Shown here: piece by piece, positions 1 through 64,000 of the stretch | Layout of the letters: each line of letters starts with the position of its first letter | Numbering within the stretch: position 1 is the stretch's first letter | Assembly (NCBI GenBank): GCA_902605645.1 | Contig: CACLDE010000001.1 | Location: 62,001-126,000 of the forward strand | Length of the DNA: 64,000 nt | Source of the DNA: an uncultured Pelagibacteraceae bacterium | GTDB lineage: Bacteria; Pseudomonadota; Alphaproteobacteria; Pelagibacterales; Pelagibacteraceae | Direction: 5' to 3' | Made by a program: the position numbers and the translations under genes | Notes under the pieces: model-generated | Seen by the model: only the letters and a program-made list of their open reading frames with translations | Databases searched by the model: none | What the model was told of the DNA's origin: nothing

Positions 1-1
1 G

Positions 2-556
2 GAAGATGACAGGGCCGATCTTTATTCTGCAATAGTAAAACTTAAATCAAGTATTGAGGAATTAAACCAAAAGGGAAGAGAGAGACTTTTGTATGCTTTT
101 GAAAAAGTTAATAGAAAATTTAATGAGGTTTATACAAAACTTTTTAGTGGGGGTAGTGCTAAACTAGAATTAGTTGACTCTGACGATCCTTTAGAAGCTG
201 GACTTGAAATGTTTGTTTCTCCTCCAGGAAAAAGATTGCAATCAATTACTTTATTATCTGGAGGAGAACAAGCTCTTACAGCGTTATCTTTAATTTTTGC
301 TGTGTTTTTAGTAAACCCATCGCCTATATGTGTTCTAGACGAAGTTGATGCTCCTTTGGACGATGCAAATGTAACTCGATTTTGTTCTTTGCTCGATGAA
401 TTAACAAATATTACTAAAACTAGATTTATAATAATTACTCACCATGCTCTAACAATGTCAAGAATGCATAGGTTATACGGGATAACCATGCCTGAAAAGG
501 GTATTAGTCAATTGGTTGCTGTTGACTTAGAGAAAGCAGAAGAGCTAGTAGCTTAA
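2..556 (+). CDS. smc: Chromosome segregation protein SMC, C-terminal part (truncated by window edge)
   Basis: The frame is open from base 2, so the ORF-track start at 89 (a TTG) is only an internal codon; about 184 C-terminal residues are visible. They hold the end of the coiled coil and the C-terminal ATPase lobe: the ABC signature [14 protein letters not shown], then Walker B/D-loop [13 protein letters not shown] and the switch histidine in IIITHH. SMC dimers compact and segregate the chromosome by ATP-driven DNA loop handling. The alphaproteobacterial variant with DDANV after the Walker B is clear. Four bases separate its stop from atpI. The N-terminal lobe and hinge lie outside the window. 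Confidence 0.95.
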
Positions 557-560
557 TTAA

Positions 561-845
561 ATGGACGATAACAACTTTAAAACTCGCCTCAGGATTGCAA
601 AAAGAGAAATTTTAAAAAAGGATGCAAACGAAAATAACAAAAGAGGACTTTTTTTAGGCTCAGCCTTTCGATTGGGGACAGAACTAGTTGCGGCTGTGGC
701 GGTTGGGACAATTATTGGGTTTATTTTAGATAACTGGTTTGATACTAAACCATGGTTTATTATTACATTCTTTTTTATAGGTGTAATAGCAGGAATACTT
801 AATGTTGTTAGAGTAGCAAATAACATGCAAAAAGAGGATAAATAG
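561..845 (+). CDS. atpI: ATP synthase protein I
   Basis: A 94-residue protein with a charged N-terminus (about 35 residues) and two membrane segments, the first beginning FRLGTELVAAVAVGTIIGF, a layout typical of alphaproteobacterial AtpI. AtpI assists assembly of the c-ring and is not a stoichiometric part of the enzyme. It is the first gene of the Fo operon, 12 bp before atpB and 4 bp after smc. The glycine-rich first helix followed by a short loop (DNWFDTKPW) and second helix matches the family; the position in the operon makes the call firm. Confidence 0.9.
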   Translation: MDDNNFKTRLRIAKREILKKDANENNKRGLFLGSAFRLGTELVAAVAVGTIIGFILDNWFDTKPWFIITFFFIGVIAGILNVVRVANNMQKEDK

Positions 846-857
846 GAGTAATAAGTT

Positions 858-1592
858 ATGGCTGCGAATCCAATGCATCAATTTCAAGTCTACAGACTTG
901 GGCCCGAAATTAAATTGGGCAATGTAGACTTGTCTTTCACCAATGCAAGCTTATTCATGTTTATAAGCGCTCTAACAATTTGTATATTTTTATACTTCGG
1001 TTCAAAACAAAAAGGTATAATCCCAGGTAGATTACAATTAATCGCTGAACTTTTTTATAATTTCATTGCAAAAATGATTAGCGATACAGCTGGTTCAAAA
1101 GCTAAACCGTATTTTCCTTTTATATTTACCTTATTCATGTTTGTTTTGCTCTGCAATATGATCGGTATGCTACCCTATTCTTTTACAGTAACTAGTCATA
1201 TTATTGTTACTCTTGTAATGGCATTATTTATATTTATTGCAGTAACAATTGTTGGATTTATTAAACACGGATTAAAATATTTGTCTATATTTGTTCCGAA
1301 GGGTGTACCGGTTGTGTTATTGCCTTTAATCACAATAATCGAAATTATTTCTTATTTAAGTAGACCGGTAAGCCTTTCTGTAAGGTTGTTCGCTAATATG
1401 ATGGCTGGACATACGATGTTAAAAGTATTTGGAAGTTTTGTTATAAGTTTAGGTCTGTTAGGTGGTTGGTTACCACTAAGTTTTTCAGTTGCATTAACCG
1501 GCTTGGAAATATTAGTAGCTTTTTTACAAGCTTATGTATTTGCAATTTTAACCTGCATCTATTTAAATGATGCACTAAATCTTCACCATTAA
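858..1592 (+). CDS. atpB: F0F1 ATP synthase subunit a
   Basis: 244 residues, a normal family length, with five to six hydrophobic segments. The proton-channel helix carries SLSVRLFANMMAGH, in which Arg176 corresponds to the essential stator arginine that faces the c-ring. The N-terminus MHQFQVYRLGPEI and the final segment LQAYVFAILTCIYLNDAL are typical of alphaproteobacterial subunit a. A GGAG-like ribosome site precedes the ATG. It works in the inner membrane, passing protons to and from subunit c. Confidence 0.97.
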   Translation: MAANPMHQFQVYRLGPEIKLGNVDLSFTNASLFMFISALTICIFLYFGSKQKGIIPGRLQLIAELFYNFIAKMISDTAGSKAKPYFPFIFTLFMFVLLCNMIGMLPYSFTVTSHIIVTLVMALFIFIAVTIVGFIKHGLKYLSIFVPKGVPVVLLPLITIIEIISYLSRPVSLSVRLFANMMAGHTMLKVFGSFVISLGLLGGWLPLSFSVALTGLEILVAFLQAYVFAILTCIYLNDALNLHH

Positions 1593-1606
1593 AAAAAGGA
1601 GGAAAA

Positions 1607-1834
1607 ATGGAGTTAGAAGCAGCAAAAATGATTGGAGCAGGATTGGCTGCAATCGCATTGGCAGGTGCTGGGGTCGGTATCGGAATTATTTTCGGTAACT
1701 ACTTATCAGGTGCCATGAGAAATCCGTCTGCAGCGCAAAAGCAATTCCCTAATTTACTTTTAGGTTTTGCTTTAGCAGAAGCGACAGGTTTATTTGGACT
1801 TGTAGTAGCGCTTATTATCTTATTTGCATTTTAG
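1607..1834 (+). CDS. atpE: F0F1 ATP synthase subunit c
   Basis: 75 residues forming the two-helix hairpin of the c-ring proteolipid. Helix 1 has the glycine-rich stretch AGAGVGIGIIFG, the polar loop contains RNP, and helix 2 has the ion-binding carboxylate Glu58 in GFALAEATGLF. The sodium-type glutamine in helix 1 and the E-S pair are absent, so proton use is inferred. A strong AGGAGG-like site (aaaaaggaggaaaaATG) precedes the start, which fits the need for many copies per enzyme. Confidence 0.97.
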   Translation: MELEAAKMIGAGLAAIALAGAGVGIGIIFGNYLSGAMRNPSAAQKQFPNLLLGFALAEATGLFGLVVALIILFAF

Positions 1835-1842
1835 AGATAAGT

Positions 1843-2421
1843 ATGAGGCTTAAAGTACATTTAATTATTTTTATATATTGGTTTGAAACATTATTGTTTG
1901 CGGCTGAGGCGGGAATGCCTCAGCTGGACCCTAAATATTGGTTTTCACAATCATTTTGGTTAATTTTAATTTTTTTGTTGCTTTATCTATTAATATCAAA
2001 ATTTTTTATTCCTAAAATAAAAGATAATTTAGATGATAGGGAAAAAAAAATAAAAGATAATCTTGATGAAGCAAAAAAACTTTCTGAATTAGCAGAGAGA
2101 AAAAATTTAGACTATGAAAATGAAATATCAAATGCGAAAAAAGAAGTTGTCAAAATAATAACAGAGTCTAAGAAGCAGCTTGATAAAAACATAAACCAAA
2201 AAAAGGAACAATTTGAAAAAGAGTTGGAAAAAGAAATTAAAAATGCTGAGAAAGAAATTTTAGATGTTAAAAGAGACTCATCTAAATCAATTAATCTGAT
2301 TGCCGAAGAAATCTCAGCTAAAATAATTGAAGATATTACGGGTAATAAATTAAATGATAGTAGTATTAAGGCATCAGTTGCAGAGGTATCAAAAAATAAG
2401 ATGGGTAAATATTTATGGTAA
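1843..2421 (+). CDS. atpF': F0F1 ATP synthase subunit b' (AtpG/AtpF')
   Basis: 192 residues: a hydrophobic N-terminus (about 1-22), a short AEAGMPQLDP segment, a membrane helix (about 35-55) and then a long charged coiled coil rich in Lys and Glu. This is the b' stalk of alphaproteobacteria and chloroplast-type enzymes that carry two different b subunits. The MPQLDPKYWFSQSFWLI segment is the recognisable family motif. It overlaps atpF by 7 bp. It forms, with b, the peripheral stalk holding F1 against rotation. Confidence 0.92.
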   Translation: MRLKVHLIIFIYWFETLLFAAEAGMPQLDPKYWFSQSFWLILIFLLLYLLISKFFIPKIKDNLDDREKKIKDNLDEAKKLSELAERKNLDYENEISNAKKEVVKIITESKKQLDKNINQKKEQFEKELEKEIKNAEKEILDVKRDSSKSINLIAEEISAKIIEDITGNKLNDSSIKASVAEVSKNKMGKYLW

Positions 2422-2912
2422 TTGATGCAACATTTTGGGTAGCTGTTTCTTTTTTTATTTTTGTAATTCTCTTAATTTATTTTAAGATTCCTTCTAAAGT
2501 GAAAAATATTTTAGACGAAAATATTGCTCAAATAATAAAACAAGTTGATGAGTCTGAAAAGTTGAAAGAGGAAGCGAAAAGACAATTAGCTGAATATGAA
2601 AAAAGAATTGGGGACTCTAAATCACAAGTTAAAAGAATGATAAAAGAAGCTAATGATCAAGCAGAAAAAAATATAATTAAATCAAACGAAGTTTTTCATA
2701 AACTAATTGAAATAAGAAAAAAAAATACTGAGGAAAAAATTAAACAGTTAAAGAATCAAGCTATTAAAGACATTAAAAATGCGGCTGTAAACATAGCTTT
2801 TGAAAGTATAGAGAAACTATTGATTAATTCTTTGGATAAAAGCAAACTAGACAAGATTTATAGTCAAAGTGTAGAAGAAACAAAGTTAGCACTTCAAAAG
2901 AAATCTAGTTAA
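2415..2912 (+). CDS. atpF: F0F1 ATP synthase subunit b
   Basis: 165 residues with one N-terminal membrane helix (DATFWVAVSFFIFVILLIYF) and a charged coiled coil to the C-terminus, the standard b-subunit design. It is the second stalk subunit, partner of b'. It ends the Fo operon; the F1 genes (delta, alpha, gamma, beta, epsilon) are not in this window, as usual in alphaproteobacteria where Fo and F1 are separate loci. Only 16 bp separate it from crtI on the same strand, with no terminator visible between them. Confidence 0.93.
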   Translation: MVIDATFWVAVSFFIFVILLIYFKIPSKVKNILDENIAQIIKQVDESEKLKEEAKRQLAEYEKRIGDSKSQVKRMIKEANDQAEKNIIKSNEVFHKLIEIRKKNTEEKIKQLKNQAIKDIKNAAVNIAFESIEKLLINSLDKSKLDKIYSQSVEETKLALQKKSS

Positions 2913-2928
2913 AATAAGCCTAAATAAG

Positions 2929-4398
2929 ATGGCAAAAAAAATTATAGTTATAGGCTCAGGCTTTGGTGGTTTAGCTGCATCTCTTAGATTAAAAGCTAAA
3001 GGGTATGATGTTACTTTGGTAGAAAAACATCCAGATTTAGGTGGTAGGGCCAGAGTATTTAGAAAGGGAAATTTCATCTATGATGGTGGTCCGACAGTAA
3101 TAACTGCCCCTTATCTTCTGGAAGAATTATTTTCTCTATTTAATAAGAAAATTACTAACTATGTAAAGATAGTGCCATTGGATTTGTGGTACCGTTTTGT
3201 ATTCAGTGATGGACAAACTTTTGATTACTCTGGTGATGAGGTCTCGATGGAAAAAGAAGTCAAAAAGTTTTCTGATAGAGATTTTGAGGGTTATAATAAT
3301 TTAGTAAATTTTACTGAAAAAATTTTTAATAAAGGTTTTACAGATTTATCGGATAAGCCATTTAATAATATTGCTTTCATGCTTAAACAAATTCCATCTT
3401 TGCTAAGTTTAAAAAGCTATAAATCTGTTTATCAATTAGTTTCTAAGTATATTTCAAACGAAAAATTAAGAAGAGTATTTAGTATGCATCCTCTTTTAGT
3501 AGGCGGCAATCCTTTTACAACAACTTCAATTTATACTTTAATTTTATTTTTAGAGAAAAAATGGGGTATCCATTACTCAATGGGTGGTACAGGCAACGTA
3601 GTTTTAGCTTTAGAAAAATTAATGAAAGAGGAAAATATAGAAATAATTAAAGATGCTGAAGTGACCGAAATAATTTCAAGCGATAGTAAAGTGCAAGGTG
3701 TAAAAATAAATAATTCTAATGTTATTAATTGTGATTTTATAATTTGTAATTCTGATCCTCCAAATGTTTATCAAAATTTAATTAAATCAAAAAACAATTA
3801 TAATCTTTTGTTTAAACAAAAAATGAAAAGAATGGATTATTCGATGGGATTATTTGTTTATTATTTTGGATCTAAAAAACAATACAATAATGTGGCTCAT
3901 CACACTATTTACTTCGGCAAATCTTATGAAAAACATTTAGATAAAATTTTTGAGAAAAAAGTTTTATCTCAAGATATTAGTTATTATTTGCACAGACCTT
4001 CAGCTACTGATCCTAATATGTCACCAGAAAATCAAGATGCATTTTACGTTTTAGTTCCAGTTCCAAATAATTTATCTAATATAAATTGGTCTGTAGAAGG
4101 GGAAAAATTTAAAAATCTAATTTTAGACAAAATGGATAAGTCAGTGCTTCCCGGAATAAAACAAAATGTTGTAAGTGATTTTTATTTAACGCCTGATTAC
4201 TTCGAAAAAGACTTAGCAACTTTACATGGATCAGGATTTTCAATTCAACCAAAGTTCTCTCAATCAGCTTACTTTAGATTTCACAATCAATCAGAAGTTT
4301 TTAATAATTTATACTTTGTTGGAGCTGGAACACATCCAGGAGCAGGAATGCCTGGTGTCCTGTCATCCGCTAAAGTATTGGATAGACTATTTAAATGA
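2929..4398 (+). CDS. crtI: Phytoene desaturase (carotenoid pathway)
   Basis: 489 residues, normal for bacterial CrtI. The N-terminal FAD-binding fold shows VIGSGFGGLAASLRLKAKG followed by EKHPDLGGRARVF. The C-terminus carries the CrtI signature YFVGAGTHPGAGMPGVLSS. The enzyme desaturates phytoene stepwise to lycopene. It is followed by crtB with a 4-bp overlap, then crtY and blh, so the set makes lycopene, beta-carotene and retinal. crtE is absent here, so geranylgeranyl diphosphate must be supplied by a prenyl synthase encoded elsewhere (inference). Confidence 0.95.
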   Translation: MAKKIIVIGSGFGGLAASLRLKAKGYDVTLVEKHPDLGGRARVFRKGNFIYDGGPTVITAPYLLEELFSLFNKKITNYVKIVPLDLWYRFVFSDGQTFDYSGDEVSMEKEVKKFSDRDFEGYNNLVNFTEKIFNKGFTDLSDKPFNNIAFMLKQIPSLLSLKSYKSVYQLVSKYISNEKLRRVFSMHPLLVGGNPFTTTSIYTLILFLEKKWGIHYSMGGTGNVVLALEKLMKEENIEIIKDAEVTEIISSDSKVQGVKINNSNVINCDFIICNSDPPNVYQNLIKSKNNYNLLFKQKMKRMDYSMGLFVYYFGSKKQYNNVAHHTIYFGKSYEKHLDKIFEKKVLSQDISYYLHRPSATDPNMSPENQDAFYVLVPVPNNLSNINWSVEGEKFKNLILDKMDKSVLPGIKQNVVSDFYLTPDYFEKDLATLHGSGFSIQPKFSQSAYFRFHNQSEVFNNLYFVGAGTHPGAGMPGVLSSAKVLDRLFK

Positions 4399-5240
4399 GT
4401 AACTTAATAAAAAAACATGCAAAATCTTTTTACTGGGCAAGTTTTTTTTTATCTAAACCAATATTTAATAAGTGCTCTTCTCTATATAATTTTTGTAGGA
4501 CCTTAGATGACATAGTTGATGATGATAAAAAACTGAAAATTAAAAAAGAAAACTTTTTGAATTTTAAAAAAGACTTTATAAATAAAGATGACAACAATCC
4601 TACAATCAAAGGTATGTGGTCAATAATAGATAGTGAAAGAATTTCTAAAAAGGTGGTAATGGACTTATTTGACGGTGTTCAAACAGATTTAGAAGAAAAA
4701 GTTAAAATTAATTCAAAAAAGGAATTATTAATATATTCATATAGGGTTGCTGGAACAGTTGGTTTGATGATGTCGAAAATTTTAAAAGTTAAAAACAGAG
4801 AAGCTCTTAAAGGCGCTATTGATCTTGGAATCGCAATGCAACTTACAAATATAGCGCGCGATGTTTGTGAGGACAAAGGACGCAATAGAGAATATGTTAA
4901 ACATAATTTATCTTCAATAAAAGAGATAATAAATGAGTCTCAAATATTTTATGACAAATCTTTTCTCTCAATTAGCAGTATCCCACTTAAATCAAGATTT
5001 TCAGTTATTGTAGCTAGACGCGTTTATAGAAAAATTGGAGATTATATCCTTAAACACAATAACATAGAGAATTATAACAATGCGGGAAAAATATATGTGC
5101 CAGTTTTTGAAAAGATTATTCAAACTTTTTTGTCTTTTTTTGACTTTATCCAATTATTATTTGTTAAAAAATTTAGTTACGAAAATCATACAAATCATAA
5201 TATTCTTGAAAAGGAAATAAATATAAATGAAAGAATTTGA
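4395..5240 (+). CDS. crtB: Phytoene synthase
   Basis: 281 residues of the squalene/phytoene synthase family. Both substrate-Mg2+ motifs are visible: CRTLDDIVDDD near residue 34 and LTNIARDVCEDKGRNREY near residue 150. It condenses two geranylgeranyl diphosphates to phytoene. The start overlaps the crtI stop (ATGA), and the gene end overlaps crtY by 14 bp, so the three are translated as a tightly coupled unit. The length is slightly below the usual 300 or so residues, with the trimming at the C-terminus. Confidence 0.93.
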   Translation: MSNLIKKHAKSFYWASFFLSKPIFNKCSSLYNFCRTLDDIVDDDKKLKIKKENFLNFKKDFINKDDNNPTIKGMWSIIDSERISKKVVMDLFDGVQTDLEEKVKINSKKELLIYSYRVAGTVGLMMSKILKVKNREALKGAIDLGIAMQLTNIARDVCEDKGRNREYVKHNLSSIKEIINESQIFYDKSFLSISSIPLKSRFSVIVARRVYRKIGDYILKHNNIENYNNAGKIYVPVFEKIIQTFLSFFDFIQLLFVKKFSYENHTNHNILEKEININERI

Positions 5241-6291
5241 CTACGTAATAATTGGTGGTGGATGTGCTGGATTGTCTTTAGCTTATGAACTGGAAATAAA
5301 CCATAAATTAAAAAATAAGACTCTAGCAATTATTGAAAATCGTAACGAGTATAAAAGAGATAAAACATGGTCCTTCTGGAAAGTTTTTGATCACAACTTT
5401 GATGATTGTGTAATTAAAAGTTGGAATAATTTTACTATCAATACTTCAGAAAGTTCTCATGAATTGAATAGTAAAAAATTTCCTTATCAAAGTATTGATA
5501 GTGGTAAATTTTATAACAAAATAAATTCTATGCTTTCAACAAACTCTAATGTCAGTTTTTACAAAAATCTTAATGAGATCAATTCAAAAAATTCATTAAT
5601 TTTTAATAGTATTTTTAAAAAAGAACTCGATAAATCCATGTTATGGCAACATTTTCAAGGTATTGAGATAGAAACACCTAAAGACATTTTCGATGAGGAA
5701 ATAATAAACTTAATGGATTTTAATTGTGATCAGAGGAATGATGTGCATTTCTTCTACACATTGCCATTTAGTAAATGTAAAGCTTTAGTCGAAACAACTT
5801 GGTTATCAGATTTAGAGGATCAAAGTCTTATGGATTATGATCTTCAGTTAGAGAATTATATTAAAAATAATCTAGGTATAAAAAACTATAAAATAAATTT
5901 TACTGAAAAAGGTGCTATACCGCTTTTTTACCCTACATTAAATAATAACAAAGCAATCAATATTGGATCGGCTGGAGGGATGACCCGGTTAAGTACGGGT
6001 TATACTTTTTTAAATATTCAAGAGCATAGTAAGTATATTGTAAAAAATATTGAAAAAATTGATGAGGTAAAAATGTTTAAGCTAGGAAAAAAATATCAGT
6101 TTTTAGATAAAGTATTTCTTAAAGTTTTAGAGAAACACCCTGAAAAGATGCCTAAAATATTTTTTAATATGTTCAAGACTTCCTCAAGTACAATCATAAA
6201 ATTTTTATCAAATAAAAGTAATGTTATTGAAGATATCAACATTATAAGCAGAATGCCGAAATTAATTTTTTTAAAGGCATTATTAAATTAA
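5227..6291 (+). CDS. crtY: Lycopene beta-cyclase
   Basis: 354 residues. It begins with a dinucleotide-binding fold (DYVIIGGGCAGLSLAYEL), has the KTWSFW segment typical of CrtY-type cyclases near residue 47, and IGSAGGMTRLSTGYTF towards the C-terminus. It cyclises both ends of lycopene to beta-carotene. It is somewhat shorter than the usual 380 or so residues. It overlaps crtB by 14 bp at the start and shares one base with blh at the stop/start junction (TAATG). The context with crtI, crtB and blh secures the call. Confidence 0.9.
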   Translation: MKEFDYVIIGGGCAGLSLAYELEINHKLKNKTLAIIENRNEYKRDKTWSFWKVFDHNFDDCVIKSWNNFTINTSESSHELNSKKFPYQSIDSGKFYNKINSMLSTNSNVSFYKNLNEINSKNSLIFNSIFKKELDKSMLWQHFQGIEIETPKDIFDEEIINLMDFNCDQRNDVHFFYTLPFSKCKALVETTWLSDLEDQSLMDYDLQLENYIKNNLGIKNYKINFTEKGAIPLFYPTLNNNKAINIGSAGGMTRLSTGYTFLNIQEHSKYIVKNIEKIDEVKMFKLGKKYQFLDKVFLKVLEKHPEKMPKIFFNMFKTSSSTIIKFLSNKSNVIEDINIISRMPKLIFLKALLN

Positions 6292-7196
6292 TGGAAAAAA
6301 TAAACTTTAAGCACTCAATTATATTTTTTAACTTTTGTATTTTGGTAAGTCCATTTTATCTAATACTAAATTTTGAACCACTGATATTTTGTTTATTTCT
6401 GATCTTAATTATGGGAATTTCTCACGGAGCGTTGGATAATATCAAAGGAGTAAAGCTTTTGAAATTATTTGGATATAAACACATAATTTTCTTTTATCTT
6501 GCTTATATTTTTATTTCGTTATTAATAATAACATTCTGGTTAATTTTTCCTAATACAGTATTATTTTTATTTTTAGTAGTTGCAGCCTACCATTTTGGAA
6601 AAGAGGATACTGTGTTTCATTTTAGAAGAAAATTTTTCATATCGGAGTTTTTATTCTTCTTTAAAGGTTCAGCGGTAATTATTACGCCATTATTGTTAAA
6701 GAGAGAAGAAACAAACGAAATATTTAGTGTTCTTAATTTCAATTTTTTTGAAGCTCAATTTTTCAATGATAAATTTTTGATTGTTATACTATGTATAAGT
6801 TTTTTGTCTTCTTTATATATTTCTAAAAAAGAAAATGCAGACCTAAAAGGCATAATGATCATGGACTTCTTTTCTTTAATTATATTAAATCTTTTTTTGT
6901 CACCTATTTTAGCTTTCACCCTTTACTTTTGTTTTCTTCACTCTATTAGACATTCTATTTCTCTTATTTTTGAAATGGACAAATCCTTTAAATCAGGGCT
7001 TAAAAAATTTGTAAGCAAAGCTATCCCTTTAACTATTGTAACTGGAGTAATATTTTTATTAGCTATATTTTTTTTAAATAGTTTTTATAAGCTTGATGAG
7101 GCTATTTATAAGGTTATTTTTATTGGTTTGGCGTCGCTTACTTTTCCGCATATATTGTTAGAATATTTTTTAGAAAAAAATGAAAAAAGAACTTAA
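6291..7196 (+). CDS. blh: Beta-carotene 15,15'-dioxygenase, Brp/Blh family
   Basis: 301 residues, mostly membrane helices (about seven to eight). Conserved histidines that bind iron in the Brp/Blh family are seen in MGISHGALDNIKG, AAYHFGKEDT, FLHSIRHSISLI and LTFPHILLEYF. The enzyme splits beta-carotene into two retinal molecules, the chromophore of proteorhodopsin. No rhodopsin gene is present in this window. It starts on the last base of crtY and overlaps ispH by 17 bp. Retinal production is a strong inference from the gene order. Confidence 0.92.
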   Translation: MEKINFKHSIIFFNFCILVSPFYLILNFEPLIFCLFLILIMGISHGALDNIKGVKLLKLFGYKHIIFFYLAYIFISLLIITFWLIFPNTVLFLFLVVAAYHFGKEDTVFHFRRKFFISEFLFFFKGSAVIITPLLLKREETNEIFSVLNFNFFEAQFFNDKFLIVILCISFLSSLYISKKENADLKGIMIMDFFSLIILNLFLSPILAFTLYFCFLHSIRHSISLIFEMDKSFKSGLKKFVSKAIPLTIVTGVIFLLAIFFLNSFYKLDEAIYKVIFIGLASLTFPHILLEYFLEKNEKRT

Positions 7197-8124
7197 AATT
7201 TATTTAGCGTCGCCAAGAGGATTCTGTGCTGGGGTAAAAAGAGCAATAGACATAGTTGAAAAATCAATCAACAAGTTTGGGTCTCCAGTATATGTTAGGC
7301 ACGAAATAGTTCATAATAAACAGGTGGTTGAGGAACTAAAAAAAAAGGGAGCAATTTTTATAGATGAGTTATCAGGTGTAGAGGATGAAAAAAGACCAGT
7401 AATTTTTTCTGCTCATGGTGTCCCAAAATCTGTACCGCAAGAGGCAAAACAAAAAAGATTATCCTTTATAGACGCTACATGCCCTCTTGTATCCAAAGTT
7501 CATAGAGAGTCGGAACAATTATATAAAAAAGGTTTCGATATATTACTTATTGGACACAAAAATCATCCGGAAGTGATAGGCACTATGGGTCAGTTGCCTG
7601 AGGGATCTATAAAATTAATTGAAACAAAAAAAGACGCGGAAGCTCTCGAGACAAAAATATTTAAAAAGCCCTTGGCCTATTTAACTCAGACAACACTCTC
7701 AATAGATGATACTGCAGAAATAATTAATTGTCTTAAAGATAAATTTCCCGACATTAAAGGTCCAATAAAAGAGGATATTTGTTATGCAACTACCAACAGA
7801 CAGTCTGCAGTAAAAGAAATAGCTTCAAAATGTGATATGTTTTTTGTTGTAGGGAGTCGAAATTCGTCAAACTCAGTAAGATTAGTTGAAGTTGCGAAAA
7901 AAGCAGGGTGTAAAAATTCACAGTTGATGCATTCAGAAAAAGAAATTCCATTCGATGAAATATACAATTCCAATACTATTGGAATATCTTCAGGCGCTTC
8001 TGCGCCTGAAAAATTAGTACAAACGTTACTTAATAATATTAAAAAAGATAGGAAAGTAATTATCGAAGAAATAGTGGTAGCTGAAGAAAAAGTTGTGTTT
8101 AAATTACCAAAAGAACTTAATTAA
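7180..8124 (+). CDS. ispH: 4-hydroxy-3-methylbut-2-enyl diphosphate reductase
   Basis: 314 residues with the three cluster-binding cysteines of the IspH/LytB family: Cys16 in SPRGFCAGVKRAID, Cys101 in DATCPLVSKVH, and one in EDICYATTNRQ near residue 200. Other family motifs present are HEIVHNKQVVEEL, FSAHGVP and IGHKNHPEV. This iron-sulphur enzyme makes IPP and DMAPP in the last step of the MEP pathway. Its start lies inside blh (17-bp overlap), so isoprenoid supply is linked to the retinal genes. It abuts thrB with a one-base overlap. Confidence 0.97.
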   Translation: MKKELKIYLASPRGFCAGVKRAIDIVEKSINKFGSPVYVRHEIVHNKQVVEELKKKGAIFIDELSGVEDEKRPVIFSAHGVPKSVPQEAKQKRLSFIDATCPLVSKVHRESEQLYKKGFDILLIGHKNHPEVIGTMGQLPEGSIKLIETKKDAEALETKIFKKPLAYLTQTTLSIDDTAEIINCLKDKFPDIKGPIKEDICYATTNRQSAVKEIASKCDMFFVVGSRNSSNSVRLVEVAKKAGCKNSQLMHSEKEIPFDEIYNSNTIGISSGASAPEKLVQTLLNNIKKDRKVIIEEIVVAEEKVVFKLPKELN

Positions 8125-9092
8125 TGGCTGTCTATACAAAATTTAATCATGATAAAATTGAAAAAATTTTATCTCTCTATAATTTAGGCAAACTAAATCA
8201 ATTTAAAGGTATTGAAGAAGGAATAGAAAACACAAATTATTTTTTATCTGTTGAAAAAAAAAAATTTATTCTTACAATTTATGAAAAAAGGGTAAAATCT
8301 GAAGATCTTCCGTTTTTTTCTGATCTAATGTCATCGTTAAACAAATCAAATTTTAAGTGCCCTGCCCCAATAATAAATAAACAAAATAAAACAATTACAG
8401 ATTTTGACGGTAAAAAATTAATGATAGTTTCTTTTCTTGAGGGCAAAGCAAAGCAAAACTTATCTCCTTTGAACTGTAAGTCAATTGGAATTGAGGTTGC
8501 AAAAATGCACAAAATTACAAAAGATTTTAAATTTAAAAGAGAGAACGATCTTTCTGTAAAATCATGGAGAAGTTTATTTTATTCAGTTAAAGACAAATGC
8601 TCAAAAATTCATAAAGATCTGCCAAAATTAATAGAGGAAAATTTAAAAGATGTTGAAAAAAATTGGCCACGAAATTTACCACGGGGAATTATTCATGCAG
8701 ATTTATTTCATGATAATATTTTTTTTCTACAAGATAAGTTTAGTGGTATAATCGATTTTTATTTTTCTTGCGAAGATTTTTTTGCGTTTGAAATAGCTAT
8801 TTGTTTTAATGCGTTATGTTTTGATGGTTTAAAAGAAAACTTAAGTTTTAACGTTACTAAAGCAAAAAATTTTATTGATGGATACACTTCAGTGAGAAAA
8901 CTAAATGAAGAGGAAAAGATTAACATTAAAGTTTTGTCTCAAGGGGCTGCTTTAAGGTTCTTACTTACACGAGTATTTGATGCTCTTAATAAGGTCGAAG
9001 GAGCCATAGTCAAAATTAAAGATCCAATCGAATATTTAAAAAGATTAGAATTTCATAAAAATTCGAAAAATTATGAGGATTATTTCTTTTAA
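8124..9092 (+). CDS. thrB: Homoserine kinase (aminoglycoside-phosphotransferase fold)
   Basis: 322 residues of the ThrB type found in proteobacteria, with a kinase fold unlike the GHMP-type of E. coli. Visible are the nucleotide-binding region FKGIEEGIENTNYFLSVE (about 31-48), the catalytic loop GIIHADLFHDNIFF (about 188-201) and the metal-binding SGIIDFYFSCEDFF. It phosphorylates homoserine for threonine synthesis; its partner thrC lies about 900 bp downstream on the opposite strand. Start and stop overlap ispH and rnhA by a single base each. Confidence 0.92.
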   Translation: MAVYTKFNHDKIEKILSLYNLGKLNQFKGIEEGIENTNYFLSVEKKKFILTIYEKRVKSEDLPFFSDLMSSLNKSNFKCPAPIINKQNKTITDFDGKKLMIVSFLEGKAKQNLSPLNCKSIGIEVAKMHKITKDFKFKRENDLSVKSWRSLFYSVKDKCSKIHKDLPKLIEENLKDVEKNWPRNLPRGIIHADLFHDNIFFLQDKFSGIIDFYFSCEDFFAFEIAICFNALCFDGLKENLSFNVTKAKNFIDGYTSVRKLNEEEKINIKVLSQGAALRFLLTRVFDALNKVEGAIVKIKDPIEYLKRLEFHKNSKNYEDYFF

Positions 9093-9514
9093 TGAAATTA
9101 AAAATATATACTGATGGCGCGTGTTCAGGAAACCCTGGAAAAGGAGGTTGGGCTGCAATTATTTTAGATGGAAAAAAACAGTCTAGTATTTCTGGCAGTG
9201 AAAATAAAACTACGAATAATAGAATGGAATTAATGGCCACTATAATGGCCTTAAAAAAAATTAAAACTAAGTCAGAAATTATAATTTATACTGACTCGAG
9301 ATATGTCAAAGATGGAATTACTGAGTGGATAAAAAAATGGAAATTAAACAATTGGAAAAGTTCGAATAAAAGACCTGTAAAAAACAAAGATTTGTGGGTT
9401 AAATTAGATAATTGTTGTCAAAAGCACGACGTTAGTTGGAAATGGGTGAAAGCACACGCAGGAAACAAACTTAATAATTTAGTGGACGAGTTGGCAGTCT
9501 CGAAAGCTAGATAG
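9092..9514 (+). CDS. rnhA: Ribonuclease HI
   Basis: 140 residues, a compact RNase HI. Catalytic carboxylates are seen at Asp8 (IYTDGACSGNPG), Glu46 (NNRMELMA), Asp68 (IYTDSRYV) and the final Asp in NNLVDELA; the catalytic-loop histidine is in KAHAGNKLN. It degrades RNA in RNA-DNA hybrids. The lysine-rich basic protrusion (WIKKWKLNNWKSSNKRPVKN) for hybrid binding is present. Its 3' end overlaps the convergent peroxiredoxin gene by 8 bp. Confidence 0.96.
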   Translation: MKLKIYTDGACSGNPGKGGWAAIILDGKKQSSISGSENKTTNNRMELMATIMALKKIKTKSEIIIYTDSRYVKDGITEWIKKWKLNNWKSSNKRPVKNKDLWVKLDNCCQKHDVSWKWVKAHAGNKLNNLVDELAVSKAR

Positions 9515-9995
9515 ATTTCAGGAAACTTTCTGCTCCAGATAATTCACAGGTTGCAGTTTCTTTTTCCTCTTCAATTTTTTTTAAAATCTGATTTTCAACC
9601 AGCATCGTATATCGATTTGATCTCACGCCTAACCCTTTAGAGGATTTATCAACCTCGGCACCTATAGACTTTGTAAATTGTAAAAAAGGATCACCTGCCA
9701 TAAAAATTTTAGCTCCTACGTTCTGATTTTCACCCCATGCTTTCATAACATTAGGATCATTTACTGCTATACAAACAATTTTTGTTATCCCTTTTTTTAA
9801 AGCTATATCAAAATTTTTTATATAACCAGGTAAATGGATTGCTGAGCATGTATTAGTAAATGCCCCCGGCATACCTAATATAATAGTTTTATTATCTTTA
9901 CATAAATTTAAAATATCAATCTTTTTAACACCGTTATTTTGATCTAAATAAAATAACTCTGAACTTGGTAATTTATCTCCAACTTTTATTCTCAT
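9507..9995 (-). CDS. Peroxiredoxin, Prx5-like
   Basis: 162 residues of the Prx5/AhpE-like group: MPGAFTNTCSAIHLPGYI contains the peroxidatic cysteine at about residue 50, and KAWGENQNV and GVRSNRYTMLVE are typical of the group. A second cysteine near the C-terminus (ETATCELSGAESF) could serve as resolving residue. It reduces hydroperoxides, probably with glutathione/glutaredoxin as donor (family knowledge). The start overlaps the thrC stop by 4 bp on the same strand, so it ends the long cytochrome oxidase-thrC operon. Confidence 0.9.
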   Translation of the reverse strand: MRIKVGDKLPSSELFYLDQNNGVKKIDILNLCKDNKTIILGMPGAFTNTCSAIHLPGYIKNFDIALKKGITKIVCIAVNDPNVMKAWGENQNVGAKIFMAGDPFLQFTKSIGAEVDKSSKGLGVRSNRYTMLVENQILKKIEEEKETATCELSGAESFLKSI

Positions 9996-11362
9996 TTAAT
10001 TTTTTCTGTAATATATTTCTTAATATCTTCTAATTTGTTATCAATTATATCAAATTTTTCAATTTTTTTTGACAAATCTGAAAATTGTTTTGGTGGATCA
10101 ACATTTTTTCCAATCGCCAATTTGATAGTTTCTAAAAATTTATAAGGATGTGCAGTGCCTAAAACAATAGTTTTCGATTTATTTTTAATCTTATACGCAG
10201 CACCAACAGCAGTTGCAGTGTGAGGATCTAAAATAAACCCGTAATTTACAAAAAAGTCTTTAATAATTCTTAAGGTATCTGTGTCATTAATTTTTTCAGC
10301 AATAAAATTTTCTTTTATTTTTTTTAATTCTTCTTCCTCAAGTTTAAAAGAACCATTTACACTAAGACTTTTCATTGATTTTGAAACTTTATGATCATCG
10401 CTGTTAAATACATCAAATAACAATCTTTCGAAATTACTTGCAATTTGAATATCCATACTTGGAGAGAGAGATGGTTTCACTTTTAAAGGTTTATATTCTC
10501 CAGAATTTATAACTCTGCTTAGAATATCATTTTCATTAGTTGCTACCATCAATTTATCGATTGGAAGCCCCATCTTTTTTGCTATGTAGCCTGCATAGAC
10601 ATCTCCAAAATTTCCTGTTGGAACAGAAAAATTAACTTTAGATGAAAATTGAAAATATGCATAAAAGTAGTAAACGATTTGACAAATAATTCTTGCCCAA
10701 TTTATTGAATTCACACCTGACATATTAATTTTTTCTCTGAAGTGTTCATCGTTAAACATTTGCTTAACTGCTTTTTGGCAATCATCAAAATTTCCTTTAA
10801 CAGCGATATTGTAGATATTATAAGAGTCACATGTCGTCATTATTTTTCTTTGAATATTAGAAATTTTTTCATGGGGGTGTAAAACAAATAAGTTGATATT
10901 TTTTTTTTCCTTTAAGGCAGCAATTGCAGCTGAACCAGTATCACCAGATGTTGCAACAATAATATTTATCTTTTTTTTATTTAGATCCAGTGCCTCATAC
11001 ATAAGTCCTATAACTTGCATAGCAATATCTTTAAAAGCTAAAGTTGGACCGTGATATAGCTCGAGTAAATTGATATTGTCTATTTTTTTTATCTCTACGA
11101 TGTTTTTTACACTAAAATTTGAGTAAGCCTTATCAAGTAATAATTTAATTTCGCTTTTATTTAATACTGGTGCACAAAATTTAGAAATAATTTCTACTCC
11201 TAAATCTATATAATTAAGCTCACTTAATCCTTTTAATTCACTTTCACTAAATTTATTAATTTCTTTTGGAAGAAAAAGACCTCCATCTGGTGCTAATCCC
11301 CTTAAAAAGATACTACTAAAATCAAAATTTAACGATTTATTTCTTGTGCTTATGTAATTCAT
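9992..11362 (-). CDS. thrC: Threonine synthase
   Basis: 456 residues, the long proteobacterial/fungal type. It starts MNYISTRN, carries the PLP lysine at about position 111 in GPTLAFKDIAMQ, the phosphate-binding VATSGDTGSAAI and SVPTGNFGDVYAGYIAKKMG. It converts O-phosphohomoserine to threonine. It overlaps the SURF1 gene upstream and the peroxiredoxin downstream by 4 bp each. A position directly after the oxidase assembly genes is a known alphaproteobacterial arrangement. Confidence 0.96.
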   Translation of the reverse strand: MNYISTRNKSLNFDFSSIFLRGLAPDGGLFLPKEINKFSESELKGLSELNYIDLGVEIISKFCAPVLNKSEIKLLLDKAYSNFSVKNIVEIKKIDNINLLELYHGPTLAFKDIAMQVIGLMYEALDLNKKKINIIVATSGDTGSAAIAALKEKKNINLFVLHPHEKISNIQRKIMTTCDSYNIYNIAVKGNFDDCQKAVKQMFNDEHFREKINMSGVNSINWARIICQIVYYFYAYFQFSSKVNFSVPTGNFGDVYAGYIAKKMGLPIDKLMVATNENDILSRVINSGEYKPLKVKPSLSPSMDIQIASNFERLLFDVFNSDDHKVSKSMKSLSVNGSFKLEEEELKKIKENFIAEKINDTDTLRIIKDFFVNYGFILDPHTATAVGAAYKIKNKSKTIVLGTAHPYKFLETIKLAIGKNVDPPKQFSDLSKKIEKFDIIDNKLEDIKKYITEKIK

Positions 11363-12012
11363 TGTTTTTTTCTAAAGTATAAAAAATATAGTAATATTGA
11401 AAGCGCTACTGAATACCAAGTTATTGCATATTTAAGGTGGTTATTGGGCAAATCAGGGCTAACAGTTTTATTTTCAATTAAATTATTTTGATTATTTTGC
11501 AAAATTAGAACAAAGTTATTTAATTTATATCCTGTGAAATTTTGGAGATCCGCTAATTTTAATGAGTACCATACATTATTTTTAATGTCATTTTTAGGTT
11601 TAAAAGGATTTGGTTTTGTTATTATTTTTATTATTCCTTCAAAAGATTTTGTTTCTATTTTATTAATATTTTCATTGTTTTTGAGCTTTTTTTCAATCCA
11701 TCCCCTATTAACAAGTAAGACCTCATTAGTATTTAGTTTTATCGGAGTAATAATATCGTAACCAGGTACTCCTTTGCCATTCAGGTTGTATAGATAAATT
11801 TGTTTGTCTAAATCAAATTTGCCATTAAATTTTACTTTTTGATAATTTATTACTCTCGAATTTGAATAATTTATAGGTTTAGAACTTAGGCCATTGTTTA
11901 TTTCACTAATTAAATCAAGCTTCCATTGTAGTCTGTAGATCTGCCAAGTTCCAAGTGAGCAAAAAAGAATAATGGAGAAAAAAACGAAAATACTAAAAGA
12001 TATTTGTCTCAA
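11359..12012 (-). CDS. SURF1 family cytochrome oxidase assembly protein
   Basis: 217 residues with one membrane helix at each end (about 5-22 and 195-212) and a periplasmic domain between, the SURF1 layout. Motifs: LGTWQIYRLQWKLDLI near the N-terminus, GVPGYDIITPIKL and VLLVNRGWI in the middle, and HLKYAITWYSVAL near the C-terminus. SURF1 helps insert heme a into subunit I. It lies 6 bp after ctaE and overlaps thrC by 4 bp. Confidence 0.93.
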   Translation of the reverse strand: MRQISFSIFVFFSIILFCSLGTWQIYRLQWKLDLISEINNGLSSKPINYSNSRVINYQKVKFNGKFDLDKQIYLYNLNGKGVPGYDIITPIKLNTNEVLLVNRGWIEKKLKNNENINKIETKSFEGIIKIITKPNPFKPKNDIKNNVWYSLKLADLQNFTGYKLNNFVLILQNNQNNLIENKTVSPDLPNNHLKYAITWYSVALSILLYFLYFRKKQ

Positions 12013-12018
12013 GTATCT

Positions 12019-12810
12019 TTAACTTCCCCAAATATATATCGCAGCAAAAAGAAATAGCCAAACGACATCTACAAAGTGCCAATACCAAGCTGCTGCTTCG
12101 AAGCCAAAATGGTGATCAGGTTTAAAATGACCTTTAATTGATCTATATAAGCAAACCGCCAAAAATATTGTTCCAATTATAACATGAAAACCATGAAAGC
12201 CTGTCGCCATATAAAAAGTTGATCCGTATATATTTCCATCTATGGTAAATGTAGCATGATGATATTCATATGCTTGAAAACAAGAGAAAATAAATCCTAA
12301 AAAAACAGTTGCAATCAGACCGTTAATCAAAGCTTTCCTATCATTTTCAATCATAGCATGATGAGCCCAAGTTACAGTGGTGCCAGATAATAATAAAATT
12401 AATGTATTTATGAGAGGTATGTCCCACGGATCAAAAGTTTTAACATCTGCAGGAGGCCAAATTTTTCCAATAGCCTCGGTAGGAAAAAGGCTAGCATTAA
12501 AAAATGCCCAAAACCAAGCTACAAAAAACATAACCTCTGAAGCGATAAAAAGTGTCATGCCGTATCTATGAGTTATTTGAACAACCATTGTATGATGTCC
12601 TTGCCTTTCTGCTTCATCTACGACATCTCTAAACCACATAAAAGACCCATAAATTAATAATGCAGTTCCAATTAGTAACAGCCATAAAGTTTTAGTGTGA
12701 AAATAATAAACAGCACCTACTGCTAAAATTAAGCATGCGAATGAAGTAAATATTGGCCACGGGCTAGGGTCGACTAAATGATAATCGTGTTTTTTTTGTC
12801 CTAATGTCAT
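12019..12810 (-). CDS. ctaE: Cytochrome c oxidase subunit III
   Basis: 263 residues, seven membrane helices. Typical motifs are KKHDYHLVDPSPWPIFTSF at the N-terminus, MTLFIASEVMFFVAWFWAFF, TVTWAHHAM, and the C-terminal ATGFHGFHVIIGTIFL with HFGFEAAAWYWHFVDVVWLFLF. Subunit III stabilises the oxidase and the proton uptake path. The start is adjacent to the ctaG stop with no gap, and SURF1 follows after 6 bp. Confidence 0.98.
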   Translation of the reverse strand: MTLGQKKHDYHLVDPSPWPIFTSFACLILAVGAVYYFHTKTLWLLLIGTALLIYGSFMWFRDVVDEAERQGHHTMVVQITHRYGMTLFIASEVMFFVAWFWAFFNASLFPTEAIGKIWPPADVKTFDPWDIPLINTLILLLSGTTVTWAHHAMIENDRKALINGLIATVFLGFIFSCFQAYEYHHATFTIDGNIYGSTFYMATGFHGFHVIIGTIFLAVCLYRSIKGHFKPDHHFGFEAAAWYWHFVDVVWLFLFAAIYIWGS

Positions 12811-13359
12811 TTATGCACTATCCTTTTTTTTATAATAGTCGGATGAAAAAAAAGTAAAAGACAAAGTTACATCAGAAATATTATTAGTTTTGTTATCATC
12901 GACTACTTTTGGATCTAAAAAAAATGTTAATACAAAATTTCTTTTTTGCCCTGGATTGAGAGTCTGTTTCTCAAAACAAAAACAGCCTATCTTATTCAAA
13001 TATACTCCAAAAGGTGATGGTGATACATTAAAAGTTGCTGATCCAGAGGTAGGTTGATTTGACTCATTTTCAACAAAAAATTTGACCGTATGCACTTCAC
13101 CAGGTCTTAGTTTAATAGTATTTTTCTCTGGATAAAATTTCCAATCTAATGCTCCATTAGAATTTGTATCAAATCTAATTTTATAATCTTGATTAATTAC
13201 AATTTTGGGAATTTCTTTATTTTCAGCATTTTGTGTAGTACCTCCAAATCCTGTTACTCTGCAAAATAAGTCATACAAAGGAACTGCGGCAAAAGACAGT
13301 CCTAACATTAAAAAAAATATACCAGCGAGAATTATTGGTGTTAATGTTTTTTTTGTCAT
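12811..13359 (-). CDS. ctaG: Cytochrome c oxidase assembly protein CtaG/Cox11
   Basis: 182 residues with a single N-terminal membrane helix (about 8-28) and a periplasmic copper-binding domain. The metal motif is seen as KIGCFCFEKQTLNPGQ near residue 126. Family motifs AVPLYDLFCRVTGFGGTTQ and the terminal NISDVTLSFTFF are present. It delivers copper to the CuB site of subunit I. It follows the 36-codon ORF immediately (TAA then ATG) and precedes ctaE without a gap. Confidence 0.97.
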   Translation of the reverse strand: MTKKTLTPIILAGIFFLMLGLSFAAVPLYDLFCRVTGFGGTTQNAENKEIPKIVINQDYKIRFDTNSNGALDWKFYPEKNTIKLRPGEVHTVKFFVENESNQPTSGSATFNVSPSPFGVYLNKIGCFCFEKQTLNPGQKRNFVLTFFLDPKVVDDNKTNNISDVTLSFTFFSSDYYKKKDSA

Positions 13360-13470
13360 TTAAATTATTCTGTTATAAATTCCTATATTATAAAAAGTTA
13401 ATAAAAATAGAAAGAGCATAAATATAACTAGTAAGACTGCAGTAATTATATTCCTTTTTTTTTTATCCAT
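13360..13470 (-). CDS. Small single-helix membrane protein in the cox operon (CoxF-like position)
   Basis: A 36-codon ORF too short for the ORF track. It reads MDKKKRNIITAVLLVIFML and continues as a hydrophobic helix, ending NIGIYNRII. It has a basic N-terminus followed by one membrane span of about 20 residues. The ATG overlaps the ctaB stop by 8 bp and its TAA directly precedes the ctaG ATG, so it fits the operon exactly. Alphaproteobacterial cox operons often carry a tiny ORF at this place between ctaB and ctaG, sometimes called coxF; homology at this length cannot be judged by eye. Confidence 0.7.
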   Translation of the reverse strand: MDKKKRNIITAVLLVIFMLFLFLLTFYNIGIYNRII

Positions 13471-14386
13471 AAAAATTCAAAATGAAATGATCTAGTAATA
13501 TTAATAAAAAAATGACAAATAAATAAAAAATAGAATATAAAAATATTTTCCTAGCTATTAGATTGTTATTAGTTTTATTTTTAGATGTTAAAAGAGTTCC
13601 ACACAAATAAATATAATAGATTGTTAAGGATAACGAAGGTAAAAAATAAAATATAGAAAGAAAACTTATTGCATATGGAAGTGATATTACCGGTAACATC
13701 AATAAAGAGTAAATAAAAATATTCTTCTTTGTTATATTAATTCCATATATGTTTGGTAGCATTGGGATGTTTGCTTTTTTATAATCATCAGACTTATATA
13801 TGCTCAGCGCCCAAAAATGTGAGGGCGTCCATAAAAAAATAATTAAAAATAAAATAATAGGTTCTATAGTCAACGAGCCTGTTGCAATAGTCCAACCTAT
13901 GGCCGGTGGCAATGCGCCTGCCGCACCTCCAATAACGATATTTTGAGGAGTTCTTCTTTTTAACCATACTGTGTAGACGAAAAAATAAAAAAATATCGTA
14001 AATAATAGAAGTGATGCGGACACTAAATTGGACGAGAAGTACAATAATGTTACTGAAGCCACTGAGAGCAAAACTCCAAAAGAAAGGGCTTGATTTTTAG
14101 TTACTTGACCCGTGGGTATAGGTCTTAAGCACGTTCTAGACATTAGAGCGTCCAAGTCTGATTCGTACCACATGTTAAGAGTTCCAGCTGCTCCAGCGCC
14201 TAGTGCTACGGCAAGCAATGAACATATTGAATTTAAAATACTTACTTCTTTTGGAGCTATGACCAATCCAACCATACAAGTAAATAAAACTAACGACATT
14301 ACTCTAGGTTTCATTAAATTGAAAAATGAGTCTATGTAAAAACTAGAGTGTTTTATATTTTTTGCTCTTATTTCTGCTTGTATCAA
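13463..14386 (-). CDS. ctaB: Protoheme IX farnesyltransferase (heme O synthase)
   Basis: 307 residues, a UbiA-superfamily membrane prenyltransferase with about eight to nine helices. The first Asp-rich site is NMWYESDLDALMSRTCLRPIPTG (quoted family motif N-x3-D-x2-D-x2-M-x-R-T), and the second region is WTPSHFWALSIYKSDDYKKA. It attaches farnesyl to heme b, giving heme O for the oxidase. It starts one base after the ctaD stop and its end overlaps the small membrane ORF by 8 bp. Confidence 0.97.
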   Translation of the reverse strand: MIQAEIRAKNIKHSSFYIDSFFNLMKPRVMSLVLFTCMVGLVIAPKEVSILNSICSLLAVALGAGAAGTLNMWYESDLDALMSRTCLRPIPTGQVTKNQALSFGVLLSVASVTLLYFSSNLVSASLLLFTIFFYFFVYTVWLKRRTPQNIVIGGAAGALPPAIGWTIATGSLTIEPIILFLIIFLWTPSHFWALSIYKSDDYKKANIPMLPNIYGINITKKNIFIYSLLMLPVISLPYAISFLSIFYFLPSLSLTIYYIYLCGTLLTSKNKTNNNLIARKIFLYSIFYLFVIFLLILLDHFILNFYG

Positions 14387-14387
14387 G

Positions 14388-16819
<2,432 letters not shown>

Positions 16820-16872
16820 TTTAATTTTTATACAACTTTTTAATACTTTAACAAATTCAATAAATGCGACAA

Positions 16873-17583
16873 TTAAGGATAATTATTGATAAAATTAACT
16901 AGAGAAATGGCGCTTATAACTGCAGTGTCTGATCTCAGTATATTTTTTGACATTGTAAATGGTACAACTTGTGCAAATGATAAAATAGACTGTCTTTCAG
17001 ATGGAGAAAAGTCACCCTCTGGACCAATTAAAATGCATAAAGATTTAAAATTTTTAAATTTCTCAAAACTCAATTTATCTTTTGAATTAACATCTGCAAA
17101 TAAAAGTTGAGTAGTTTCATCTAAATTTTTCAAAAAATCTTTTAACTTCATGATCTTTAAAATTTCTGGTGGCGACATTTGACTTGATTGTTCCGTGGCT
17201 TCTATAACTATCTTTTTTGCCCTATTATTATTTAATTCTTTTATTTCAGTTCTCTCTGAAATTATTGGAATAATCTTACTAACACCAAGTTCTGTTGCTT
17301 TTTGCAAAATTATTTCCATAGGGGTTTTTTTCACTATGCAGATGGCGAGTTCAATTTTATTTTTTTTTTGTGATCCTTTTATTTTTTTTAAAAATTTAAC
17401 TTCTACTCTGTCTTTATCTAAAAAAATAATTTCACTTTCCCACTCACCTTCATTGTTAAATAAATTTATAATAGATCCTCGTTTTAATCTCATAACATTA
17501 GTAATGTAGTGGGTGTGCTCTTTTGATAATAAATTTGTAGAGTTTTCAACTATACTATCGGGGTGATATAATCTAATATTCAT
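16873..17583 (-). CDS. rsmE: 16S rRNA m3U1498 methyltransferase
   Basis: 236 residues of the RsmE/SPOUT class. N-terminal RNA-binding part: HYITNVMRLKRGSIINLFNNEG. C-terminal SPOUT knot: ATELGVSKIIPIISERTE, EATEQSSQM, and CILIGPEGDFSPSE followed by LRSDTAVISA. The last two are the SAM-binding signatures of the family. It methylates U1498 in the small-subunit decoding region. It stands alone upstream of the cox operon, on the same strand but separated by 53 bp. Confidence 0.95.
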   Translation of the reverse strand: MNIRLYHPDSIVENSTNLLSKEHTHYITNVMRLKRGSIINLFNNEGEWESEIIFLDKDRVEVKFLKKIKGSQKKNKIELAICIVKKTPMEIILQKATELGVSKIIPIISERTEIKELNNNRAKKIVIEATEQSSQMSPPEILKIMKLKDFLKNLDETTQLLFADVNSKDKLSFEKFKNFKSLCILIGPEGDFSPSERQSILSFAQVVPFTMSKNILRSDTAVISAISLVNFINNYP

Positions 17584-17642
17584 AAATATTATATATACTA
17601 AAATTAAATTAAATTAATTATTTAAAGGATAAATTTTTTACT

Positions 17643-17876
17643 ATGGCACAAAGAGGAGGTGATAACCCAATAGGGGTAGATGTAGTAGAAGGAAAAAGCT
17701 ACTTCTGGTGTACTTGTGGGAAAAGTTCTAAACAACCATTTTGTGATGGATCTCACAAAGGAACAGAATTTTCTCCATTAGTTTATAAAGCTGAGCAATC
17801 AAAAAAAGTTTTTTTTTGTACTTGTAAACAAACAAAAGATCAGCCTTTGTGTGATGGATCACACAACTTAAAATAA
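17643..17876 (+). CDS. Double CDGSH-type iron-sulphur protein
   Basis: 77 residues with two CDGSH-type cluster motifs: CTCGKSSKQPFCDGSH (about 29-44) and CTCKQTKDQPLCDGSH (about 59-74). Each provides three Cys and one His for a 2Fe-2S cluster. The tandem arrangement without a membrane anchor resembles the human CISD3/MiNT form and its bacterial relatives. The role is likely electron or cluster transfer; no substrate can be named. It has a good AAGGA ribosome site and is followed 3 bp later by the HAD gene. Confidence 0.9.
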   Translation: MAQRGGDNPIGVDVVEGKSYFWCTCGKSSKQPFCDGSHKGTEFSPLVYKAEQSKKVFFCTCKQTKDQPLCDGSHNLK

Positions 17877-17879
17877 TTT

Positions 17880-18539
17880 ATGAAACCAAAAGCCATTTTA
17901 TTTGATGCTTACGGCACTTTGTTTAATGTCAATTCAGCAGCTGAGAAATGTAAGAATAAAATAGGAAGCAAATGGGAAAATTTTGCTAACTTCTGGAGAA
18001 CTACTCAACTTGAGTATACTTGGTTAAGAAGTTTAATGAAAAAACATAAAGATTTTTGGCAAGTAACTGAAGATAGCTTGGATAAGTCAATGAAAGTTTT
18101 TAATATTGACATTAGTTTGAAAAATGAATTATTAAATCTTTATAAAATTTTATCTCCTTATCCAGAAGTGAAAGAGGTTTTAACAAAACTGAAAGGAAAA
18201 AAATTAAAATTAGCTATTCTTTCAAATGGAACACCAAAACTTCTCGAAGGGCTGGTAAAAAACAATAATCTTAATAATTTATTTGATGATCTTTTTTCTG
18301 TAGAGGAAGTAAAAATTTATAAACCTGACTCGAAAGTTTATGATCTTCCAATTAAAAAGTACAAAATAAAACCTGAAGAAATAATTTTTTTAAGTGCTAA
18401 TACCTGGGATGTGTCAGGAGGTGGAAACTACGGATATAACTCAGTATGGGTAAACAGAAATAAATCTCATTTTGATAACCTTGATTATCACCCAAATAAT
18501 GAAATTGGCAACTTAACGCAGCTACTTGATATCGTATAA
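17880..18539 (+). CDS. Haloacid dehalogenase, type II (L-2-HAD-like)
   Basis: 219 residues. Nucleophile motif AILFDAYGTLFNV (Asp9), LAILSNGTPKLL for motif II, the Lys motif in EEVKIYKPDSKVYDL, and FLSANTWDVSGGGNYGYNSVWVNR region typical of L-2-haloacid dehalogenases. Such enzymes hydrolyse C-halogen bonds in short 2-haloacids, but the family also holds phosphatases, so the natural substrate is unknown. It follows the CDGSH gene closely and precedes the pirin by 20 bp, all on the plus strand. Confidence 0.88.
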   Translation: MKPKAILFDAYGTLFNVNSAAEKCKNKIGSKWENFANFWRTTQLEYTWLRSLMKKHKDFWQVTEDSLDKSMKVFNIDISLKNELLNLYKILSPYPEVKEVLTKLKGKKLKLAILSNGTPKLLEGLVKNNNLNNLFDDLFSVEEVKIYKPDSKVYDLPIKKYKIKPEEIIFLSANTWDVSGGGNYGYNSVWVNRNKSHFDNLDYHPNNEIGNLTQLLDIV

Positions 18540-18559
18540 ACTTAAGTTATATTTGTCAC

Positions 18560-19402
18560 ATGTCACAAATAGAAATAAAAAAAATTATTAAAGCTATAAA
18601 TGCCTCAGATGGTGCTGGTGTTAAATTAAAAAGAAGCATTGGTACACCAGAGGCTGACTATATTGATCCCTTTTTAATGCTTGATGAATTTGGGTCCGAT
18701 AATAAAGACGATTACATAGCTGGATTTCCTCCACATCCACACAGAGGAATTGAAACTGTAACTTACATGTTAAATGGAGAATTCGAACATCAAGATAGTA
18801 CGGGTGCTAAAGGAACTATGGCCCCAGGAGATGTTCAGTGGATGAAAACCGGACGAGGAATTATTCATTCAGAAATGCCAGCGATGTCTGGAGGAAAATT
18901 ACTAGGTTTTCAACTTTGGATAAACATGCCAGCTAAACTAAAAAAAAATAAACCTGAATACATTTATATAAAAGGTAACGAGCTTGGTGTTCACTCAGAT
19001 GATGAAAAAACTGTAAAAGTAATTGCAGGAAGATACTTAAAAACAGTAGGGCCAGAAAAAAATCACAATGTGGAACCAATTTATTTTCACGTGATATTGA
19101 AAGAGGGAAAAGAATTTAGTTATGAAGTACCATACGGTCATAATTCTTTTATTTATATTCTTAAAGGAGATTTAAGAATAGGAGAAAAGAGTCATAATAA
19201 AACTGGTGACTCAAACCTAATTTTATTAGAGCGGGGAAATAAACTTAAAATTAAAGCTAATAAAAAAACAGAATTTCTTTTTATAGCAGGAAAGCCAATC
19301 GGGGAGCCTATAGCAAGAGGTGGTCCATTTGTAATGAATACAAAAGCTGAGATACTTGAAGCTATTCAAGATTATAATAACGGAACATTTGCTAAATACT
19401 AA
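18560..19402 (+). CDS. Pirin family protein
   Basis: 280 residues, two cupin domains. The metal-binding N-terminal cupin shows FPPHPHRGIETVTYML and GEFEHQDSTG, with KTGRGIIHSEMPA completing the three His plus Glu site. The C-terminal cupin includes FIYILKGDLRIGE, and the end ARGGPFVMNTKAEILEAIQDY is conserved in pirins. Bacterial pirins are quercetinase-like or regulators of central metabolism; the actual role here is unknown. It sits 25 bp before the quinone oxidoreductase. Confidence 0.92.
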   Translation: MSQIEIKKIIKAINASDGAGVKLKRSIGTPEADYIDPFLMLDEFGSDNKDDYIAGFPPHPHRGIETVTYMLNGEFEHQDSTGAKGTMAPGDVQWMKTGRGIIHSEMPAMSGGKLLGFQLWINMPAKLKKNKPEYIYIKGNELGVHSDDEKTVKVIAGRYLKTVGPEKNHNVEPIYFHVILKEGKEFSYEVPYGHNSFIYILKGDLRIGEKSHNKTGDSNLILLERGNKLKIKANKKTEFLFIAGKPIGEPIARGGPFVMNTKAEILEAIQDYNNGTFAKY

Positions 19403-19427
19403 AAGTTAAAGTACGTTCCCGTTAAAA

Positions 19428-20402
19428 ATGCCAAAATCAATTATTATTAAAAAAAACGGAGGGCCTGAAGTTTTAGAACTTCAAGATGTAGAAGTTGGGT
19501 CACCGGGGCCAGACGAAATTAAGGTTACTAATCACGCTGTTGGATTAAATTATATTGATACTTATCATAGATCAGGTTTGTATCCTATAAAACTACCAAG
19601 TGGTATCGGATTAGAAGCAGCTGGAAAAATAGATGAAGTTGGCTCAAATGTAAGCGAATTTAATAAAGGAGATAATATAGCATATGCCTCCGTTCCTCTT
19701 GGAGCTTACTCTAGTCAAAGAATTATTCCTGCAAATATAGCAATAAAAATTCCAGATGGTGTTTCTCATGAGATAGCAGCTACCTTAATAACAAAAGGTT
19801 TAACTACAAATTACTTATTAACAAAGACTTATCATTTGAAAGCTGGTGAGACAGTTTTATTTCATGCGGCAGCTGGTGGTGTAGGACAAATCTTCGCTCA
19901 ATGGGCTAACAGTATTGGAGCAAAAGTAATTGGAACAGTGGGATCAGATGACAAGATTAAAGTTGCTGAAGAAAATGGATATTCACACGTCATAAATTAT
20001 ACTAAAAATGATTTTTCAAAAGAAGTATTGAAAATTACAAATAACGTAGGTGTGCCAGCTGTTTTTGATGGGGTAGGAAAGAAAACATTTCATGGATCTT
20101 TAGCTTGTCTTAAAACTAGGGGTATGATGATAAGTTTTGGTAATGCATCTGGACCATTAGATCCTGTAAATGTTCCAAAAGATATTCAGCCAAAAGGACT
20201 TTATTTAACTAGGCCTTCAATTGCGCAATATTTTACAAATAGAAAAGAGCTTCAAGAAGGAGCTGACTCAATTTTTGAAAAAGTAAAATTCGGAAAGATA
20301 AAAATTAAAATATCAAAAAAATATACTTTAGCAGATGCTAAGCAAGCACATGCTGATTTAGAAGCTAGGAAGTTACTAGGTCCTGCAATTTTAATTCCTT
20401 AA
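19428..20402 (+). CDS. NADPH:quinone oxidoreductase (zeta-crystallin type MDR)
   Basis: 324 residues of the medium-chain dehydrogenase family without structural zinc cysteines. Motifs: GLNYIDTYHRSGLYP, GLEAAGKIDEVG, and the NADPH-binding HAAAGGVGQIFAQWANSIGAKVIGT. This pattern marks Qor-type quinone reductases. It catalyses one-electron reduction of quinones with NADPH (family knowledge). It overlaps the DUF1289 gene by one base. Confidence 0.92.
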   Translation: MPKSIIIKKNGGPEVLELQDVEVGSPGPDEIKVTNHAVGLNYIDTYHRSGLYPIKLPSGIGLEAAGKIDEVGSNVSEFNKGDNIAYASVPLGAYSSQRIIPANIAIKIPDGVSHEIAATLITKGLTTNYLLTKTYHLKAGETVLFHAAAGGVGQIFAQWANSIGAKVIGTVGSDDKIKVAEENGYSHVINYTKNDFSKEVLKITNNVGVPAVFDGVGKKTFHGSLACLKTRGMMISFGNASGPLDPVNVPKDIQPKGLYLTRPSIAQYFTNRKELQEGADSIFEKVKFGKIKIKISKKYTLADAKQAHADLEARKLLGPAILIP

Positions 20403-20668
20403 TGAGCAAAAGAATAGTTTCTCCATGTATTAGTATATGTAAAACTGATCCTTTAACAGGTTATTGTTATGGTTGTGCAAGAACTGATGAAGAAAAAAAA
20501 TTATGGAAGTATGAGAAAACTACTATCCAGTGGAAAACAAAAAATTTAGAAGAAATCATTTCTAGAATGAAAGGATGGCAGCTAGATACTTTTAAAGAGT
20601 CTTATAAGCATAAAGTTGAAAAAGGGATTTCTCTTTTTAAAAAAGATTTATTAAACAAGAAATTATAA
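20402..20668 (+). CDS. DUF1289 small cysteine-rich protein
   Basis: 88 residues. The N-terminal part RIVSPCISICKTDPLTGYCYGCARTDEEKKLW has four Cys in the DUF1289 spacing (C-x3-C-x7-C-x2-C), which suggests a bound metal or Fe-S cluster. The rest is a charged helix. Function is unknown in the family. It starts on the last base of the quinone reductase gene and its 3' end overlaps the convergent DUF2721 gene by 6 bp. Confidence 0.85.
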   Translation: MSKRIVSPCISICKTDPLTGYCYGCARTDEEKKLWKYEKTTIQWKTKNLEEIISRMKGWQLDTFKESYKHKVEKGISLFKKDLLNKKL

Positions 20669-21082
20669 ATCTTTTTTCATTGACTCCATATCGCTTAAAT
20701 GAAACTTTAAAGCCGCATTTGATAATCTTATCTCTTGCAAAAACAAAAAAATTGAAAAAATCATACATAGACAACAAAAAGCAAAACTCAATCTAGCGTA
20801 AAAAACTAAATCTAAATAAAGTAATAAAACTGTAAGCATATTAAATAGAAAACCAAAAGCAGAAAAGCCCATTACATACTTAAGGTAATTTGTTCTTTTA
20901 TTTAATACATGAAGTTGGTTTTCCCATTCTGGAGGAATTTTTTTTTCAAAAGTATATTGATCATGTATTTTTCTTATTAAAGCGCTTAAAGTATGAAATC
21001 GATTACTGTACATCGTCATCATTAATGGGATTGCTGGAAACATTAAGGCTGCTACTGTGTAATCAATATCCATACGAATCAA
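20663..21082 (-). CDS. DUF2721 membrane protein
   Basis: 139 residues with an N-terminal helix (YTVAALMFPAIPLMMTM), a central RFHTLSALIRKIHDQ segment typical of DUF2721, and two further membrane helices after residue 70. No enzymatic motif is visible. It is a single gene in the minus direction between two plus-strand blocks; its 5' end lies 44 bp from ubiA, so this gap must hold two divergent promoters. Confidence 0.8.
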   Translation of the reverse strand: MIRMDIDYTVAALMFPAIPLMMTMYSNRFHTLSALIRKIHDQYTFEKKIPPEWENQLHVLNKRTNYLKYVMGFSAFGFLFNMLTVLLLYLDLVFYARLSFAFCCLCMIFSIFLFLQEIRLSNAALKFHLSDMESMKKDL

Positions 21083-21126
21083 ATTGATTATGTATATTAC
21101 GTTTGATATTTACAAGTCATATTTAA

Positions 21127-21987
21127 ATGAAAGATTTTAAAATATTCATTAATTTAACAAGATTAAACAGACCTATCGGTTATTTGCTGTTGTTTTGGCC
21201 TTGCAGCTGGGGTTTAGCCTATGCTTACTCTTTCAATGAAAATATTGAAAAATTTTTATATTACCTAATTTTATTTTTTTTAGGTGCAGTTTTAATGCGA
21301 AGTGCAGGGTGTATTGTAAATGATATAGTCGATAGACAACTTGACAAAAAAGTAAGCAGAACTAGAAATAGACCTTTGGCAGCTAATTTAATTTCAGTAA
21401 AGAACGCTTTTTTGTACGTTGTTATTCTTTGCGGTTTAGCATTTGGTATTTTAATACAATTTAATCTTTTAACAATTGTAATGGGTTTGGCCTCTATGTC
21501 TCTAGCTTTTTCTTATCCGTTTATGAAAAGAATAACTTACTGGCCACAACTTTTTTTAGGTTTGACCTTTAATTGGGGGATTATAATGGCTTGGGCATCG
21601 GTGAGTAATTATTTAAATGGTGATATTTTTATAGTTTATCTTGCGGCCATATTTTGGACATTGGGTTATGACACAATTTACGGAGCTCAAGATATTATAG
21701 ATGATGAAATCATAGGAGTAAAATCAACATCAATTAAATTTAAATCCATGTTAAAAAAATTTGTTCTATTATGCTACTCAATAACCATATTAATTATCTT
21801 TGTGTTTTTTTTTAACAGAATGAATTCTTTGTATTTTTTAGTTCCCCTAACAGCTTTTGTAATAACTTTATTTTATCAATTATATATTTTTAACAAACAG
21901 AAACCGGAAACTTGTTTGCAAGCTTTTAAAATAAATAATTTCTCTGGATTTTATTTATTTTTGGCTTTTTTAACTTTTTCTTTTTGA
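21127..21987 (+). CDS. ubiA: 4-hydroxybenzoate polyprenyltransferase
   Basis: 286 residues, eight to nine helices. The N-terminus RLNRPIGYLLLFWPCSWGLA is the UbiA family opening; the first Asp motif is NDIVDRQLDKKVSRTRNRPL (residues about 66-85), the second is GYDTIYGAQDIIDDEIIGVKS. It transfers the prenyl tail to 4-hydroxybenzoate in ubiquinone synthesis, on the inner membrane. It lies one base before the MsbA-type gene; linkage to lipid A genes may be only transcriptional. Confidence 0.95.
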   Translation: MKDFKIFINLTRLNRPIGYLLLFWPCSWGLAYAYSFNENIEKFLYYLILFFLGAVLMRSAGCIVNDIVDRQLDKKVSRTRNRPLAANLISVKNAFLYVVILCGLAFGILIQFNLLTIVMGLASMSLAFSYPFMKRITYWPQLFLGLTFNWGIIMAWASVSNYLNGDIFIVYLAAIFWTLGYDTIYGAQDIIDDEIIGVKSTSIKFKSMLKKFVLLCYSITILIIFVFFFNRMNSLYFLVPLTAFVITLFYQLYIFNKQKPETCLQAFKINNFSGFYLFLAFLTFSF

Positions 21988-21988
21988 A

Positions 21989-23731
21989 ATGAAATTTGAA
22001 GAATTGAAAATTATCTTAAAAAGACTTTATAGGGAGCACATAAATAGATATCTGAATAGAATTTTTTTATCACTATTTTTATCTTTAATTGTCTCTATTA
22101 GTACTTCAGCTATTGCCTGGTTGCTTGACCCAGCCGTGAAGAAGATATTTATTGAAAATAACCAAACTTATGCTTGGGTAATTCCTTTGGCAATAATAAT
22201 TGCATTTTCTTCTAAGGGTATTTGTTTATACATAGCTAGAATACTATTGATTAAAACTGGCCAGGAAATATCTGGCGAACTTCAAACTAAAGTTGCTAAA
22301 TATATTTTAAATACTGATATAGCTACAATTGAAAAAAAACATTCGGGTAAATTTATTGCAAATATAAACTTTGATGCAGGGCAAGTAAATTCTTTATGTA
22401 GCACTGGCATACTTAATTCTATGAAAGACTCTATGACATTAATCGCTTTAGTTGGTGTAATGTTTTACCAAAATTGGAAGCTCACCTTATTTGCTTTAAT
22501 AATGATGCCTTTAGCAGCAGGACTATCTAAGTCTTTAGGTAAAAGAATAGGTAAAGCTGTTTCTGAAGCAGGTGAAATTTCAGGAATACTTACATCTCAT
22601 TTATCTGAAATTTTAAAAGCATCTAAAATGATAAGAATTTATCAAAAAGAAGATTTTGAATATCAAAAATCAAAAGAAATTATTTTTCAAATGGTAAACA
22701 AAGCGGCTAAAATAGCTTCGATCATTGTGAGAGCGACACCATTAATGGAAATATTAACAGGATTTATGATTGCAGGATTTATTTACTTTTCTGGTGCATT
22801 AATTTCTTCAGGAGAACTACAAGTTAATCAATTTTTCTCATTTTTAGCAGCTATGATGTTAGCCTATCAACCTATTAGGTCACTAGCTACGATTAATATG
22901 GTTGTTTTTTCAGGTGCCGCTGGTGCTAAGAGAATTTATAATGTAATAGACCAACCAATTAAAATAGGTAACGATCAAAGTCTCCCAGATTTTAAGCCCT
23001 CTGCAGGTAATATTAAGTTTTCTAATGTAAGTTTTAAATATGAAAACTCTAATGATAAAGCTATTAGCAATATAAATTTAGATATAAAAGGTGGAACCAT
23101 TGCCGCTTTTGTTGGGCACAGCGGCGCAGGGAAAAGCACAATAATAAATTTGCTACCAAGATTTTATGACCCTCAAAGTGGCGAAATATTTATTGACCAG
23201 CAGAATACTAAGTCTGTAAATTTAAATTCCTTAAGAAGGACTATTTCTTTAGTTAGTCAAGACGTTATTCTTTTTGATAGTACTGTAAAGGAAAACATTT
23301 TATATGCTAATAAAGGTGCCTCGGAAGAGGAGTTTTTAGATTCTTGTAAATTTGCTGCTGCAGAGGAATTCATACAGAACTTGCCACAGAAGTATGACAC
23401 TTTAATTGGAGAAAACGGGATTAGACTTTCCGGGGGACAAAAACAAAGATTATCAATAGCTAGAGCAATTCTTAAAAAGTCTCCTATAATTCTACTAGAT
23501 GAGGCTACTTCATCTTTAGACACAGAGTCAGAGGAAGTAGTTCAAAGCGCCATCAAAAACTTAACTAAGAATAAAACAACTCTCGTAATAGCTCATAGGT
23601 TATCAACTATACACAATGCTGATAAAATTTTTGTTATAAAAAATGGAAAAGTAATAGACTCTGGAAGTCATGAGGAACTTATCAAAAACTGTGATTACTA
23701 TAAATTATTGTACGAAAAACAATTGAAATAA
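21989..23731 (+). CDS. msbA: Lipid A exporter-type ABC transporter, MsbA-like
   Basis: 580 residues, a half transporter with six N-terminal membrane helices and a C-terminal ATPase. Walker A FVGHSGAGKSTIINLLPRF, signature RLSGGQKQRLSIARAIL, Walker B PIILLDEATSSLDT and H-loop IAHRLSTI are all intact. MsbA flips lipid A-core across the inner membrane. The neighbours waaA, lpxK and lpxL directly downstream support a lipid A substrate over drugs. Confidence 0.92.
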   Translation: MKFEELKIILKRLYREHINRYLNRIFLSLFLSLIVSISTSAIAWLLDPAVKKIFIENNQTYAWVIPLAIIIAFSSKGICLYIARILLIKTGQEISGELQTKVAKYILNTDIATIEKKHSGKFIANINFDAGQVNSLCSTGILNSMKDSMTLIALVGVMFYQNWKLTLFALIMMPLAAGLSKSLGKRIGKAVSEAGEISGILTSHLSEILKASKMIRIYQKEDFEYQKSKEIIFQMVNKAAKIASIIVRATPLMEILTGFMIAGFIYFSGALISSGELQVNQFFSFLAAMMLAYQPIRSLATINMVVFSGAAGAKRIYNVIDQPIKIGNDQSLPDFKPSAGNIKFSNVSFKYENSNDKAISNINLDIKGGTIAAFVGHSGAGKSTIINLLPRFYDPQSGEIFIDQQNTKSVNLNSLRRTISLVSQDVILFDSTVKENILYANKGASEEEFLDSCKFAAAEEFIQNLPQKYDTLIGENGIRLSGGQKQRLSIARAILKKSPIILLDEATSSLDTESEEVVQSAIKNLTKNKTTLVIAHRLSTIHNADKIFVIKNGKVIDSGSHEELIKNCDYYKLLYEKQLK

Positions 23732-23737
23732 AAGTTT

Positions 23738-25009
23738 ATGATTTCTTTATATAGATTTTTAACTTTTTTTTTATTTCCGATATTTTTGATAATTATCTAT
23801 TTAAGGCGATTGATAAACAAAGAAGATAAAATAAGGTATAAAGAAAAATTAACAATTAATGAAAGTAATTTTCCAAAAAATAAAAAAATTTTTTGGATAC
23901 ATGCTGCTAGCATTGGTGAAACCAATAGTGTTATTCCTTTTATTCAAGAGTTAAATAATAATCATAAAGATATATTTGTTTTATTTACCTCAACGACTTT
24001 GAGCTCTAGTGAGCTTATTAAAAAAAAAAAATTAATCCAGAGTAATTTCCGACACCGATTTTTTCCCCTTGATAATCAATTTTTAGTAAAAAAATTTCTA
24101 AGTTATTGGAAACCAAATTTAATAATTTTTATAGATTCTGAAGTTTGGCCAAACTATTTACTTGAAATATCAAAAAGGAGGATACCTTTAATTTTACTTA
24201 ATGGAAGGATTACAATGAAAACATTTAAACGCTGGAAATTATTCCCTAATCTATCAAAAGAATTATTCGGTCTATATGATTTGTGTTTATCTTCAAGTAA
24301 AGAGTCCGAAAATAATTTAAAGTCTTTGGGTGCAAAAAATGTAAAATTCATTGGAAATCTAAAATTTTGTCCTTCAGTAAAAGTTGAAAATAATAATAAT
24401 AATTTAACTTATCTATTTAAAGATTTTTTCATTTGGTGTGCAGCCAGCACTCACCCAGGTGAAGAAGAAATAATTTTAAAAACACATGATTTATTGAAAA
24501 AAAGGGGTATTAAATTAGTGACTATTATAATTCCCCGCCATATTAAAAGATCAAAAGAAATTTTAACAAACTGCAAAAATTTAGATCTTAATAGTCAAGT
24601 TGTTAATAATTATGACGAGATTTCAAAAAATTCTGAGATCCTAATTATAAATTCTATAGGTGAAATAACTAAATATTTTTATAATTGCAAAAGTGTTTTT
24701 ATGGGAAAATCATTCTCAAAAAAATTAATTAAAGTTGGTGGCCAAAATCCTATTGAACCAGCAAAATGTGGTTGTAAAATATATCATGGCCCATATGTTT
24801 CTAACTTTAAGGAAATTTATGATTTTTTAAATAAAAAGGAGATCGCCTATAAGATTAACAACGAGACTGAGTTGTCTGAAAACCTAATTAGAGACTTTAA
24901 AAATAATTTGAGTACTAATGAAAAAAATATAGAAGAACTAAATAATTATGGTGAAAAAATTTTAACTCTCACCACCAAAGAAATTTTAAAATTGCAAAAT
25001 GAAATTTAA
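23738..25009 (+). CDS. waaA: 3-deoxy-D-manno-octulosonic acid (Kdo) transferase
   Basis: 423 residues of the GT30 family. An N-terminal membrane anchor (about 1-22), then IFWIHAASIGETNSVIPFI (family: W-hAASvGE), the acceptor region LFTSTTLSSSELIKKK, PNLIIFIDSEVWPNYLLE, and the donor half WCAASTHPGEEEIIL, IIPRHIKRSKEI and the GGQNPIEPAKCG end motif. It adds Kdo to lipid A precursor. It overlaps lpxK by 11 bp. Confidence 0.94.
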   Translation: MISLYRFLTFFLFPIFLIIIYLRRLINKEDKIRYKEKLTINESNFPKNKKIFWIHAASIGETNSVIPFIQELNNNHKDIFVLFTSTTLSSSELIKKKKLIQSNFRHRFFPLDNQFLVKKFLSYWKPNLIIFIDSEVWPNYLLEISKRRIPLILLNGRITMKTFKRWKLFPNLSKELFGLYDLCLSSSKESENNLKSLGAKNVKFIGNLKFCPSVKVENNNNNLTYLFKDFFIWCAASTHPGEEEIILKTHDLLKKRGIKLVTIIIPRHIKRSKEILTNCKNLDLNSQVVNNYDEISKNSEILIINSIGEITKYFYNCKSVFMGKSFSKKLIKVGGQNPIEPAKCGCKIYHGPYVSNFKEIYDFLNKKEIAYKINNETELSENLIRDFKNNLSTNEKNIEELNNYGEKILTLTTKEILKLQNEI

Positions 25010-25925
25010 AAAACCAAACTTTTGGAAAGACATAAATCCAATCTCACTATTTCTTTTACCATTTTCTTTAATTACTTTTTTATTCAATTATTTAAAATCA
25101 ATTTTAATAACTAAGAATAGATATGAAATTCCAATAATTTGTGTTGGAAATATTTTTATTGGCGGAACAGGTAAAACCCCTTTAAGTATTTTTATTTATA
25201 ACTTACTTGAAAAGAAAAAATTTAAGCCTGCAATAGTAAGGAAATACTATTCTTCACATCTGGACGAAATAAGTTTTACAAAAAATAAAGTAAAACAATT
25301 TTTTTGTGATAAAAAAAGAATTTCATCAATTTTAAGTGCGCAACAAAAAAATAACAATGTCATAATAATGGATGATGGATTACAGGATCTCTCTATTCAA
25401 AAAGATTTAAATATTGTCTGTTTTAACAGCATGGATTTAGTCGGTAATGGCTTGCTGTTGCCAGCAGGTCCGCTAAGAGATCAATTAAATAAATTAAGGA
25501 TTTGTCAAATAGTAGTCATAAATGGAATTAGGAATATCAATTTTGAAAAAAAATTGAGACTAATAAATAATGATATAAAAATATACCAATCAAAATATGA
25601 AATTAAAAATGCAAAAAAGTATAAAGGAGAAAAAATACTTGCTTTTGCAGGAATTGGAAATCCTGAAAATTTCTTCGCGCTTTTAAAAAGCCATGGATTT
25701 AAAGTAAATGACAAAATTTCGTTTCCAGATCATTATCAATATACTAAGAGTGAGATAAAAGATATTATAATTAGAGCCAATGAAAAAAAGTTAAAAATAA
25801 TTACTACAGAAAAAGATTATTTTAGAATTAAACATTTAGGATTTAAAAAAATAGAACGTATTGTTGTAGGTTTAAAAATTGTAAATTATCAAAGTTTTGA
25901 AAAAGAGGTGTTAAAAGTTTTATGA
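24999..25925 (+). CDS. lpxK: Tetraacyldisaccharide 4'-kinase
   Basis: 308 residues. The N-terminal membrane-associated helix is followed by the P-loop CVGNIFIGGTGKTPLSIFI (about 47-65), typical of LpxK. Other motifs: IIMDDGLQDLSIQKDLNIVCF (Asp pair), LLPAGPLRDQL, and DHYQYTKSEIKDII near the C-terminus. It phosphorylates the 4' position of the lipid A disaccharide. It overlaps waaA by 11 bp and lpxL by 4 bp. Confidence 0.94.
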   Translation: MKFKKPNFWKDINPISLFLLPFSLITFLFNYLKSILITKNRYEIPIICVGNIFIGGTGKTPLSIFIYNLLEKKKFKPAIVRKYYSSHLDEISFTKNKVKQFFCDKKRISSILSAQQKNNNVIIMDDGLQDLSIQKDLNIVCFNSMDLVGNGLLLPAGPLRDQLNKLRICQIVVINGIRNINFEKKLRLINNDIKIYQSKYEIKNAKKYKGEKILAFAGIGNPENFFALLKSHGFKVNDKISFPDHYQYTKSEIKDIIIRANEKKLKIITTEKDYFRIKHLGFKKIERIVVGLKIVNYQSFEKEVLKVL

Positions 25926-26785
25926 AAAAAAAAATTTTTTATTTTTTTCAATCAATAGTGATTTACGTATTTTTTTTTATTTCAAAGATTATTGGATTAA
26001 ATTTAAGTAGGAAGTTATTTTCATTTATCTTTATTAAAATTGGCAATTTTTTCAAATCAAAGAAAATTATTCTTGAAAATTTAGATAGAATCAAACCTGA
26101 TCTAACTATTTTAGATAAAGACCTTTTAATAAAAAAAATGTGGTCTAATTATGGAAAAACATTTATTGAATATGTTCATTTAAATACATTTAAAAAAAAT
26201 TCAAATCATATTAAAATTAAAAATAAACAAATTCTTGACGAAATATTAAAAAAAAATAAACCTGTAGTTTTTATTTCTGGTCATTTCGCTAATTACGAAT
26301 TGATGTCTATGGAATTAACAAAAGCAAAAATAAAGTTGGCCACAATATATAGACCGTTGAATAATTTTTTTTTAAATCCTTTTATGGAATTTCTTAGAAA
26401 ATCATACGTGTGTGAAAATCAAATTAAAAAGGGTTTAAGTGGGGTTAAAGAAGCTCTAGAATTTATGAAAAAAGGTTATAGTATTGCTTTAATGGTTGAT
26501 CAGAGAGTAAGTGAAGGATCTAAAATTAAATTTTTTAATAATGATGCTTATACAACTACTCTACCTGCACAATTATCCTCTCGTTTTAATTGTGAAATAG
26601 TGCCGATTTATATTTTAAGAAGCCTAGATGATAAATTTGAAATGGAAATTTTAAATCCTATCGAATTTGATGAGAACACTGAAGGTAACAAAGAGTTAAT
26701 GACAAAAAAGATCAGCAATACTGTCGAAGAGCTTATCTTGAGGGACCCGAGTCAATGGATATTAACACATAATAGGTGGAAATAG
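25922..26785 (+). CDS. lpxL: Lipid A biosynthesis acyltransferase (LpxL/HtrB family)
   Basis: 287 residues with an N-terminal membrane anchor and the acyltransferase motif VFISGHFANYELMSME (His-x4-Glu) near residue 120, then LATIYRPLNNFF, IALMVDQRVSEG and TTTLPAQLSSR. The protein adds a secondary acyl chain to Kdo2-lipid IVA. Which of the LpxL or LpxM positions it acylates cannot be told. Overlap with lpxK is 4 bp; only one such acyltransferase is encoded at this locus. Confidence 0.88.
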   Translation: MKKKIFYFFQSIVIYVFFFISKIIGLNLSRKLFSFIFIKIGNFFKSKKIILENLDRIKPDLTILDKDLLIKKMWSNYGKTFIEYVHLNTFKKNSNHIKIKNKQILDEILKKNKPVVFISGHFANYELMSMELTKAKIKLATIYRPLNNFFLNPFMEFLRKSYVCENQIKKGLSGVKEALEFMKKGYSIALMVDQRVSEGSKIKFFNNDAYTTTLPAQLSSRFNCEIVPIYILRSLDDKFEMEILNPIEFDENTEGNKELMTKKISNTVEELILRDPSQWILTHNRWK

Positions 26786-26802
26786 CTTTTGGCATTATTT
26801 TA

Positions 26803-26994
26803 TTATTTTGATTTTTCGAATTTTTGCTTTACCTCAACAGGTGAGAAGTATGCTTCTTGGAGTTCAACATTCCAATAATTTAAATTTTCAAGTGGAATTT
26901 TTTTTTTGGAAACGGCACACTCTACATAATCACCTTTTTCAATAACTTCGAATCTATTGGCTAAATACTTTAACTTTGCTTTTATTCCACTCAT
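26803..26994 (-). CDS. DUF2093 small protein
   Basis: 63 residues. The pattern KLKYLANRFEVIEKGDYVEC followed by IPLENLNYWNVELQEAYFSP matches the alphaproteobacterial DUF2093 family as remembered. No signal peptide or membrane segment. Function is unknown. It is a lone minus-strand gene between lpxL and purD, 17 bp and 31 bp away. Confidence 0.8.
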   Translation of the reverse strand: MSGIKAKLKYLANRFEVIEKGDYVECAVSKKKIPLENLNYWNVELQEAYFSPVEVKQKFEKSK

Positions 26995-27025
26995 AATTTA
27001 AGTATTATATAACAATTCTTTTAAT

Positions 27026-28291
27026 ATGAATATTGCTTTAATTGGTAGTGGAGGTCGAGAACACGCTTTATGTAGAAAGCTAATGGTTTCTAAAAAGATC
27101 AATAACGTCTTTTGTATACCAGGTAATGCTGGCACTGCTAAGATAGCAACTAACCTGAACATAAATTTTTTAAATTTTAAATTATTACTTAAAAATCTTA
27201 AATACCACAAAATTAGATTAGTCGTAGTGGGACCGGAAGAACCATTAGTAAAAGGGATTGTAAATTTTTTGGAGAAAAATGAGATTAAAGTATTTGGTCC
27301 TAGTAAATTTGCTGCTCAACTTGAAGGGTCGAAATCATTTATGAAATTAATCTGTAAAAAATACAATATCCCAACAGCAAATTTTAAAATCTGCAAAAAT
27401 GAAAAAGAATTTAAAAACTCCATTAATAAATTTAATTTACCTATTGTTGTTAAGGCAGATGGTTTAGCTGCTGGAAAGGGTGTTGTGATATGTAAAACAA
27501 AAAAAAAAGCATTTAAAATTTCAAAACAAATATTTAAAGGTAAGTTTAAAAGTTCAAATAAAGTTGTTCTGGAAGAATTTTTAGAAGGGGAAGAGGCTAG
27601 TTATTTCTTAGTTGTAGATAAGAATAATTTTATTCAGTTTGGAACAGCTCAAGATCATAAAAAAGTTTTCGAAAAAGAAAAAGGACCAAATACAGGTGGT
27701 ATGGGTGCATATTCTCCTGCTCCAATTATTGATAATAGATTAGAAAAGAAAATTATTACGAGAATTGTAAGACCTACTTTGCAAGCGTTAAGAGATAAAA
27801 AAGAATTTTATAGAGGTTTTCTTTATGTTGGGTTGATGATCAAAAATAAAGATCCATATTTAATTGAATACAATGTCAGGATGGGAGATCCCGAATGTCA
27901 AGTAATCATGCCTCGACTAAAAACTGACTTATTAAAAGTAATTAACTATTCGTTAAAGAATAAATTAAAAAAATTAAAATTAGCTTGGGAAAAAAATAAA
28001 TGCATGACAATCGTTTTGTGCTCCAAAGGATATCCTGGAAATTATAAAAATGGAAAAGTAATTAAGATCAAAAGTATAAAAGATAATAAAAATTTGTTTA
28101 TTATACACGCTGGTACAATATTTAATAATGAAGAAATTGTTTCTAATGGTGGAAGAGTTTTAAATATTGTCTCTAAAGGTCAAGACTACAATCAAATTAG
28201 AAAAAAAATCATTAAATTAATTAAAAAAATTAATTGGAAAGATGGTTTTTATAGAAAAGATATTGGTTGGAGGGTTATAAAAAGATTATGA
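27026..28291 (+). CDS. purD: Phosphoribosylamine-glycine ligase
   Basis: 421 residues, the normal GARS length. ATP-grasp fold: IALIGSGGREHALCRKL at the start, VVVGPEEPLVKGI, LPIVVKADGLAAGKGVVIC, EKGPNTGGMGAYSPAP and EYNVRMGDPECQVIMPRL. It makes glycinamide ribonucleotide, the second step of purine synthesis. Its stop overlaps the rsmD ATG (ATGA), and it stands after a short divergent gap with DUF2093. Confidence 0.97.
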   Translation: MNIALIGSGGREHALCRKLMVSKKINNVFCIPGNAGTAKIATNLNINFLNFKLLLKNLKYHKIRLVVVGPEEPLVKGIVNFLEKNEIKVFGPSKFAAQLEGSKSFMKLICKKYNIPTANFKICKNEKEFKNSINKFNLPIVVKADGLAAGKGVVICKTKKKAFKISKQIFKGKFKSSNKVVLEEFLEGEEASYFLVVDKNNFIQFGTAQDHKKVFEKEKGPNTGGMGAYSPAPIIDNRLEKKIITRIVRPTLQALRDKKEFYRGFLYVGLMIKNKDPYLIEYNVRMGDPECQVIMPRLKTDLLKVINYSLKNKLKKLKLAWEKNKCMTIVLCSKGYPGNYKNGKVIKIKSIKDNKNLFIIHAGTIFNNEEIVSNGGRVLNIVSKGQDYNQIRKKIIKLIKKINWKDGFYRKDIGWRVIKRL

Positions 28292-28848
28292 GAATAATAA
28301 GTGGAAAATTTAAAGGAAAGAAAATATCATTTGTTAATTCAACAAATACTCGTCCTCTTAGAGATTACGTAAAAGAGAATATATTTAACATTATTGATCA
28401 TGGAAAAAAAACCAAATTAAATTTACAAAAAACAAATATTTTAGATTTGTACTCTGGTGTAGGATCATTTGGTATTGAGTGTTTATCAAGATATTTGTGT
28501 AATGTTGTTTTTGTAGAGAGAGATCCTTTAGCCTCTTCAACTTTGAAAAAAAATGTTTCTGATTTAAAAGTGACAAATAGAGCTAAAATAATATCACAAG
28601 ATACAAAAAATTATATCGAAAAATTAAATAATAAAGATAAATTTGATTTAATATTTTTAGATCCGCCTTATAAAGATTTTTCTTTTATTAAAAATATTAT
28701 TCTTATTAAAGAAAAAAAGATATTTAATAAATATCATAAGATAATTATTCATCGTGAAAGTAATTGTAAAGAAACATTAGGTGATTATTTAAATATAGAC
28801 CTAGAAAAAAATTATGGGAGATCCAAAATTATTTTTGGAACTTTTTAA
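28288..28848 (+). CDS. rsmD: 16S rRNA m2G966 methyltransferase
   Basis: 186 residues from the ATG at 28288; the ORF track starts at a TTG 21 bp upstream, but the ATG overlapping the purD stop (ATGA) gives the proper family N-terminus MRIISGKFKGKKI. Motifs: TRPLRDYVKENIFNII, ILDLYSGVGSFGIECLSR for SAM binding, FVERDP and the catalytic FDLIFLDPPY. It methylates G966 of 16S rRNA. The 3' end overlaps the convergent pgi by 20 bp. Confidence 0.93.
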   Translation: MRIISGKFKGKKISFVNSTNTRPLRDYVKENIFNIIDHGKKTKLNLQKTNILDLYSGVGSFGIECLSRYLCNVVFVERDPLASSTLKKNVSDLKVTNRAKIISQDTKNYIEKLNNKDKFDLIFLDPPYKDFSFIKNIILIKEKKIFNKYHKIIIHRESNCKETLGDYLNIDLEKNYGRSKIIFGTF

Positions 28849-30052
28849 ATAAGTTTTGTTTTGTAAGTATTTTTAGTTGCTCTACCGCAGGCTGGTCAAA
28901 TGGGTTAATATTTAAAACTTCACCCACAAATACAGTTTCTAAAATAAAATAAGAAAATAGTTCACCAATTGTTTCCTCATCTCTTTTTGTTATTTCTATA
29001 GATAGGAAAGGAATTTTTTTGTTTTTAAATAATGCAATCATTGCATTTTTTTGATTATCAAGAAGTTCATTCATACTTTTATTATTTAAAGCGTCTTCAA
29101 AAAGTTCTTTGTTTTTATTTGTTTTTTTTTTGTTTTTTAAGGAAAAAATATAAAAAAAATTATCTTTAGGTCCATCTAAATAAAGCTGAAGAAGACTATG
29201 ATGATCTCTTGGTCCAACAGAAATTGAGGGCAATTTTCCTTTACCTTTTTTCCCTAAGCTTTCTGCAATTAACTGTTGGCACCATAGCATAAAATATTCT
29301 AATTCTTTTGAGTAATTTAATAGAATCAAAGAATTTATTTTTTTTGAATTATATATTTTTAATAAATTAATTAAATTTTTGATTAATATAGTTTTTTTTG
29401 CATAAAGAAATTTTAAAATATTTTTTTTTAATTTTACTATATTGATATCCGACAAAAAACAAGGAACCAATGCTGTTTCTGAGAAAACAGAATATCTACC
29501 ACCGATATATTTTCGATGGAAAATAATCTTTATCTTAAGTTTTTGAGCAAAGGAGCTTAGAAAACTTCTTTTATTTTCAGTAATTATAAGAGAGTTTTTT
29601 TGATTAAAGTTTGCTTTATTTTTTAGAGAATTTATAACAGATAAAACTTCAAGAGTATTTCCAGATTTTGATATTATTATAAACAAAGAATTTTCTAAAT
29701 TTTTTATTTTGTTTAATTTATTTATTTGATTGACTTCAAGATTATTTACAAAAATTAATTCCTTTTTTGTTTTTTTTTTCAAAAAAAAATTTATTGCTTG
29801 TGCTCCTAATATTGATCCACCTAAACCAATAGTTATTATTCTTTTGAATTTTTTATATCTTGTCAATTCATTTAAATTAAAATTCAATTTAAATTCTCTA
29901 GAAAAAGAATTAAATATATTTTGATCTTTTTTAATATTATCTTTCGTTTTTTCAATTAAGTAGTTTAAGAATTTTTTATTTTGATTTTTAAAATTTTTAA
30001 ATTTATCAACTGGTACGAAACTCTCAAAATAAATATTTTTATATATGGACAT
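28829..30052 (-). CDS. pgi: Glucose-6-phosphate isomerase
   Basis: 407 residues, shorter than the 550-residue E. coli enzyme. SIS-domain motifs are clear: RIITIGLGGSILGAQAINFF, ISKSGNTLEVLSVI, KYIGGRYSVFSETALVP and SVGPRDHHSLLQLYLDGP. It interconverts glucose-6-P and fructose-6-P. The gene is very rich in Lys, Asn and poly-A/T codons. The start sits at the stop of the lipoprotein gene (one-base overlap), making it the last gene of the ribF-ileS-lspA run. Confidence 0.9.
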   Translation of the reverse strand: MSIYKNIYFESFVPVDKFKNFKNQNKKFLNYLIEKTKDNIKKDQNIFNSFSREFKLNFNLNELTRYKKFKRIITIGLGGSILGAQAINFFLKKKTKKELIFVNNLEVNQINKLNKIKNLENSLFIIISKSGNTLEVLSVINSLKNKANFNQKNSLIITENKRSFLSSFAQKLKIKIIFHRKYIGGRYSVFSETALVPCFLSDINIVKLKKNILKFLYAKKTILIKNLINLLKIYNSKKINSLILLNYSKELEYFMLWCQQLIAESLGKKGKGKLPSISVGPRDHHSLLQLYLDGPKDNFFYIFSLKNKKKTNKNKELFEDALNNKSMNELLDNQKNAMIALFKNKKIPFLSIEITKRDEETIGELFSYFILETVFVGEVLNINPFDQPAVEQLKILTKQNLFKKFQK

Positions 30053-30342
30053 TAGTTCCTTTTCATTTCTTCAAGAAAAATATTTTCTAACTCTGATTTT
30101 TCCTCAGACTGACCGCCCTCACTAGCTTTCTCTAAAATATTTTCTTTTCTTTTTTTGGTTTCTTTTTTTGAACCTGGTTTTGGTAATTCACCCATTTTTG
30201 GTGGTAAAGACAATGGACCTCTTTTTTCAATTAAAAATTCATCTGTTGTTCGTGTTTTCTCATTTCTTAAAGCTTTGCCGGCTTCACTAAAAGTTCCGCA
30301 CGATACTAAAAAAATAAATAAGAGTAGATATTTAATTTTCAT
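30052..30342 (-). CDS. Lipoprotein, BamF/DUF3035-like
   Basis: The ORF opens at 30366, but the ATG at 30342 is preferred: it gives a proper lipoprotein signal, MKIKYLLLFIFLVSC, with Cys15 as the lipidated residue. This protein has 96 residues. The segment TRTTDEFLIEKRGPLSLPP resembles the DEF...PL..PP motif shared by BamC and the alphaproteobacterial BamF (DUF3035), which belong to the outer-membrane protein assembly machine. The C-terminal half is charged and low-complexity. It overlaps the lspA end by 11 bp, so the processing peptidase and this lipoprotein are coupled. Confidence 0.75.
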   Translation of the reverse strand: MKIKYLLLFIFLVSCGTFSEAGKALRNEKTRTTDEFLIEKRGPLSLPPKMGELPKPGSKKETKKRKENILEKASEGGQSEEKSELENIFLEEMKRN

Positions 30343-30841
30343 TATTTTGTTTATACATAAGTTCATTTATTATCATGAATATAATACCTAATGTTATAAA
30401 AATGTCAGCAATGTTAAAAGTAAACCAATGAAAGTCTTGAATGTGGAAATCTAAAAAATCGGGCACAGCCTTATAAATAATTCTATCATAAAAATTTCCT
30501 ACCGCACCGCCTATTATAAATGAGAAAAATATCTTTTCACTAGTTTTAGATTTAAACATAAAATAAAACAAAACCATTATTATTACAAATATTAAACTTG
30601 ATAGCATGTTGTAATATATTCCAGCGTTTAGACTAAAAAAACCAAAACCTATTCCTGTATTAAAAACTAAATTTAAATTAAAATAATTATTAATAAATAA
30701 ATATTTTTCATTTTCTAAAAGGTCTATAATTAAGTTTTTTGAATATCTGTCTAAAATAAAAATAGTTGATATAATTATTAAAAAGTAAATGTTTTCTTTT
30801 ATTAATATTTTGCTTTTTATTTCATTTAAACTAGTCAGAAT
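30332..30841 (-). CDS. lspA: Lipoprotein signal peptidase, start codon unclear or frame disrupted
   Basis: The ORF track gives only 91 C-terminal residues from 30607, but the frame is open back to the ileS stop at 30853-30851. The upstream part encodes FLIIISTIFILDRYSKNLI and FNTGIGFGFFSLNAG, which are the N-terminal LspA motifs; the active-site aspartates follow in GGAVGNFYDRI and FNIADIF. LspA cuts prolipoproteins in the inner membrane. No ATG, GTG or TTG lies in frame upstream of 30607. ATT at 30841 or 30844 follows an AGG; alternatively ATG at 30825 is out of frame by one base. The start given here is a guess. Confidence 0.8.
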   Translation of the reverse strand: MLTSLNEIKSKILIKENIYFLIIISTIFILDRYSKNLIIDLLENEKYLFINNYFNLNLVFNTGIGFGFFSLNAGIYYNMLSSLIFVIIMVLFYFMFKSKTSEKIFFSFIIGGAVGNFYDRIIYKAVPDFLDFHIQDFHWFTFNIADIFITLGIIFMIINELMYKQNNEN

Positions 30842-30850
30842 AATTATTAC

Positions 30851-33577
30851 CTATTTTATTGGACAATTTTTTCTACCACATTTATTTTCTAAAATTTTCC
30901 AACACCTTTCACATTTTTTTCCATCCGCTTTATTTACTTTAATTTCAATTTTATCTGCATCTGATAATTTTTTGTCTGCCCTAGAAACAATAAAGTACTC
31001 AGCTAAGTCTAAATTATTAAATAATTCCAATTTTTCTTTATTAGCACTAAGTTTAATCTCTGCCTCTAAACTGGAACCTATTTCTTTGCTAATTCTTTTT
31101 TCCTCTATAGCAATATTTGCTAACTGTTTAATTTTAAACAACTCCGACCATTTATTGTTTAAAGTATCATTTTTCCAATTATCTGGTATTTTTACGAAAT
31201 CATTTTCATGTATACTTTCATTTTTGTTATTAACTAAACTGTATATTTCCTCGGTTGTAAAAACTAATATTGGCGCAAACCACTTCAGTAAGCTCTCTAA
31301 AATTATGTTTAAAACAATTACGCAATTTATTCTTTTTTTTGAATTTAGATCATCACAGTAAAGGACATCTTTTCTTATATCGAAATAGAAAGAAGAAAGA
31401 TCAAGCGTACAGAAATTTAGTAGTTCTTTATACAATCTATGAAAATTGTAGTTTTTGAGGTTTTCAGTCACAGAATTATGTATTACGGACAACTTGTGTA
31501 ATATAAATTGTTCAAGCTCGTCAAACTCGTTTAAATTAATTTTTTCAAATTTTTGTTTTTCAAAATTATCTTTTAAATTTCCTAACATAAACCGAAAAGT
31601 ATTTCTGATTTTTCTATAAGACTCTGCATGTTGTATTAAAATATTTTTATCTATTCTTAAATCTTCAGAATAGTCTGATGCACAAGCCCATACCCTAAGT
31701 ATATCTGCACCATAATTTTTTAAAATATCCTCTGGTGCAATAACATTTCCTGTTGATTTAGACATTTTCATACCTTTCCCATCAACAACAAAACCGTGAG
31801 AGAGGATGCTTTTAAAAGGGGCCTTACCTCTAGTCCCACAAGACTCTAATAAAGAAGAATGAAACCACCCTCTATGCTGGTCGGATCCTTCTAAATACAT
31901 ATCTGCGGGCCATTTCAAATCTTTTCTTTTTTCTAATACAAAGCTATGCGTTGAACCACTATCAAACCAAACTTCAACAATATCATTTAGTTTTTCGTAA
32001 TCATTAGGGTCGTAATTATCACCTAAAAAAACTTTCGGGTCATCTGTAAACCAACAATCTGATCCTTGCTTTTCGTATATTAAAGCTATCCTATCTATTA
32101 CTTTTTGATCTCTAAGTGGTTCTTTGGTTTTTTTATTTATGAAAATTGGTAATGGAACTCCCCATACCCTTTGTCTAGAAACACACCAATCTGGTCTTCC
32201 TTCTATCATGGACAATAGTCTATCTTTTCCTTTTTTTGGATAAAAGTTAGTTTCATTAATTGATTTAATAGCCTTTTTTCTAAGATCATTTTTCTGCATA
32301 GAGATAAACCATTGTGGTGTGGCTCTGTAGATAAGTGGCGCTTTAGATCTCCATGAGTGCGGATAAGAATGGTTAAGCTTGTCATTTTTTAGTAATTTTT
32401 TTTGTTCTTTTAATTTTTCTATAACAATATTATCCGCTTTGAAAACATGTATCTTTTCAAAATAAGGAATTTCTTTAGTATAAAGTCCTGAATCGTCTAC
32501 GGTATAAAGAGAAGGTATATTATTTTTTAAACATAGATTAAAATCATCTGGGCCGTGGCTGGGTGCGCAGTGTACAATTCCTGTTCCCTGCTCAAGATTA
32601 ACAAATTGTGCATCCAACATAGGAACATCATAGTCGAATTTCAGATTTAAAAATGGGTGACTGCATATTGTTTTATGAAACTCTAAACCTTTGAAAGTTT
32701 TTAATTCTTTGTAATTTTCAATTCCACAAGCATTTACAATTTCTTTTACTAAATTTGTTGCAACTACAATTTTTTTTTCTTTAAAATTTTGTAGATTATT
32801 TATTTCTAATATCGAATAATCAATATTGCTATTAAAAGCTAAAGCTTTATTTGCTGGTATTGTCCATGGAGTTGTTGTCCATATAACTATGCTAGTATCT
32901 TTTAAAAAATCTTTATCTGTTTTTTTAACCTTAAAACCAACATATATTGTATTAGAGGTATGACTCATATATTCTACCTCTGCATCAGCTAACGCAGTTT
33001 TTTCCACTGTAGACCAAAGTACTGGTTTAAACCCCTGATACAAACTTTTATCTAAAAGAAATTTTCCTAATTCTCTTACTATTTGTGCTTCTGCCTCATA
33101 ACTCATTGTGGAGTAGTAATTATCAAAATCTCCAACAACTCCTAATCTTTTAAACTCTTTTATATGAACATCGATCCAACTTTCAGCAAATTCTCTACAC
33201 TCTTGTCTAAAATGTTTAATAGGTATTTCGTCTTTGTTTTTTTTCTTTTTTTTATATTGTTCTTCAATTTTCCACTCAATTGGGAGTCCGTGACAATCCC
33301 AACCAGGGACATAAATAGAGTCTTTACCATTCATTTGATGAAATCTCGTTATCATATCTTTTAAAATTTTATTTAAAGCAGTCCCCATATGTATATGGCC
33401 ATTGGCATAAGGAGGTCCATCGTGAAGAATGAATTTTTCTCTTCCTTTAGATTTTATTCTTAACTTTTTATAAAGATCAATTTTTTCCCAGTGTTGAATA
33501 ATATCTGGCTCTTTTTTTGGTAAATTTGCTTTCATCGAAAAAGCCGTTTTAGGAAGCTGTAAACTTTCTTTAGACAT
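30851..33577 (-). CDS. ileS: Isoleucyl-tRNA synthetase
   Basis: 908 residues, class I synthetase. HIGH motif in GPPYANGHIHMGTALNKILKD, editing-domain WTTTPWTIPANKALAF, KMSKS motif in GKGMKMSKSTGNVI, and a C-terminal zinc finger CERCWKILENKCGRKNCPIK. The type with the C-terminal zinc knuckle is bacterial. It lies one base after ribF and directly before lspA, the classical ribF-ileS-lspA order. Confidence 0.98.
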   Translation of the reverse strand: MSKESLQLPKTAFSMKANLPKKEPDIIQHWEKIDLYKKLRIKSKGREKFILHDGPPYANGHIHMGTALNKILKDMITRFHQMNGKDSIYVPGWDCHGLPIEWKIEEQYKKKKKNKDEIPIKHFRQECREFAESWIDVHIKEFKRLGVVGDFDNYYSTMSYEAEAQIVRELGKFLLDKSLYQGFKPVLWSTVEKTALADAEVEYMSHTSNTIYVGFKVKKTDKDFLKDTSIVIWTTTPWTIPANKALAFNSNIDYSILEINNLQNFKEKKIVVATNLVKEIVNACGIENYKELKTFKGLEFHKTICSHPFLNLKFDYDVPMLDAQFVNLEQGTGIVHCAPSHGPDDFNLCLKNNIPSLYTVDDSGLYTKEIPYFEKIHVFKADNIVIEKLKEQKKLLKNDKLNHSYPHSWRSKAPLIYRATPQWFISMQKNDLRKKAIKSINETNFYPKKGKDRLLSMIEGRPDWCVSRQRVWGVPLPIFINKKTKEPLRDQKVIDRIALIYEKQGSDCWFTDDPKVFLGDNYDPNDYEKLNDIVEVWFDSGSTHSFVLEKRKDLKWPADMYLEGSDQHRGWFHSSLLESCGTRGKAPFKSILSHGFVVDGKGMKMSKSTGNVIAPEDILKNYGADILRVWACASDYSEDLRIDKNILIQHAESYRKIRNTFRFMLGNLKDNFEKQKFEKINLNEFDELEQFILHKLSVIHNSVTENLKNYNFHRLYKELLNFCTLDLSSFYFDIRKDVLYCDDLNSKKRINCVIVLNIILESLLKWFAPILVFTTEEIYSLVNNKNESIHENDFVKIPDNWKNDTLNNKWSELFKIKQLANIAIEEKRISKEIGSSLEAEIKLSANKEKLELFNNLDLAEYFIVSRADKKLSDADKIEIKVNKADGKKCERCWKILENKCGRKNCPIK

Positions 33578-33578
33578 T

Positions 33579-34484
33579 TTATTTAGCTTGTTTTATATCT
33601 TTTTTAATTTGATTTTTTAATTCTATTATATTGTTAAATTTTTTTTCAGGTCTAATAAATTTATTAAATACCACATTGAGATTTTTATTATATAGGTTTT
33701 TTTTAATTCCAAAAATATTTACCTCTAATAAAAGTTTTTTTCCATTAAATGTTGGTCTATAACCAATGTTTGCAATACCTTTTTTATATATATTATTGAT
33801 TTTTACATTTACAGCGTAAACACCGAATTTGGGTATTATGTATTTTTTTAATAAAATATTACAAGTGGGGAAGCCGATTTTCCTACCTCTTTGAGATCCT
33901 TTAATAACTTTGCCAATAATTTCCCATTTTCTATTTAGTAAGTGATTAGCTTTTGTAATTTTACCGCTTTTTAATAATTTTCTAATTATTGTTGAAGAAA
34001 TAGTTTTATTACTTATCGTTAACGGAGGTGTTATAATAGTTTTGTAAAAAAATTTTTTTTCAAATTTCTTTAATTTAGAGACGTCACCTTTTCTTTTATT
34101 TCCAAATTTAAAATTTTTGCTCACATATAGATACTTACATTTGATCCTTTGAAATAATATTTTATAAATAAAATCTTTATAACTTAATTTTGAAAATTTT
34201 TTATTAAATTTTTGAATAATTACAAAGTCTAATTTTTCTTTTTTAAGATTTGAAATTTTTTGAGACAATATATCTAATCTATGATTTAGAATTTTTTTGT
34301 TAAAAAACATTACCGGAACTGGTTCAAAAGTTAAAAGACCGAACTTTTTTTTCATTTTTTTTGCTTTTTTATAGGCCTCGTTTAAAACTTTTTTATGGCC
34401 AACATGTATTCCATCAAAATTTCCAATAGCAATTACTGAGTTTTTATAATTTTTACCTATGGATGTATTTTTAAATATTTTCAT
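33579..34484 (-). CDS. ribF: Bifunctional riboflavin kinase / FAD synthetase
   Basis: 301 residues. N-terminal nucleotidyltransferase: VIAIGNFDGIHVGHKKVL and LLTFEPVPVMFF. C-terminal kinase domain: KVIKGSQRGRKIGFPTCNI and the NIGYRPTFNGKKLLLEVNIF segment. It converts riboflavin to FMN and FAD. It lies upstream of ileS by one base and starts directly at the stop of the HAD gene. Confidence 0.95.
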   Translation of the reverse strand: MKIFKNTSIGKNYKNSVIAIGNFDGIHVGHKKVLNEAYKKAKKMKKKFGLLTFEPVPVMFFNKKILNHRLDILSQKISNLKKEKLDFVIIQKFNKKFSKLSYKDFIYKILFQRIKCKYLYVSKNFKFGNKRKGDVSKLKKFEKKFFYKTIITPPLTISNKTISSTIIRKLLKSGKITKANHLLNRKWEIIGKVIKGSQRGRKIGFPTCNILLKKYIIPKFGVYAVNVKINNIYKKGIANIGYRPTFNGKKLLLEVNIFGIKKNLYNKNLNVVFNKFIRPEKKFNNIIELKNQIKKDIKQAK

Positions 34485-35294
34485 TTACCAATATAATTTT
34501 TCTTGTATAAAATTTGTTTCAACATTATATTTTTTTAAAATATTGTTTAAATTATCAAGTCCTGTAATTTCATTTTTGTGAACTCCATCTGTTATAAAAA
34601 GGGAGTCTTGTTTTATCAAATTTGCTCCTTTAATATCAGTTCTTAAATTATCTCCGATTATTAAAGCTTTGTCTTTTTCTTTTAATATTGAATTATAAAT
34701 TTCTTTATGTGGTTTGCCAAAATAAACTACCTCTCCGCCTAACGTTTCAAATAATTTAGCAATACTTCCAGCACAATATTCTTGGGTATTGCCTCTATCT
34801 ACAATTAAATCAGGATTTGTACAGATCATTTTTTTATCTGTACTGTTTTCTAGTAATTTTTCATAAAAATTTAATTTATCCATTTCGCTATCGTATAGAC
34901 CTGTGCATAAAATATAATCACATTTTTTAAGTTCTGTTTTGTAATTTTCTAAACCTTCAAAAATTTTACTATCTCTTTCAGGACCTAAATGAAAAAAAAA
35001 TTTACCATAATTGAAATTTTTAATTGAATTTATAGCAGCTTCGCCTGATGTGAGTATGTTATTCAAAAATTTTTCATGTATTTGCATTTTTTCAATTAGA
35101 AATTTTCTTACATCGTTTACTGGCCTAGGAGCATTTGATAAAAAGATAAAATTTTTTTCGTTATTATATAGTTCTTCAATCGTTTTCATCGCTCCTTCAT
35201 ATGGTTTAACCCCATTATGGACTACTCCCCAAAGATCGATTATGAAATGGTTGTAATTATTAAAAATGTCCTTTAAATGATCTAGTTTTTTCAA
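34485..35294 (-). CDS. HAD superfamily IIA phosphatase
   Basis: 269 residues with a cap domain typical of subclass IIA (NagD-like). Nucleophile motif NHFIIDLWGVVHNGVKPYEGA, motif II FIFLSNAPRP, Lys motif VYFGKPHKEIYNSIL and ALIIGDNLRTDIKGAN. It resembles the alphaproteobacterial family of IIA hydrolases often found next to ribF. The substrate is unknown. It is the first gene of the ribF-ileS-lspA-pgi run, divergent from groESL. Confidence 0.88.
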   Translation of the reverse strand: MKKLDHLKDIFNNYNHFIIDLWGVVHNGVKPYEGAMKTIEELYNNEKNFIFLSNAPRPVNDVRKFLIEKMQIHEKFLNNILTSGEAAINSIKNFNYGKFFFHLGPERDSKIFEGLENYKTELKKCDYILCTGLYDSEMDKLNFYEKLLENSTDKKMICTNPDLIVDRGNTQEYCAGSIAKLFETLGGEVVYFGKPHKEIYNSILKEKDKALIIGDNLRTDIKGANLIKQDSLFITDGVHKNEITGLDNLNNILKKYNVETNFIQEKLYW

Positions 35295-35378
35295 ATTAAA
35301 TTGTCCTTTAAATACCTTATAAAAAAGTTAATAAAATATAGCAATATCAAGACTTTTAGCAAAATTATGTCTTCTTCT

Positions 35379-35406
35379 CTTGAAATTTCAATAAAACTCA
35401 CCATAT
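35379..35406 (+). promoter_or_regulatory. Putative heat-shock (sigma-32, RpoH) promoter of groESL
   Basis: CTTGAAA at 35379-35385 is followed after 13 bases by CACCATAT at 35399-35406. This fits the sigma-32 pattern CTTGAAA, 11-16 bases, CCCCATNT. Transcription would begin about six to ten bases further on, before the GroES ribosome site. No CIRCE inverted repeat is visible, so heat control by RpoH rather than HrcA is inferred. Confidence 0.7.
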
Positions 35407-35431
35407 GAGCTCTTACAAACAGGAGATTAAA

Positions 35432-35728
35432 ATGAAATTTAGACCTTTACACGACCGAGTTTTAATAAAAGTACTAGACAGCGAGGAAAAAACTGCTGGA
35501 GGTATAATAATTCCAGATACTGCAAAAGAGAAACCCCAAGAAGGTGAAGTTGTAGCTGTTGGACCAGGATCAAAAAATGAAGATGGAAAACTAACGCCAA
35601 TGGATGTTAAAGTTGGTGATATCGTTTTATTTGGAAAATGGTCAGGAACAGAAGTAAAAATTGACGGAAAAGAATATAACATTATGAAAGAGTCAGACAT
35701 AATGGGAATTTCAAAAGGTAAAAAATAA
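35432..35728 (+). CDS. groS: Co-chaperonin GroES
   Basis: 98 residues from ATG 35432. The ORF track starts at 35405, but that ATG overlaps the predicted -10 box, while 35432 has an AGGAG eight bases upstream and gives the usual N-terminus [13 protein letters not shown]. The mobile loop [20 protein letters not shown] and the end [14 protein letters not shown] are standard. It caps GroEL. The groL gene follows after 21 bp. Confidence 0.97.
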
Positions 35729-35737
35729 TCTAAATAA

Positions 35738-37408
<1,671 letters not shown>

Positions 37409-37432
37409 TCTCAAAAACCCAACTCAAAAATT

Positions 37433-37473
37433 CAAAAACGTCGGAGAAATCAAACACTCTGGCGTTTTTTTTT
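37433..37473 (+). terminator. Intrinsic terminator of groESL
   Basis: A 10-bp stem, AACGTCGGAG at 37437-37446 against CTCTGGCGTT at 37457-37466, with two G-U pairs and a 10-base loop, is followed by a run of nine T. Further A-T pairs extend the stem base. It lies 24 bases after the groL stop. Confidence 0.85.
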
Positions 37474-37670
37474 GTTTTAAGTTTTCAATGCCTGTTGCTT
37501 CTCAATTTTCGTCTTAATTTAGAGAAGATGATACGCTCTACATACTTTTGATTAGCAATTACTTCTAATGGTGTTCCAGAATTATATCTGTTTGAAATGC
37601 ACGTGTGTACGCAAAAAGAAGAGGAATAAAGATGTGTTGCGTAAAGATTTAATAGTTAAAGTTTATATAA

Positions 37671-38309
37671 TTATTCTTTAATACCAATAACTATGTAAAT
37701 AAATCTCTTGTACTTATTATTAACTAATTTAAATTTATGAGAGTAGTTAGTTGCTTTGTCTAAAAAAAAGTAAGTTTTAAATCCATTTTTTTTAAATTTA
37801 TTTTCAATATTTTGAAAAGAGAATTGATTACAATTGTATGGTAATATTTGATTTTTAAATTTATGTGATACTGTATTATGTGGTTTAGTACCAAAGTAAG
37901 TTCTAATACATACAATTTTTTTTGTAGAACTAATTACATTATTTAAAAGTTTTATTGGATTATCTACGTGCTCTAGTACCGCAGACATAATTGAAAAATC
38001 TGTTTTAAGTAACTTCATATTTTCACAATTGCCAACTTTATATTTTTTTTTAAGTTCTGGAAACTTTGTTAGTCCTAATTTAATGAAATTTTCATCAATA
38101 TCATAACCAAAATAATTAGTTTTTATTTTTCTTAATTTTAATTCTTTGTAAAATTGAAAATAATTACAACCTATATCTTTGATTGATTTGATTTTATAAT
38201 TTTGAATAAAGTCTATTACTTGATTACACCAAATTAAATTAACTGTGTTTAATCTTTTTTCATAAACAGCAAATTGATTTTTAATTGTTTTTGATGTGTG
38301 AGTAGGCAA
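37671..38309 (-). CDS. Class I SAM-dependent methyltransferase, function unknown
   Basis: 212 residues. A Rossmann-like SAM fold is suggested by SIKDIGCNYFQFYKEL (motif I), NYFGYDIDENFI (acidic motif II) and DFSIMSAVLEHVDNPIKLL, typical of small-molecule or sugar methyltransferases. The C-terminal third is basic and Tyr/Phe-rich. It is a lone minus-strand gene in a small island with an FkbM methyltransferase and a glycosyltransferase, so a surface-sugar substrate is a reasonable guess. Confidence 0.75.
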   Translation of the reverse strand: MPTHTSKTIKNQFAVYEKRLNTVNLIWCNQVIDFIQNYKIKSIKDIGCNYFQFYKELKLRKIKTNYFGYDIDENFIKLGLTKFPELKKKYKVGNCENMKLLKTDFSIMSAVLEHVDNPIKLLNNVISSTKKIVCIRTYFGTKPHNTVSHKFKNQILPYNCNQFSFQNIENKFKKNGFKTYFFLDKATNYSHKFKLVNNKYKRFIYIVIGIKE

Positions 38310-38583
38310 ATGTTTAGGTTTTTTTTATTTAGAGTAATAAATTTAATTTTTCAAGTATGACATTATTACATATGATAATAATTTGAAAGTACTTATAAAA
38401 TTGAATATTGATTATTCAATGTCTATTGCTCAAATCGCCAACAAAACCTTAGCTTTTTTACTTTGGAATGCGAATGTAATAGGTTTTCATCAAAAAAAAG
38501 CTCTTAAAACATACACTAAACAAGATTAGATCATCGAGAAGAAATTTCCGAGGATTTTTTGTTGGTTTCTGGTAAACTGCTTT

Positions 38584-39318
38584 ATGAAGTTAAAATTTGA
38601 ATTTTTTAAAACTTTTCCAAAAATTTTTACAAGATTTTTTAAATCTCTTTATAAGCACAAATTAGACTACAACCTATCAGAATTAATCTCTAAAGGTTTA
38701 GATATCAATGTAATATATGACATTGGAGCTTATCACGGTGAATGGAGTAAAAGTTTAAGTAAAACTTCTTTAAAAAAAAGTGATTTTATTTTATTTGAGG
38801 CTAATCAAACAAATAGTGAATATCTTAATAAATCAAAATTTAAATATTTCATTGGTGTCCTCTCCAATGAAAAAAAAAAAGTAAATTTTTATTCCAGAAA
38901 ATTAACAGGTGATTCATATTATAAAGAACAAACTTCTGGATATGATAAAAATTTAAAACCAGAAACAATTACAACTATTACATTAGATGAGATTATTAAA
39001 AAAGAAAATTTAAAACTACCAAATTTAATAAAAATAGATACTCAGGGTAGCGAAATCGATATTTTAAAAGGAGCAAAAAATGCCACAACACATTGTGATC
39101 TAATATATTTAGAAACTCCAATAATAGAATATAATTTGAATTCCCCTAATCTCAATGAATGTGTTGATTACTTAAAGTCTTTAAATTTTGTTCCATTTGA
39201 TATTTGTGATGTTCATTACTTCGATAAAATGTTAATTCAAATTGATATTCTTTATATAAAAAAAACAAAGTTCCTAGAAATATTTCCTGGTGGAAAATCA
39301 TCAAATTTTTTAAAATAA
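38584..39318 (+). CDS. FkbM family methyltransferase
   Basis: 244 residues. NVIYDIGAYHGEWSKSLSK is motif I, ILFEANQTNSEYLNKS is motif II, and ITTITLDEIIKKENL followed by LIKIDTQGSEIDILKGAK is the FkbM signature (KIDtqGsE.dvL.Ga). FkbM enzymes O-methylate sugars or other small molecules; in SAR11-like genomes they are common in surface-polysaccharide regions. It converges with the glycosyltransferase gene, overlapping by 9 bp. Confidence 0.87.
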   Translation: MKLKFEFFKTFPKIFTRFFKSLYKHKLDYNLSELISKGLDINVIYDIGAYHGEWSKSLSKTSLKKSDFILFEANQTNSEYLNKSKFKYFIGVLSNEKKKVNFYSRKLTGDSYYKEQTSGYDKNLKPETITTITLDEIIKKENLKLPNLIKIDTQGSEIDILKGAKNATTHCDLIYLETPIIEYNLNSPNLNECVDYLKSLNFVPFDICDVHYFDKMLIQIDILYIKKTKFLEIFPGGKSSNFLK

Positions 39319-40383
39319 TTTAGAAATCTGTTTGTCGTACTTTTTTTCTTGTAAAAGCAAAAACTTTCTATAAGATTTAAATTTTTCTAATTCTTTTGGA
39401 AAATACTGAAATATCAGATCAATTTTTTCTCTAATTTTTACGTGATTTTCTCTCTTTTCTAAAAACTTAAATTCTTCTGCAATTGGCACATCTTTGTAAA
39501 ATGCAGCACTTCCCTCTCTATTAGTAATTATACAATTTTTAAGTAATGCGGCTTCCCTAGGTAGACGATCTTGACCTGGATGAAACCCAAAATCCATGTA
39601 AATTTTGCTCTTTGAAAGAAGTTTTATTAATTGCTTTAAATTGTATCCTATAACAGGAATAAATTTTATATCTGGATTGAGTTTTACAAATCTGTCAAAA
39701 AAAGCAGAGCTTTTACGAGGATTAAAGCAGATGATATTTTTTTTATTTTTAAGAGATATTTTTTTACCTGCTTTTATGTACTCTGAGTTAATTGAGTCCG
39801 AAAGATAAGTAGAATTTATATTTTTACTTTTTAAAGTAATATACTGATAATATGAATGAGCTAAGTTTATATTAATATTACTAATTTTAAATACATTATA
39901 AAATGGAATATTTAAATAAATTAATTTTAAATATTTAAACAGACTTAAATTTTTAAATTGAAAAAATAATAGTTGATTAATTATTTTAATTATTTTGTGA
40001 GGTATTTTAATCAATGACCTCATGATTGAATGATTTTTATAAATAAATCTATGATATAAGTAGAAATCAACACTCAGCCACCACAATCCCTTTTGAATAT
40101 TTTTATATTTTTTTGAAATCTCAACCGCTGGATAATATTCAGGAATTATTAAAATATTTTTTTTAAAGTCTAAAATTTTTTTTTTAAATGGAATTTTTAA
40201 AGAACGATAATTTTTATGTATTGGGTTTTTTAAATTTGTCGGAAAATAATACATGTGGACTTTTTTTTTAAACTTTTTTTTTAACTTGTATGCTAGTTGA
40301 TGAAGACACATTGGGCCACCTGTGTCTATATTTGCGGGACAAATAACAAAAATTTCAGAGTTTTTATACAATTTAAACTTCAT
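39310..40383 (-). CDS. Glycosyltransferase-like protein (GT-B type, probable)
   Basis: 357 residues, very basic. The N-terminus FVICPANIDTGGPMCLHQLAY (about 10-30) has the Gly-Gly-Pro pattern of GT-B enzymes; the C-terminal half carries SKIYMDFGFHPGQDRLPREA and NCIITNREGSAAFY, which resemble the nucleotide-sugar site of family GT4-like transferases. The exact sugar is unknown. It sits three bases from hisG on the same strand, but function suggests it belongs to the small island with the two methyltransferases. Confidence 0.7.
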   Translation of the reverse strand: MKFKLYKNSEIFVICPANIDTGGPMCLHQLAYKLKKKFKKKVHMYYFPTNLKNPIHKNYRSLKIPFKKKILDFKKNILIIPEYYPAVEISKKYKNIQKGLWWLSVDFYLYHRFIYKNHSIMRSLIKIPHKIIKIINQLLFFQFKNLSLFKYLKLIYLNIPFYNVFKISNININLAHSYYQYITLKSKNINSTYLSDSINSEYIKAGKKISLKNKKNIICFNPRKSSAFFDRFVKLNPDIKFIPVIGYNLKQLIKLLSKSKIYMDFGFHPGQDRLPREAALLKNCIITNREGSAAFYKDVPIAEEFKFLEKRENHVKIREKIDLIFQYFPKELEKFKSYRKFLLLQEKKYDKQISKLF

Positions 40384-40386
40384 AAA

Positions 40387-41064
40387 CTATTTTATTATAT
40401 TTGATATTGAATTTAAGTTTAAATTTTTATTTTTAGAAATAAACAGACATGCAGACGACTTCAAAATTAATCCATCTTTTAATACCCTTAAATCGTTATC
40501 TTGTAACGTTTTTCCTGTTGAGGTAATATCTGTAATTATCTCAGCAGATCCGATAAAAGGATAAGTTTCTGTAGCCCCTAAGCTTGTTATCAATTTATAT
40601 TGTGTAACTCCCTTAGAAATTAAAAAATTATTTGTTAAATTTGGATATTTTGTTGCTACTCTAAGCCTTCTATTTTTTTTTGATCTTATATTAAAAGCCA
40701 CCTCTTCTAGATCAGCGATAGTTTGAACATCTATCCAATCATCTGGTACGGCAACAACTAAATTTGCATAACCAAAATCAAGTTTTTTTTTAATTAAAAT
40801 TTTATCTTTAATGTTTTTTTCGGACTCATTTAATAAGTCCAAGCCCGATATACCAAGATCTAAAGTTCCATCGCCTAGTCTTTGTATAATTTCTTTAGCA
40901 TGTAGATAGATAATTTTGATATTCGGTTTATTCTGAATAGAGGCAAAATAATTTCTTTCTTTAGAACTGTTTAAAATTTTTAATTCTCTTCTATTAAAAA
41001 AATCTAAGGATTTATCCTTTAACCTTCCTTTGCTCGGTAAACCTATAGTAATTATATTTTTCAT
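40387..41064 (-). CDS. hisG: ATP phosphoribosyltransferase, short form
   Basis: 225 residues, the short HisG that lacks the C-terminal regulatory domain and needs HisZ. Motifs: ITIGLPSKGRLKDKSLDFF at the start, GDGTLDLGISGLDLL and ITDITSTGKTLQDNDL (phosphate-binding). It catalyses the first step of histidine synthesis. hisZ lies 4 bp upstream, giving a hisS-hisZ-hisG run. Confidence 0.93.
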   Translation of the reverse strand: MKNIITIGLPSKGRLKDKSLDFFNRRELKILNSSKERNYFASIQNKPNIKIIYLHAKEIIQRLGDGTLDLGISGLDLLNESEKNIKDKILIKKKLDFGYANLVVAVPDDWIDVQTIADLEEVAFNIRSKKNRRLRVATKYPNLTNNFLISKGVTQYKLITSLGATETYPFIGSAEIITDITSTGKTLQDNDLRVLKDGLILKSSACLFISKNKNLNLNSISNIIK

Positions 41065-41068
41065 AATA

Positions 41069-42106
41069 TTAAATATTGTTTAAATTTATTGCTGCCCCAA
41101 CCGCTGGTATGTTTTTTTTTGCACCTAAGCTCTTCAATAAATCATCGTATCGACCACCTCTTGCAAATTCTTTTTTTGCTATAAATATCTCAAAAACAAT
41201 ACCTGTATAATACTCAATGTCTCTTCCAAAATCTGCGATGAAATTTACTTTTTGCTTAATTTTTTTCAGATTGTTGATTGATTTTATTTCTTTAAACAAA
41301 TTTTTTGAAAGATTATTTTTTTTAACAAATTCTAATAATCTTTGGTCTAATTCTGATAGTTTACAATTTATTTTAAGAAACGATCTTATGATTTTTACTA
41401 TTTTTTTTCCCTCATTAAATGATCTCGGGTCTTTAATCTTTTTATCAAATCTTTTAAGAATTTCTGAGATAGATCTTCCTGCTATAGTTCTTTTTTGATC
41501 CATTGTTCTCATTTCATAAAATCTTTTTTTATCTGTATTAAAAGCAACTGAGTCAAAATCTGAGTTTTTTTCTAATCTTTGAAGTAATTCTTCAAAATAT
41601 TTAGGCCGCCAAAAGTGTCTAATTAATCTAAGCTTCCATCTTTCCGGCATATCTAAAGAGTAAATTAATTTTTTAAAAAGACTAACATCTCCTACTTTTA
41701 CTAAAATTTTTTTACTCTTTATGCTCTTTGCGCAATTTAAAATAGTTTGTATTACTTTAATTTCATCTTTAGTTTGATTTTTTGATCCTAAAATTTCAAT
41801 TCCAAGCTGATCATTAATGAAATCTAATCCATTATTTCCGGATCTTCTATAAGCTTGTCCTGAATAATAAATTTTAGAGTTTGATTTTTTTTCTAAAAAT
41901 TTAATACATGATGCCACTGTTAAATCAGGTCTAAGGCACATTAATTTTCCGTCCTCGTTTTCAAATGTTAGCATTGATCTTTTAAAATTTTCACCTGATC
42001 TTTGAATGATGTATTCTGAGTCTAATAATATGTCTGGTTCTGATAAAATAAAACCATTGCTTTTAAAAGTTTTTATGATCCGTTCAGATAATTTTTTTGA
42101 TTTCAT
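41069..42106 (-). CDS. hisZ: ATP phosphoribosyltransferase regulatory subunit
   Basis: 345 residues, a paralogue of HisRS with class II motifs: KLMCLRPDLTVASCIKFL (motif 2-like), IYYSGQAYRRSG and the C-terminal FARGGRYDDLLKSLGA. It lacks the anticodon-binding domain of HisS and is shorter. It activates and regulates the short HisG. The start overlaps the hisS end by 23 bp; the two paralogues lie side by side. Confidence 0.9.
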   Translation of the reverse strand: MKSKKLSERIIKTFKSNGFILSEPDILLDSEYIIQRSGENFKRSMLTFENEDGKLMCLRPDLTVASCIKFLEKKSNSKIYYSGQAYRRSGNNGLDFINDQLGIEILGSKNQTKDEIKVIQTILNCAKSIKSKKILVKVGDVSLFKKLIYSLDMPERWKLRLIRHFWRPKYFEELLQRLEKNSDFDSVAFNTDKKRFYEMRTMDQKRTIAGRSISEILKRFDKKIKDPRSFNEGKKIVKIIRSFLKINCKLSELDQRLLEFVKKNNLSKNLFKEIKSINNLKKIKQKVNFIADFGRDIEYYTGIVFEIFIAKKEFARGGRYDDLLKSLGAKKNIPAVGAAINLNNI

Positions 42107-43418
42107 TTGCTATATCTTCAATTAATATTGATATCTCTTTGCCGGATTTTAAATCTTTTATAGTTGGTTTGCCCAATTTTATTTCATTTTCTCCATAAAG
42201 AATAACTGCTGGCGCATTAATTTTATTGGCGTATTCCATTTGTTTTTTTAACTTGCTTTCCCCGGGATAAATTTCTGCACTTATTTCTGCATCACGAAGA
42301 ATATTTTGTAAACTTATGTACTCTTTCATTGATTTTTTATCAAAGACGCATATGACAACAGGTCTTAATTGTTTAATTTTAAATTCTTTTTTTTGTATTA
42401 AAGCATAAACTAGTCGATCTAAACCAACTGATATTCCTGTTGCTGGAGCATCATAATTCCCAAAATTATTTACCAGGTTATCGTATCTCCCCCCGCCACC
42501 TATTGAACCAAATTGAATAGCTTTTCCTTTTTCATTTTTTACATCAAATTTTAAATTAACCTCAAATATTGGACCAGTATAATATTCAAGACCTCTGATG
42601 ACTGATGGATCAAATTGAAAATTATCAAAGTTATAATTTTTAAATATCTCAAAAATTTCTTTTAAGTCTTCAGTTTCAGGCGTTGTCTTTTTTAGTTCCT
42701 TTTCTATTAAATCAATATTTTTTGTTGTTAAATCTGCTCCTCTTGTAAAATCACCAGATTTATCTTTTCGTCCTTTCCCTAATAGCTTTTTTACTTCTTC
42801 CCAGCCTAATCGGTCTATTTTGTCTAAAGCTCTTAGAGCAGTTAGTCGTTGTTCGTTATTATCTGTATTTATTTTTTTGAATAGATCATCTGTAATTTTT
42901 CTTGATGAAATTTTAATAATATATTCTTTTTTATTTAAACCACATTTTTCAAGGATTTCAGAAATTAATATACATAACTCAGCATCAGCTTGTAAATTTT
43001 TAGTGCCTACAAAATCTGCATCGAATTGCAAAAACTCTCTAAATCTACCTGGTCCTGGTTTTTCATTTCTCCACACTGTTCCAAGTTGATATCTTTTAAA
43101 AGGTTTTGGGATTTCCAAATAATTTTTAGCAACGTACCGTGCTAATGGTGCCGTTAAATCATATCTAAGAGATAACCATTTTTTTTCATCCTTAAATGAA
43201 AAAACACCTTCGTCAGGCCTATCTTTGTCTGGTAAAAATTTTCCAATGCTGTCGCTATACTCAAAACTTGGAGTTTCGAGGTACTGAAAACCATACTTGA
43301 TCATAACTTTCTTAATATTAGAAATTATAAAATCACGTACGAGTAATTCTTTTTCTTGTCTGTCAACAAATCCTAACGGAATTTCTTTTAAGGGTTTGTT
43401 TTTTTTATCTTTCGTCAT
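42084..43418 (-). CDS. hisS: Histidyl-tRNA synthetase
   Basis: 444 residues from ATG 43418. The ORF track begins at 43484, but those first codons are the tRNA-His gene. Motif 2 in SLRYDLTAPLARYVAKN and FKRYQLGTVWRNEKPGPGRFREF, motif 3 in SIGGGGRYDNLVNNF, and the signature RGLEYYTGPIFEV are clear, followed by a C-terminal anticodon-binding domain. It charges tRNA-His. Only AAAA lies between the tRNA 3' CCA and the ATG, so no ribosome site can exist outside the tRNA. Start choice rests on the tRNA boundary. Confidence 0.95.
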   Translation of the reverse strand: MTKDKKNKPLKEIPLGFVDRQEKELLVRDFIISNIKKVMIKYGFQYLETPSFEYSDSIGKFLPDKDRPDEGVFSFKDEKKWLSLRYDLTAPLARYVAKNYLEIPKPFKRYQLGTVWRNEKPGPGRFREFLQFDADFVGTKNLQADAELCILISEILEKCGLNKKEYIIKISSRKITDDLFKKINTDNNEQRLTALRALDKIDRLGWEEVKKLLGKGRKDKSGDFTRGADLTTKNIDLIEKELKKTTPETEDLKEIFEIFKNYNFDNFQFDPSVIRGLEYYTGPIFEVNLKFDVKNEKGKAIQFGSIGGGGRYDNLVNNFGNYDAPATGISVGLDRLVYALIQKKEFKIKQLRPVVICVFDKKSMKEYISLQNILRDAEISAEIYPGESKLKKQMEYANKINAPAVILYGENEIKLGKPTIKDLKSGKEISILIEDIANEIKKII

Positions 43419-43422
43419 TTTT

Positions 43423-43499
43423 TGGTACAGCAGGGTGGATTCGAACCACCGACCCCTAGTTCCACAAACTAGTGCTCTAACCAACTGAGCTACTGCTGC
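43423..43499 (-). tRNA. tRNA-His (anticodon GTG)
   Basis: Read on the minus strand the gene folds into a clover leaf: acceptor GCAGCAG / CTGCTGT, D arm GCTC...GAGC, anticodon arm CTAGT TTGTGGA ACTAG with GTG, T arm GGTGG TTCGAAT CCACC, discriminator A and an encoded CCA. Position -1 is T, so the G-1 usual for tRNA-His is not encoded, and the first pair is G1-U72 with A73. This derived form is known from a set of alphaproteobacteria. It lies 4 nt upstream of hisS. Confidence 0.95.
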
Positions 43500-43670
43500 A
43501 TAACTCCTTTTTATATTAATTATTGATAAATTTGTATTTTAAAATATGTAATGATTTTAGCTAAGCAATAGCCTAGCATGCATTCTGTGAGAATGTGAAT
43601 AAAACTGAAATGTATTTTTACTATTCATTACTGTCTATTTAAGAAATAAATGTGTCTTTTTCAAGAACTA

Positions 43671-43709
43671 ATTAACGGGACATTAGCCAAAAGCTTCAGT
43701 CCCGCTAAT
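43671..43709 (-). terminator. Hairpin downstream of cspA
   Basis: ATTAACGGGAC at 43671-43681 and GTCCCGCTAAT at 43699-43709 form an 11-bp stem with one mismatch. The loop includes AGC...GCT that may pair inside it. It lies 22 bp after the cspA stop. On the minus strand it is followed by TTAGTTCTT, a weak U-run, so termination is likely but not proven; 3'-end stabilising is also possible. Confidence 0.55.
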
Positions 43710-43731
43710 TTATGATTTGGAAAATTTAGAA

Positions 43732-43944
43732 TTAAGATGTTTTCTGCAATTTAACTGCAGCAGGACCTTTTTCCGTGCTCTCCACTTCAAACGTTAATTC
43801 ATCACCTTCATTTAAATATTTTAAACCAGCTTCTCTAACAGCTGAAGAGTGAACGAACACGTCTTTTTCTTTGTCTTCTCTTTCAATGAAACCATAACCT
43901 TTAGTACCATTGAACCACTTTACTTTACCTTTTAGTGTACTCAT
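43732..43944 (-). CDS. cspA: Cold-shock protein, CspA family
   Basis: 70 residues, one cold-shock domain. RNP1 is KGYGFIER and RNP2 is DVFVHSSAV; the start is [15 protein letters not shown]. It binds single-stranded nucleic acid. The upstream region has AAGGAT 11 bases before the ATG and a plausible -10 (TATACT). No long structured leader can be recognised in the 144 bp between it and accA. Confidence 0.96.
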
Positions 43945-44088
43945 TGTGTTTACTTATCCTTGTTTGTTTAACTAATGTTAGTATAATTACTAACTTTGCA
44001 TCTTTAATAGATTTAATTTTAAATTGTCAAGATTTGATTACCTTAAAATTGTTATTTATTTGAAAAAATTGCAATTTTACAACAAAAT

Positions 44089-45192
44089 TTAATAAAGCAA
44101 TGCAAAAATTGAGGCAATAATAGCCAGGCTTAGAGCAAATAAGATATATTTATTTATAGTTAAAATTCTTTTAAATTTTAAAGTTATCGGCTCTTTATAC
44201 TCTAATCCAGTTTCTCCGTTAACAGACATTTTAGCAAATCCTCCTCCTCTTCCAATTTTGAGAAATTTGTTTTTTCTATGATCAAAAATTTCTTCAGGTC
44301 TCATGCTTTCAAAATAATTAATATTTTCTAAGATAGTACTTTTTAAGTTGTGAGCAATTTCATCGTGGTTTCTGTGAGCTCCCCCTAAAGGTTCTGATAT
44401 TATATCATCTATAACTCCAAGTTTTAATAAATCTTGTGCTGAAAGTTTCATTGCTTCTGCAGCTTCTAAAGATTTACCTGGATCTCTCCATAGGATAGAT
44501 GCACACCCCTCAGGAGATATTACCGAATAAATTGAATTTTCTAACATGATAACTTTATTGGATGAAGCTAAAGCGATAGCACCTCCAGAACCTCCTTCAC
44601 CAATTATTACCGAAATATTAGGGACCTTAAGTGACATACAACATTCAATTGAATGAGCAATTGCTGATGCTTGTCCTCTTTGTTCAGCGCCTATTCCAGG
44701 ATAAGCGCCTGGTGTATCTATAAAAGTAATTATTGGAATTTTAAATCTGTCTGCCAACTTCATTAATCTAATACATTTTCTATAACCTTCTGGGCTCATC
44801 ATACCAAAATTTTTTTCAATTCTTGTATTTAAATCCTCACCTTTCTCTTGACCTATTACTAAAACAGATTTTTCATTAATTAAACCAAAACCAGTTGTAA
44901 CAGATTGATCATCTCCAAAATATCTATCACCAGCAAGAGGAGTGAAATTATTAAATATTTTTCTTATGTAAAAACTTGCTCTTGGTCTATCTTCATGTCT
45001 TGCAACTTGAGTTTTTTGCCAACTATTCAGGTTGGCGTAAATACTTTTTAACTTGGAATTAATTTGATCTTGAGTTGATTTGATTTTATTTGTGTCTACC
45101 TCTGAAATACTCTGATTACCAGGATTTTTGAGCAGTTCCATCTCATCTTCTAGAGTTTTAATATCTTTTTCAAATTCTAGATAATTTTTCAT
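44089..45192 (-). CDS. accA: Acetyl-CoA carboxylase carboxyltransferase subunit alpha, with extra C-terminal membrane segment
   Basis: 367 residues, about 50 more than usual. Core motifs are normal: LAGDRYFGDDQSVTTGFG, FGMMSPEGYRKCIRLMKLA, IITFIDTPGAYPGIGAEQRG, IGEGGSGGAIAL and VISPEGCASILW. After FLKIGRGGGFAKM, where the family usually ends, there is a tail that finishes with a hydrophobic run, YILFALSLAIIASIFALLY. It carboxylates acetyl-CoA to malonyl-CoA together with AccD. The tail looks like a membrane anchor (inference). Confidence 0.95.
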   Translation of the reverse strand: MKNYLEFEKDIKTLEDEMELLKNPGNQSISEVDTNKIKSTQDQINSKLKSIYANLNSWQKTQVARHEDRPRASFYIRKIFNNFTPLAGDRYFGDDQSVTTGFGLINEKSVLVIGQEKGEDLNTRIEKNFGMMSPEGYRKCIRLMKLADRFKIPIITFIDTPGAYPGIGAEQRGQASAIAHSIECCMSLKVPNISVIIGEGGSGGAIALASSNKVIMLENSIYSVISPEGCASILWRDPGKSLEAAEAMKLSAQDLLKLGVIDDIISEPLGGAHRNHDEIAHNLKSTILENINYFESMRPEEIFDHRKNKFLKIGRGGGFAKMSVNGETGLEYKEPITLKFKRILTINKYILFALSLAIIASIFALLY

Positions 45193-45314
45193 AAGTGATT
45201 TCTATAATAATTTATTGAGTAATAGAATTAAAATAAGTCAATAAATTGTCAATAAACTGAGAGCAATTATCATTTGACTTTGAAGTTTTACTAGGAGAAA
45301 ATATTAAAAAAAAC

Positions 45315-45455
45315 GGGAGAGACTACTTGATTGTAGCGCCGAAGGAGCAACCACCCCGGAAACTCTCAGGCAAAAGGACCGTAAAAGTAAAATTCTGGAA
45401 AGAGACAAGTTCTCACCGAAGGAGTAAATCTCTCAGGTACCGATACAGATGGGGT
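45315..45455 (+). promoter_or_regulatory. Tandem glycine riboswitch upstream of malate synthase
   Basis: Two aptamer units are visible: the first begins GGGAGAGACTACTTG and contains CGCCGAAGGAGCAACC and CTCTCAGGCAAAAGGACCG; the second begins TCTGGAAAGAGACAAG and contains CACCGAAGGAGTAAATC and CTCTCAGGTACCGATACAGA. These are the conserved glycine riboswitch cores. The second aptamer ends about 15 bases before the glcB ATG. In SAR11 such a switch is reported to turn on malate synthase with glycine, linking glycine sensing to the glyoxylate route. Confidence 0.95.
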
Positions 45456-45469
45456 AAGATTGGTGCTAT

Positions 45470-47635
45470 ATGAAATTTATTAGTCAAAACGATTTAAAAA
45501 TAAACCAGACTTTATTTGATTTTATAAATAAAGAGGTGCTACCTGGTACAGACATAAAACAAGATAATTTCTGGGATAAATTTGCAAAAGTAGTTCATGA
45601 ATTAGCTCCCATAAACAAAAAACTTATTGAAAAAAGAGAAAAAATACAAAAAAAGATTGACGACTGGCACTTAAGTAATTCAAAAGAAAAATTTGATAAA
45701 AATAAATATACTCAATTTCTTAAATCAATTTCTTACATTGTTGAGGAAGGGGATGATTTTAAAATTAGTACTTCAAATGTTGATGAGGAAATTGCAAAAA
45801 TTGCAGGTCCACAACTTGTTGTTCCGGTAGATAATGCTAGATACGCATTAAACGCGGCTAATGCACGTTGGGGAAGCTTATATGACTCCCTCTATGGAAC
45901 AGACGTAATTCCTGGTGAAAAGGGTAATTCATTTAATAAAGATCGTGCAGATAAAGTAATAGCATATGTAAGAGATTTTCTTGATGAAATTTTTTCATTA
46001 AAAAAAGACAGTTGGAAAAATATAGATAAAATTGAAGTTGAAAATAACAAATTAATTTTGAATATTAACAAAGAAAAAATTAATTTAAAAAATGAAAATC
46101 AATTTGTAGGTTTTAATGGTGATAAATCATCTCCAACTTCCATATTATTGAAAAATAACAACCTTCATTTTGATATAATTATTAATCCTAATAGTCCAAT
46201 TGGAAAAGATGATAAAGCGAATATATCTGACTTTATAGTAGAGTCAGCTATATCAACAATTGTGGATAATGAGGACTCAGTGGCAGCAGTTGATGGAGAA
46301 GATAAAGTAAACTGTTATAGAAATTGGTTAGGTTTAATGAAAGGAGACTTAACTGCAGATATGGAAAAAGATGGTAAGAAATTTGTTCGTAAATTAAATC
46401 CAAACAGAACTTATTTATCAAAAGAAGGAAAAAAAATAACATTACATGGCAGAGCATTGCTACTTAATCGTAATGTAGGTCATTTAATGACTAGTCCTGC
46501 AATAATACTAAAAGATGGTTCTGAAATTCCTGAGGGGATTATGGATGCGTTTGTATCTACAATGTGTGCTTTACACGATTTTAAAAATAAAAATAACTCA
46601 AGAACTGGTTCTATTTATATAGTCAAACCTAAAATGCATGGGCCAGAGGAAGTTGCATTTACAGACAAATTGTTTGGTAACGTAGAAGAAACATTGGGTT
46701 TAGAAAAATATACTATGAAAGTGGGAATAATGGATGAAGAGAGACGAACAACGGTTAATTTAAAAGAGTGTATTAGACAGGTAAAAAACAGAATTGTTTT
46801 TATTAATACTGGATTTTTAGATCGAACTGGTGATGAAATGCACACTTCATTTGAAGCAGGTCCAATGATTTTTAAAGGCGAAATGAAAAAATCAACTTGG
46901 TTGAACTCTTATGAGAATTGGAATGTTGATATTGGATTGAATTGTGGATTTTCAGGAAAAGCTCAAATTGGTAAAGGTATGTGGGCAATGCCAGACCAAA
47001 TGGCAAATATGATGGAACAAAAAATTGGACATCCTAAATCAGGCGCAAACTGTGCTTGGGTTCCATCTCCAACTGCTGCAACTTTACACTCAATGCATTA
47101 CCATAAAGTAGATGTTTTTAAGGAACAAGAAAAAATTAAATCTAGAAATAAAACAAATTTGGATAATCTTTTAGAAATACCAAGTGCTGATAGGCCTAAT
47201 TGGTCTATTGAAGATATTAATCGTGAATTAGAAAATAATGCACAAGGTATACTTGGATATGTTGTAAGGTGGATTGACCATGGTGTAGGTTGTTCAAAAG
47301 TACCAGACATAAATAATGTAGGTTTAATGGAAGATAGAGCAACATTAAGAATTTCTTCTCAGCATATAGCTAACTGGCTTCATCATGGAATATGTACAAA
47401 AGATCAGGTTATGAAAGTAATGAAAAAAATGGCCACTATTGTTGATAATCAGAATGAAAAAGATCCTGCTTACAAAAGAAGTGGCAGGACTAATTATAAT
47501 AAAATGTCTGATAACTTTGAAAATTCTATAGCCTTCTCAGCTGCTTGCGATTTAGTATTTAAAGGAAGAGTTCAACCATCTGGTTATACTGAACCCCTTT
47601 TGCATCAAAAAAGACTCGAGAGAAAAAAATCTTAA
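45470..47635 (+). CDS. glcB: Malate synthase G
   Basis: 721 residues, the single-chain G type. Motifs: [33 protein letters not shown], catalytic region [63 protein letters not shown] and [18 protein letters not shown] (quoted in parts). It condenses glyoxylate with acetyl-CoA to malate. Expression should follow the glycine riboswitch just upstream. It ends one base before the convergent recR stop. Confidence 0.98.
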
Positions 47636-47636
47636 T

Positions 47637-48242
47637 TTACTTATCTGTTACAGGAACTCTATTTTTAAAAGCTGAAAAAAGTGTGCCATCATCTAATTGT
47701 TCTATTTCGCCGCCAACTGGCAGTCCTTGAGCTAACTTTGTAATCTTAATTTTATCATTTTTAATTAAATCTTCTATATAATGGGCAGTAGTTTGTCCTT
47801 CTATTGTTGCGCTAGTTGCAATTATAACTTCTTTTAAATTATTTTTTTTTACCCTATTTATAAGTGATTGAACTAAAACATTTTTATTTTCTGAGTTATC
47901 TTGAGAATTTATGGTTCCACCAAGTATATGATAGTGGCCTTTGTAAATGTTTGCAGAATCAATTACCCACATGTCTGCTAAATTTTCTACAATACAAATT
48001 TTATCGTAATTAGTGTCTGTTTCACACAAACAGGTTTTTTCAACTATTTTTAAATTTCCACAATTAGAACATCTTATTACTTTTTTATAAACTCCGGCTA
48101 AAGATTTAGCTAAAGGTTTGATCATGTTTTCTTTATTATTTATAAGTTTTAAAATTATTCTTTTTGCAGATTTTGGTCCTAGGCCAGGAAGTTTTGAAAA
48201 TTGTTTAATTAATTCCTCTATTTCAGTAATATTATTATCCAT
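47637..48242 (-). CDS. recR: Recombination protein RecR
   Basis: 201 residues. N-terminal helix-hairpin-helix FSKLPGLGPKSAKRI, zinc-binding IRCSNCGNLKIVEKTCLC (four Cys), and a Toprim domain with ICIVENLADMWVID and ATSATIEGQTTAHYI. It helps load RecA on gapped DNA with RecO/RecF. One-base overlap with ybaB, in the classical dnaX-ybaB-recR order. Confidence 0.97.
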   Translation of the reverse strand: MDNNITEIEELIKQFSKLPGLGPKSAKRIILKLINNKENMIKPLAKSLAGVYKKVIRCSNCGNLKIVEKTCLCETDTNYDKICIVENLADMWVIDSANIYKGHYHILGGTINSQDNSENKNVLVQSLINRVKKNNLKEVIIATSATIEGQTTAHYIEDLIKNDKIKITKLAQGLPVGGEIEQLDDGTLFSAFKNRVPVTDK

Positions 48243-48562
48243 TATGAGGGGAATTTAAAATCAAAAGGTAAATTTATACCACCAGTAATTTTTGATATTT
48301 CTTCAGATGATTTTTTTTTTAAGTTTTCCTTAGCGTTGTTATAAGCTGCTATTATTAAATCATTAATAATTTCTTGACTTTCTTTTTTTGCATTTTCACT
48401 TATAAAAATAGATTTAAGCTCATAATCGCCTGTTAATATAACTTTAACTAAATTTCCTCCTGAAACTCCCTCAACTTGAATATTTTTAATTTCATCTTGA
48501 GCTTCTTTCATTTTTTGTTGCATTTGTTTAGCTTTTTGAAGCATGTCATTAAAGTCTGTCAT
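48242..48562 (-). CDS. ybaB: Nucleoid-associated protein, YbaB/EbfC family
   Basis: 106 residues, with a coiled N-terminal helix (MLQKAKQMQQKMKEAQDEI) and the family segment VEGVSGGNLVKVILTGDYEL followed by a C-terminal NLPFDFKF end. It binds DNA as a dimer. Between dnaX and recR, sharing one base with each. Confidence 0.93.
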   Translation of the reverse strand: MTDFNDMLQKAKQMQQKMKEAQDEIKNIQVEGVSGGNLVKVILTGDYELKSIFISENAKKESQEIINDLIIAAYNNAKENLKKKSSEEISKITGGINLPFDFKFPS

Positions 48563-50232
48563 TAATCATCGTCCTTTTGTACATTAATTAAGTCAGCATC
48601 ATCAAATGTCTCAAGTAACATTTTTACTTTATCATTTTTTTTTGCTTCAGTAATTTGATTACTTTTTGACTCACTCTTTTTTTCAAATAGTGTTTTATCA
48701 CCAATTTTTTTATTTAATGAAATGATCCATCTATCACCTGTCCAACTGTAAAGCTTTTCGGTCAGAATTTTAATAAAATTTTTGTTAAGTTTTTCGTTAA
48801 AACTTATATCAATAGTACCATTTCTAAAACTAACTAATTTTACATTTCTCTCTAAATCATATTTCAACTCAATTTCATTATCTTGATTAGCCAGTTTAAC
48901 AACATCCTCAAAGGAATTAATCTTTGCTTTAATCGATTTTTCATTATTAAGTTTTGGTTCTTCAATTAAGTTATTTTTTACTTGATCTGTATTTTTAAGT
49001 TGGTTTTTTATTTTTAGAGGATTGTTTTCTTTGTAGTTATCTTCTTTTTTTGAAATTTCTTTTTTTTTATTGATAATACTTGTATTAACATCAGTTATCT
49101 CATCTGTTGTGAGAACTTTTACTCCTTTTAAATGTAGAAGTTGCATAACATACATTTCCAATGTTATTTCTTCATCATTAATTATTTTCAAATCATCTAT
49201 TGTTTTAATAGTAAGTTGCCAAAAAAGACCAATATCTTCTATACTTATACCTTCGGAGATTTCGTTAATTAAATTTATTTCCTCTTCAGGTAATATTTTG
49301 TCATTTTCAATTGATCCTAAGCTTAATTTTCTATTTATTAGACTTAGAATTTCAAGTATATCATTTAAAAAATATTTTGCTTCAATCCCTTTTTCAAATA
49401 GTTCTTTTAAAATACTAATTGCATCTTTAGAGCTTCCTTTAAAAACTTCGTATAAAAGTTTGATGACTTTAGTCTTATCAGCTAATCCCAGCATACTTCT
49501 GATATCCTCATCATCAACATGGTTTTTTGAAGTAACACTTTGATAAGTAATTGCTCTGTCCAATAATGAGATACCGTCTCTCACAGATCCTTCGGAGACT
49601 TGCGCAATAATTCTTAGTGCTTTTGCAGAAATATTTCCTTGTTCTTTTTTTGCAATTTTTTCCAAATGATTGAAGATCTCACTTATACTTACTCTTTTTA
49701 AGTCGAATCTTTGACATCTTGAGAGAATAGTTACAGGAATTTTTTTTACCTCGGTGGTCGCTAATATGAACTTTAAACTTGGCGGTGGCTCTTCCAAAGT
49801 TTTTAATAGCCCATTGAATGCTTGTTTAGACAACATGTGAACTTCGTCTATAATAAATATTTTAAATTTTGCATTTGTTGGGCTGTATTTTGAATTTTCA
49901 ATTAGCTCTCTTACATCATCTATCCCAGTTTTTGATGCTGCATCCATTTCCAAAACATCAATATGATTTGAATTTACAATTTCTTGACAGTGACAGTTTT
50001 CATTGGCTTCACACTTTTCCCCTTTTGTAAAATTTTTTGTACAGTTTAAGGCTTTAGCAATTAATCTTGCTGTTGTGGTTTTACCTACACCTCTTATTCC
50101 TGTGAGAAGATAAGCATTAGGAGTTTTTCCAAGGTTAATTGCATTAGTAATTGTTTTAGCCATTACTTCTTGTCCTATCAAATCTTTAAATTCTTGAGGT
50201 CTATATTTTAGTGCTAGAATTTTGTTTTTCAT
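48562..50232 (-). CDS. dnaX: DNA polymerase III subunits tau/gamma
   Basis: 556 residues. Clamp-loader AAA+ domain: RPQEFKDLIGQEVMAK, Walker A TGIRGVGKTTTARLIAKALN, zinc cysteines in CEANENCHCQEI, Walker B FIIDEVHMLSKQAFNGLLKTLEEPP and sensor 1 ILATTEVKKIPVTILSRCQ. After residue 370 follows a Lys/Asn-rich linker and a tau-like tail. An A9 tract at codons 389-391 could cause slippage and a shorter gamma form. The gene follows the SRP RNA and leads ybaB-recR. Confidence 0.96.
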   Translation of the reverse strand: MKNKILALKYRPQEFKDLIGQEVMAKTITNAINLGKTPNAYLLTGIRGVGKTTTARLIAKALNCTKNFTKGEKCEANENCHCQEIVNSNHIDVLEMDAASKTGIDDVRELIENSKYSPTNAKFKIFIIDEVHMLSKQAFNGLLKTLEEPPPSLKFILATTEVKKIPVTILSRCQRFDLKRVSISEIFNHLEKIAKKEQGNISAKALRIIAQVSEGSVRDGISLLDRAITYQSVTSKNHVDDEDIRSMLGLADKTKVIKLLYEVFKGSSKDAISILKELFEKGIEAKYFLNDILEILSLINRKLSLGSIENDKILPEEEINLINEISEGISIEDIGLFWQLTIKTIDDLKIINDEEITLEMYVMQLLHLKGVKVLTTDEITDVNTSIINKKKEISKKEDNYKENNPLKIKNQLKNTDQVKNNLIEEPKLNNEKSIKAKINSFEDVVKLANQDNEIELKYDLERNVKLVSFRNGTIDISFNEKLNKNFIKILTEKLYSWTGDRWIISLNKKIGDKTLFEKKSESKSNQITEAKKNDKVKMLLETFDDADLINVQKDDD

Positions 50233-50239
50233 TTATTTA

Positions 50240-50329
50240 GAGGCAGGCAACAACCTGAATAGTTTTCACTACGGCTGCTTCTTTTCAGATCTGACCGGGT
50301 TAATGAAACATTCACCTGATGCCAACCTC
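50240..50329 (-). ncRNA. ffs: Signal recognition particle RNA (4.5S type)
   Basis: On the minus strand the RNA contains GGTCAGATCTGAAAAGAAGC followed by AGCC, the conserved SRP domain IV loop, between flanking arms TTGGCATCAGGTG and ATTCAGGTTGTTGCC that pair into a long hairpin closed by GAGG/CCTC. It is about 90 nt, the small bacterial form without an Alu domain. Its place just upstream of dnaX is usual in alphaproteobacteria. Exact ends are estimated from the stem. Confidence 0.9.
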
Positions 50330-50386
50330 AATTGATTATATCAAGATAATTTTGATTACTACAAGACTAGAATTATTTTTTGTGGA

Positions 50387-51229
50387 CTAATTTTGCCTAA
50401 AATTTGATGCTTCATAAACGCCCAAAATATCTAAGCTTTCAGTATGAAAACCAAGTTCCTCCATAGCATTCTGAACAGGTTTCTCCTCTAGATGTCCCTC
50501 AAAGTCTAAATAAAAGTTAGTTTGTGCAAAAGTATTTTTTACAGAAAAACTCTCTAGTTTGGTCATATTAACTTGGTTAGTGGCGAATCCACCTAATGAT
50601 TTATAAAGTGCTGCGGGTTCGCTTTTTAATCTAAAAGTACAAGTTGTAATATATTTTTTTCCCTTTGTATATTCTGGTTGTTGAACATTTTTACCCATTA
50701 TTAAAAATCTTGTTACGTTTCCTTTCTCATCTTCAATATTTTCTTTTAGAATTTTTAGTTTATAAATTTTAGCTGAAAGTTTAGAAGCTATAGCAGCTAT
50801 CGAATTATCATTTCCATCCGCAAGTTCTTTGGCTGAACCTGCGGTATCCGCTGAAATTATAGTTTTGTATTTATTTTCCATTATAATTTTTTGACATTGT
50901 CCTATTGCTTGAGAGTGACTTCTAACATATTTAATTTCTTCCAACTTAGTATTTTCTCTAGCCAAAAGATTGTGTTCTACTTTTTGAAAATGTTCAGCAT
51001 GAATTTGTAATTTATACTTGGGTAAAAGATAGTGAATATCAGCTACTCTCCCAGCTAAAGAATTTTCGAGAGGTATTACTATCTTGAAGTCCTCATTTTC
51101 AAATGCTACCTTAAATGTTTCCTCAAAAGTTGAGCAAGTTTTAATTTCAGGATTTTCAAAGAGCTCGTTAACAGCAATGTGAGAATAAGCACCAAGCTCT
51201 CCCTGAAAAGCTACTTTACTTTTTTTCAT
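50387..51229 (-). CDS. pheA: Prephenate dehydratase
   Basis: 280 residues without a fused chorismate mutase. Catalytic domain: VAFQGELGAYSHIAVNELF, VIPLENSLAGRVADIHYLL, ADTAGSAKELADGNDNSIAAI and GNVTRFLIMG, followed by a C-terminal ACT domain with ESFSVKNTFAQTNFYLDFEG for phenylalanine feedback. It converts prephenate to phenylpyruvate. The GALV motif of many ACT domains is replaced by AALY here. Overlap with kdsB is 4 bp. Confidence 0.94.
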   Translation of the reverse strand: MKKSKVAFQGELGAYSHIAVNELFENPEIKTCSTFEETFKVAFENEDFKIVIPLENSLAGRVADIHYLLPKYKLQIHAEHFQKVEHNLLARENTKLEEIKYVRSHSQAIGQCQKIIMENKYKTIISADTAGSAKELADGNDNSIAAIASKLSAKIYKLKILKENIEDEKGNVTRFLIMGKNVQQPEYTKGKKYITTCTFRLKSEPAALYKSLGGFATNQVNMTKLESFSVKNTFAQTNFYLDFEGHLEEKPVQNAMEELGFHTESLDILGVYEASNFRQN

Positions 51230-51960
51230 ATTTTCATTAACTCCTGAATATCTTGTAAATCTTTTTCGGTATCAACACTCAATGGAGAAGAAGATGTATA
51301 ACCAACATGAATTTTCATATTATTTTCAAGCGCTCTAAGTTGTTCCAAATTTCTATTTAATTCCTTTTTAGTTCTTTTTAAACTTACATACCTTAATAGC
51401 GCTTCTTTAGTAAAGCCATAAATACCAATGTGATGATAGATATGTCCTTTTTTTACATTTTCTTCTGTTCTAAAAAAATCCACTGCTTCATCAAATTGAT
51501 TATTCGATAAAACCTTTTTCGTCACAACCTTAACATTATTAATATTTTGCATTTCTTGGTTGTCTTGAAATTTACTTCCAAGAGTCGCAATGTCACATAA
51601 TTGTTTCTTAATATAATTTGATAACAATTTAATTGACTCAGGTTTAATATTTGGCATATCTCCCTGTAAATTAATAATTGTTTGAGGTTCTCTTTTTAAA
51701 AATTTATCAAAGACCTCAAAAATCCTGTCGGTACCTGTTTGGTGATTTGAATTAGTTTTTACTGAAATACCTTTGACTGAAGCAATTAAATCGTTAATTT
51801 GCTCATTAGGCGATGCAATAATAACTTCTCCAACATTTGCATTTTTTGCAGCTTCATACACATGAAGTATCATTTCTTTATTGTTTATTTTTTTTAAAGG
51901 TTTATTGGGTAATCTGGTTGCTTCTAATCTAGTTGGAATAATAATAACGTTATCAGTCAT
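51226..51960 (-). CDS. kdsB: CMP-Kdo synthetase
   Basis: 244 residues. Nucleotidyltransferase motif IIPTRLEATRLPNKPLKKI, IIASPNEQINDLI, HQTGTDRIFEVF and IINLQGDMPNIKPESI, with the later IYHHIGIYGFTKEALLRYV, are the KdsB signatures. It activates Kdo with CTP for the waaA transferase encoded at 23738. It forms a pair with pheA, an arrangement common in alphaproteobacteria. Confidence 0.95.
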   Translation of the reverse strand: MTDNVIIIPTRLEATRLPNKPLKKINNKEMILHVYEAAKNANVGEVIIASPNEQINDLIASVKGISVKTNSNHQTGTDRIFEVFDKFLKREPQTIINLQGDMPNIKPESIKLLSNYIKKQLCDIATLGSKFQDNQEMQNINNVKVVTKKVLSNNQFDEAVDFFRTEENVKKGHIYHHIGIYGFTKEALLRYVSLKRTKKELNRNLEQLRALENNMKIHVGYTSSSPLSVDTEKDLQDIQELMKI

Positions 51961-52053
51961 AAATTTATGCGGCTAAAAAGACGCAAAAAAACATTTTAAA
52001 TTGAAGTTTTTTATTAAAACTCATGTTATACGTTAGAAATACTTATCAAAGAT

Positions 52054-52599
52054 ATGGATAGTTTTGAAATAAATAAAATTATTGCCTCTATACTGCTTAC
52101 AGCATTGATAATTATAGGTATTGGTAAATTAGTAGATATCCTTTTTTATGTGGAAAAACCTAAGCTGTCTGCTTACAAAGTGGAGGGAATTGATGAAAAA
52201 GTATCCGGCAAAGTATCTGTTAAAACCGCTGTTGTAGCTGAAGAAGTAGACATCAAGGCTCTATTAGCAATGGGCGATATGGCTCACGGTGAAAAGGTAT
52301 TTAAAAAATGTTCCGCTTGTCACATGATTGCAGCAGATGGTAAAAATAAAATCGGGCCCAATCTTTGGGGTGTAATAGGCAGAACAGCAGGCGTAATAGA
52401 CGATTATAATTATTCAAAAGCTATGAAAGCTTATGCAAAAGAGTGGACTTTTGAAGAAATGAATTCATATTTAATTAAACCACAAGCTTATATCAAAGGA
52501 ACTAAAATGGCTTTTGCAGGATTAAGAAAAGAAAAAGATAGGGCTTCAGTAATTTTGTATATGAACTCAAAGAGTGCAAGTCCAAAAGCGATACCTTAG
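52054..52599 (+). CDS. cycM: Membrane-anchored cytochrome c (CycM/c552 type)
   Basis: 181 residues. An N-terminal membrane anchor (about 9-31), then a linker, then one class I cytochrome c domain with heme motif KKCSACHMIA (Cys86, Cys89, His90), GPNLWGVIGRTAG and the axial Met in GTKMAFAG. It resembles CycM, which carries electrons from bc1 to the aa3 oxidase encoded at 12019-16819. It is a single gene whose end overlaps the convergent argF by 4 bp. Confidence 0.9.
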   Translation: MDSFEINKIIASILLTALIIIGIGKLVDILFYVEKPKLSAYKVEGIDEKVSGKVSVKTAVVAEEVDIKALLAMGDMAHGEKVFKKCSACHMIAADGKNKIGPNLWGVIGRTAGVIDDYNYSKAMKAYAKEWTFEEMNSYLIKPQAYIKGTKMAFAGLRKEKDRASVILYMNSKSASPKAIP

Positions 52600-53522
52600 G
52601 CTAAACACCAATTAATAATACTTTTTTGTGCGTGAACTCTATTATAGGCTTGTTGCCAAACAACTGATTTATTTCCATCTATAATATCGTCAGCTACTTC
52701 TTCACCTCTACCAACAGGTAGACAGTGCATAAATATACAATCAGTTTTAGCAAGTTTAAAAAGTTTTTTATTTACTTGATAGTCTTTTAAAGATTTCTTT
52801 TTTGCTTTTTTGTTTACTTTATCATTCATAGAAACCCATTTGTCAGTCATAATACAGTCTGCATCTTTTGCGGCTTCTCTTGGGTCTTTAGTAACAAAAA
52901 TTTTAGATTTATTCTTTGAAACCCATTTTAATATCTTATCACTAGGACTATATTTTTTCGGGCACCCAATTTTTAAATTAAATTTAAATTTCACTGCAGC
53001 TTCTATAAAGGAGTTTGACATGTTATTATTTCCATCGCCTATCCAAGAGATAGTTTTTCCTTCAATACTACCACTATTTTCCTCAAAAGTTAAAATGTCA
53101 GACATTACCTGACAAGGATGACTTTGATCTGATAATCCGTTGATAACAGGTATTTTTGAATGTTTTGAAAATTCTTCAAGATTTTTATGAGAAGACGTTC
53201 TAATCATAAGTATATCTGCATATTCAGATAAAACTCTTGCAGTATCTTTTAAACTTTCGTCACCTTTCCCATAATGAATACCATCTGGATTAAGAATTGT
53301 TGATGAGCCCCCTAATTGTTTAATGGCCAAATCGAAAGATATTCTTGTTCTTGTGGATGGTTTTTCAAAAATCATTATCATTGACTTTCCATCTAAAGGT
53401 TTATCTTTATCTGTTGATGATTTATTCTGACCCTCTCTTTTACTTTTTCTATCTTTAGCTTCTTCGACAATATTTCTCAGCAAAGATGCAGAATGATCGG
53501 CAATGTTTAAAAAGTTTTTCAT
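52596..53522 (-). CDS. argF: Ornithine carbamoyltransferase
   Basis: 308 residues. Carbamoyl phosphate motif FEKPSTRTRISFDLA, SDQSHPCQVMSDILTF, WIGDGNNNMSNSFI and HCLPVGRGEEVADDII are the OTCase signatures. It makes citrulline in arginine synthesis. It starts at the argD stop with a 4-bp overlap and belongs to an argD-argF pair. Confidence 0.97.
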   Translation of the reverse strand: MKNFLNIADHSASLLRNIVEEAKDRKSKREGQNKSSTDKDKPLDGKSMIMIFEKPSTRTRISFDLAIKQLGGSSTILNPDGIHYGKGDESLKDTARVLSEYADILMIRTSSHKNLEEFSKHSKIPVINGLSDQSHPCQVMSDILTFEENSGSIEGKTISWIGDGNNNMSNSFIEAAVKFKFNLKIGCPKKYSPSDKILKWVSKNKSKIFVTKDPREAAKDADCIMTDKWVSMNDKVNKKAKKKSLKDYQVNKKLFKLAKTDCIFMHCLPVGRGEEVADDIIDGNKSVVWQQAYNRVHAQKSIINWCLA

Positions 53523-54685
53523 TTATAACTTTTACATACTTTATTTATAATTGTCACTGCTTGATCAATTTCTTTTTTAGAGACGTTCAATGGAGGCAAT
53601 ATTCTCACCACATTTTCTGCAGCTCTTATCGTCAATAATTTTTCTTTCATTAGTTTTTCTATAAATTTTGCTTGATTTACTTTAAGCTGTAATCCTAACA
53701 ATAAACCAGTTCCTCTTATCTCTTTTATAACTTTTTGATTTTGAATGTGAATAATATTTAATTTTGTTTTAAAATATTTACTTATACTTCTGACATTTTT
53801 TAAAAAATTCTTATTAAAAATTACATCTAAAACAGCATTTCCAACACTCATAGCAAGAGGATTCCCCCCGAATGTTGTGCCATGAGAGCCTGGTTTCATT
53901 GTAGACGCAACTTTTTTATTTACTAAACAAGCCCCGATTGGAAATCCACCGCCTATACCCTTAGCAATTGGCACTATATCAGGCTTTATATTTGCATACT
54001 CAAAAGCGAAAAATTTACCTGATCTTCCTATTCCACATTGAACTTCATCTAAAATTAAAAGTATTTTTTTCTTATTACAAAGTTTTCTAAGACCCTTTAG
54101 GCAAAAATCTGGAATAACTTTTATTCCGCCCTCACCCATTATTGTTTCAACCATTATAGCTGCAGTTTTTTTTGTAATTTTTTTTTCTAAATCTTTATGA
54201 TTTCCAAATGTAAAATGATCAAAACCTGCTACTTTTGGACCAAAACCTTCTGTCATTTTTTTACTATTACTTGCAAAGATTGTTGCCAAAGTTCTTCCGT
54301 GAAAACTATTATTTATACAAAGAATTCTATTTTTATTCGGTTTTCCTTTAGAGTGAAAATATTTTCTTGCAATTTTAATAGCTAGTTCAGTCGCTTCTGC
54401 TCCTGAATTTTGAAACGCAACAAAATTTGCAAAGGTTTTCTGGGTTAATCTTTTTGCAAGTTTTTCCTGCTCAGGAATATTAAAGGCATTAGATACATGC
54501 CAAAGTTTTTTTGCTTGTGAATTTACAGCTTTAACCAAATGAGGATGACTGTGACCCAAACTATTTACTGCAATACCTTGTACAAAATCTAAATATTTTT
54601 TTCCATTATCTGAATAAAGATAAGATCCTTTGCCTCTTTTAAAAGATATCTTTTTTCTGTTGTATGTTTGTAAAATAGCGCTCAT
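53519..54685 (-). CDS. argD: Acetylornithine aminotransferase
   Basis: 388 residues of class III aminotransferases. QNSGAEATELAIKIARKYF, NNSFHGRTLATIFAS, LLILDEVQCGIGRSGKFFAFE and the PLP lysine in VPIAKGIGGGFPIGA are present; GSHGTTFGGNPLAMSV follows. It acts before ArgF in arginine synthesis. Two bases separate it from the ABC-2 permease stop. Confidence 0.94.
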   Translation of the reverse strand: MSAILQTYNRKKISFKRGKGSYLYSDNGKKYLDFVQGIAVNSLGHSHPHLVKAVNSQAKKLWHVSNAFNIPEQEKLAKRLTQKTFANFVAFQNSGAEATELAIKIARKYFHSKGKPNKNRILCINNSFHGRTLATIFASNSKKMTEGFGPKVAGFDHFTFGNHKDLEKKITKKTAAIMVETIMGEGGIKVIPDFCLKGLRKLCNKKKILLILDEVQCGIGRSGKFFAFEYANIKPDIVPIAKGIGGGFPIGACLVNKKVASTMKPGSHGTTFGGNPLAMSVGNAVLDVIFNKNFLKNVRSISKYFKTKLNIIHIQNQKVIKEIRGTGLLLGLQLKVNQAKFIEKLMKEKLLTIRAAENVVRILPPLNVSKKEIDQAVTIINKVCKSYK

Positions 54686-54687
54686 TG

Positions 54688-55503
54688 TTAAGACTTTAAT
54701 TTATATCCTTTTTTATACAAAATATAAGCAATAAACCATATCAATAAACTTAAGATTGATAAATAAATAAGTCCAAAAAGAATAGAGCCATCTGATTGTC
54801 CTAGAAAGCTATATCTAAATCCATCTATCATGTAGAAAAATGGATTTGCTTTACTAATGATTTGTAATGTCTCTGGCAGTCTTTCTATTGAATAAAAAGT
54901 ACCCGATAAAAAAGATAAAGGAATTATAACAAAGTTAGTAACTGTTGCCATATGATCAAACTTTTCTGCCCAGAGTCCTGCTATAATTCCAAGAGCTCCA
55001 AGAGAAAAAGCAGATAACAGAGTAAAAGCTACCAAAGTTATAAAATTTTTAATTTCAAGATCGATAAATAAGTAAAATACTAATAATGAAATAACCGCAA
55101 TTAATACACTTCTCGTAACTGAGGCGAGAGTAACAGCTAGTGTAACTTCACCAGCAGATAAAGGAGCATAAACTAAATCAACAATATTTCCTTGAATTTT
55201 TCCAATCATAAATGAAGATGATGAGTGGGAAAAAGCTTGTTGAATGATTTGCATTGCAATTAGTCCAGGCGCAAGAAAAACAATAAAAGGCACGCCTAAA
55301 ACATTTCCTCTATCATTACCTATTGCTAAAGATAGTACTGATAGAAATAAAAGAGATGTGATGAGTGGAGAAAATAAAGTTTGTATCCAAACAATAAGAA
55401 ATCTTAACACTTCTTTTTTATAAAGTGTCCAAGCTCCTATCCAATTTATTGAACCAAATCTTCTTGTTCCAATTTTATATTTTCCAGATATTTCAACCAT
55501 CAA
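54688..55503 (-). CDS. ABC-2 type transporter permease
   Basis: 271 residues with six membrane helices and the ABC-2 motif LIVWIQTLFSPLITSLLFL and PLSFLSGTFYSIERLPE. The family exports polysaccharides, lipids or drugs with a separate ATPase. No ATP-binding gene is adjacent (upstream is divergent gcrA, downstream argD), so the partner must lie elsewhere. Substrate unknown. Confidence 0.85.
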   Translation of the reverse strand: MMVEISGKYKIGTRRFGSINWIGAWTLYKKEVLRFLIVWIQTLFSPLITSLLFLSVLSLAIGNDRGNVLGVPFIVFLAPGLIAMQIIQQAFSHSSSSFMIGKIQGNIVDLVYAPLSAGEVTLAVTLASVTRSVLIAVISLLVFYLFIDLEIKNFITLVAFTLLSAFSLGALGIIAGLWAEKFDHMATVTNFVIIPLSFLSGTFYSIERLPETLQIISKANPFFYMIDGFRYSFLGQSDGSILFGLIYLSILSLLIWFIAYILYKKGYKLKS

Positions 55504-55650
55504 TAGTCTTATAACTTTAAATTATGAAAAAACTGTGTAAAACTCTACTTACCCTCAGACTATACGCTTTTTATATTTGAAAAAGCCCTTTAAACACTAA
55601 ATACTGTAATTATATTTTACTAATCTACTATATATAGTATAAGTTGAATT

Positions 55651-56157
55651 ATGAGCTGGACTGACGAAAAAGTACAAAAATTAAAGGAACTTTGGAAAAA
55701 AGGTCATACCGCTAGTCAAATTGCTGAGATGCTTGGAGACACAACAAGGAATGCGGTAATTGGAAAAGCCCATAGATTAAATTTAGAAGCAAGAGCTCCT
55801 TCTAAAAGTTCTCATACCTCAGGAGCTAGTTCGGGTCAGAATAAAATTCAAAGAAGGCCTTCTCAGCAACCGCTAACGAGAAAACAAAAATTTCAATCAA
55901 TATTACTAGATAAAAACTTTGAACCTGAAAACCCTAAATCTTTAGAAGAATTATCTGAGGATACATGTAAATGGCCAATAGGTCATCCAAACGAAGAAAG
56001 TTTTTATTTCTGCGGTAGAAAACCAGAAGAAGATTTTCCATATTGCAAATTACACGTTTTATACGCGTTTCAACCTAAAGGTCAAAAAGAGGATGTTCTG
56101 GATAAGGATGATGAAGTACCAGAATTTATTGAGAAAAAAGTTAAGTCTGCAGGTTAA
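55651..56157 (+). CDS. gcrA: GcrA cell cycle regulator
   Basis: 168 residues. The N-terminus MSWTDEKVQKLKELWKKGHT followed by SQIAEMLGDTTRNAVIGKAH is the GcrA helix-turn-helix. The middle is Ser/Gln-rich, and the C-terminus has CKWPIGHPNEESFYFCGRKP and PYCKLHVLYAFQP, the conserved sigma-70-binding part. In Caulobacter it activates transcription at methylated promoters. The 147-bp gap to the ABC-2 gene holds divergent promoters; no binding sites can be named. Confidence 0.94.
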   Translation: MSWTDEKVQKLKELWKKGHTASQIAEMLGDTTRNAVIGKAHRLNLEARAPSKSSHTSGASSGQNKIQRRPSQQPLTRKQKFQSILLDKNFEPENPKSLEELSEDTCKWPIGHPNEESFYFCGRKPEEDFPYCKLHVLYAFQPKGQKEDVLDKDDEVPEFIEKKVKSAG

Positions 56158-56172
56158 CAATATTCTAACCAT

Positions 56173-56397
56173 ATGAATTTCATAAAAAAATACCTTAAAT
56201 GGTTAAGCACTTTTTTAGTCTTAACAGGTATTTTATTAACTAACTTAAATATGTATCCAATTAATATAATGTTTCACGGGGCTGGAGTTGTAGGCTGGAC
56301 TGTAGCTGGTTTTTTATCAAAAGATAAAGCAATACTTACAAACTTTGGGTTGCAAATACCTTTATTTATAATTGGGTTTTATCAATTGTTGTTTTAA
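56173..56397 (+). CDS. Small two- to three-helix membrane protein, unknown function
   Basis: 74 residues, mostly hydrophobic: WLSTFLVLTGILLTNLNMYP, a FHGAGVVGWTVAGFL segment and a final IPLFIIGFYQLLF. No recognised enzyme motif; small proteins of this shape are seen in marine alphaproteobacteria. It is between gcrA (15 bp away) and the aquaporin-like gene, with which it shares one base, so it may belong to that channel functionally. Confidence 0.7.
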   Translation: MNFIKKYLKWLSTFLVLTGILLTNLNMYPINIMFHGAGVVGWTVAGFLSKDKAILTNFGLQIPLFIIGFYQLLF

Positions 56398-57041
56398 TGA
56401 AAAATAGAATATTTATAGGTGAATTTATAGGTAGTGCTTTTTTAGTCATGGTCATTGTTGGTTCTGGAATAATGGCTCAAAACTTAACTAGAGATTTTGC
56501 GGTAATGTTATTAGCTAATACTCTAGCTACTGGTGCTGGTTTATTTGTTTTAATTAATTCAATCGCAAATATTTCTGGAGCCCACTTTAATCCCGTTGTT
56601 ACGATGACGATGTTTTTCACAAAAAAAATTAAAAAAGATTTAATTTTTACTTATATAAGTGCGCAAATACTAGGATGTTTATTGGGCGTAATGCTTGCGA
56701 ACTTAATGTTCGATTTGCCTCCGATAGAATTATCTAGAAAGATAAGACCTGGAATTAATATTTTTGTTGCAGAGCTTATTGCTACTTTTGGTTTAATTTT
56801 TATTATATTTGGCTCATTAAAAAAAGGCTCAACTTCTGTAGCTGCATCGGTTGCAACTTATATAACTGCTGGCTACTGGTTTACTTCATCTACCTCTTTT
56901 GCTAACCCTGCGGTTGCATTAGCAAGAACTTTTACTGATACATTTACAGGTATAAACTATTTAAATACTCCTAATTATATAATTGCTGAAATACTCGGTG
57001 CCTTAATCGCTTTATTTGTAATTAAAAAAATTTTTTCATAA
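56397..57041 (+). CDS. MIP/aquaporin family channel (AqpS-like)
   Basis: 214 residues with six helices and two half-repeats. First box: ISGAHFNPVVTM (NPV instead of NPA). Second box: FANPAVALARTFTDTFTGI. The residue after the second NPA, usually the selectivity Arg, is Val. This pattern is shared with bacterial AqpS-like channels reported near arsenic genes, so a wider pore for small neutral solutes is likely; water alone is less likely. No arsenic gene lies nearby. Confidence 0.85.
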   Translation: MKNRIFIGEFIGSAFLVMVIVGSGIMAQNLTRDFAVMLLANTLATGAGLFVLINSIANISGAHFNPVVTMTMFFTKKIKKDLIFTYISAQILGCLLGVMLANLMFDLPPIELSRKIRPGINIFVAELIATFGLIFIIFGSLKKGSTSVAASVATYITAGYWFTSSTSFANPAVALARTFTDTFTGINYLNTPNYIIAEILGALIALFVIKKIFS

Positions 57042-57314
57042 AAATAACCTTGTGAAATGAACGTGTGAAACAATTTTTTAAAATTAATTTATTGAAATAT
57101 AATGTTATTTAATTTGTTAAGGTAATTTTTTATTTTACAGAAAATAAGTTTGCATTCTGTCAAAAAATTTTTATAAACGATCCAAGCTCCTTTCCAAAAA
57201 AAAATAAATAAATTCTTTTATAGATAAAGTTTTCTAATAAGTTATAAAATTTATTTATGAAAGATGATTCGGACGTCAAGAATAACAATAAAAAAATGAC
57301 AAAAAGGAAATAAT

Positions 57315-58283
57315 ATGGAACTTACGTTAATATACACGATTATAGGGTTCGGTTTAGCAGGTTACAGTGTAATCGCTAATGACTCTATACAAACACTTGG
57401 AACGTTTATTGCTTCAAAGCAAAAATGGTTCAAATGGTACGTACTAGCAAGTGCTGCATCACTAGTAATGATTATTGCAATAACTTGGGGTTGGTACAGT
57501 TATGATGGAGATATTTCTTATGGAAGACTAACTAGAATACCTTTCCAAGAAATACAATGGTACCACGCAGTTGCTCCGGCAATTCTATTGCTACTAACAA
57601 AAATTGGTATTCCTGTATCTACAACTTTTTTAGTTTTATCTGCATTTGCCTCAACAATAGTTTTAGAGAAAATGCTTGTAAAAAGTATTGTAGGTTATGG
57701 TATAGCAGCAACAGTTGCTTACTTCTGCTGGATAGCAGTTTCAAAATTCATTAATGAAAAATTAGATGAAGTTAAAGGTGAAAAATGGATTGCATTTTGG
57801 CGTAATTCAGTTTGGATATCATCTGGCTGGCTATGGTGGGTCTGGTTATCACATGATGTTGCAAACATTGCTGTATACTTACCTAGACAATTAGATATTT
57901 CATTACTTTTAATTGTATTGGCATATTTTACCGCTTTACTTTTTTACATCTTCTACATTAGAGGTGGTCCAATACATAAAGTGGTCTTAGAAAAAACTGG
58001 TACAAGGTACGCTAGATCAGCAACAATAATAAACGTTATTTATGCTGCAGTATTATTCTATTTTAAAGAATTAAATGATCTTCCGATGTCAACAACATGG
58101 GTATTTGTTGGATTGTTGTGTGGAAGAGAACTAGCAATTTCTACAATGAATAAAGACTATAAATTTAAATATGTGTTTCCACTCATAGGAAAAGACTTTG
58201 TGAAAATGATATTTGGCTTAAGTGTTTCAGTAGCAATTGTGCTAGCAATTCATTACTTTATAATTCCTAAGGGATTATATTAA
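57315..58283 (+). CDS. Divergent PiT-like membrane transporter
   Basis: 322 residues, about eight to nine membrane helices. It resembles the PiT (PHO4) phosphate carriers in both repeats: VIANDSIQTLGTFIASK and IPVSTTFLVLSAFAS in the first, LSHDVANIAVYLPRQ and LPMSTTWVFVGLLCGRELA in the second, compared with the family's ND.ANA.G and PVSTTH. The usual central loop is short. The substrate could be phosphate or another anion. A clear AGGAAA precedes the ATG. No partner genes (e.g. phoU-like) adjoin it. Confidence 0.7.
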   Translation: MELTLIYTIIGFGLAGYSVIANDSIQTLGTFIASKQKWFKWYVLASAASLVMIIAITWGWYSYDGDISYGRLTRIPFQEIQWYHAVAPAILLLLTKIGIPVSTTFLVLSAFASTIVLEKMLVKSIVGYGIAATVAYFCWIAVSKFINEKLDEVKGEKWIAFWRNSVWISSGWLWWVWLSHDVANIAVYLPRQLDISLLLIVLAYFTALLFYIFYIRGGPIHKVVLEKTGTRYARSATIINVIYAAVLFYFKELNDLPMSTTWVFVGLLCGRELAISTMNKDYKFKYVFPLIGKDFVKMIFGLSVSVAIVLAIHYFIIPKGLY

Positions 58284-58292
58284 TTAGTAAAA

Positions 58293-58523
58293 CTATTTTT
58301 TCTTCTGGAGATCTTCATAAATTTTTTTAAGATCTTCAGGAGATAAATTTTTATCTTTTAACTTATCTAAAATCTCCTCATCTTCTTGACTTACATTTTC
58401 ATTTCTTTGCTGCTCTTTTACTTCGCCTCTAGCATCAAATCCGGCTTTGATAAATTTTGCAGAAACTAGAATAACAACAATTGCAATAATTACAGCTAAC
58501 GATAAAAATAATAATGTCATCAT
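58293..58523 (-). CDS. Small membrane-anchored charged protein, unknown function
   Basis: 76 residues: an N-terminal membrane helix (LLFLSLAVIIAIVVILVSAKFI), then a charged helix-prone tail ending LSPEDLKKIYEDLQKKK. No family recognised. It overlaps the upstream SMR-like gene by 4 bp (last gene of NDUFA9-like/SMR-like/this run). Convergent with the PiT-like gene, 9 bp apart. Confidence 0.65.
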   Translation of the reverse strand: MMTLLFLSLAVIIAIVVILVSAKFIKAGFDARGEVKEQQRNENVSQEDEEILDKLKDKNLSPEDLKKIYEDLQKKK

Positions 58524-58867
58524 GATTTAAGTTTTCCTAAAGTGTTTAAGAGAATAACTCCTACAACAATAAATCCTATTCCTAATATTCCATAAATGTT
58601 TGGAGTTTGTTGGTATTTGAAAATACCAAATAACGTTACTGCTGTAATAGTGAGCGCTCCATAAGTTGCATAAGTAAATCCTACAGGTATTACTGACATA
58701 GCTTTTGATAAACAGAAAATACAAAAAATTATGCTTAAGATGCAAAATAAAGTTGGGTTAAATTTAGTAAAACCTGCAGTTGTTTTTAAAAAACCGTTTG
58801 AAAGTATTCCACTAGCAATGGCTAAAACTAAAAAAATATATCCTGATAATAAACTTAAACTCTTCAT
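58520..58867 (-). CDS. SMR-like small membrane protein lacking the conserved Glu
   Basis: 115 residues, four helices. The whole chain lines up without gaps with EmrE-type small multidrug resistance proteins (GFLKTTAGFT, VIPVGFTYATYGAL, ending GVILLNTLGK). At the place of the essential Glu14 there is Gly, in LAIASGILSNGFLK, and EmrE Trp63 is Tyr. Proton-drug antiport in the usual way is therefore doubtful. It overlaps the NDUFA9-like gene and the 76-aa gene by 4 bp each. Confidence 0.8.
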   Translation of the reverse strand: MKSLSLLSGYIFLVLAIASGILSNGFLKTTAGFTKFNPTLFCILSIIFCIFCLSKAMSVIPVGFTYATYGALTITAVTLFGIFKYQQTPNIYGILGIGFIVVGVILLNTLGKLKS

Positions 58868-59811
58868 TTTGCTTTTGCGAATTGCCCTCCATCACGATAA
58901 CGCCACAACCATTTTTCCATAGCTTGTTCAACGTCTTTTGGCTTTATATCTAAATCACTAATTGTAAGTTCTTTACTTGAAACAACGTTATCAGCTTCTG
59001 ATAAAATTTCACATTGATCTCTTGTTAAAACTGGTGGGATCGGTAATAAACTTAAAATTGAACTTTGTATTTTGGCTATAGCCATAGGCATCTCTATAAC
59101 AAATCTTTTTTTATTAATAGTTTTCATTATAGATTTTACCATATCACCAAAACTTATTACTGTAGGTCCACCTATTTCATAAATTTTTCCCTCGTTCTTT
59201 TTTGCTTGTATAGCTTTAACAATAGAATCAGCTACATCCGTTACCATTATCGGTTGAAATTTATAATCTATTCCTACAATCGGAATTACTGGCGAAAAAC
59301 TTAATTTTGAAAATAAATTTGTAAAATTATCTTCAGGCCCACATACAACACTTGGTCTTATAATTACAGTATTTTTAAAGTTCATTAGAGATTTTTCTTC
59401 TCCAGCAAATTTTGATCTTTGATATGCAGATTTTGAATCTTTGTTAGCTCCTATTGCAGAAACATGAATATATTTTTTTACTTTATGCTTTTCACATAAT
59501 CTTGAAATAATATCTGGGATATCTGAGTGAATTTTTGTAAATTTTTGCTTTCTGTTTTCAAATAATATTCCTATTAAATTAATAACCACATCTGAATTAC
59601 TGATAGCTTCTTCTATTTTATCAAAATTGTTTGAATTGAAATCAATTAACTCTACCGATCCTGGAGGAGCTTGAGTCTTTAGATAACCTTTTTGAAAGGC
59701 TTTTCTTGTAGGAATGATGCATCTAAAGTGTTTATTCGTCAAATTTCGAACAAGATATCGTCCTATAAATCCACCACCGCCAAGGATTGTTGCTATTGGG
59801 TAATTGTTCAT
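58864..59811 (-). CDS. NDUFA9-like NAD(P)-binding protein (complex I-associated)
   Basis: 315 residues, extended short-chain dehydrogenase fold. ATILGGGGFIGRYLVRNL for cofactor binding, VINLIGILFENRKQKFTKIH, YIHVSAIGANKDSKSAYQRSKFAGE and IIRPSVVCGPEDNFTNLF match NDUFA9/39-kDa homologues of complex I from alphaproteobacteria. The YxxxK catalytic pair is Tyr-Gln-Arg-Ser-Lys. Whether it joins complex I in this organism cannot be judged here. First gene of a three-gene run. Confidence 0.88.
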   Translation of the reverse strand: MNNYPIATILGGGGFIGRYLVRNLTNKHFRCIIPTRKAFQKGYLKTQAPPGSVELIDFNSNNFDKIEEAISNSDVVINLIGILFENRKQKFTKIHSDIPDIISRLCEKHKVKKYIHVSAIGANKDSKSAYQRSKFAGEEKSLMNFKNTVIIRPSVVCGPEDNFTNLFSKLSFSPVIPIVGIDYKFQPIMVTDVADSIVKAIQAKKNEGKIYEIGGPTVISFGDMVKSIMKTINKKRFVIEMPMAIAKIQSSILSLLPIPPVLTRDQCEILSEADNVVSSKELTISDLDIKPKDVEQAMEKWLWRYRDGGQFAKAK

Positions 59812-59825
59812 GGTAATTAGATAAT

Positions 59826-60452
59826 ATGGTAAAAATTCATAGATTAAAAGGCGACATTACTCCCAAAATAGCTAGTTCATTTAAAGGAAGTATTGCAATT
59901 GATACTGAAGCAACTGGACTGAAAATACCAGAAAGAGACAAGTTAAGTTTAATTCAAATTTGTGGTGAGGATGGAGAAGTTTATATCATTCAACCTGATC
60001 GAAATAATTACAAAGCTCCAAACTTGGTTTCTTTGTTAGAAAATGAAAAAATTTTAAAAATAGGTCATTTCTTAAGATTTGATAAAAATGCCCTAGAATA
60101 TTTTTTAAAATGTAAAATGAAAAATATTTTTGATACGAAAATTGCCTCTAAAATTGTGAGAACTTATACAGACCAACACGGTTTAAAAAACTTAGTATTT
60201 GAATTTTGCAATAAAAGCTTAGATAAAAGACAGGGAAGTTCTGATTGGAATAAAGATATAGAAGAACTTTCCGATAAACAACTAGAATACGCAGCGGGTG
60301 ATGTCATTTACCTACATAAAATAAAAAAACAATTAGAAAAAATGCTTGTGAGAGAAAAACGGATGGATCTTTTTAATAGATGCATAAGTTTTTTAGATAC
60401 TAGAATTGAATTAGATCAAAATGGATTTAAATTTGATATTTTTGAACACTAA
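59826..60452 (+). CDS. rnd: Ribonuclease D-like 3'-5' exonuclease
   Basis: 208 residues: the DEDD exonuclease domain alone, without the HRDC domains of full RNase D (about 375 residues). Motifs: IAIDTEATGLKIPERDKLSL, GHFLRFDKNALEYF and LEYAAGDVIYLHKI. Trims 3' ends of RNA, including tRNA (family knowledge). The short form is common in alphaproteobacteria. It overlaps kdsD by one base. Confidence 0.9.
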   Translation: MVKIHRLKGDITPKIASSFKGSIAIDTEATGLKIPERDKLSLIQICGEDGEVYIIQPDRNNYKAPNLVSLLENEKILKIGHFLRFDKNALEYFLKCKMKNIFDTKIASKIVRTYTDQHGLKNLVFEFCNKSLDKRQGSSDWNKDIEELSDKQLEYAAGDVIYLHKIKKQLEKMLVREKRMDLFNRCISFLDTRIELDQNGFKFDIFEH

Positions 60453-61429
60453 TGAATAAAAATAATTACATAAAACTGGCTAAAATATCTGCCACTAAAC
60501 AAATTTCTGAATTAAAAAAAATTAATAAAGTTTTTAATAGTTCTTTTGTAAAGGCTGTAGAGACAATATATCAATGTCGTGGCAAAGTAATTTGTGCTGG
60601 GATAGGGAAATCAGGTTTAATTGCAAGAAAGGTTTCTGCAACTTTATCTTCGGTTGGTATTTCATCTTTTTTCTTAAGCCCCAGTGAGGCTAATCACGGT
60701 GATCTTGGTCAAATAGATAAAAAAGATTTACTTTTAGTTTTTTCTTATTCAGGAAATACTACTGAACTTACTAGTGTCTTAAAATATGCAAATAGATTTA
60801 ATATCAAAATAATTGGTCTTGCTTCAAAGCCTGATAGCACTTTGATAAAGGCAAGTGATATTAAAATACTAATTCCAAGTGTAAAGGAAGCAGATCCAAC
60901 AGGAATGGTACCCACTTCAAGTACAAGTATTACTTTGTTATTAGGTGACTGCTTGGCTGTAGCATTGATGAATAAAATTAAATTTTCTAAGGAAAGATTT
61001 AAAGTATTTCACCCTGGCGGAAATATCGGCCAAACACTATTATTAGTCAAAGATATAATGTTGTCAGGTTCAAAAATACCAAAAATAAAAATAACTTGTA
61101 GTATAAACGAGGCTACAAGCAAAATTACAAAGTACAGACTTGGTTTAGCTATAATTATGAAAAAAAAAGTTGTTGCAGGTATTTTGACTGATGGCGATGC
61201 TAGGAGAAGTTTAAGATATAATTTAAAATTTCAGAGTTTGAAAAAGATTATGACTCCCAATCCTGTTTTTATCTCGGAAAATTCTACGGCTTCTAAAGCG
61301 TTAGCCATTATGAATAAAAAAAAAATTACAAGTCTCCTTGTAACATCTGATAAAGATTTGAATAAAAAAAATAAAAAACTTATTGGGGTTGTCCACATTC
61401 ATTCAATTTTACAATTTGGAATAAAATGA
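60452..61429 (+). CDS. kdsD: Arabinose-5-phosphate isomerase (KdsD/KpsF)
   Basis: 325 residues: a SIS domain (VICAGIGKSGLIARKVSATL, SPSEANHGDLGQI, VFSYSGNTTEL) followed by two CBS domains (from about 205, with GILTDGDARRSLRYN in the first). Catalytic family residues include His in EANHGD. It makes arabinose-5-P, the precursor of Kdo. It overlaps lptC by 4 bp, the normal kdsD-lptC order. Confidence 0.93.
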   Translation: MNKNNYIKLAKISATKQISELKKINKVFNSSFVKAVETIYQCRGKVICAGIGKSGLIARKVSATLSSVGISSFFLSPSEANHGDLGQIDKKDLLLVFSYSGNTTELTSVLKYANRFNIKIIGLASKPDSTLIKASDIKILIPSVKEADPTGMVPTSSTSITLLLGDCLAVALMNKIKFSKERFKVFHPGGNIGQTLLLVKDIMLSGSKIPKIKITCSINEATSKITKYRLGLAIIMKKKVVAGILTDGDARRSLRYNLKFQSLKKIMTPNPVFISENSTASKALAIMNKKKITSLLVTSDKDLNKKNKKLIGVVHIHSILQFGIK

Positions 61430-62013
61430 GCGCAAGAAAAAAAAGATTAATTTTCATTCAAGCAATGCTTTTAAGTGCAGCTATGTTATTACTTTATATC
61501 TTTTATTATAAAGGTAATATTAAAGATAATAATATTGAAGTAGTAAAAATCGAAGATAAAAAAATTGAAAAATTAAGTGAAAGCAATTTTTTTGAAAATG
61601 TAGAGTATAAAGGTATAGATGCAAGTGGTAATAGATACTTATTAAAATCTCAAATAGCATATTTCGATGATAAGAAGCCAGAGTTAGTTAATATGGAAGA
61701 AATGGAAGCTATATTTTATTTCAAAGATGGCACAATTCTAAAAGTTTTTGGTAATAATGGAATATATAATAATAAAACCAATGATATGAAATTTAGAGAT
61801 GAAGTTAAAGTAGTCCAGTCTAATAATCAAATTTACGCTGATAATTTGGATTATTTTAATTCTAAAAGAATAATAAATATTTACGGTAACGTTTTTGGTA
61901 AAAGTTTAGATGGAAATTTTAATTCAGATATCTTAAACATAAATATTGATAATCAATCAGTAGATTTTTTAATGAATAATAATGATCAAGTTAAAATAAA
62001 TTTAAAAAAATGA
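61426..62013 (+). CDS. lptC: LPS export protein LptC
   Basis: 195 residues. An N-terminal membrane helix (about 8-27) and a periplasmic beta-jellyroll with repeats typical of LptC/LptA: FENVEYKGIDASGNRYLLKS, NGIYNNKTNDMKFRDEVKV and QIYADNLDYFNSKRIINIYG. It passes LPS from the LptB2FG complex to LptA. lptB begins at its stop with a 4-bp overlap; the lptA gene usually between them is absent here. Confidence 0.88.
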   Translation: MSARKKRLIFIQAMLLSAAMLLLYIFYYKGNIKDNNIEVVKIEDKKIEKLSESNFFENVEYKGIDASGNRYLLKSQIAYFDDKKPELVNMEEMEAIFYFKDGTILKVFGNNGIYNNKTNDMKFRDEVKVVQSNNQIYADNLDYFNSKRIINIYGNVFGKSLDGNFNSDILNINIDNQSVDFLMNNNDQVKINLKK

Positions 62014-62771
62014 AAAAAGGTTTTAGAATTATAAAATTTAAAAAAAACAAGCCCATTTTTGAATTAAAAGATATAAGTAAATCTTTTGATGGAAGACCAA
62101 TTTTAAAAAAAATTTCAATGGAGATGCATCCAGGTGAAATAGTTGGGCTATTAGGACCCAATGGATCAGGTAAATCCACTCTATACAACATTATTATTGG
62201 CCAGCATATGGCGGATAAAGGTAAAATAATAGTTAATAGCAAAGATATTTCAGAAATTCCAATTCACGAGAGAACGAATTTAGGTTTGGGCTATTTGAGT
62301 CAACAAAGAAGTGTTTTTAATATGTCTGTTTATAATAATCTTTTAGGAATTTGCCAACTATCAATAAAAAATTCTGAAGAACAGAGAAGGACCACTGAAA
62401 AACTTCTAGATGAATTTAATCTTCAACATTTAAGAACATTAAATAGTAATGTGTTATCTGGCGGGGAGGTAAGAAGATTAATGATGGCTAGAATAATGAT
62501 CAACAAACCAAAAGTAATATTGCTTGATGAACCAATGGCTGCCTTAGATCCTATAGTAGTACAGGATATACAAAAATATATATTAAAGATTCAATCTTAC
62601 GGCTGCTCAATTTTAGTAACCGATCACCAAGTTAGGAATCTTTTTGATATTGTTGACAGGGCATATGTGTTAGGTGAACAATCAATTATTGCAGATGGAA
62701 CCCCAAGTGAAATACTAAAATCTTCAAAAGCAATAAAGCTTTATTTCGGTAATCAGTATTCATCAAATTAA
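62010..62771 (+). CDS. lptB: LPS export ATP-binding protein LptB
   Basis: 253 residues, an ABC ATPase. Walker A GLLGPNGSGKSTLYNIIIG, Q-loop LGLGYLSQQRSVFNMSVYNN, signature NVLSGGEVRRLMMARIM, Walker B KVILLDEPMAALDPI and VTDHQVRN. LptB's typical GYLxQxxSVFxxLxV is nearly intact. It powers LPS transport with LptFG (not in the window). Starts in the lptC stop; its stop shares one base with the aroA ATG. Confidence 0.95.
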   Translation: MKKGFRIIKFKKNKPIFELKDISKSFDGRPILKKISMEMHPGEIVGLLGPNGSGKSTLYNIIIGQHMADKGKIIVNSKDISEIPIHERTNLGLGYLSQQRSVFNMSVYNNLLGICQLSIKNSEEQRRTTEKLLDEFNLQHLRTLNSNVLSGGEVRRLMMARIMINKPKVILLDEPMAALDPIVVQDIQKYILKIQSYGCSILVTDHQVRNLFDIVDRAYVLGEQSIIADGTPSEILKSSKAIKLYFGNQYSSN

Positions 62772-64000
62772 TGAATTCAAAAAAATTTTCTTTGGTTATA
62801 AATAAACCTATTGATAATTTTAAAAAAAATATCACTGTAGATAGCGATAAATCCATTTCCATAAGATCCTTTTTAATAGGATCCATTTGTGAAGGTATCT
62901 CATCTGTTAAAAACGTCTTGGAATCTGAAGATGTTTTCTCGACTATTAATTGTCTTCGAAAGCTTAATATTAAGATTTTATATCTAGGTAATAAAACTTA
63001 TAAAATTTTTGGAAGAGGATTAGGGTCATATACTGCTAAAAGCACATTAAAATTGAATTTTGGTAATTCCGGAACATTAGCTAGATTAATCACTGGTATC
63101 ATAGCATCTACTCCAAACATTAATTTAAAAATTTTTGGTGATAAATCACTCAATAAAAGAAACATGAAAAATTTAATTTTTTTAATGAACAAATTTGGAG
63201 CAGAATTTTATCCTAAAAATAAGTATTTTTTTCCACTTCTTATGTCTTCTTCAAATTACCCTATTGGCATATCCTACAAGTCAGGCACTTCAGCACAATT
63301 AAAAAGTGCTGTGATACTTGCGGGTTTAAATTCTTATGGAAACACAAAAATAATAGAAAATTTAAAAAGCAGGGATCACACTGAAAATATGCTTAAAGAA
63401 AATAAACAAGCTATAAAAATTACAGGCAATAATAAAAAAAAAATTAAGATTTTTGGCAAAAAAAGCTTAAAAAACTTTTCTTTAAAAGTTCCTGGAGATC
63501 CGTCATCAGCGGCGTTTTTTACTGCTTTAACCTTACTCAAAAAAAATTCATATTTAAAGATTATGAATGTTGGTTTAAATCCAACTAGAATTGGTTTTTA
63601 TTCTCTTCTTAAAAAAAGCGGGGCTAAAATAAAATTTATTAATAAAAGAAAGATTAATAATGAGAGAATAGGCGATATTATTGTAAAAAGCAGTGTTCTC
63701 AAACCAATAAATGCATCTAAAAAGTATTATTTAAATACGACGGATGAATATCCAATTTTATTTATAATTTCAGCCTTAATAAAAGGAAATTCTTTTTTTT
63801 CCGGAATATCAGATTTAAAAAATAAAGAAAGTGATAGAGTGAAAGAAATGCAAAATATTTTAAAGCAAATAGGAGTATTCTCTATTTTTAAAAATGGAAA
63901 GTTGTTAATTAAAGGTAAAAATTTAAATAAAAATAAAATTATAAAAGTAAATGTTTTGGATCTTGGTGATCATCGAATTTGTATGTCTGCAGCAATCCTT
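62771..64000 (+). CDS. aroA: 3-phosphoshikimate 1-carboxyvinyltransferase (EPSP synthase), truncated by window edge
   Basis: Absent from the ORF track because it runs off the right edge. ATG 62771 overlaps the lptB stop; 410 codons are visible. Motifs: VDSDKSISIRSFLIGSICEG for substrate Lys/Arg, LNFGNSGTLARLITGII (class II-like GNSGT instead of the class I GNAGT), KVPGDPSSAAFFTAL, NTTDEYPILFIISALIKG and the start of the end motif LGDHRICMSAAIL. It makes EPSP in the shikimate pathway. Only the last 20-40 residues are missing. Confidence 0.95.
   Translation, partial: MNSKKFSLVINKPIDNFKKNITVDSDKSISIRSFLIGSICEGISSVKNVLESEDVFSTINCLRKLNIKILYLGNKTYKIFGRGLGSYTAKSTLKLNFGNSGTLARLITGIIASTPNINLKIFGDKSLNKRNMKNLIFLMNKFGAEFYPKNKYFFPLLMSSSNYPIGISYKSGTSAQLKSAVILAGLNSYGNTKIIENLKSRDHTENMLKENKQAIKITGNNKKKIKIFGKKSLKNFSLKVPGDPSSAAFFTALTLLKKNSYLKIMNVGLNPTRIGFYSLLKKSGAKIKFINKRKINNERIGDIIVKSSVLKPINASKKYYLNTTDEYPILFIISALIKGNSFFSGISDLKNKESDRVKEMQNILKQIGVFSIFKNGKLLIKGKNLNKNKIIKVNVLDLGDHRICMSAAIL

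Follow-up and report, generated by a model that had tools for sequence, protein, structure and literature searches.

The tRNA-His and hisS locus in Pelagibacteraceae

We analysed a stretch of 64,000 nucleotides (the window) from contig CACLDE010000001.1 of an uncultured Pelagibacteraceae bacterium. On its minus strand, a tRNA-His gene is followed by hisS, hisZ and hisG and is preceded by a short leader ORF with hairpins and promoter-like elements. The features are as follows, from upstream to downstream.

43637..43664, minus strand: candidate promoter P1, a consensus match with TTGAAA (43664-43659), a 16 bp spacer and TTAAAT (43642-43637)
43557..43628, minus strand: leader ORF of 23 codons (MNSKNTFQFYSHSHRMHARLLLS, then stop), for which we propose the name hisL; apparently leaderless, conserved family-wide
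43581..43595, minus strand: hairpin 1 (CATTC-TCACA-GAATG), spanning the His codons and restricted to genera g1 and g9
43560..43577, minus strand: hairpin 2 (GCTAGGC-TATT-GCTTAGC), immediately downstream of the final His codon (43580-43578)
43513..43518, minus strand: TAATAT box, a candidate -10 element of a putative second promoter P2, located 13 nt upstream of the tRNA
43423..43499, minus strand: tRNA-His (GTG), on which ARAGORN and Rfam agree, with encoded CCA, G1.U72, A73 and no G-1
43419..43422, minus strand: AAAA spacer from the CCA to the hisS ATG, 3-5 nt long family-wide, a probable cutting site of the 3' endonuclease
42084..43418, minus strand: hisS, histidine--tRNA ligase, 444 aa (TIGR00442, 367.6 bits against a cut-off of 286.75)
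41069..42106, minus strand: hisZ, regulatory subunit of ATP phosphoribosyltransferase (HisZ families score highest, though under their cut-offs)
40387..41064, minus strand: hisG, ATP phosphoribosyltransferase (above the TIGR00070 cut-off), 4 bp after hisZ

The hisS gene begins with ATG ACG AAA GAT at 43418, directly after the four bases AAAA (43422-43419) that the initial annotation had pointed out. Its observations on the missing Shine-Dalgarno (SD) sequence and on the hisZ overlap also held. Neither the 4-nt gap nor the final 15 nt of tRNA-His (CACCCTGCTGTACCA) contains a purine-rich SD, and hisS overlaps hisZ by 23 bp (42084-42106), an overlap of the same length in 65 of 66 loci. The hisS reading frame is open backwards into tRNA-His, and homology starts only at the ATG after the gap. 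On this ground, we rejected both an in-frame upstream start (TTG at 43484, inside the tRNA) and a start further inside the ORF. The latter had been named as evidence that would count against the tRNA being the leader of hisS, and no alternative start was found. Since the distance is fixed, no alternative start or SD is present and promoter-like elements lie upstream of the tRNA, tRNA-His and hisS are very probably co-transcribed. Downstream of hisS, a hisZ match was present in all tested loci of Pelagibacteraceae (f1, the family of the window) and its sister family (f2), and a hisG match in all but one, which has hisZ without hisG.

The gap between tRNA-His and hisS was 3-5 nt in all 155 Pelagibacteraceae loci read (6 genera). 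Within the genus of the window, it was 4 nt in 104, 3 nt in five and 5 nt in one of 110 rows, of which two are the window locus itself and some come from genomes present twice (in both collections). The gap sequence varies within the genus (AAAA, AACA, TAAA, GATA, CAAA and others). A further set of 25 readable loci, including five more genera, gave 3-5 nt in 25/25, and 20 additional loci of genus g6 gave 4-5 nt in 20/20. The gap was kept where the tRNA body had strongly diverged, with G1.U72 and A73 retained, and where HisRS was only 42-54% identical. Within the family, the spacing comparison that had been proposed thus revealed no variable distance, and tRNA-His directly precedes the hisS start throughout. 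In the sister family, tRNA-His is not beside hisS; where found, it lies 1.4-2.4 kb upstream (7/8 loci), usually behind tRNA-Phe, and in one locus (L032) a transporter-like minus-strand ORF lies between tRNA-His and hisS.

At the same locus, genus g6 (L132-L148, L273-L292) has a number of widely differing tRNA-His bodies and types of HisRS, which suggests repeated turnover of the tRNA-His/HisRS pair with the gap and the acceptor end unchanged. Seven of its loci (L141, L145, L282, L286, L287, L288, L290) have a tRNA-His D-loop of AATAGCA or AATAGTA without GG and a T-loop of AGCGTAA or GGCAGAA without TTC, and ARAGORN misses them. A cloverleaf fold is still present in L282 and L290, and genome G103 shows no second His tRNA among 32 Rfam hits. 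These loops resemble the elbow loss of animal mitochondrial tRNAs. The tRNA-His and HisRS of SAR11 are of the derived type with A73 and no G-1, as in Rhizobiales and their allies, and a joint transfer of tRNA and synthetase has been discussed in the literature (PMC3937112). The close linkage of tRNA-His and hisS would make such co-transfer easier.

A short ORF with histidine codons upstream of tRNA-His

The block upstream of tRNA-His is strongly conserved and contains the short ORF, which the initial annotation missed; the His-specific element of the locus is this ORF, upstream of the tRNA. Where the full upstream sequence was available, every family locus has it (132/132), and each copy carries 2-6 His codons. 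It was also found in 19/20 further loci, the exception being L283, which showed no leader ORF with at least two His codons. The ORF is 20-34 codons long across the family, and its stop codon lies 42-69 nt upstream of tRNA-His. Some species have lost individual His codons, but at least two are always left. The peptides differ by genus (MKNIVLNHTHHHTHAKHGLGN, MIKKYISTHRHHPHAEHALSY, MIKIINNLTLSHRHHLHAGCTLAI, ...SHTHSHRVHAKLLLS), and other genera have His-rich segments such as HTHHHTHAKH, HRHHPHAEH, HRHHLHAG and HRHINHAG. At least two His codons with an abutting hairpin were present in 21/21 representatives and in 0/8400 dinucleotide shuffles. The locus shows two features expected of a leader-peptide attenuator: a short ORF, predicted to be translated, with clustered His codons, upstream of an operon whose genes (tRNA-His, hisS, hisZ, hisG) serve histidine.

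Hairpin 1 is intact in 108/110 loci of genera g1 and g9, with the compensatory types CACTC/GAGTG and CACAC/GTGTG, and hairpin 2 in 110/110, at -6 to -10 kcal/mol. At the same position as hairpin 2, the other genera have a hairpin of different sequence; across genera, this hairpin has 6-8 bp. The last conserved His codon adjoins the 5' arm of the hairpin, either directly (0 nt) or with 1-2 nt overlap; in L046, the one exception among the loci listed, a Gln codon replaces the third His codon. Because the leader ORF stops within the hairpin or just 3' of it, a ribosome moving fast might block the hairpin too. The tail after hairpin 2 is AU-rich and has no U-tract, a terminator scan found no canonical intrinsic terminator in the region, and no antiterminator pairing was seen by eye. 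Both masking, with termination or pausing, and RNA-processing control are therefore possible.

The joint 191-nt transcript did not fold more stably than its shuffles (z -1.07). In g1, a 9-bp pairing between hairpin 2 and the 5' segment of tRNA-His was seen by eye; it is unrecognisable in other genera and was attributed to chance. An Rfam scan of the window returned only tRNA, a glycine riboswitch and SRP RNA. With no T-box or other match upstream of hisS, a T-box or other known RNA at that position was rejected. The glycine riboswitch is a single aptamer (RF00504) at 45304-45391 on the plus strand, and the 721-aa ORF downstream of it is probably malate synthase G.

Boxes resembling TTGAAA and TAAATA are conserved across loci. 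By consensus matching, the distance from the end of the second hexamer to the leader ATG is 6-8 nt in 113/132 loci. This short distance of a -10-like hexamer suggests a leaderless leader ORF, with a transcript start at or near the AUG. In genera g7 and g8, P1 is less clear, and the transcript may begin about 6 nt upstream of the leader ATG. Nearly all loci have a TAnnAT box 13-16 nt upstream of the tRNA 5' end, which suggests a second promoter (P2) for basal tRNA. If P2 is real, the attenuator would add to a basal level; such a promoter would bypass the leader, which counts against leader control.

His leaders are not confined to the family of the window. All eight sister-family loci have 11-codon His leaders (for example MIVFTHHHIHI, MLIIKHHHSHI and MFKFKHYHYHI, each followed by a stop) about 90-100 nt before hisS with no tRNA between, and one distant alphaproteobacterium has MNTALHHHHHHS, then stop, upstream of hisS. 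A His leader before hisS is therefore common to both families of the order, and of the two only f1 has tRNA-His between leader and hisS. In the sister-family loci (L149-L156), the leader stop is also directly followed by a conserved hairpin, and an ACCCC element, likewise conserved, precedes the start of hisS, which would be a different attenuator design. Limited literature searches found no description of the Pelagibacteraceae leader. A survey of structured RNAs in Pelagibacter dropped tRNA-bearing intergenic regions from its ranked candidates (PMC2704228), which would explain why the leader was missed.

Proposed control of the operon and alternative readings

To place the tRNA-hisS junction in a genomic context, we compared the tRNA loci of three genomes. 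In SAR11 genome G119, 11 of 28 tRNAs (L183-L210) are followed by the ATG of an ORF at 2-11 nt, none with an SD, and in G103 an ORF lies within 15 nt of 7/31 tRNAs. As a control, a 3.7-Mb alphaproteobacterium (G261) had a close ATG behind 0/32 tRNAs and one short TTG case. Besides hisS, the ORFs behind tRNAs in G119 look like phhB, nadK, galE, typA, cca, tig, serA and others, and most are unrelated to their tRNA. The short gap is not His-specific; the tRNA as a leader is common in streamlined genomes, and adjacency alone is thus no argument for a HisRS loop.

tRNAs that directly abut SD-less ORFs at several genome sites, as seen here, fit a mitochondrial-type tRNA punctuation. A mitochondria-like punctuation, in which tRNA excision leaves a nearly leaderless mRNA, is likely from this arrangement, and its genome-wide use in SAR11 is possible. 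Caulobacter translates leaderless mRNAs as well as other mRNAs (PMC4117421). An RNase E/G match was above the cut-off in 8/8 genomes. The RNase Z model gave no match above its cut-off in the same number of genomes (0/8), only weak sub-threshold ones, and RNase Z was rejected as the tRNA 3' enzyme for this reason.

From the anatomy and conservation of the locus, we consider it likely that a His leader-peptide attenuator controls the tRNA-His-hisS-hisZ-hisG operon. Transcription from P1 would start at the leader AUG or no more than about 2 nt from it, and the speed of the ribosome over the leader His codons would report the supply of charged tRNA-His. Since the last His codon abuts the hairpin, a ribosome stalled there would cover the hairpin 5' arm and so may alter the fate of the nascent transcript. 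In the simplest version, stalling would prevent a pause or terminator hairpin, and RNA polymerase would proceed into tRNA-His, hisS, hisZ and hisG. A shortage of charged tRNA-His would then raise the levels of the tRNA, its synthetase and the first histidine-synthesis enzyme together. The putative second promoter before the tRNA would supply basal tRNA. RNase P would release the tRNA from the joint transcript together with a 3' endonuclease, for which RNase E, acting in the A-rich spacer, is the probable candidate. The processed hisS mRNA would keep 0-4 leader nucleotides and be translated without an SD.

A different role for the leader is that it acts through translation-coupled RNA stability or processing, for example by shielding an RNase E or III site, rather than through termination. 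Hairpin 2 has no U-tract, the terminator scan was empty and RNase E is present, all of which favour this mode; however, no specific cleavage site is known, and proteobacterial his leaders are mostly transcriptional attenuators (PMC2965389), and we consider this mode less likely than not. That the short ORF is no sensor, and the segment is a structured RNA or a small-protein gene with incidental His residues, appears very improbable. The two hairpins are strongly conserved as RNA in g1, and in some species the His codon in the loop is not constant, yet His-rich ORFs of unrelated sequence recur in other genera and directly before hisS in the sister family, and the shuffles gave none (0/8400).

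Other readings place the control, or the lack of it, at the junction itself. HisRS might bind the uncut tRNA-His and repress its own translation, or the uncut tRNA might block the start so that processing sets the output. Tight spacing of tRNA and start codon throughout the family (3-5 nt) and hisS genes without an SD in f1 agree with this, and other synthetases, such as E. coli ThrRS, bind their own leaders. Against it, about ten other tRNAs in G119 are followed at similarly short distances by genes that in most cases do not encode the matching synthetase, the His-specific element lies upstream of the tRNA, and rapid tRNA processing would remove the target, and we judge this mechanism unlikely. 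Of the feedback between tRNA, HisRS and HisRS translation suggested earlier, what stands is a probable feedback arrangement involving both the tRNA and HisRS, whereas the action of HisRS on uncut tRNA is unsupported. Pure streamlining, with spacers squeezed out, the tRNA cut away and the junction left unregulated, is a rather probable account of the junction, given the tRNAs with an ORF at no more than 15 nt (11/28 in G119 and 7/31 in G103, versus 0/32 with an ATG in G261) and the equally fixed hisS-hisZ junction (23 bp in 65/66). It explains the 4-nt gap well but not why a His leader ORF and hairpin are kept in a streamlined genome. As it concerns the junction only, it is compatible with a leader attenuator.

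With the attenuator upstream of tRNA-His, the tRNA gene would come under a sensor of its own charging. We give roughly even chances to the combination of an attenuator on tRNA-His that reads its own codons with a SAR11-wide tRNA excision that makes leaderless mRNAs. SAR11 bacteria are among the most abundant cells on Earth and are thought to retain little regulation; a conserved leader ORF kept in such a streamlined genome would mark histidine charging as still controlled. If the proposal is true, the bacterium measures and corrects its own tRNA-His supply, its synthetase and its histidine synthesis in one transcript. The genome-wide tRNA-before-ORF pattern also makes it possible to examine tRNA punctuation of the mitochondrial kind in a free-living bacterium.

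Comparison with known systems

To our knowledge, no tRNA gene behind an attenuator reading its own codons has been reported, and a limited literature search found no such report. We also know of no tRNA gene inside the pheST, trpS and leuS operons. Attenuators precede these synthetase genes in gammaproteobacteria (pheST) and Streptomyces (trpS and leuS) (PMC1262725), and share with SAR11 a leader peptide for the cognate amino acid before the synthetase gene.

The SAR11 leader resembles that of the enterobacterial his operon and the His leaders known before hisS*/hisZ (hisS paralogues) in bacilli (PMC2965389), in which an ORF with His codons and a hairpin precede histidine genes. Unlike those leaders, the SAR11 ORF is apparently leaderless, its His codons are few (2-6) and interspersed, neither a canonical terminator nor an antiterminator was found, and a tRNA-His gene lies between leader and hisS. 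In Firmicutes, a T-box riboswitch before hisS (PMC2965389) likewise senses tRNA-His charging to control hisS, as the SAR11 leader is proposed to do. The T-box binds the tRNA directly, whereas SAR11 has a leader ORF predicted to be translated and no Rfam T-box hit.

The trpL leader peptide of Sinorhizobium meliloti is leaderless (PMC7298713). Like the SAR11 leader, it is an alphaproteobacterial leader ORF; its AUG is the 5' end of the transcript, a position that is predicted in SAR11. It differs in that it concerns tryptophan, is a proven attenuator and involves no tRNA. With the tRNA punctuation of animal mitochondria, SAR11 shares tRNAs that directly precede ORFs, and excision there yields nearly leaderless mRNAs, as predicted here. 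In contrast to mitochondria, SAR11 bacteria are free-living and have many promoters, and their 3' enzyme is likely RNase E rather than RNase Z.
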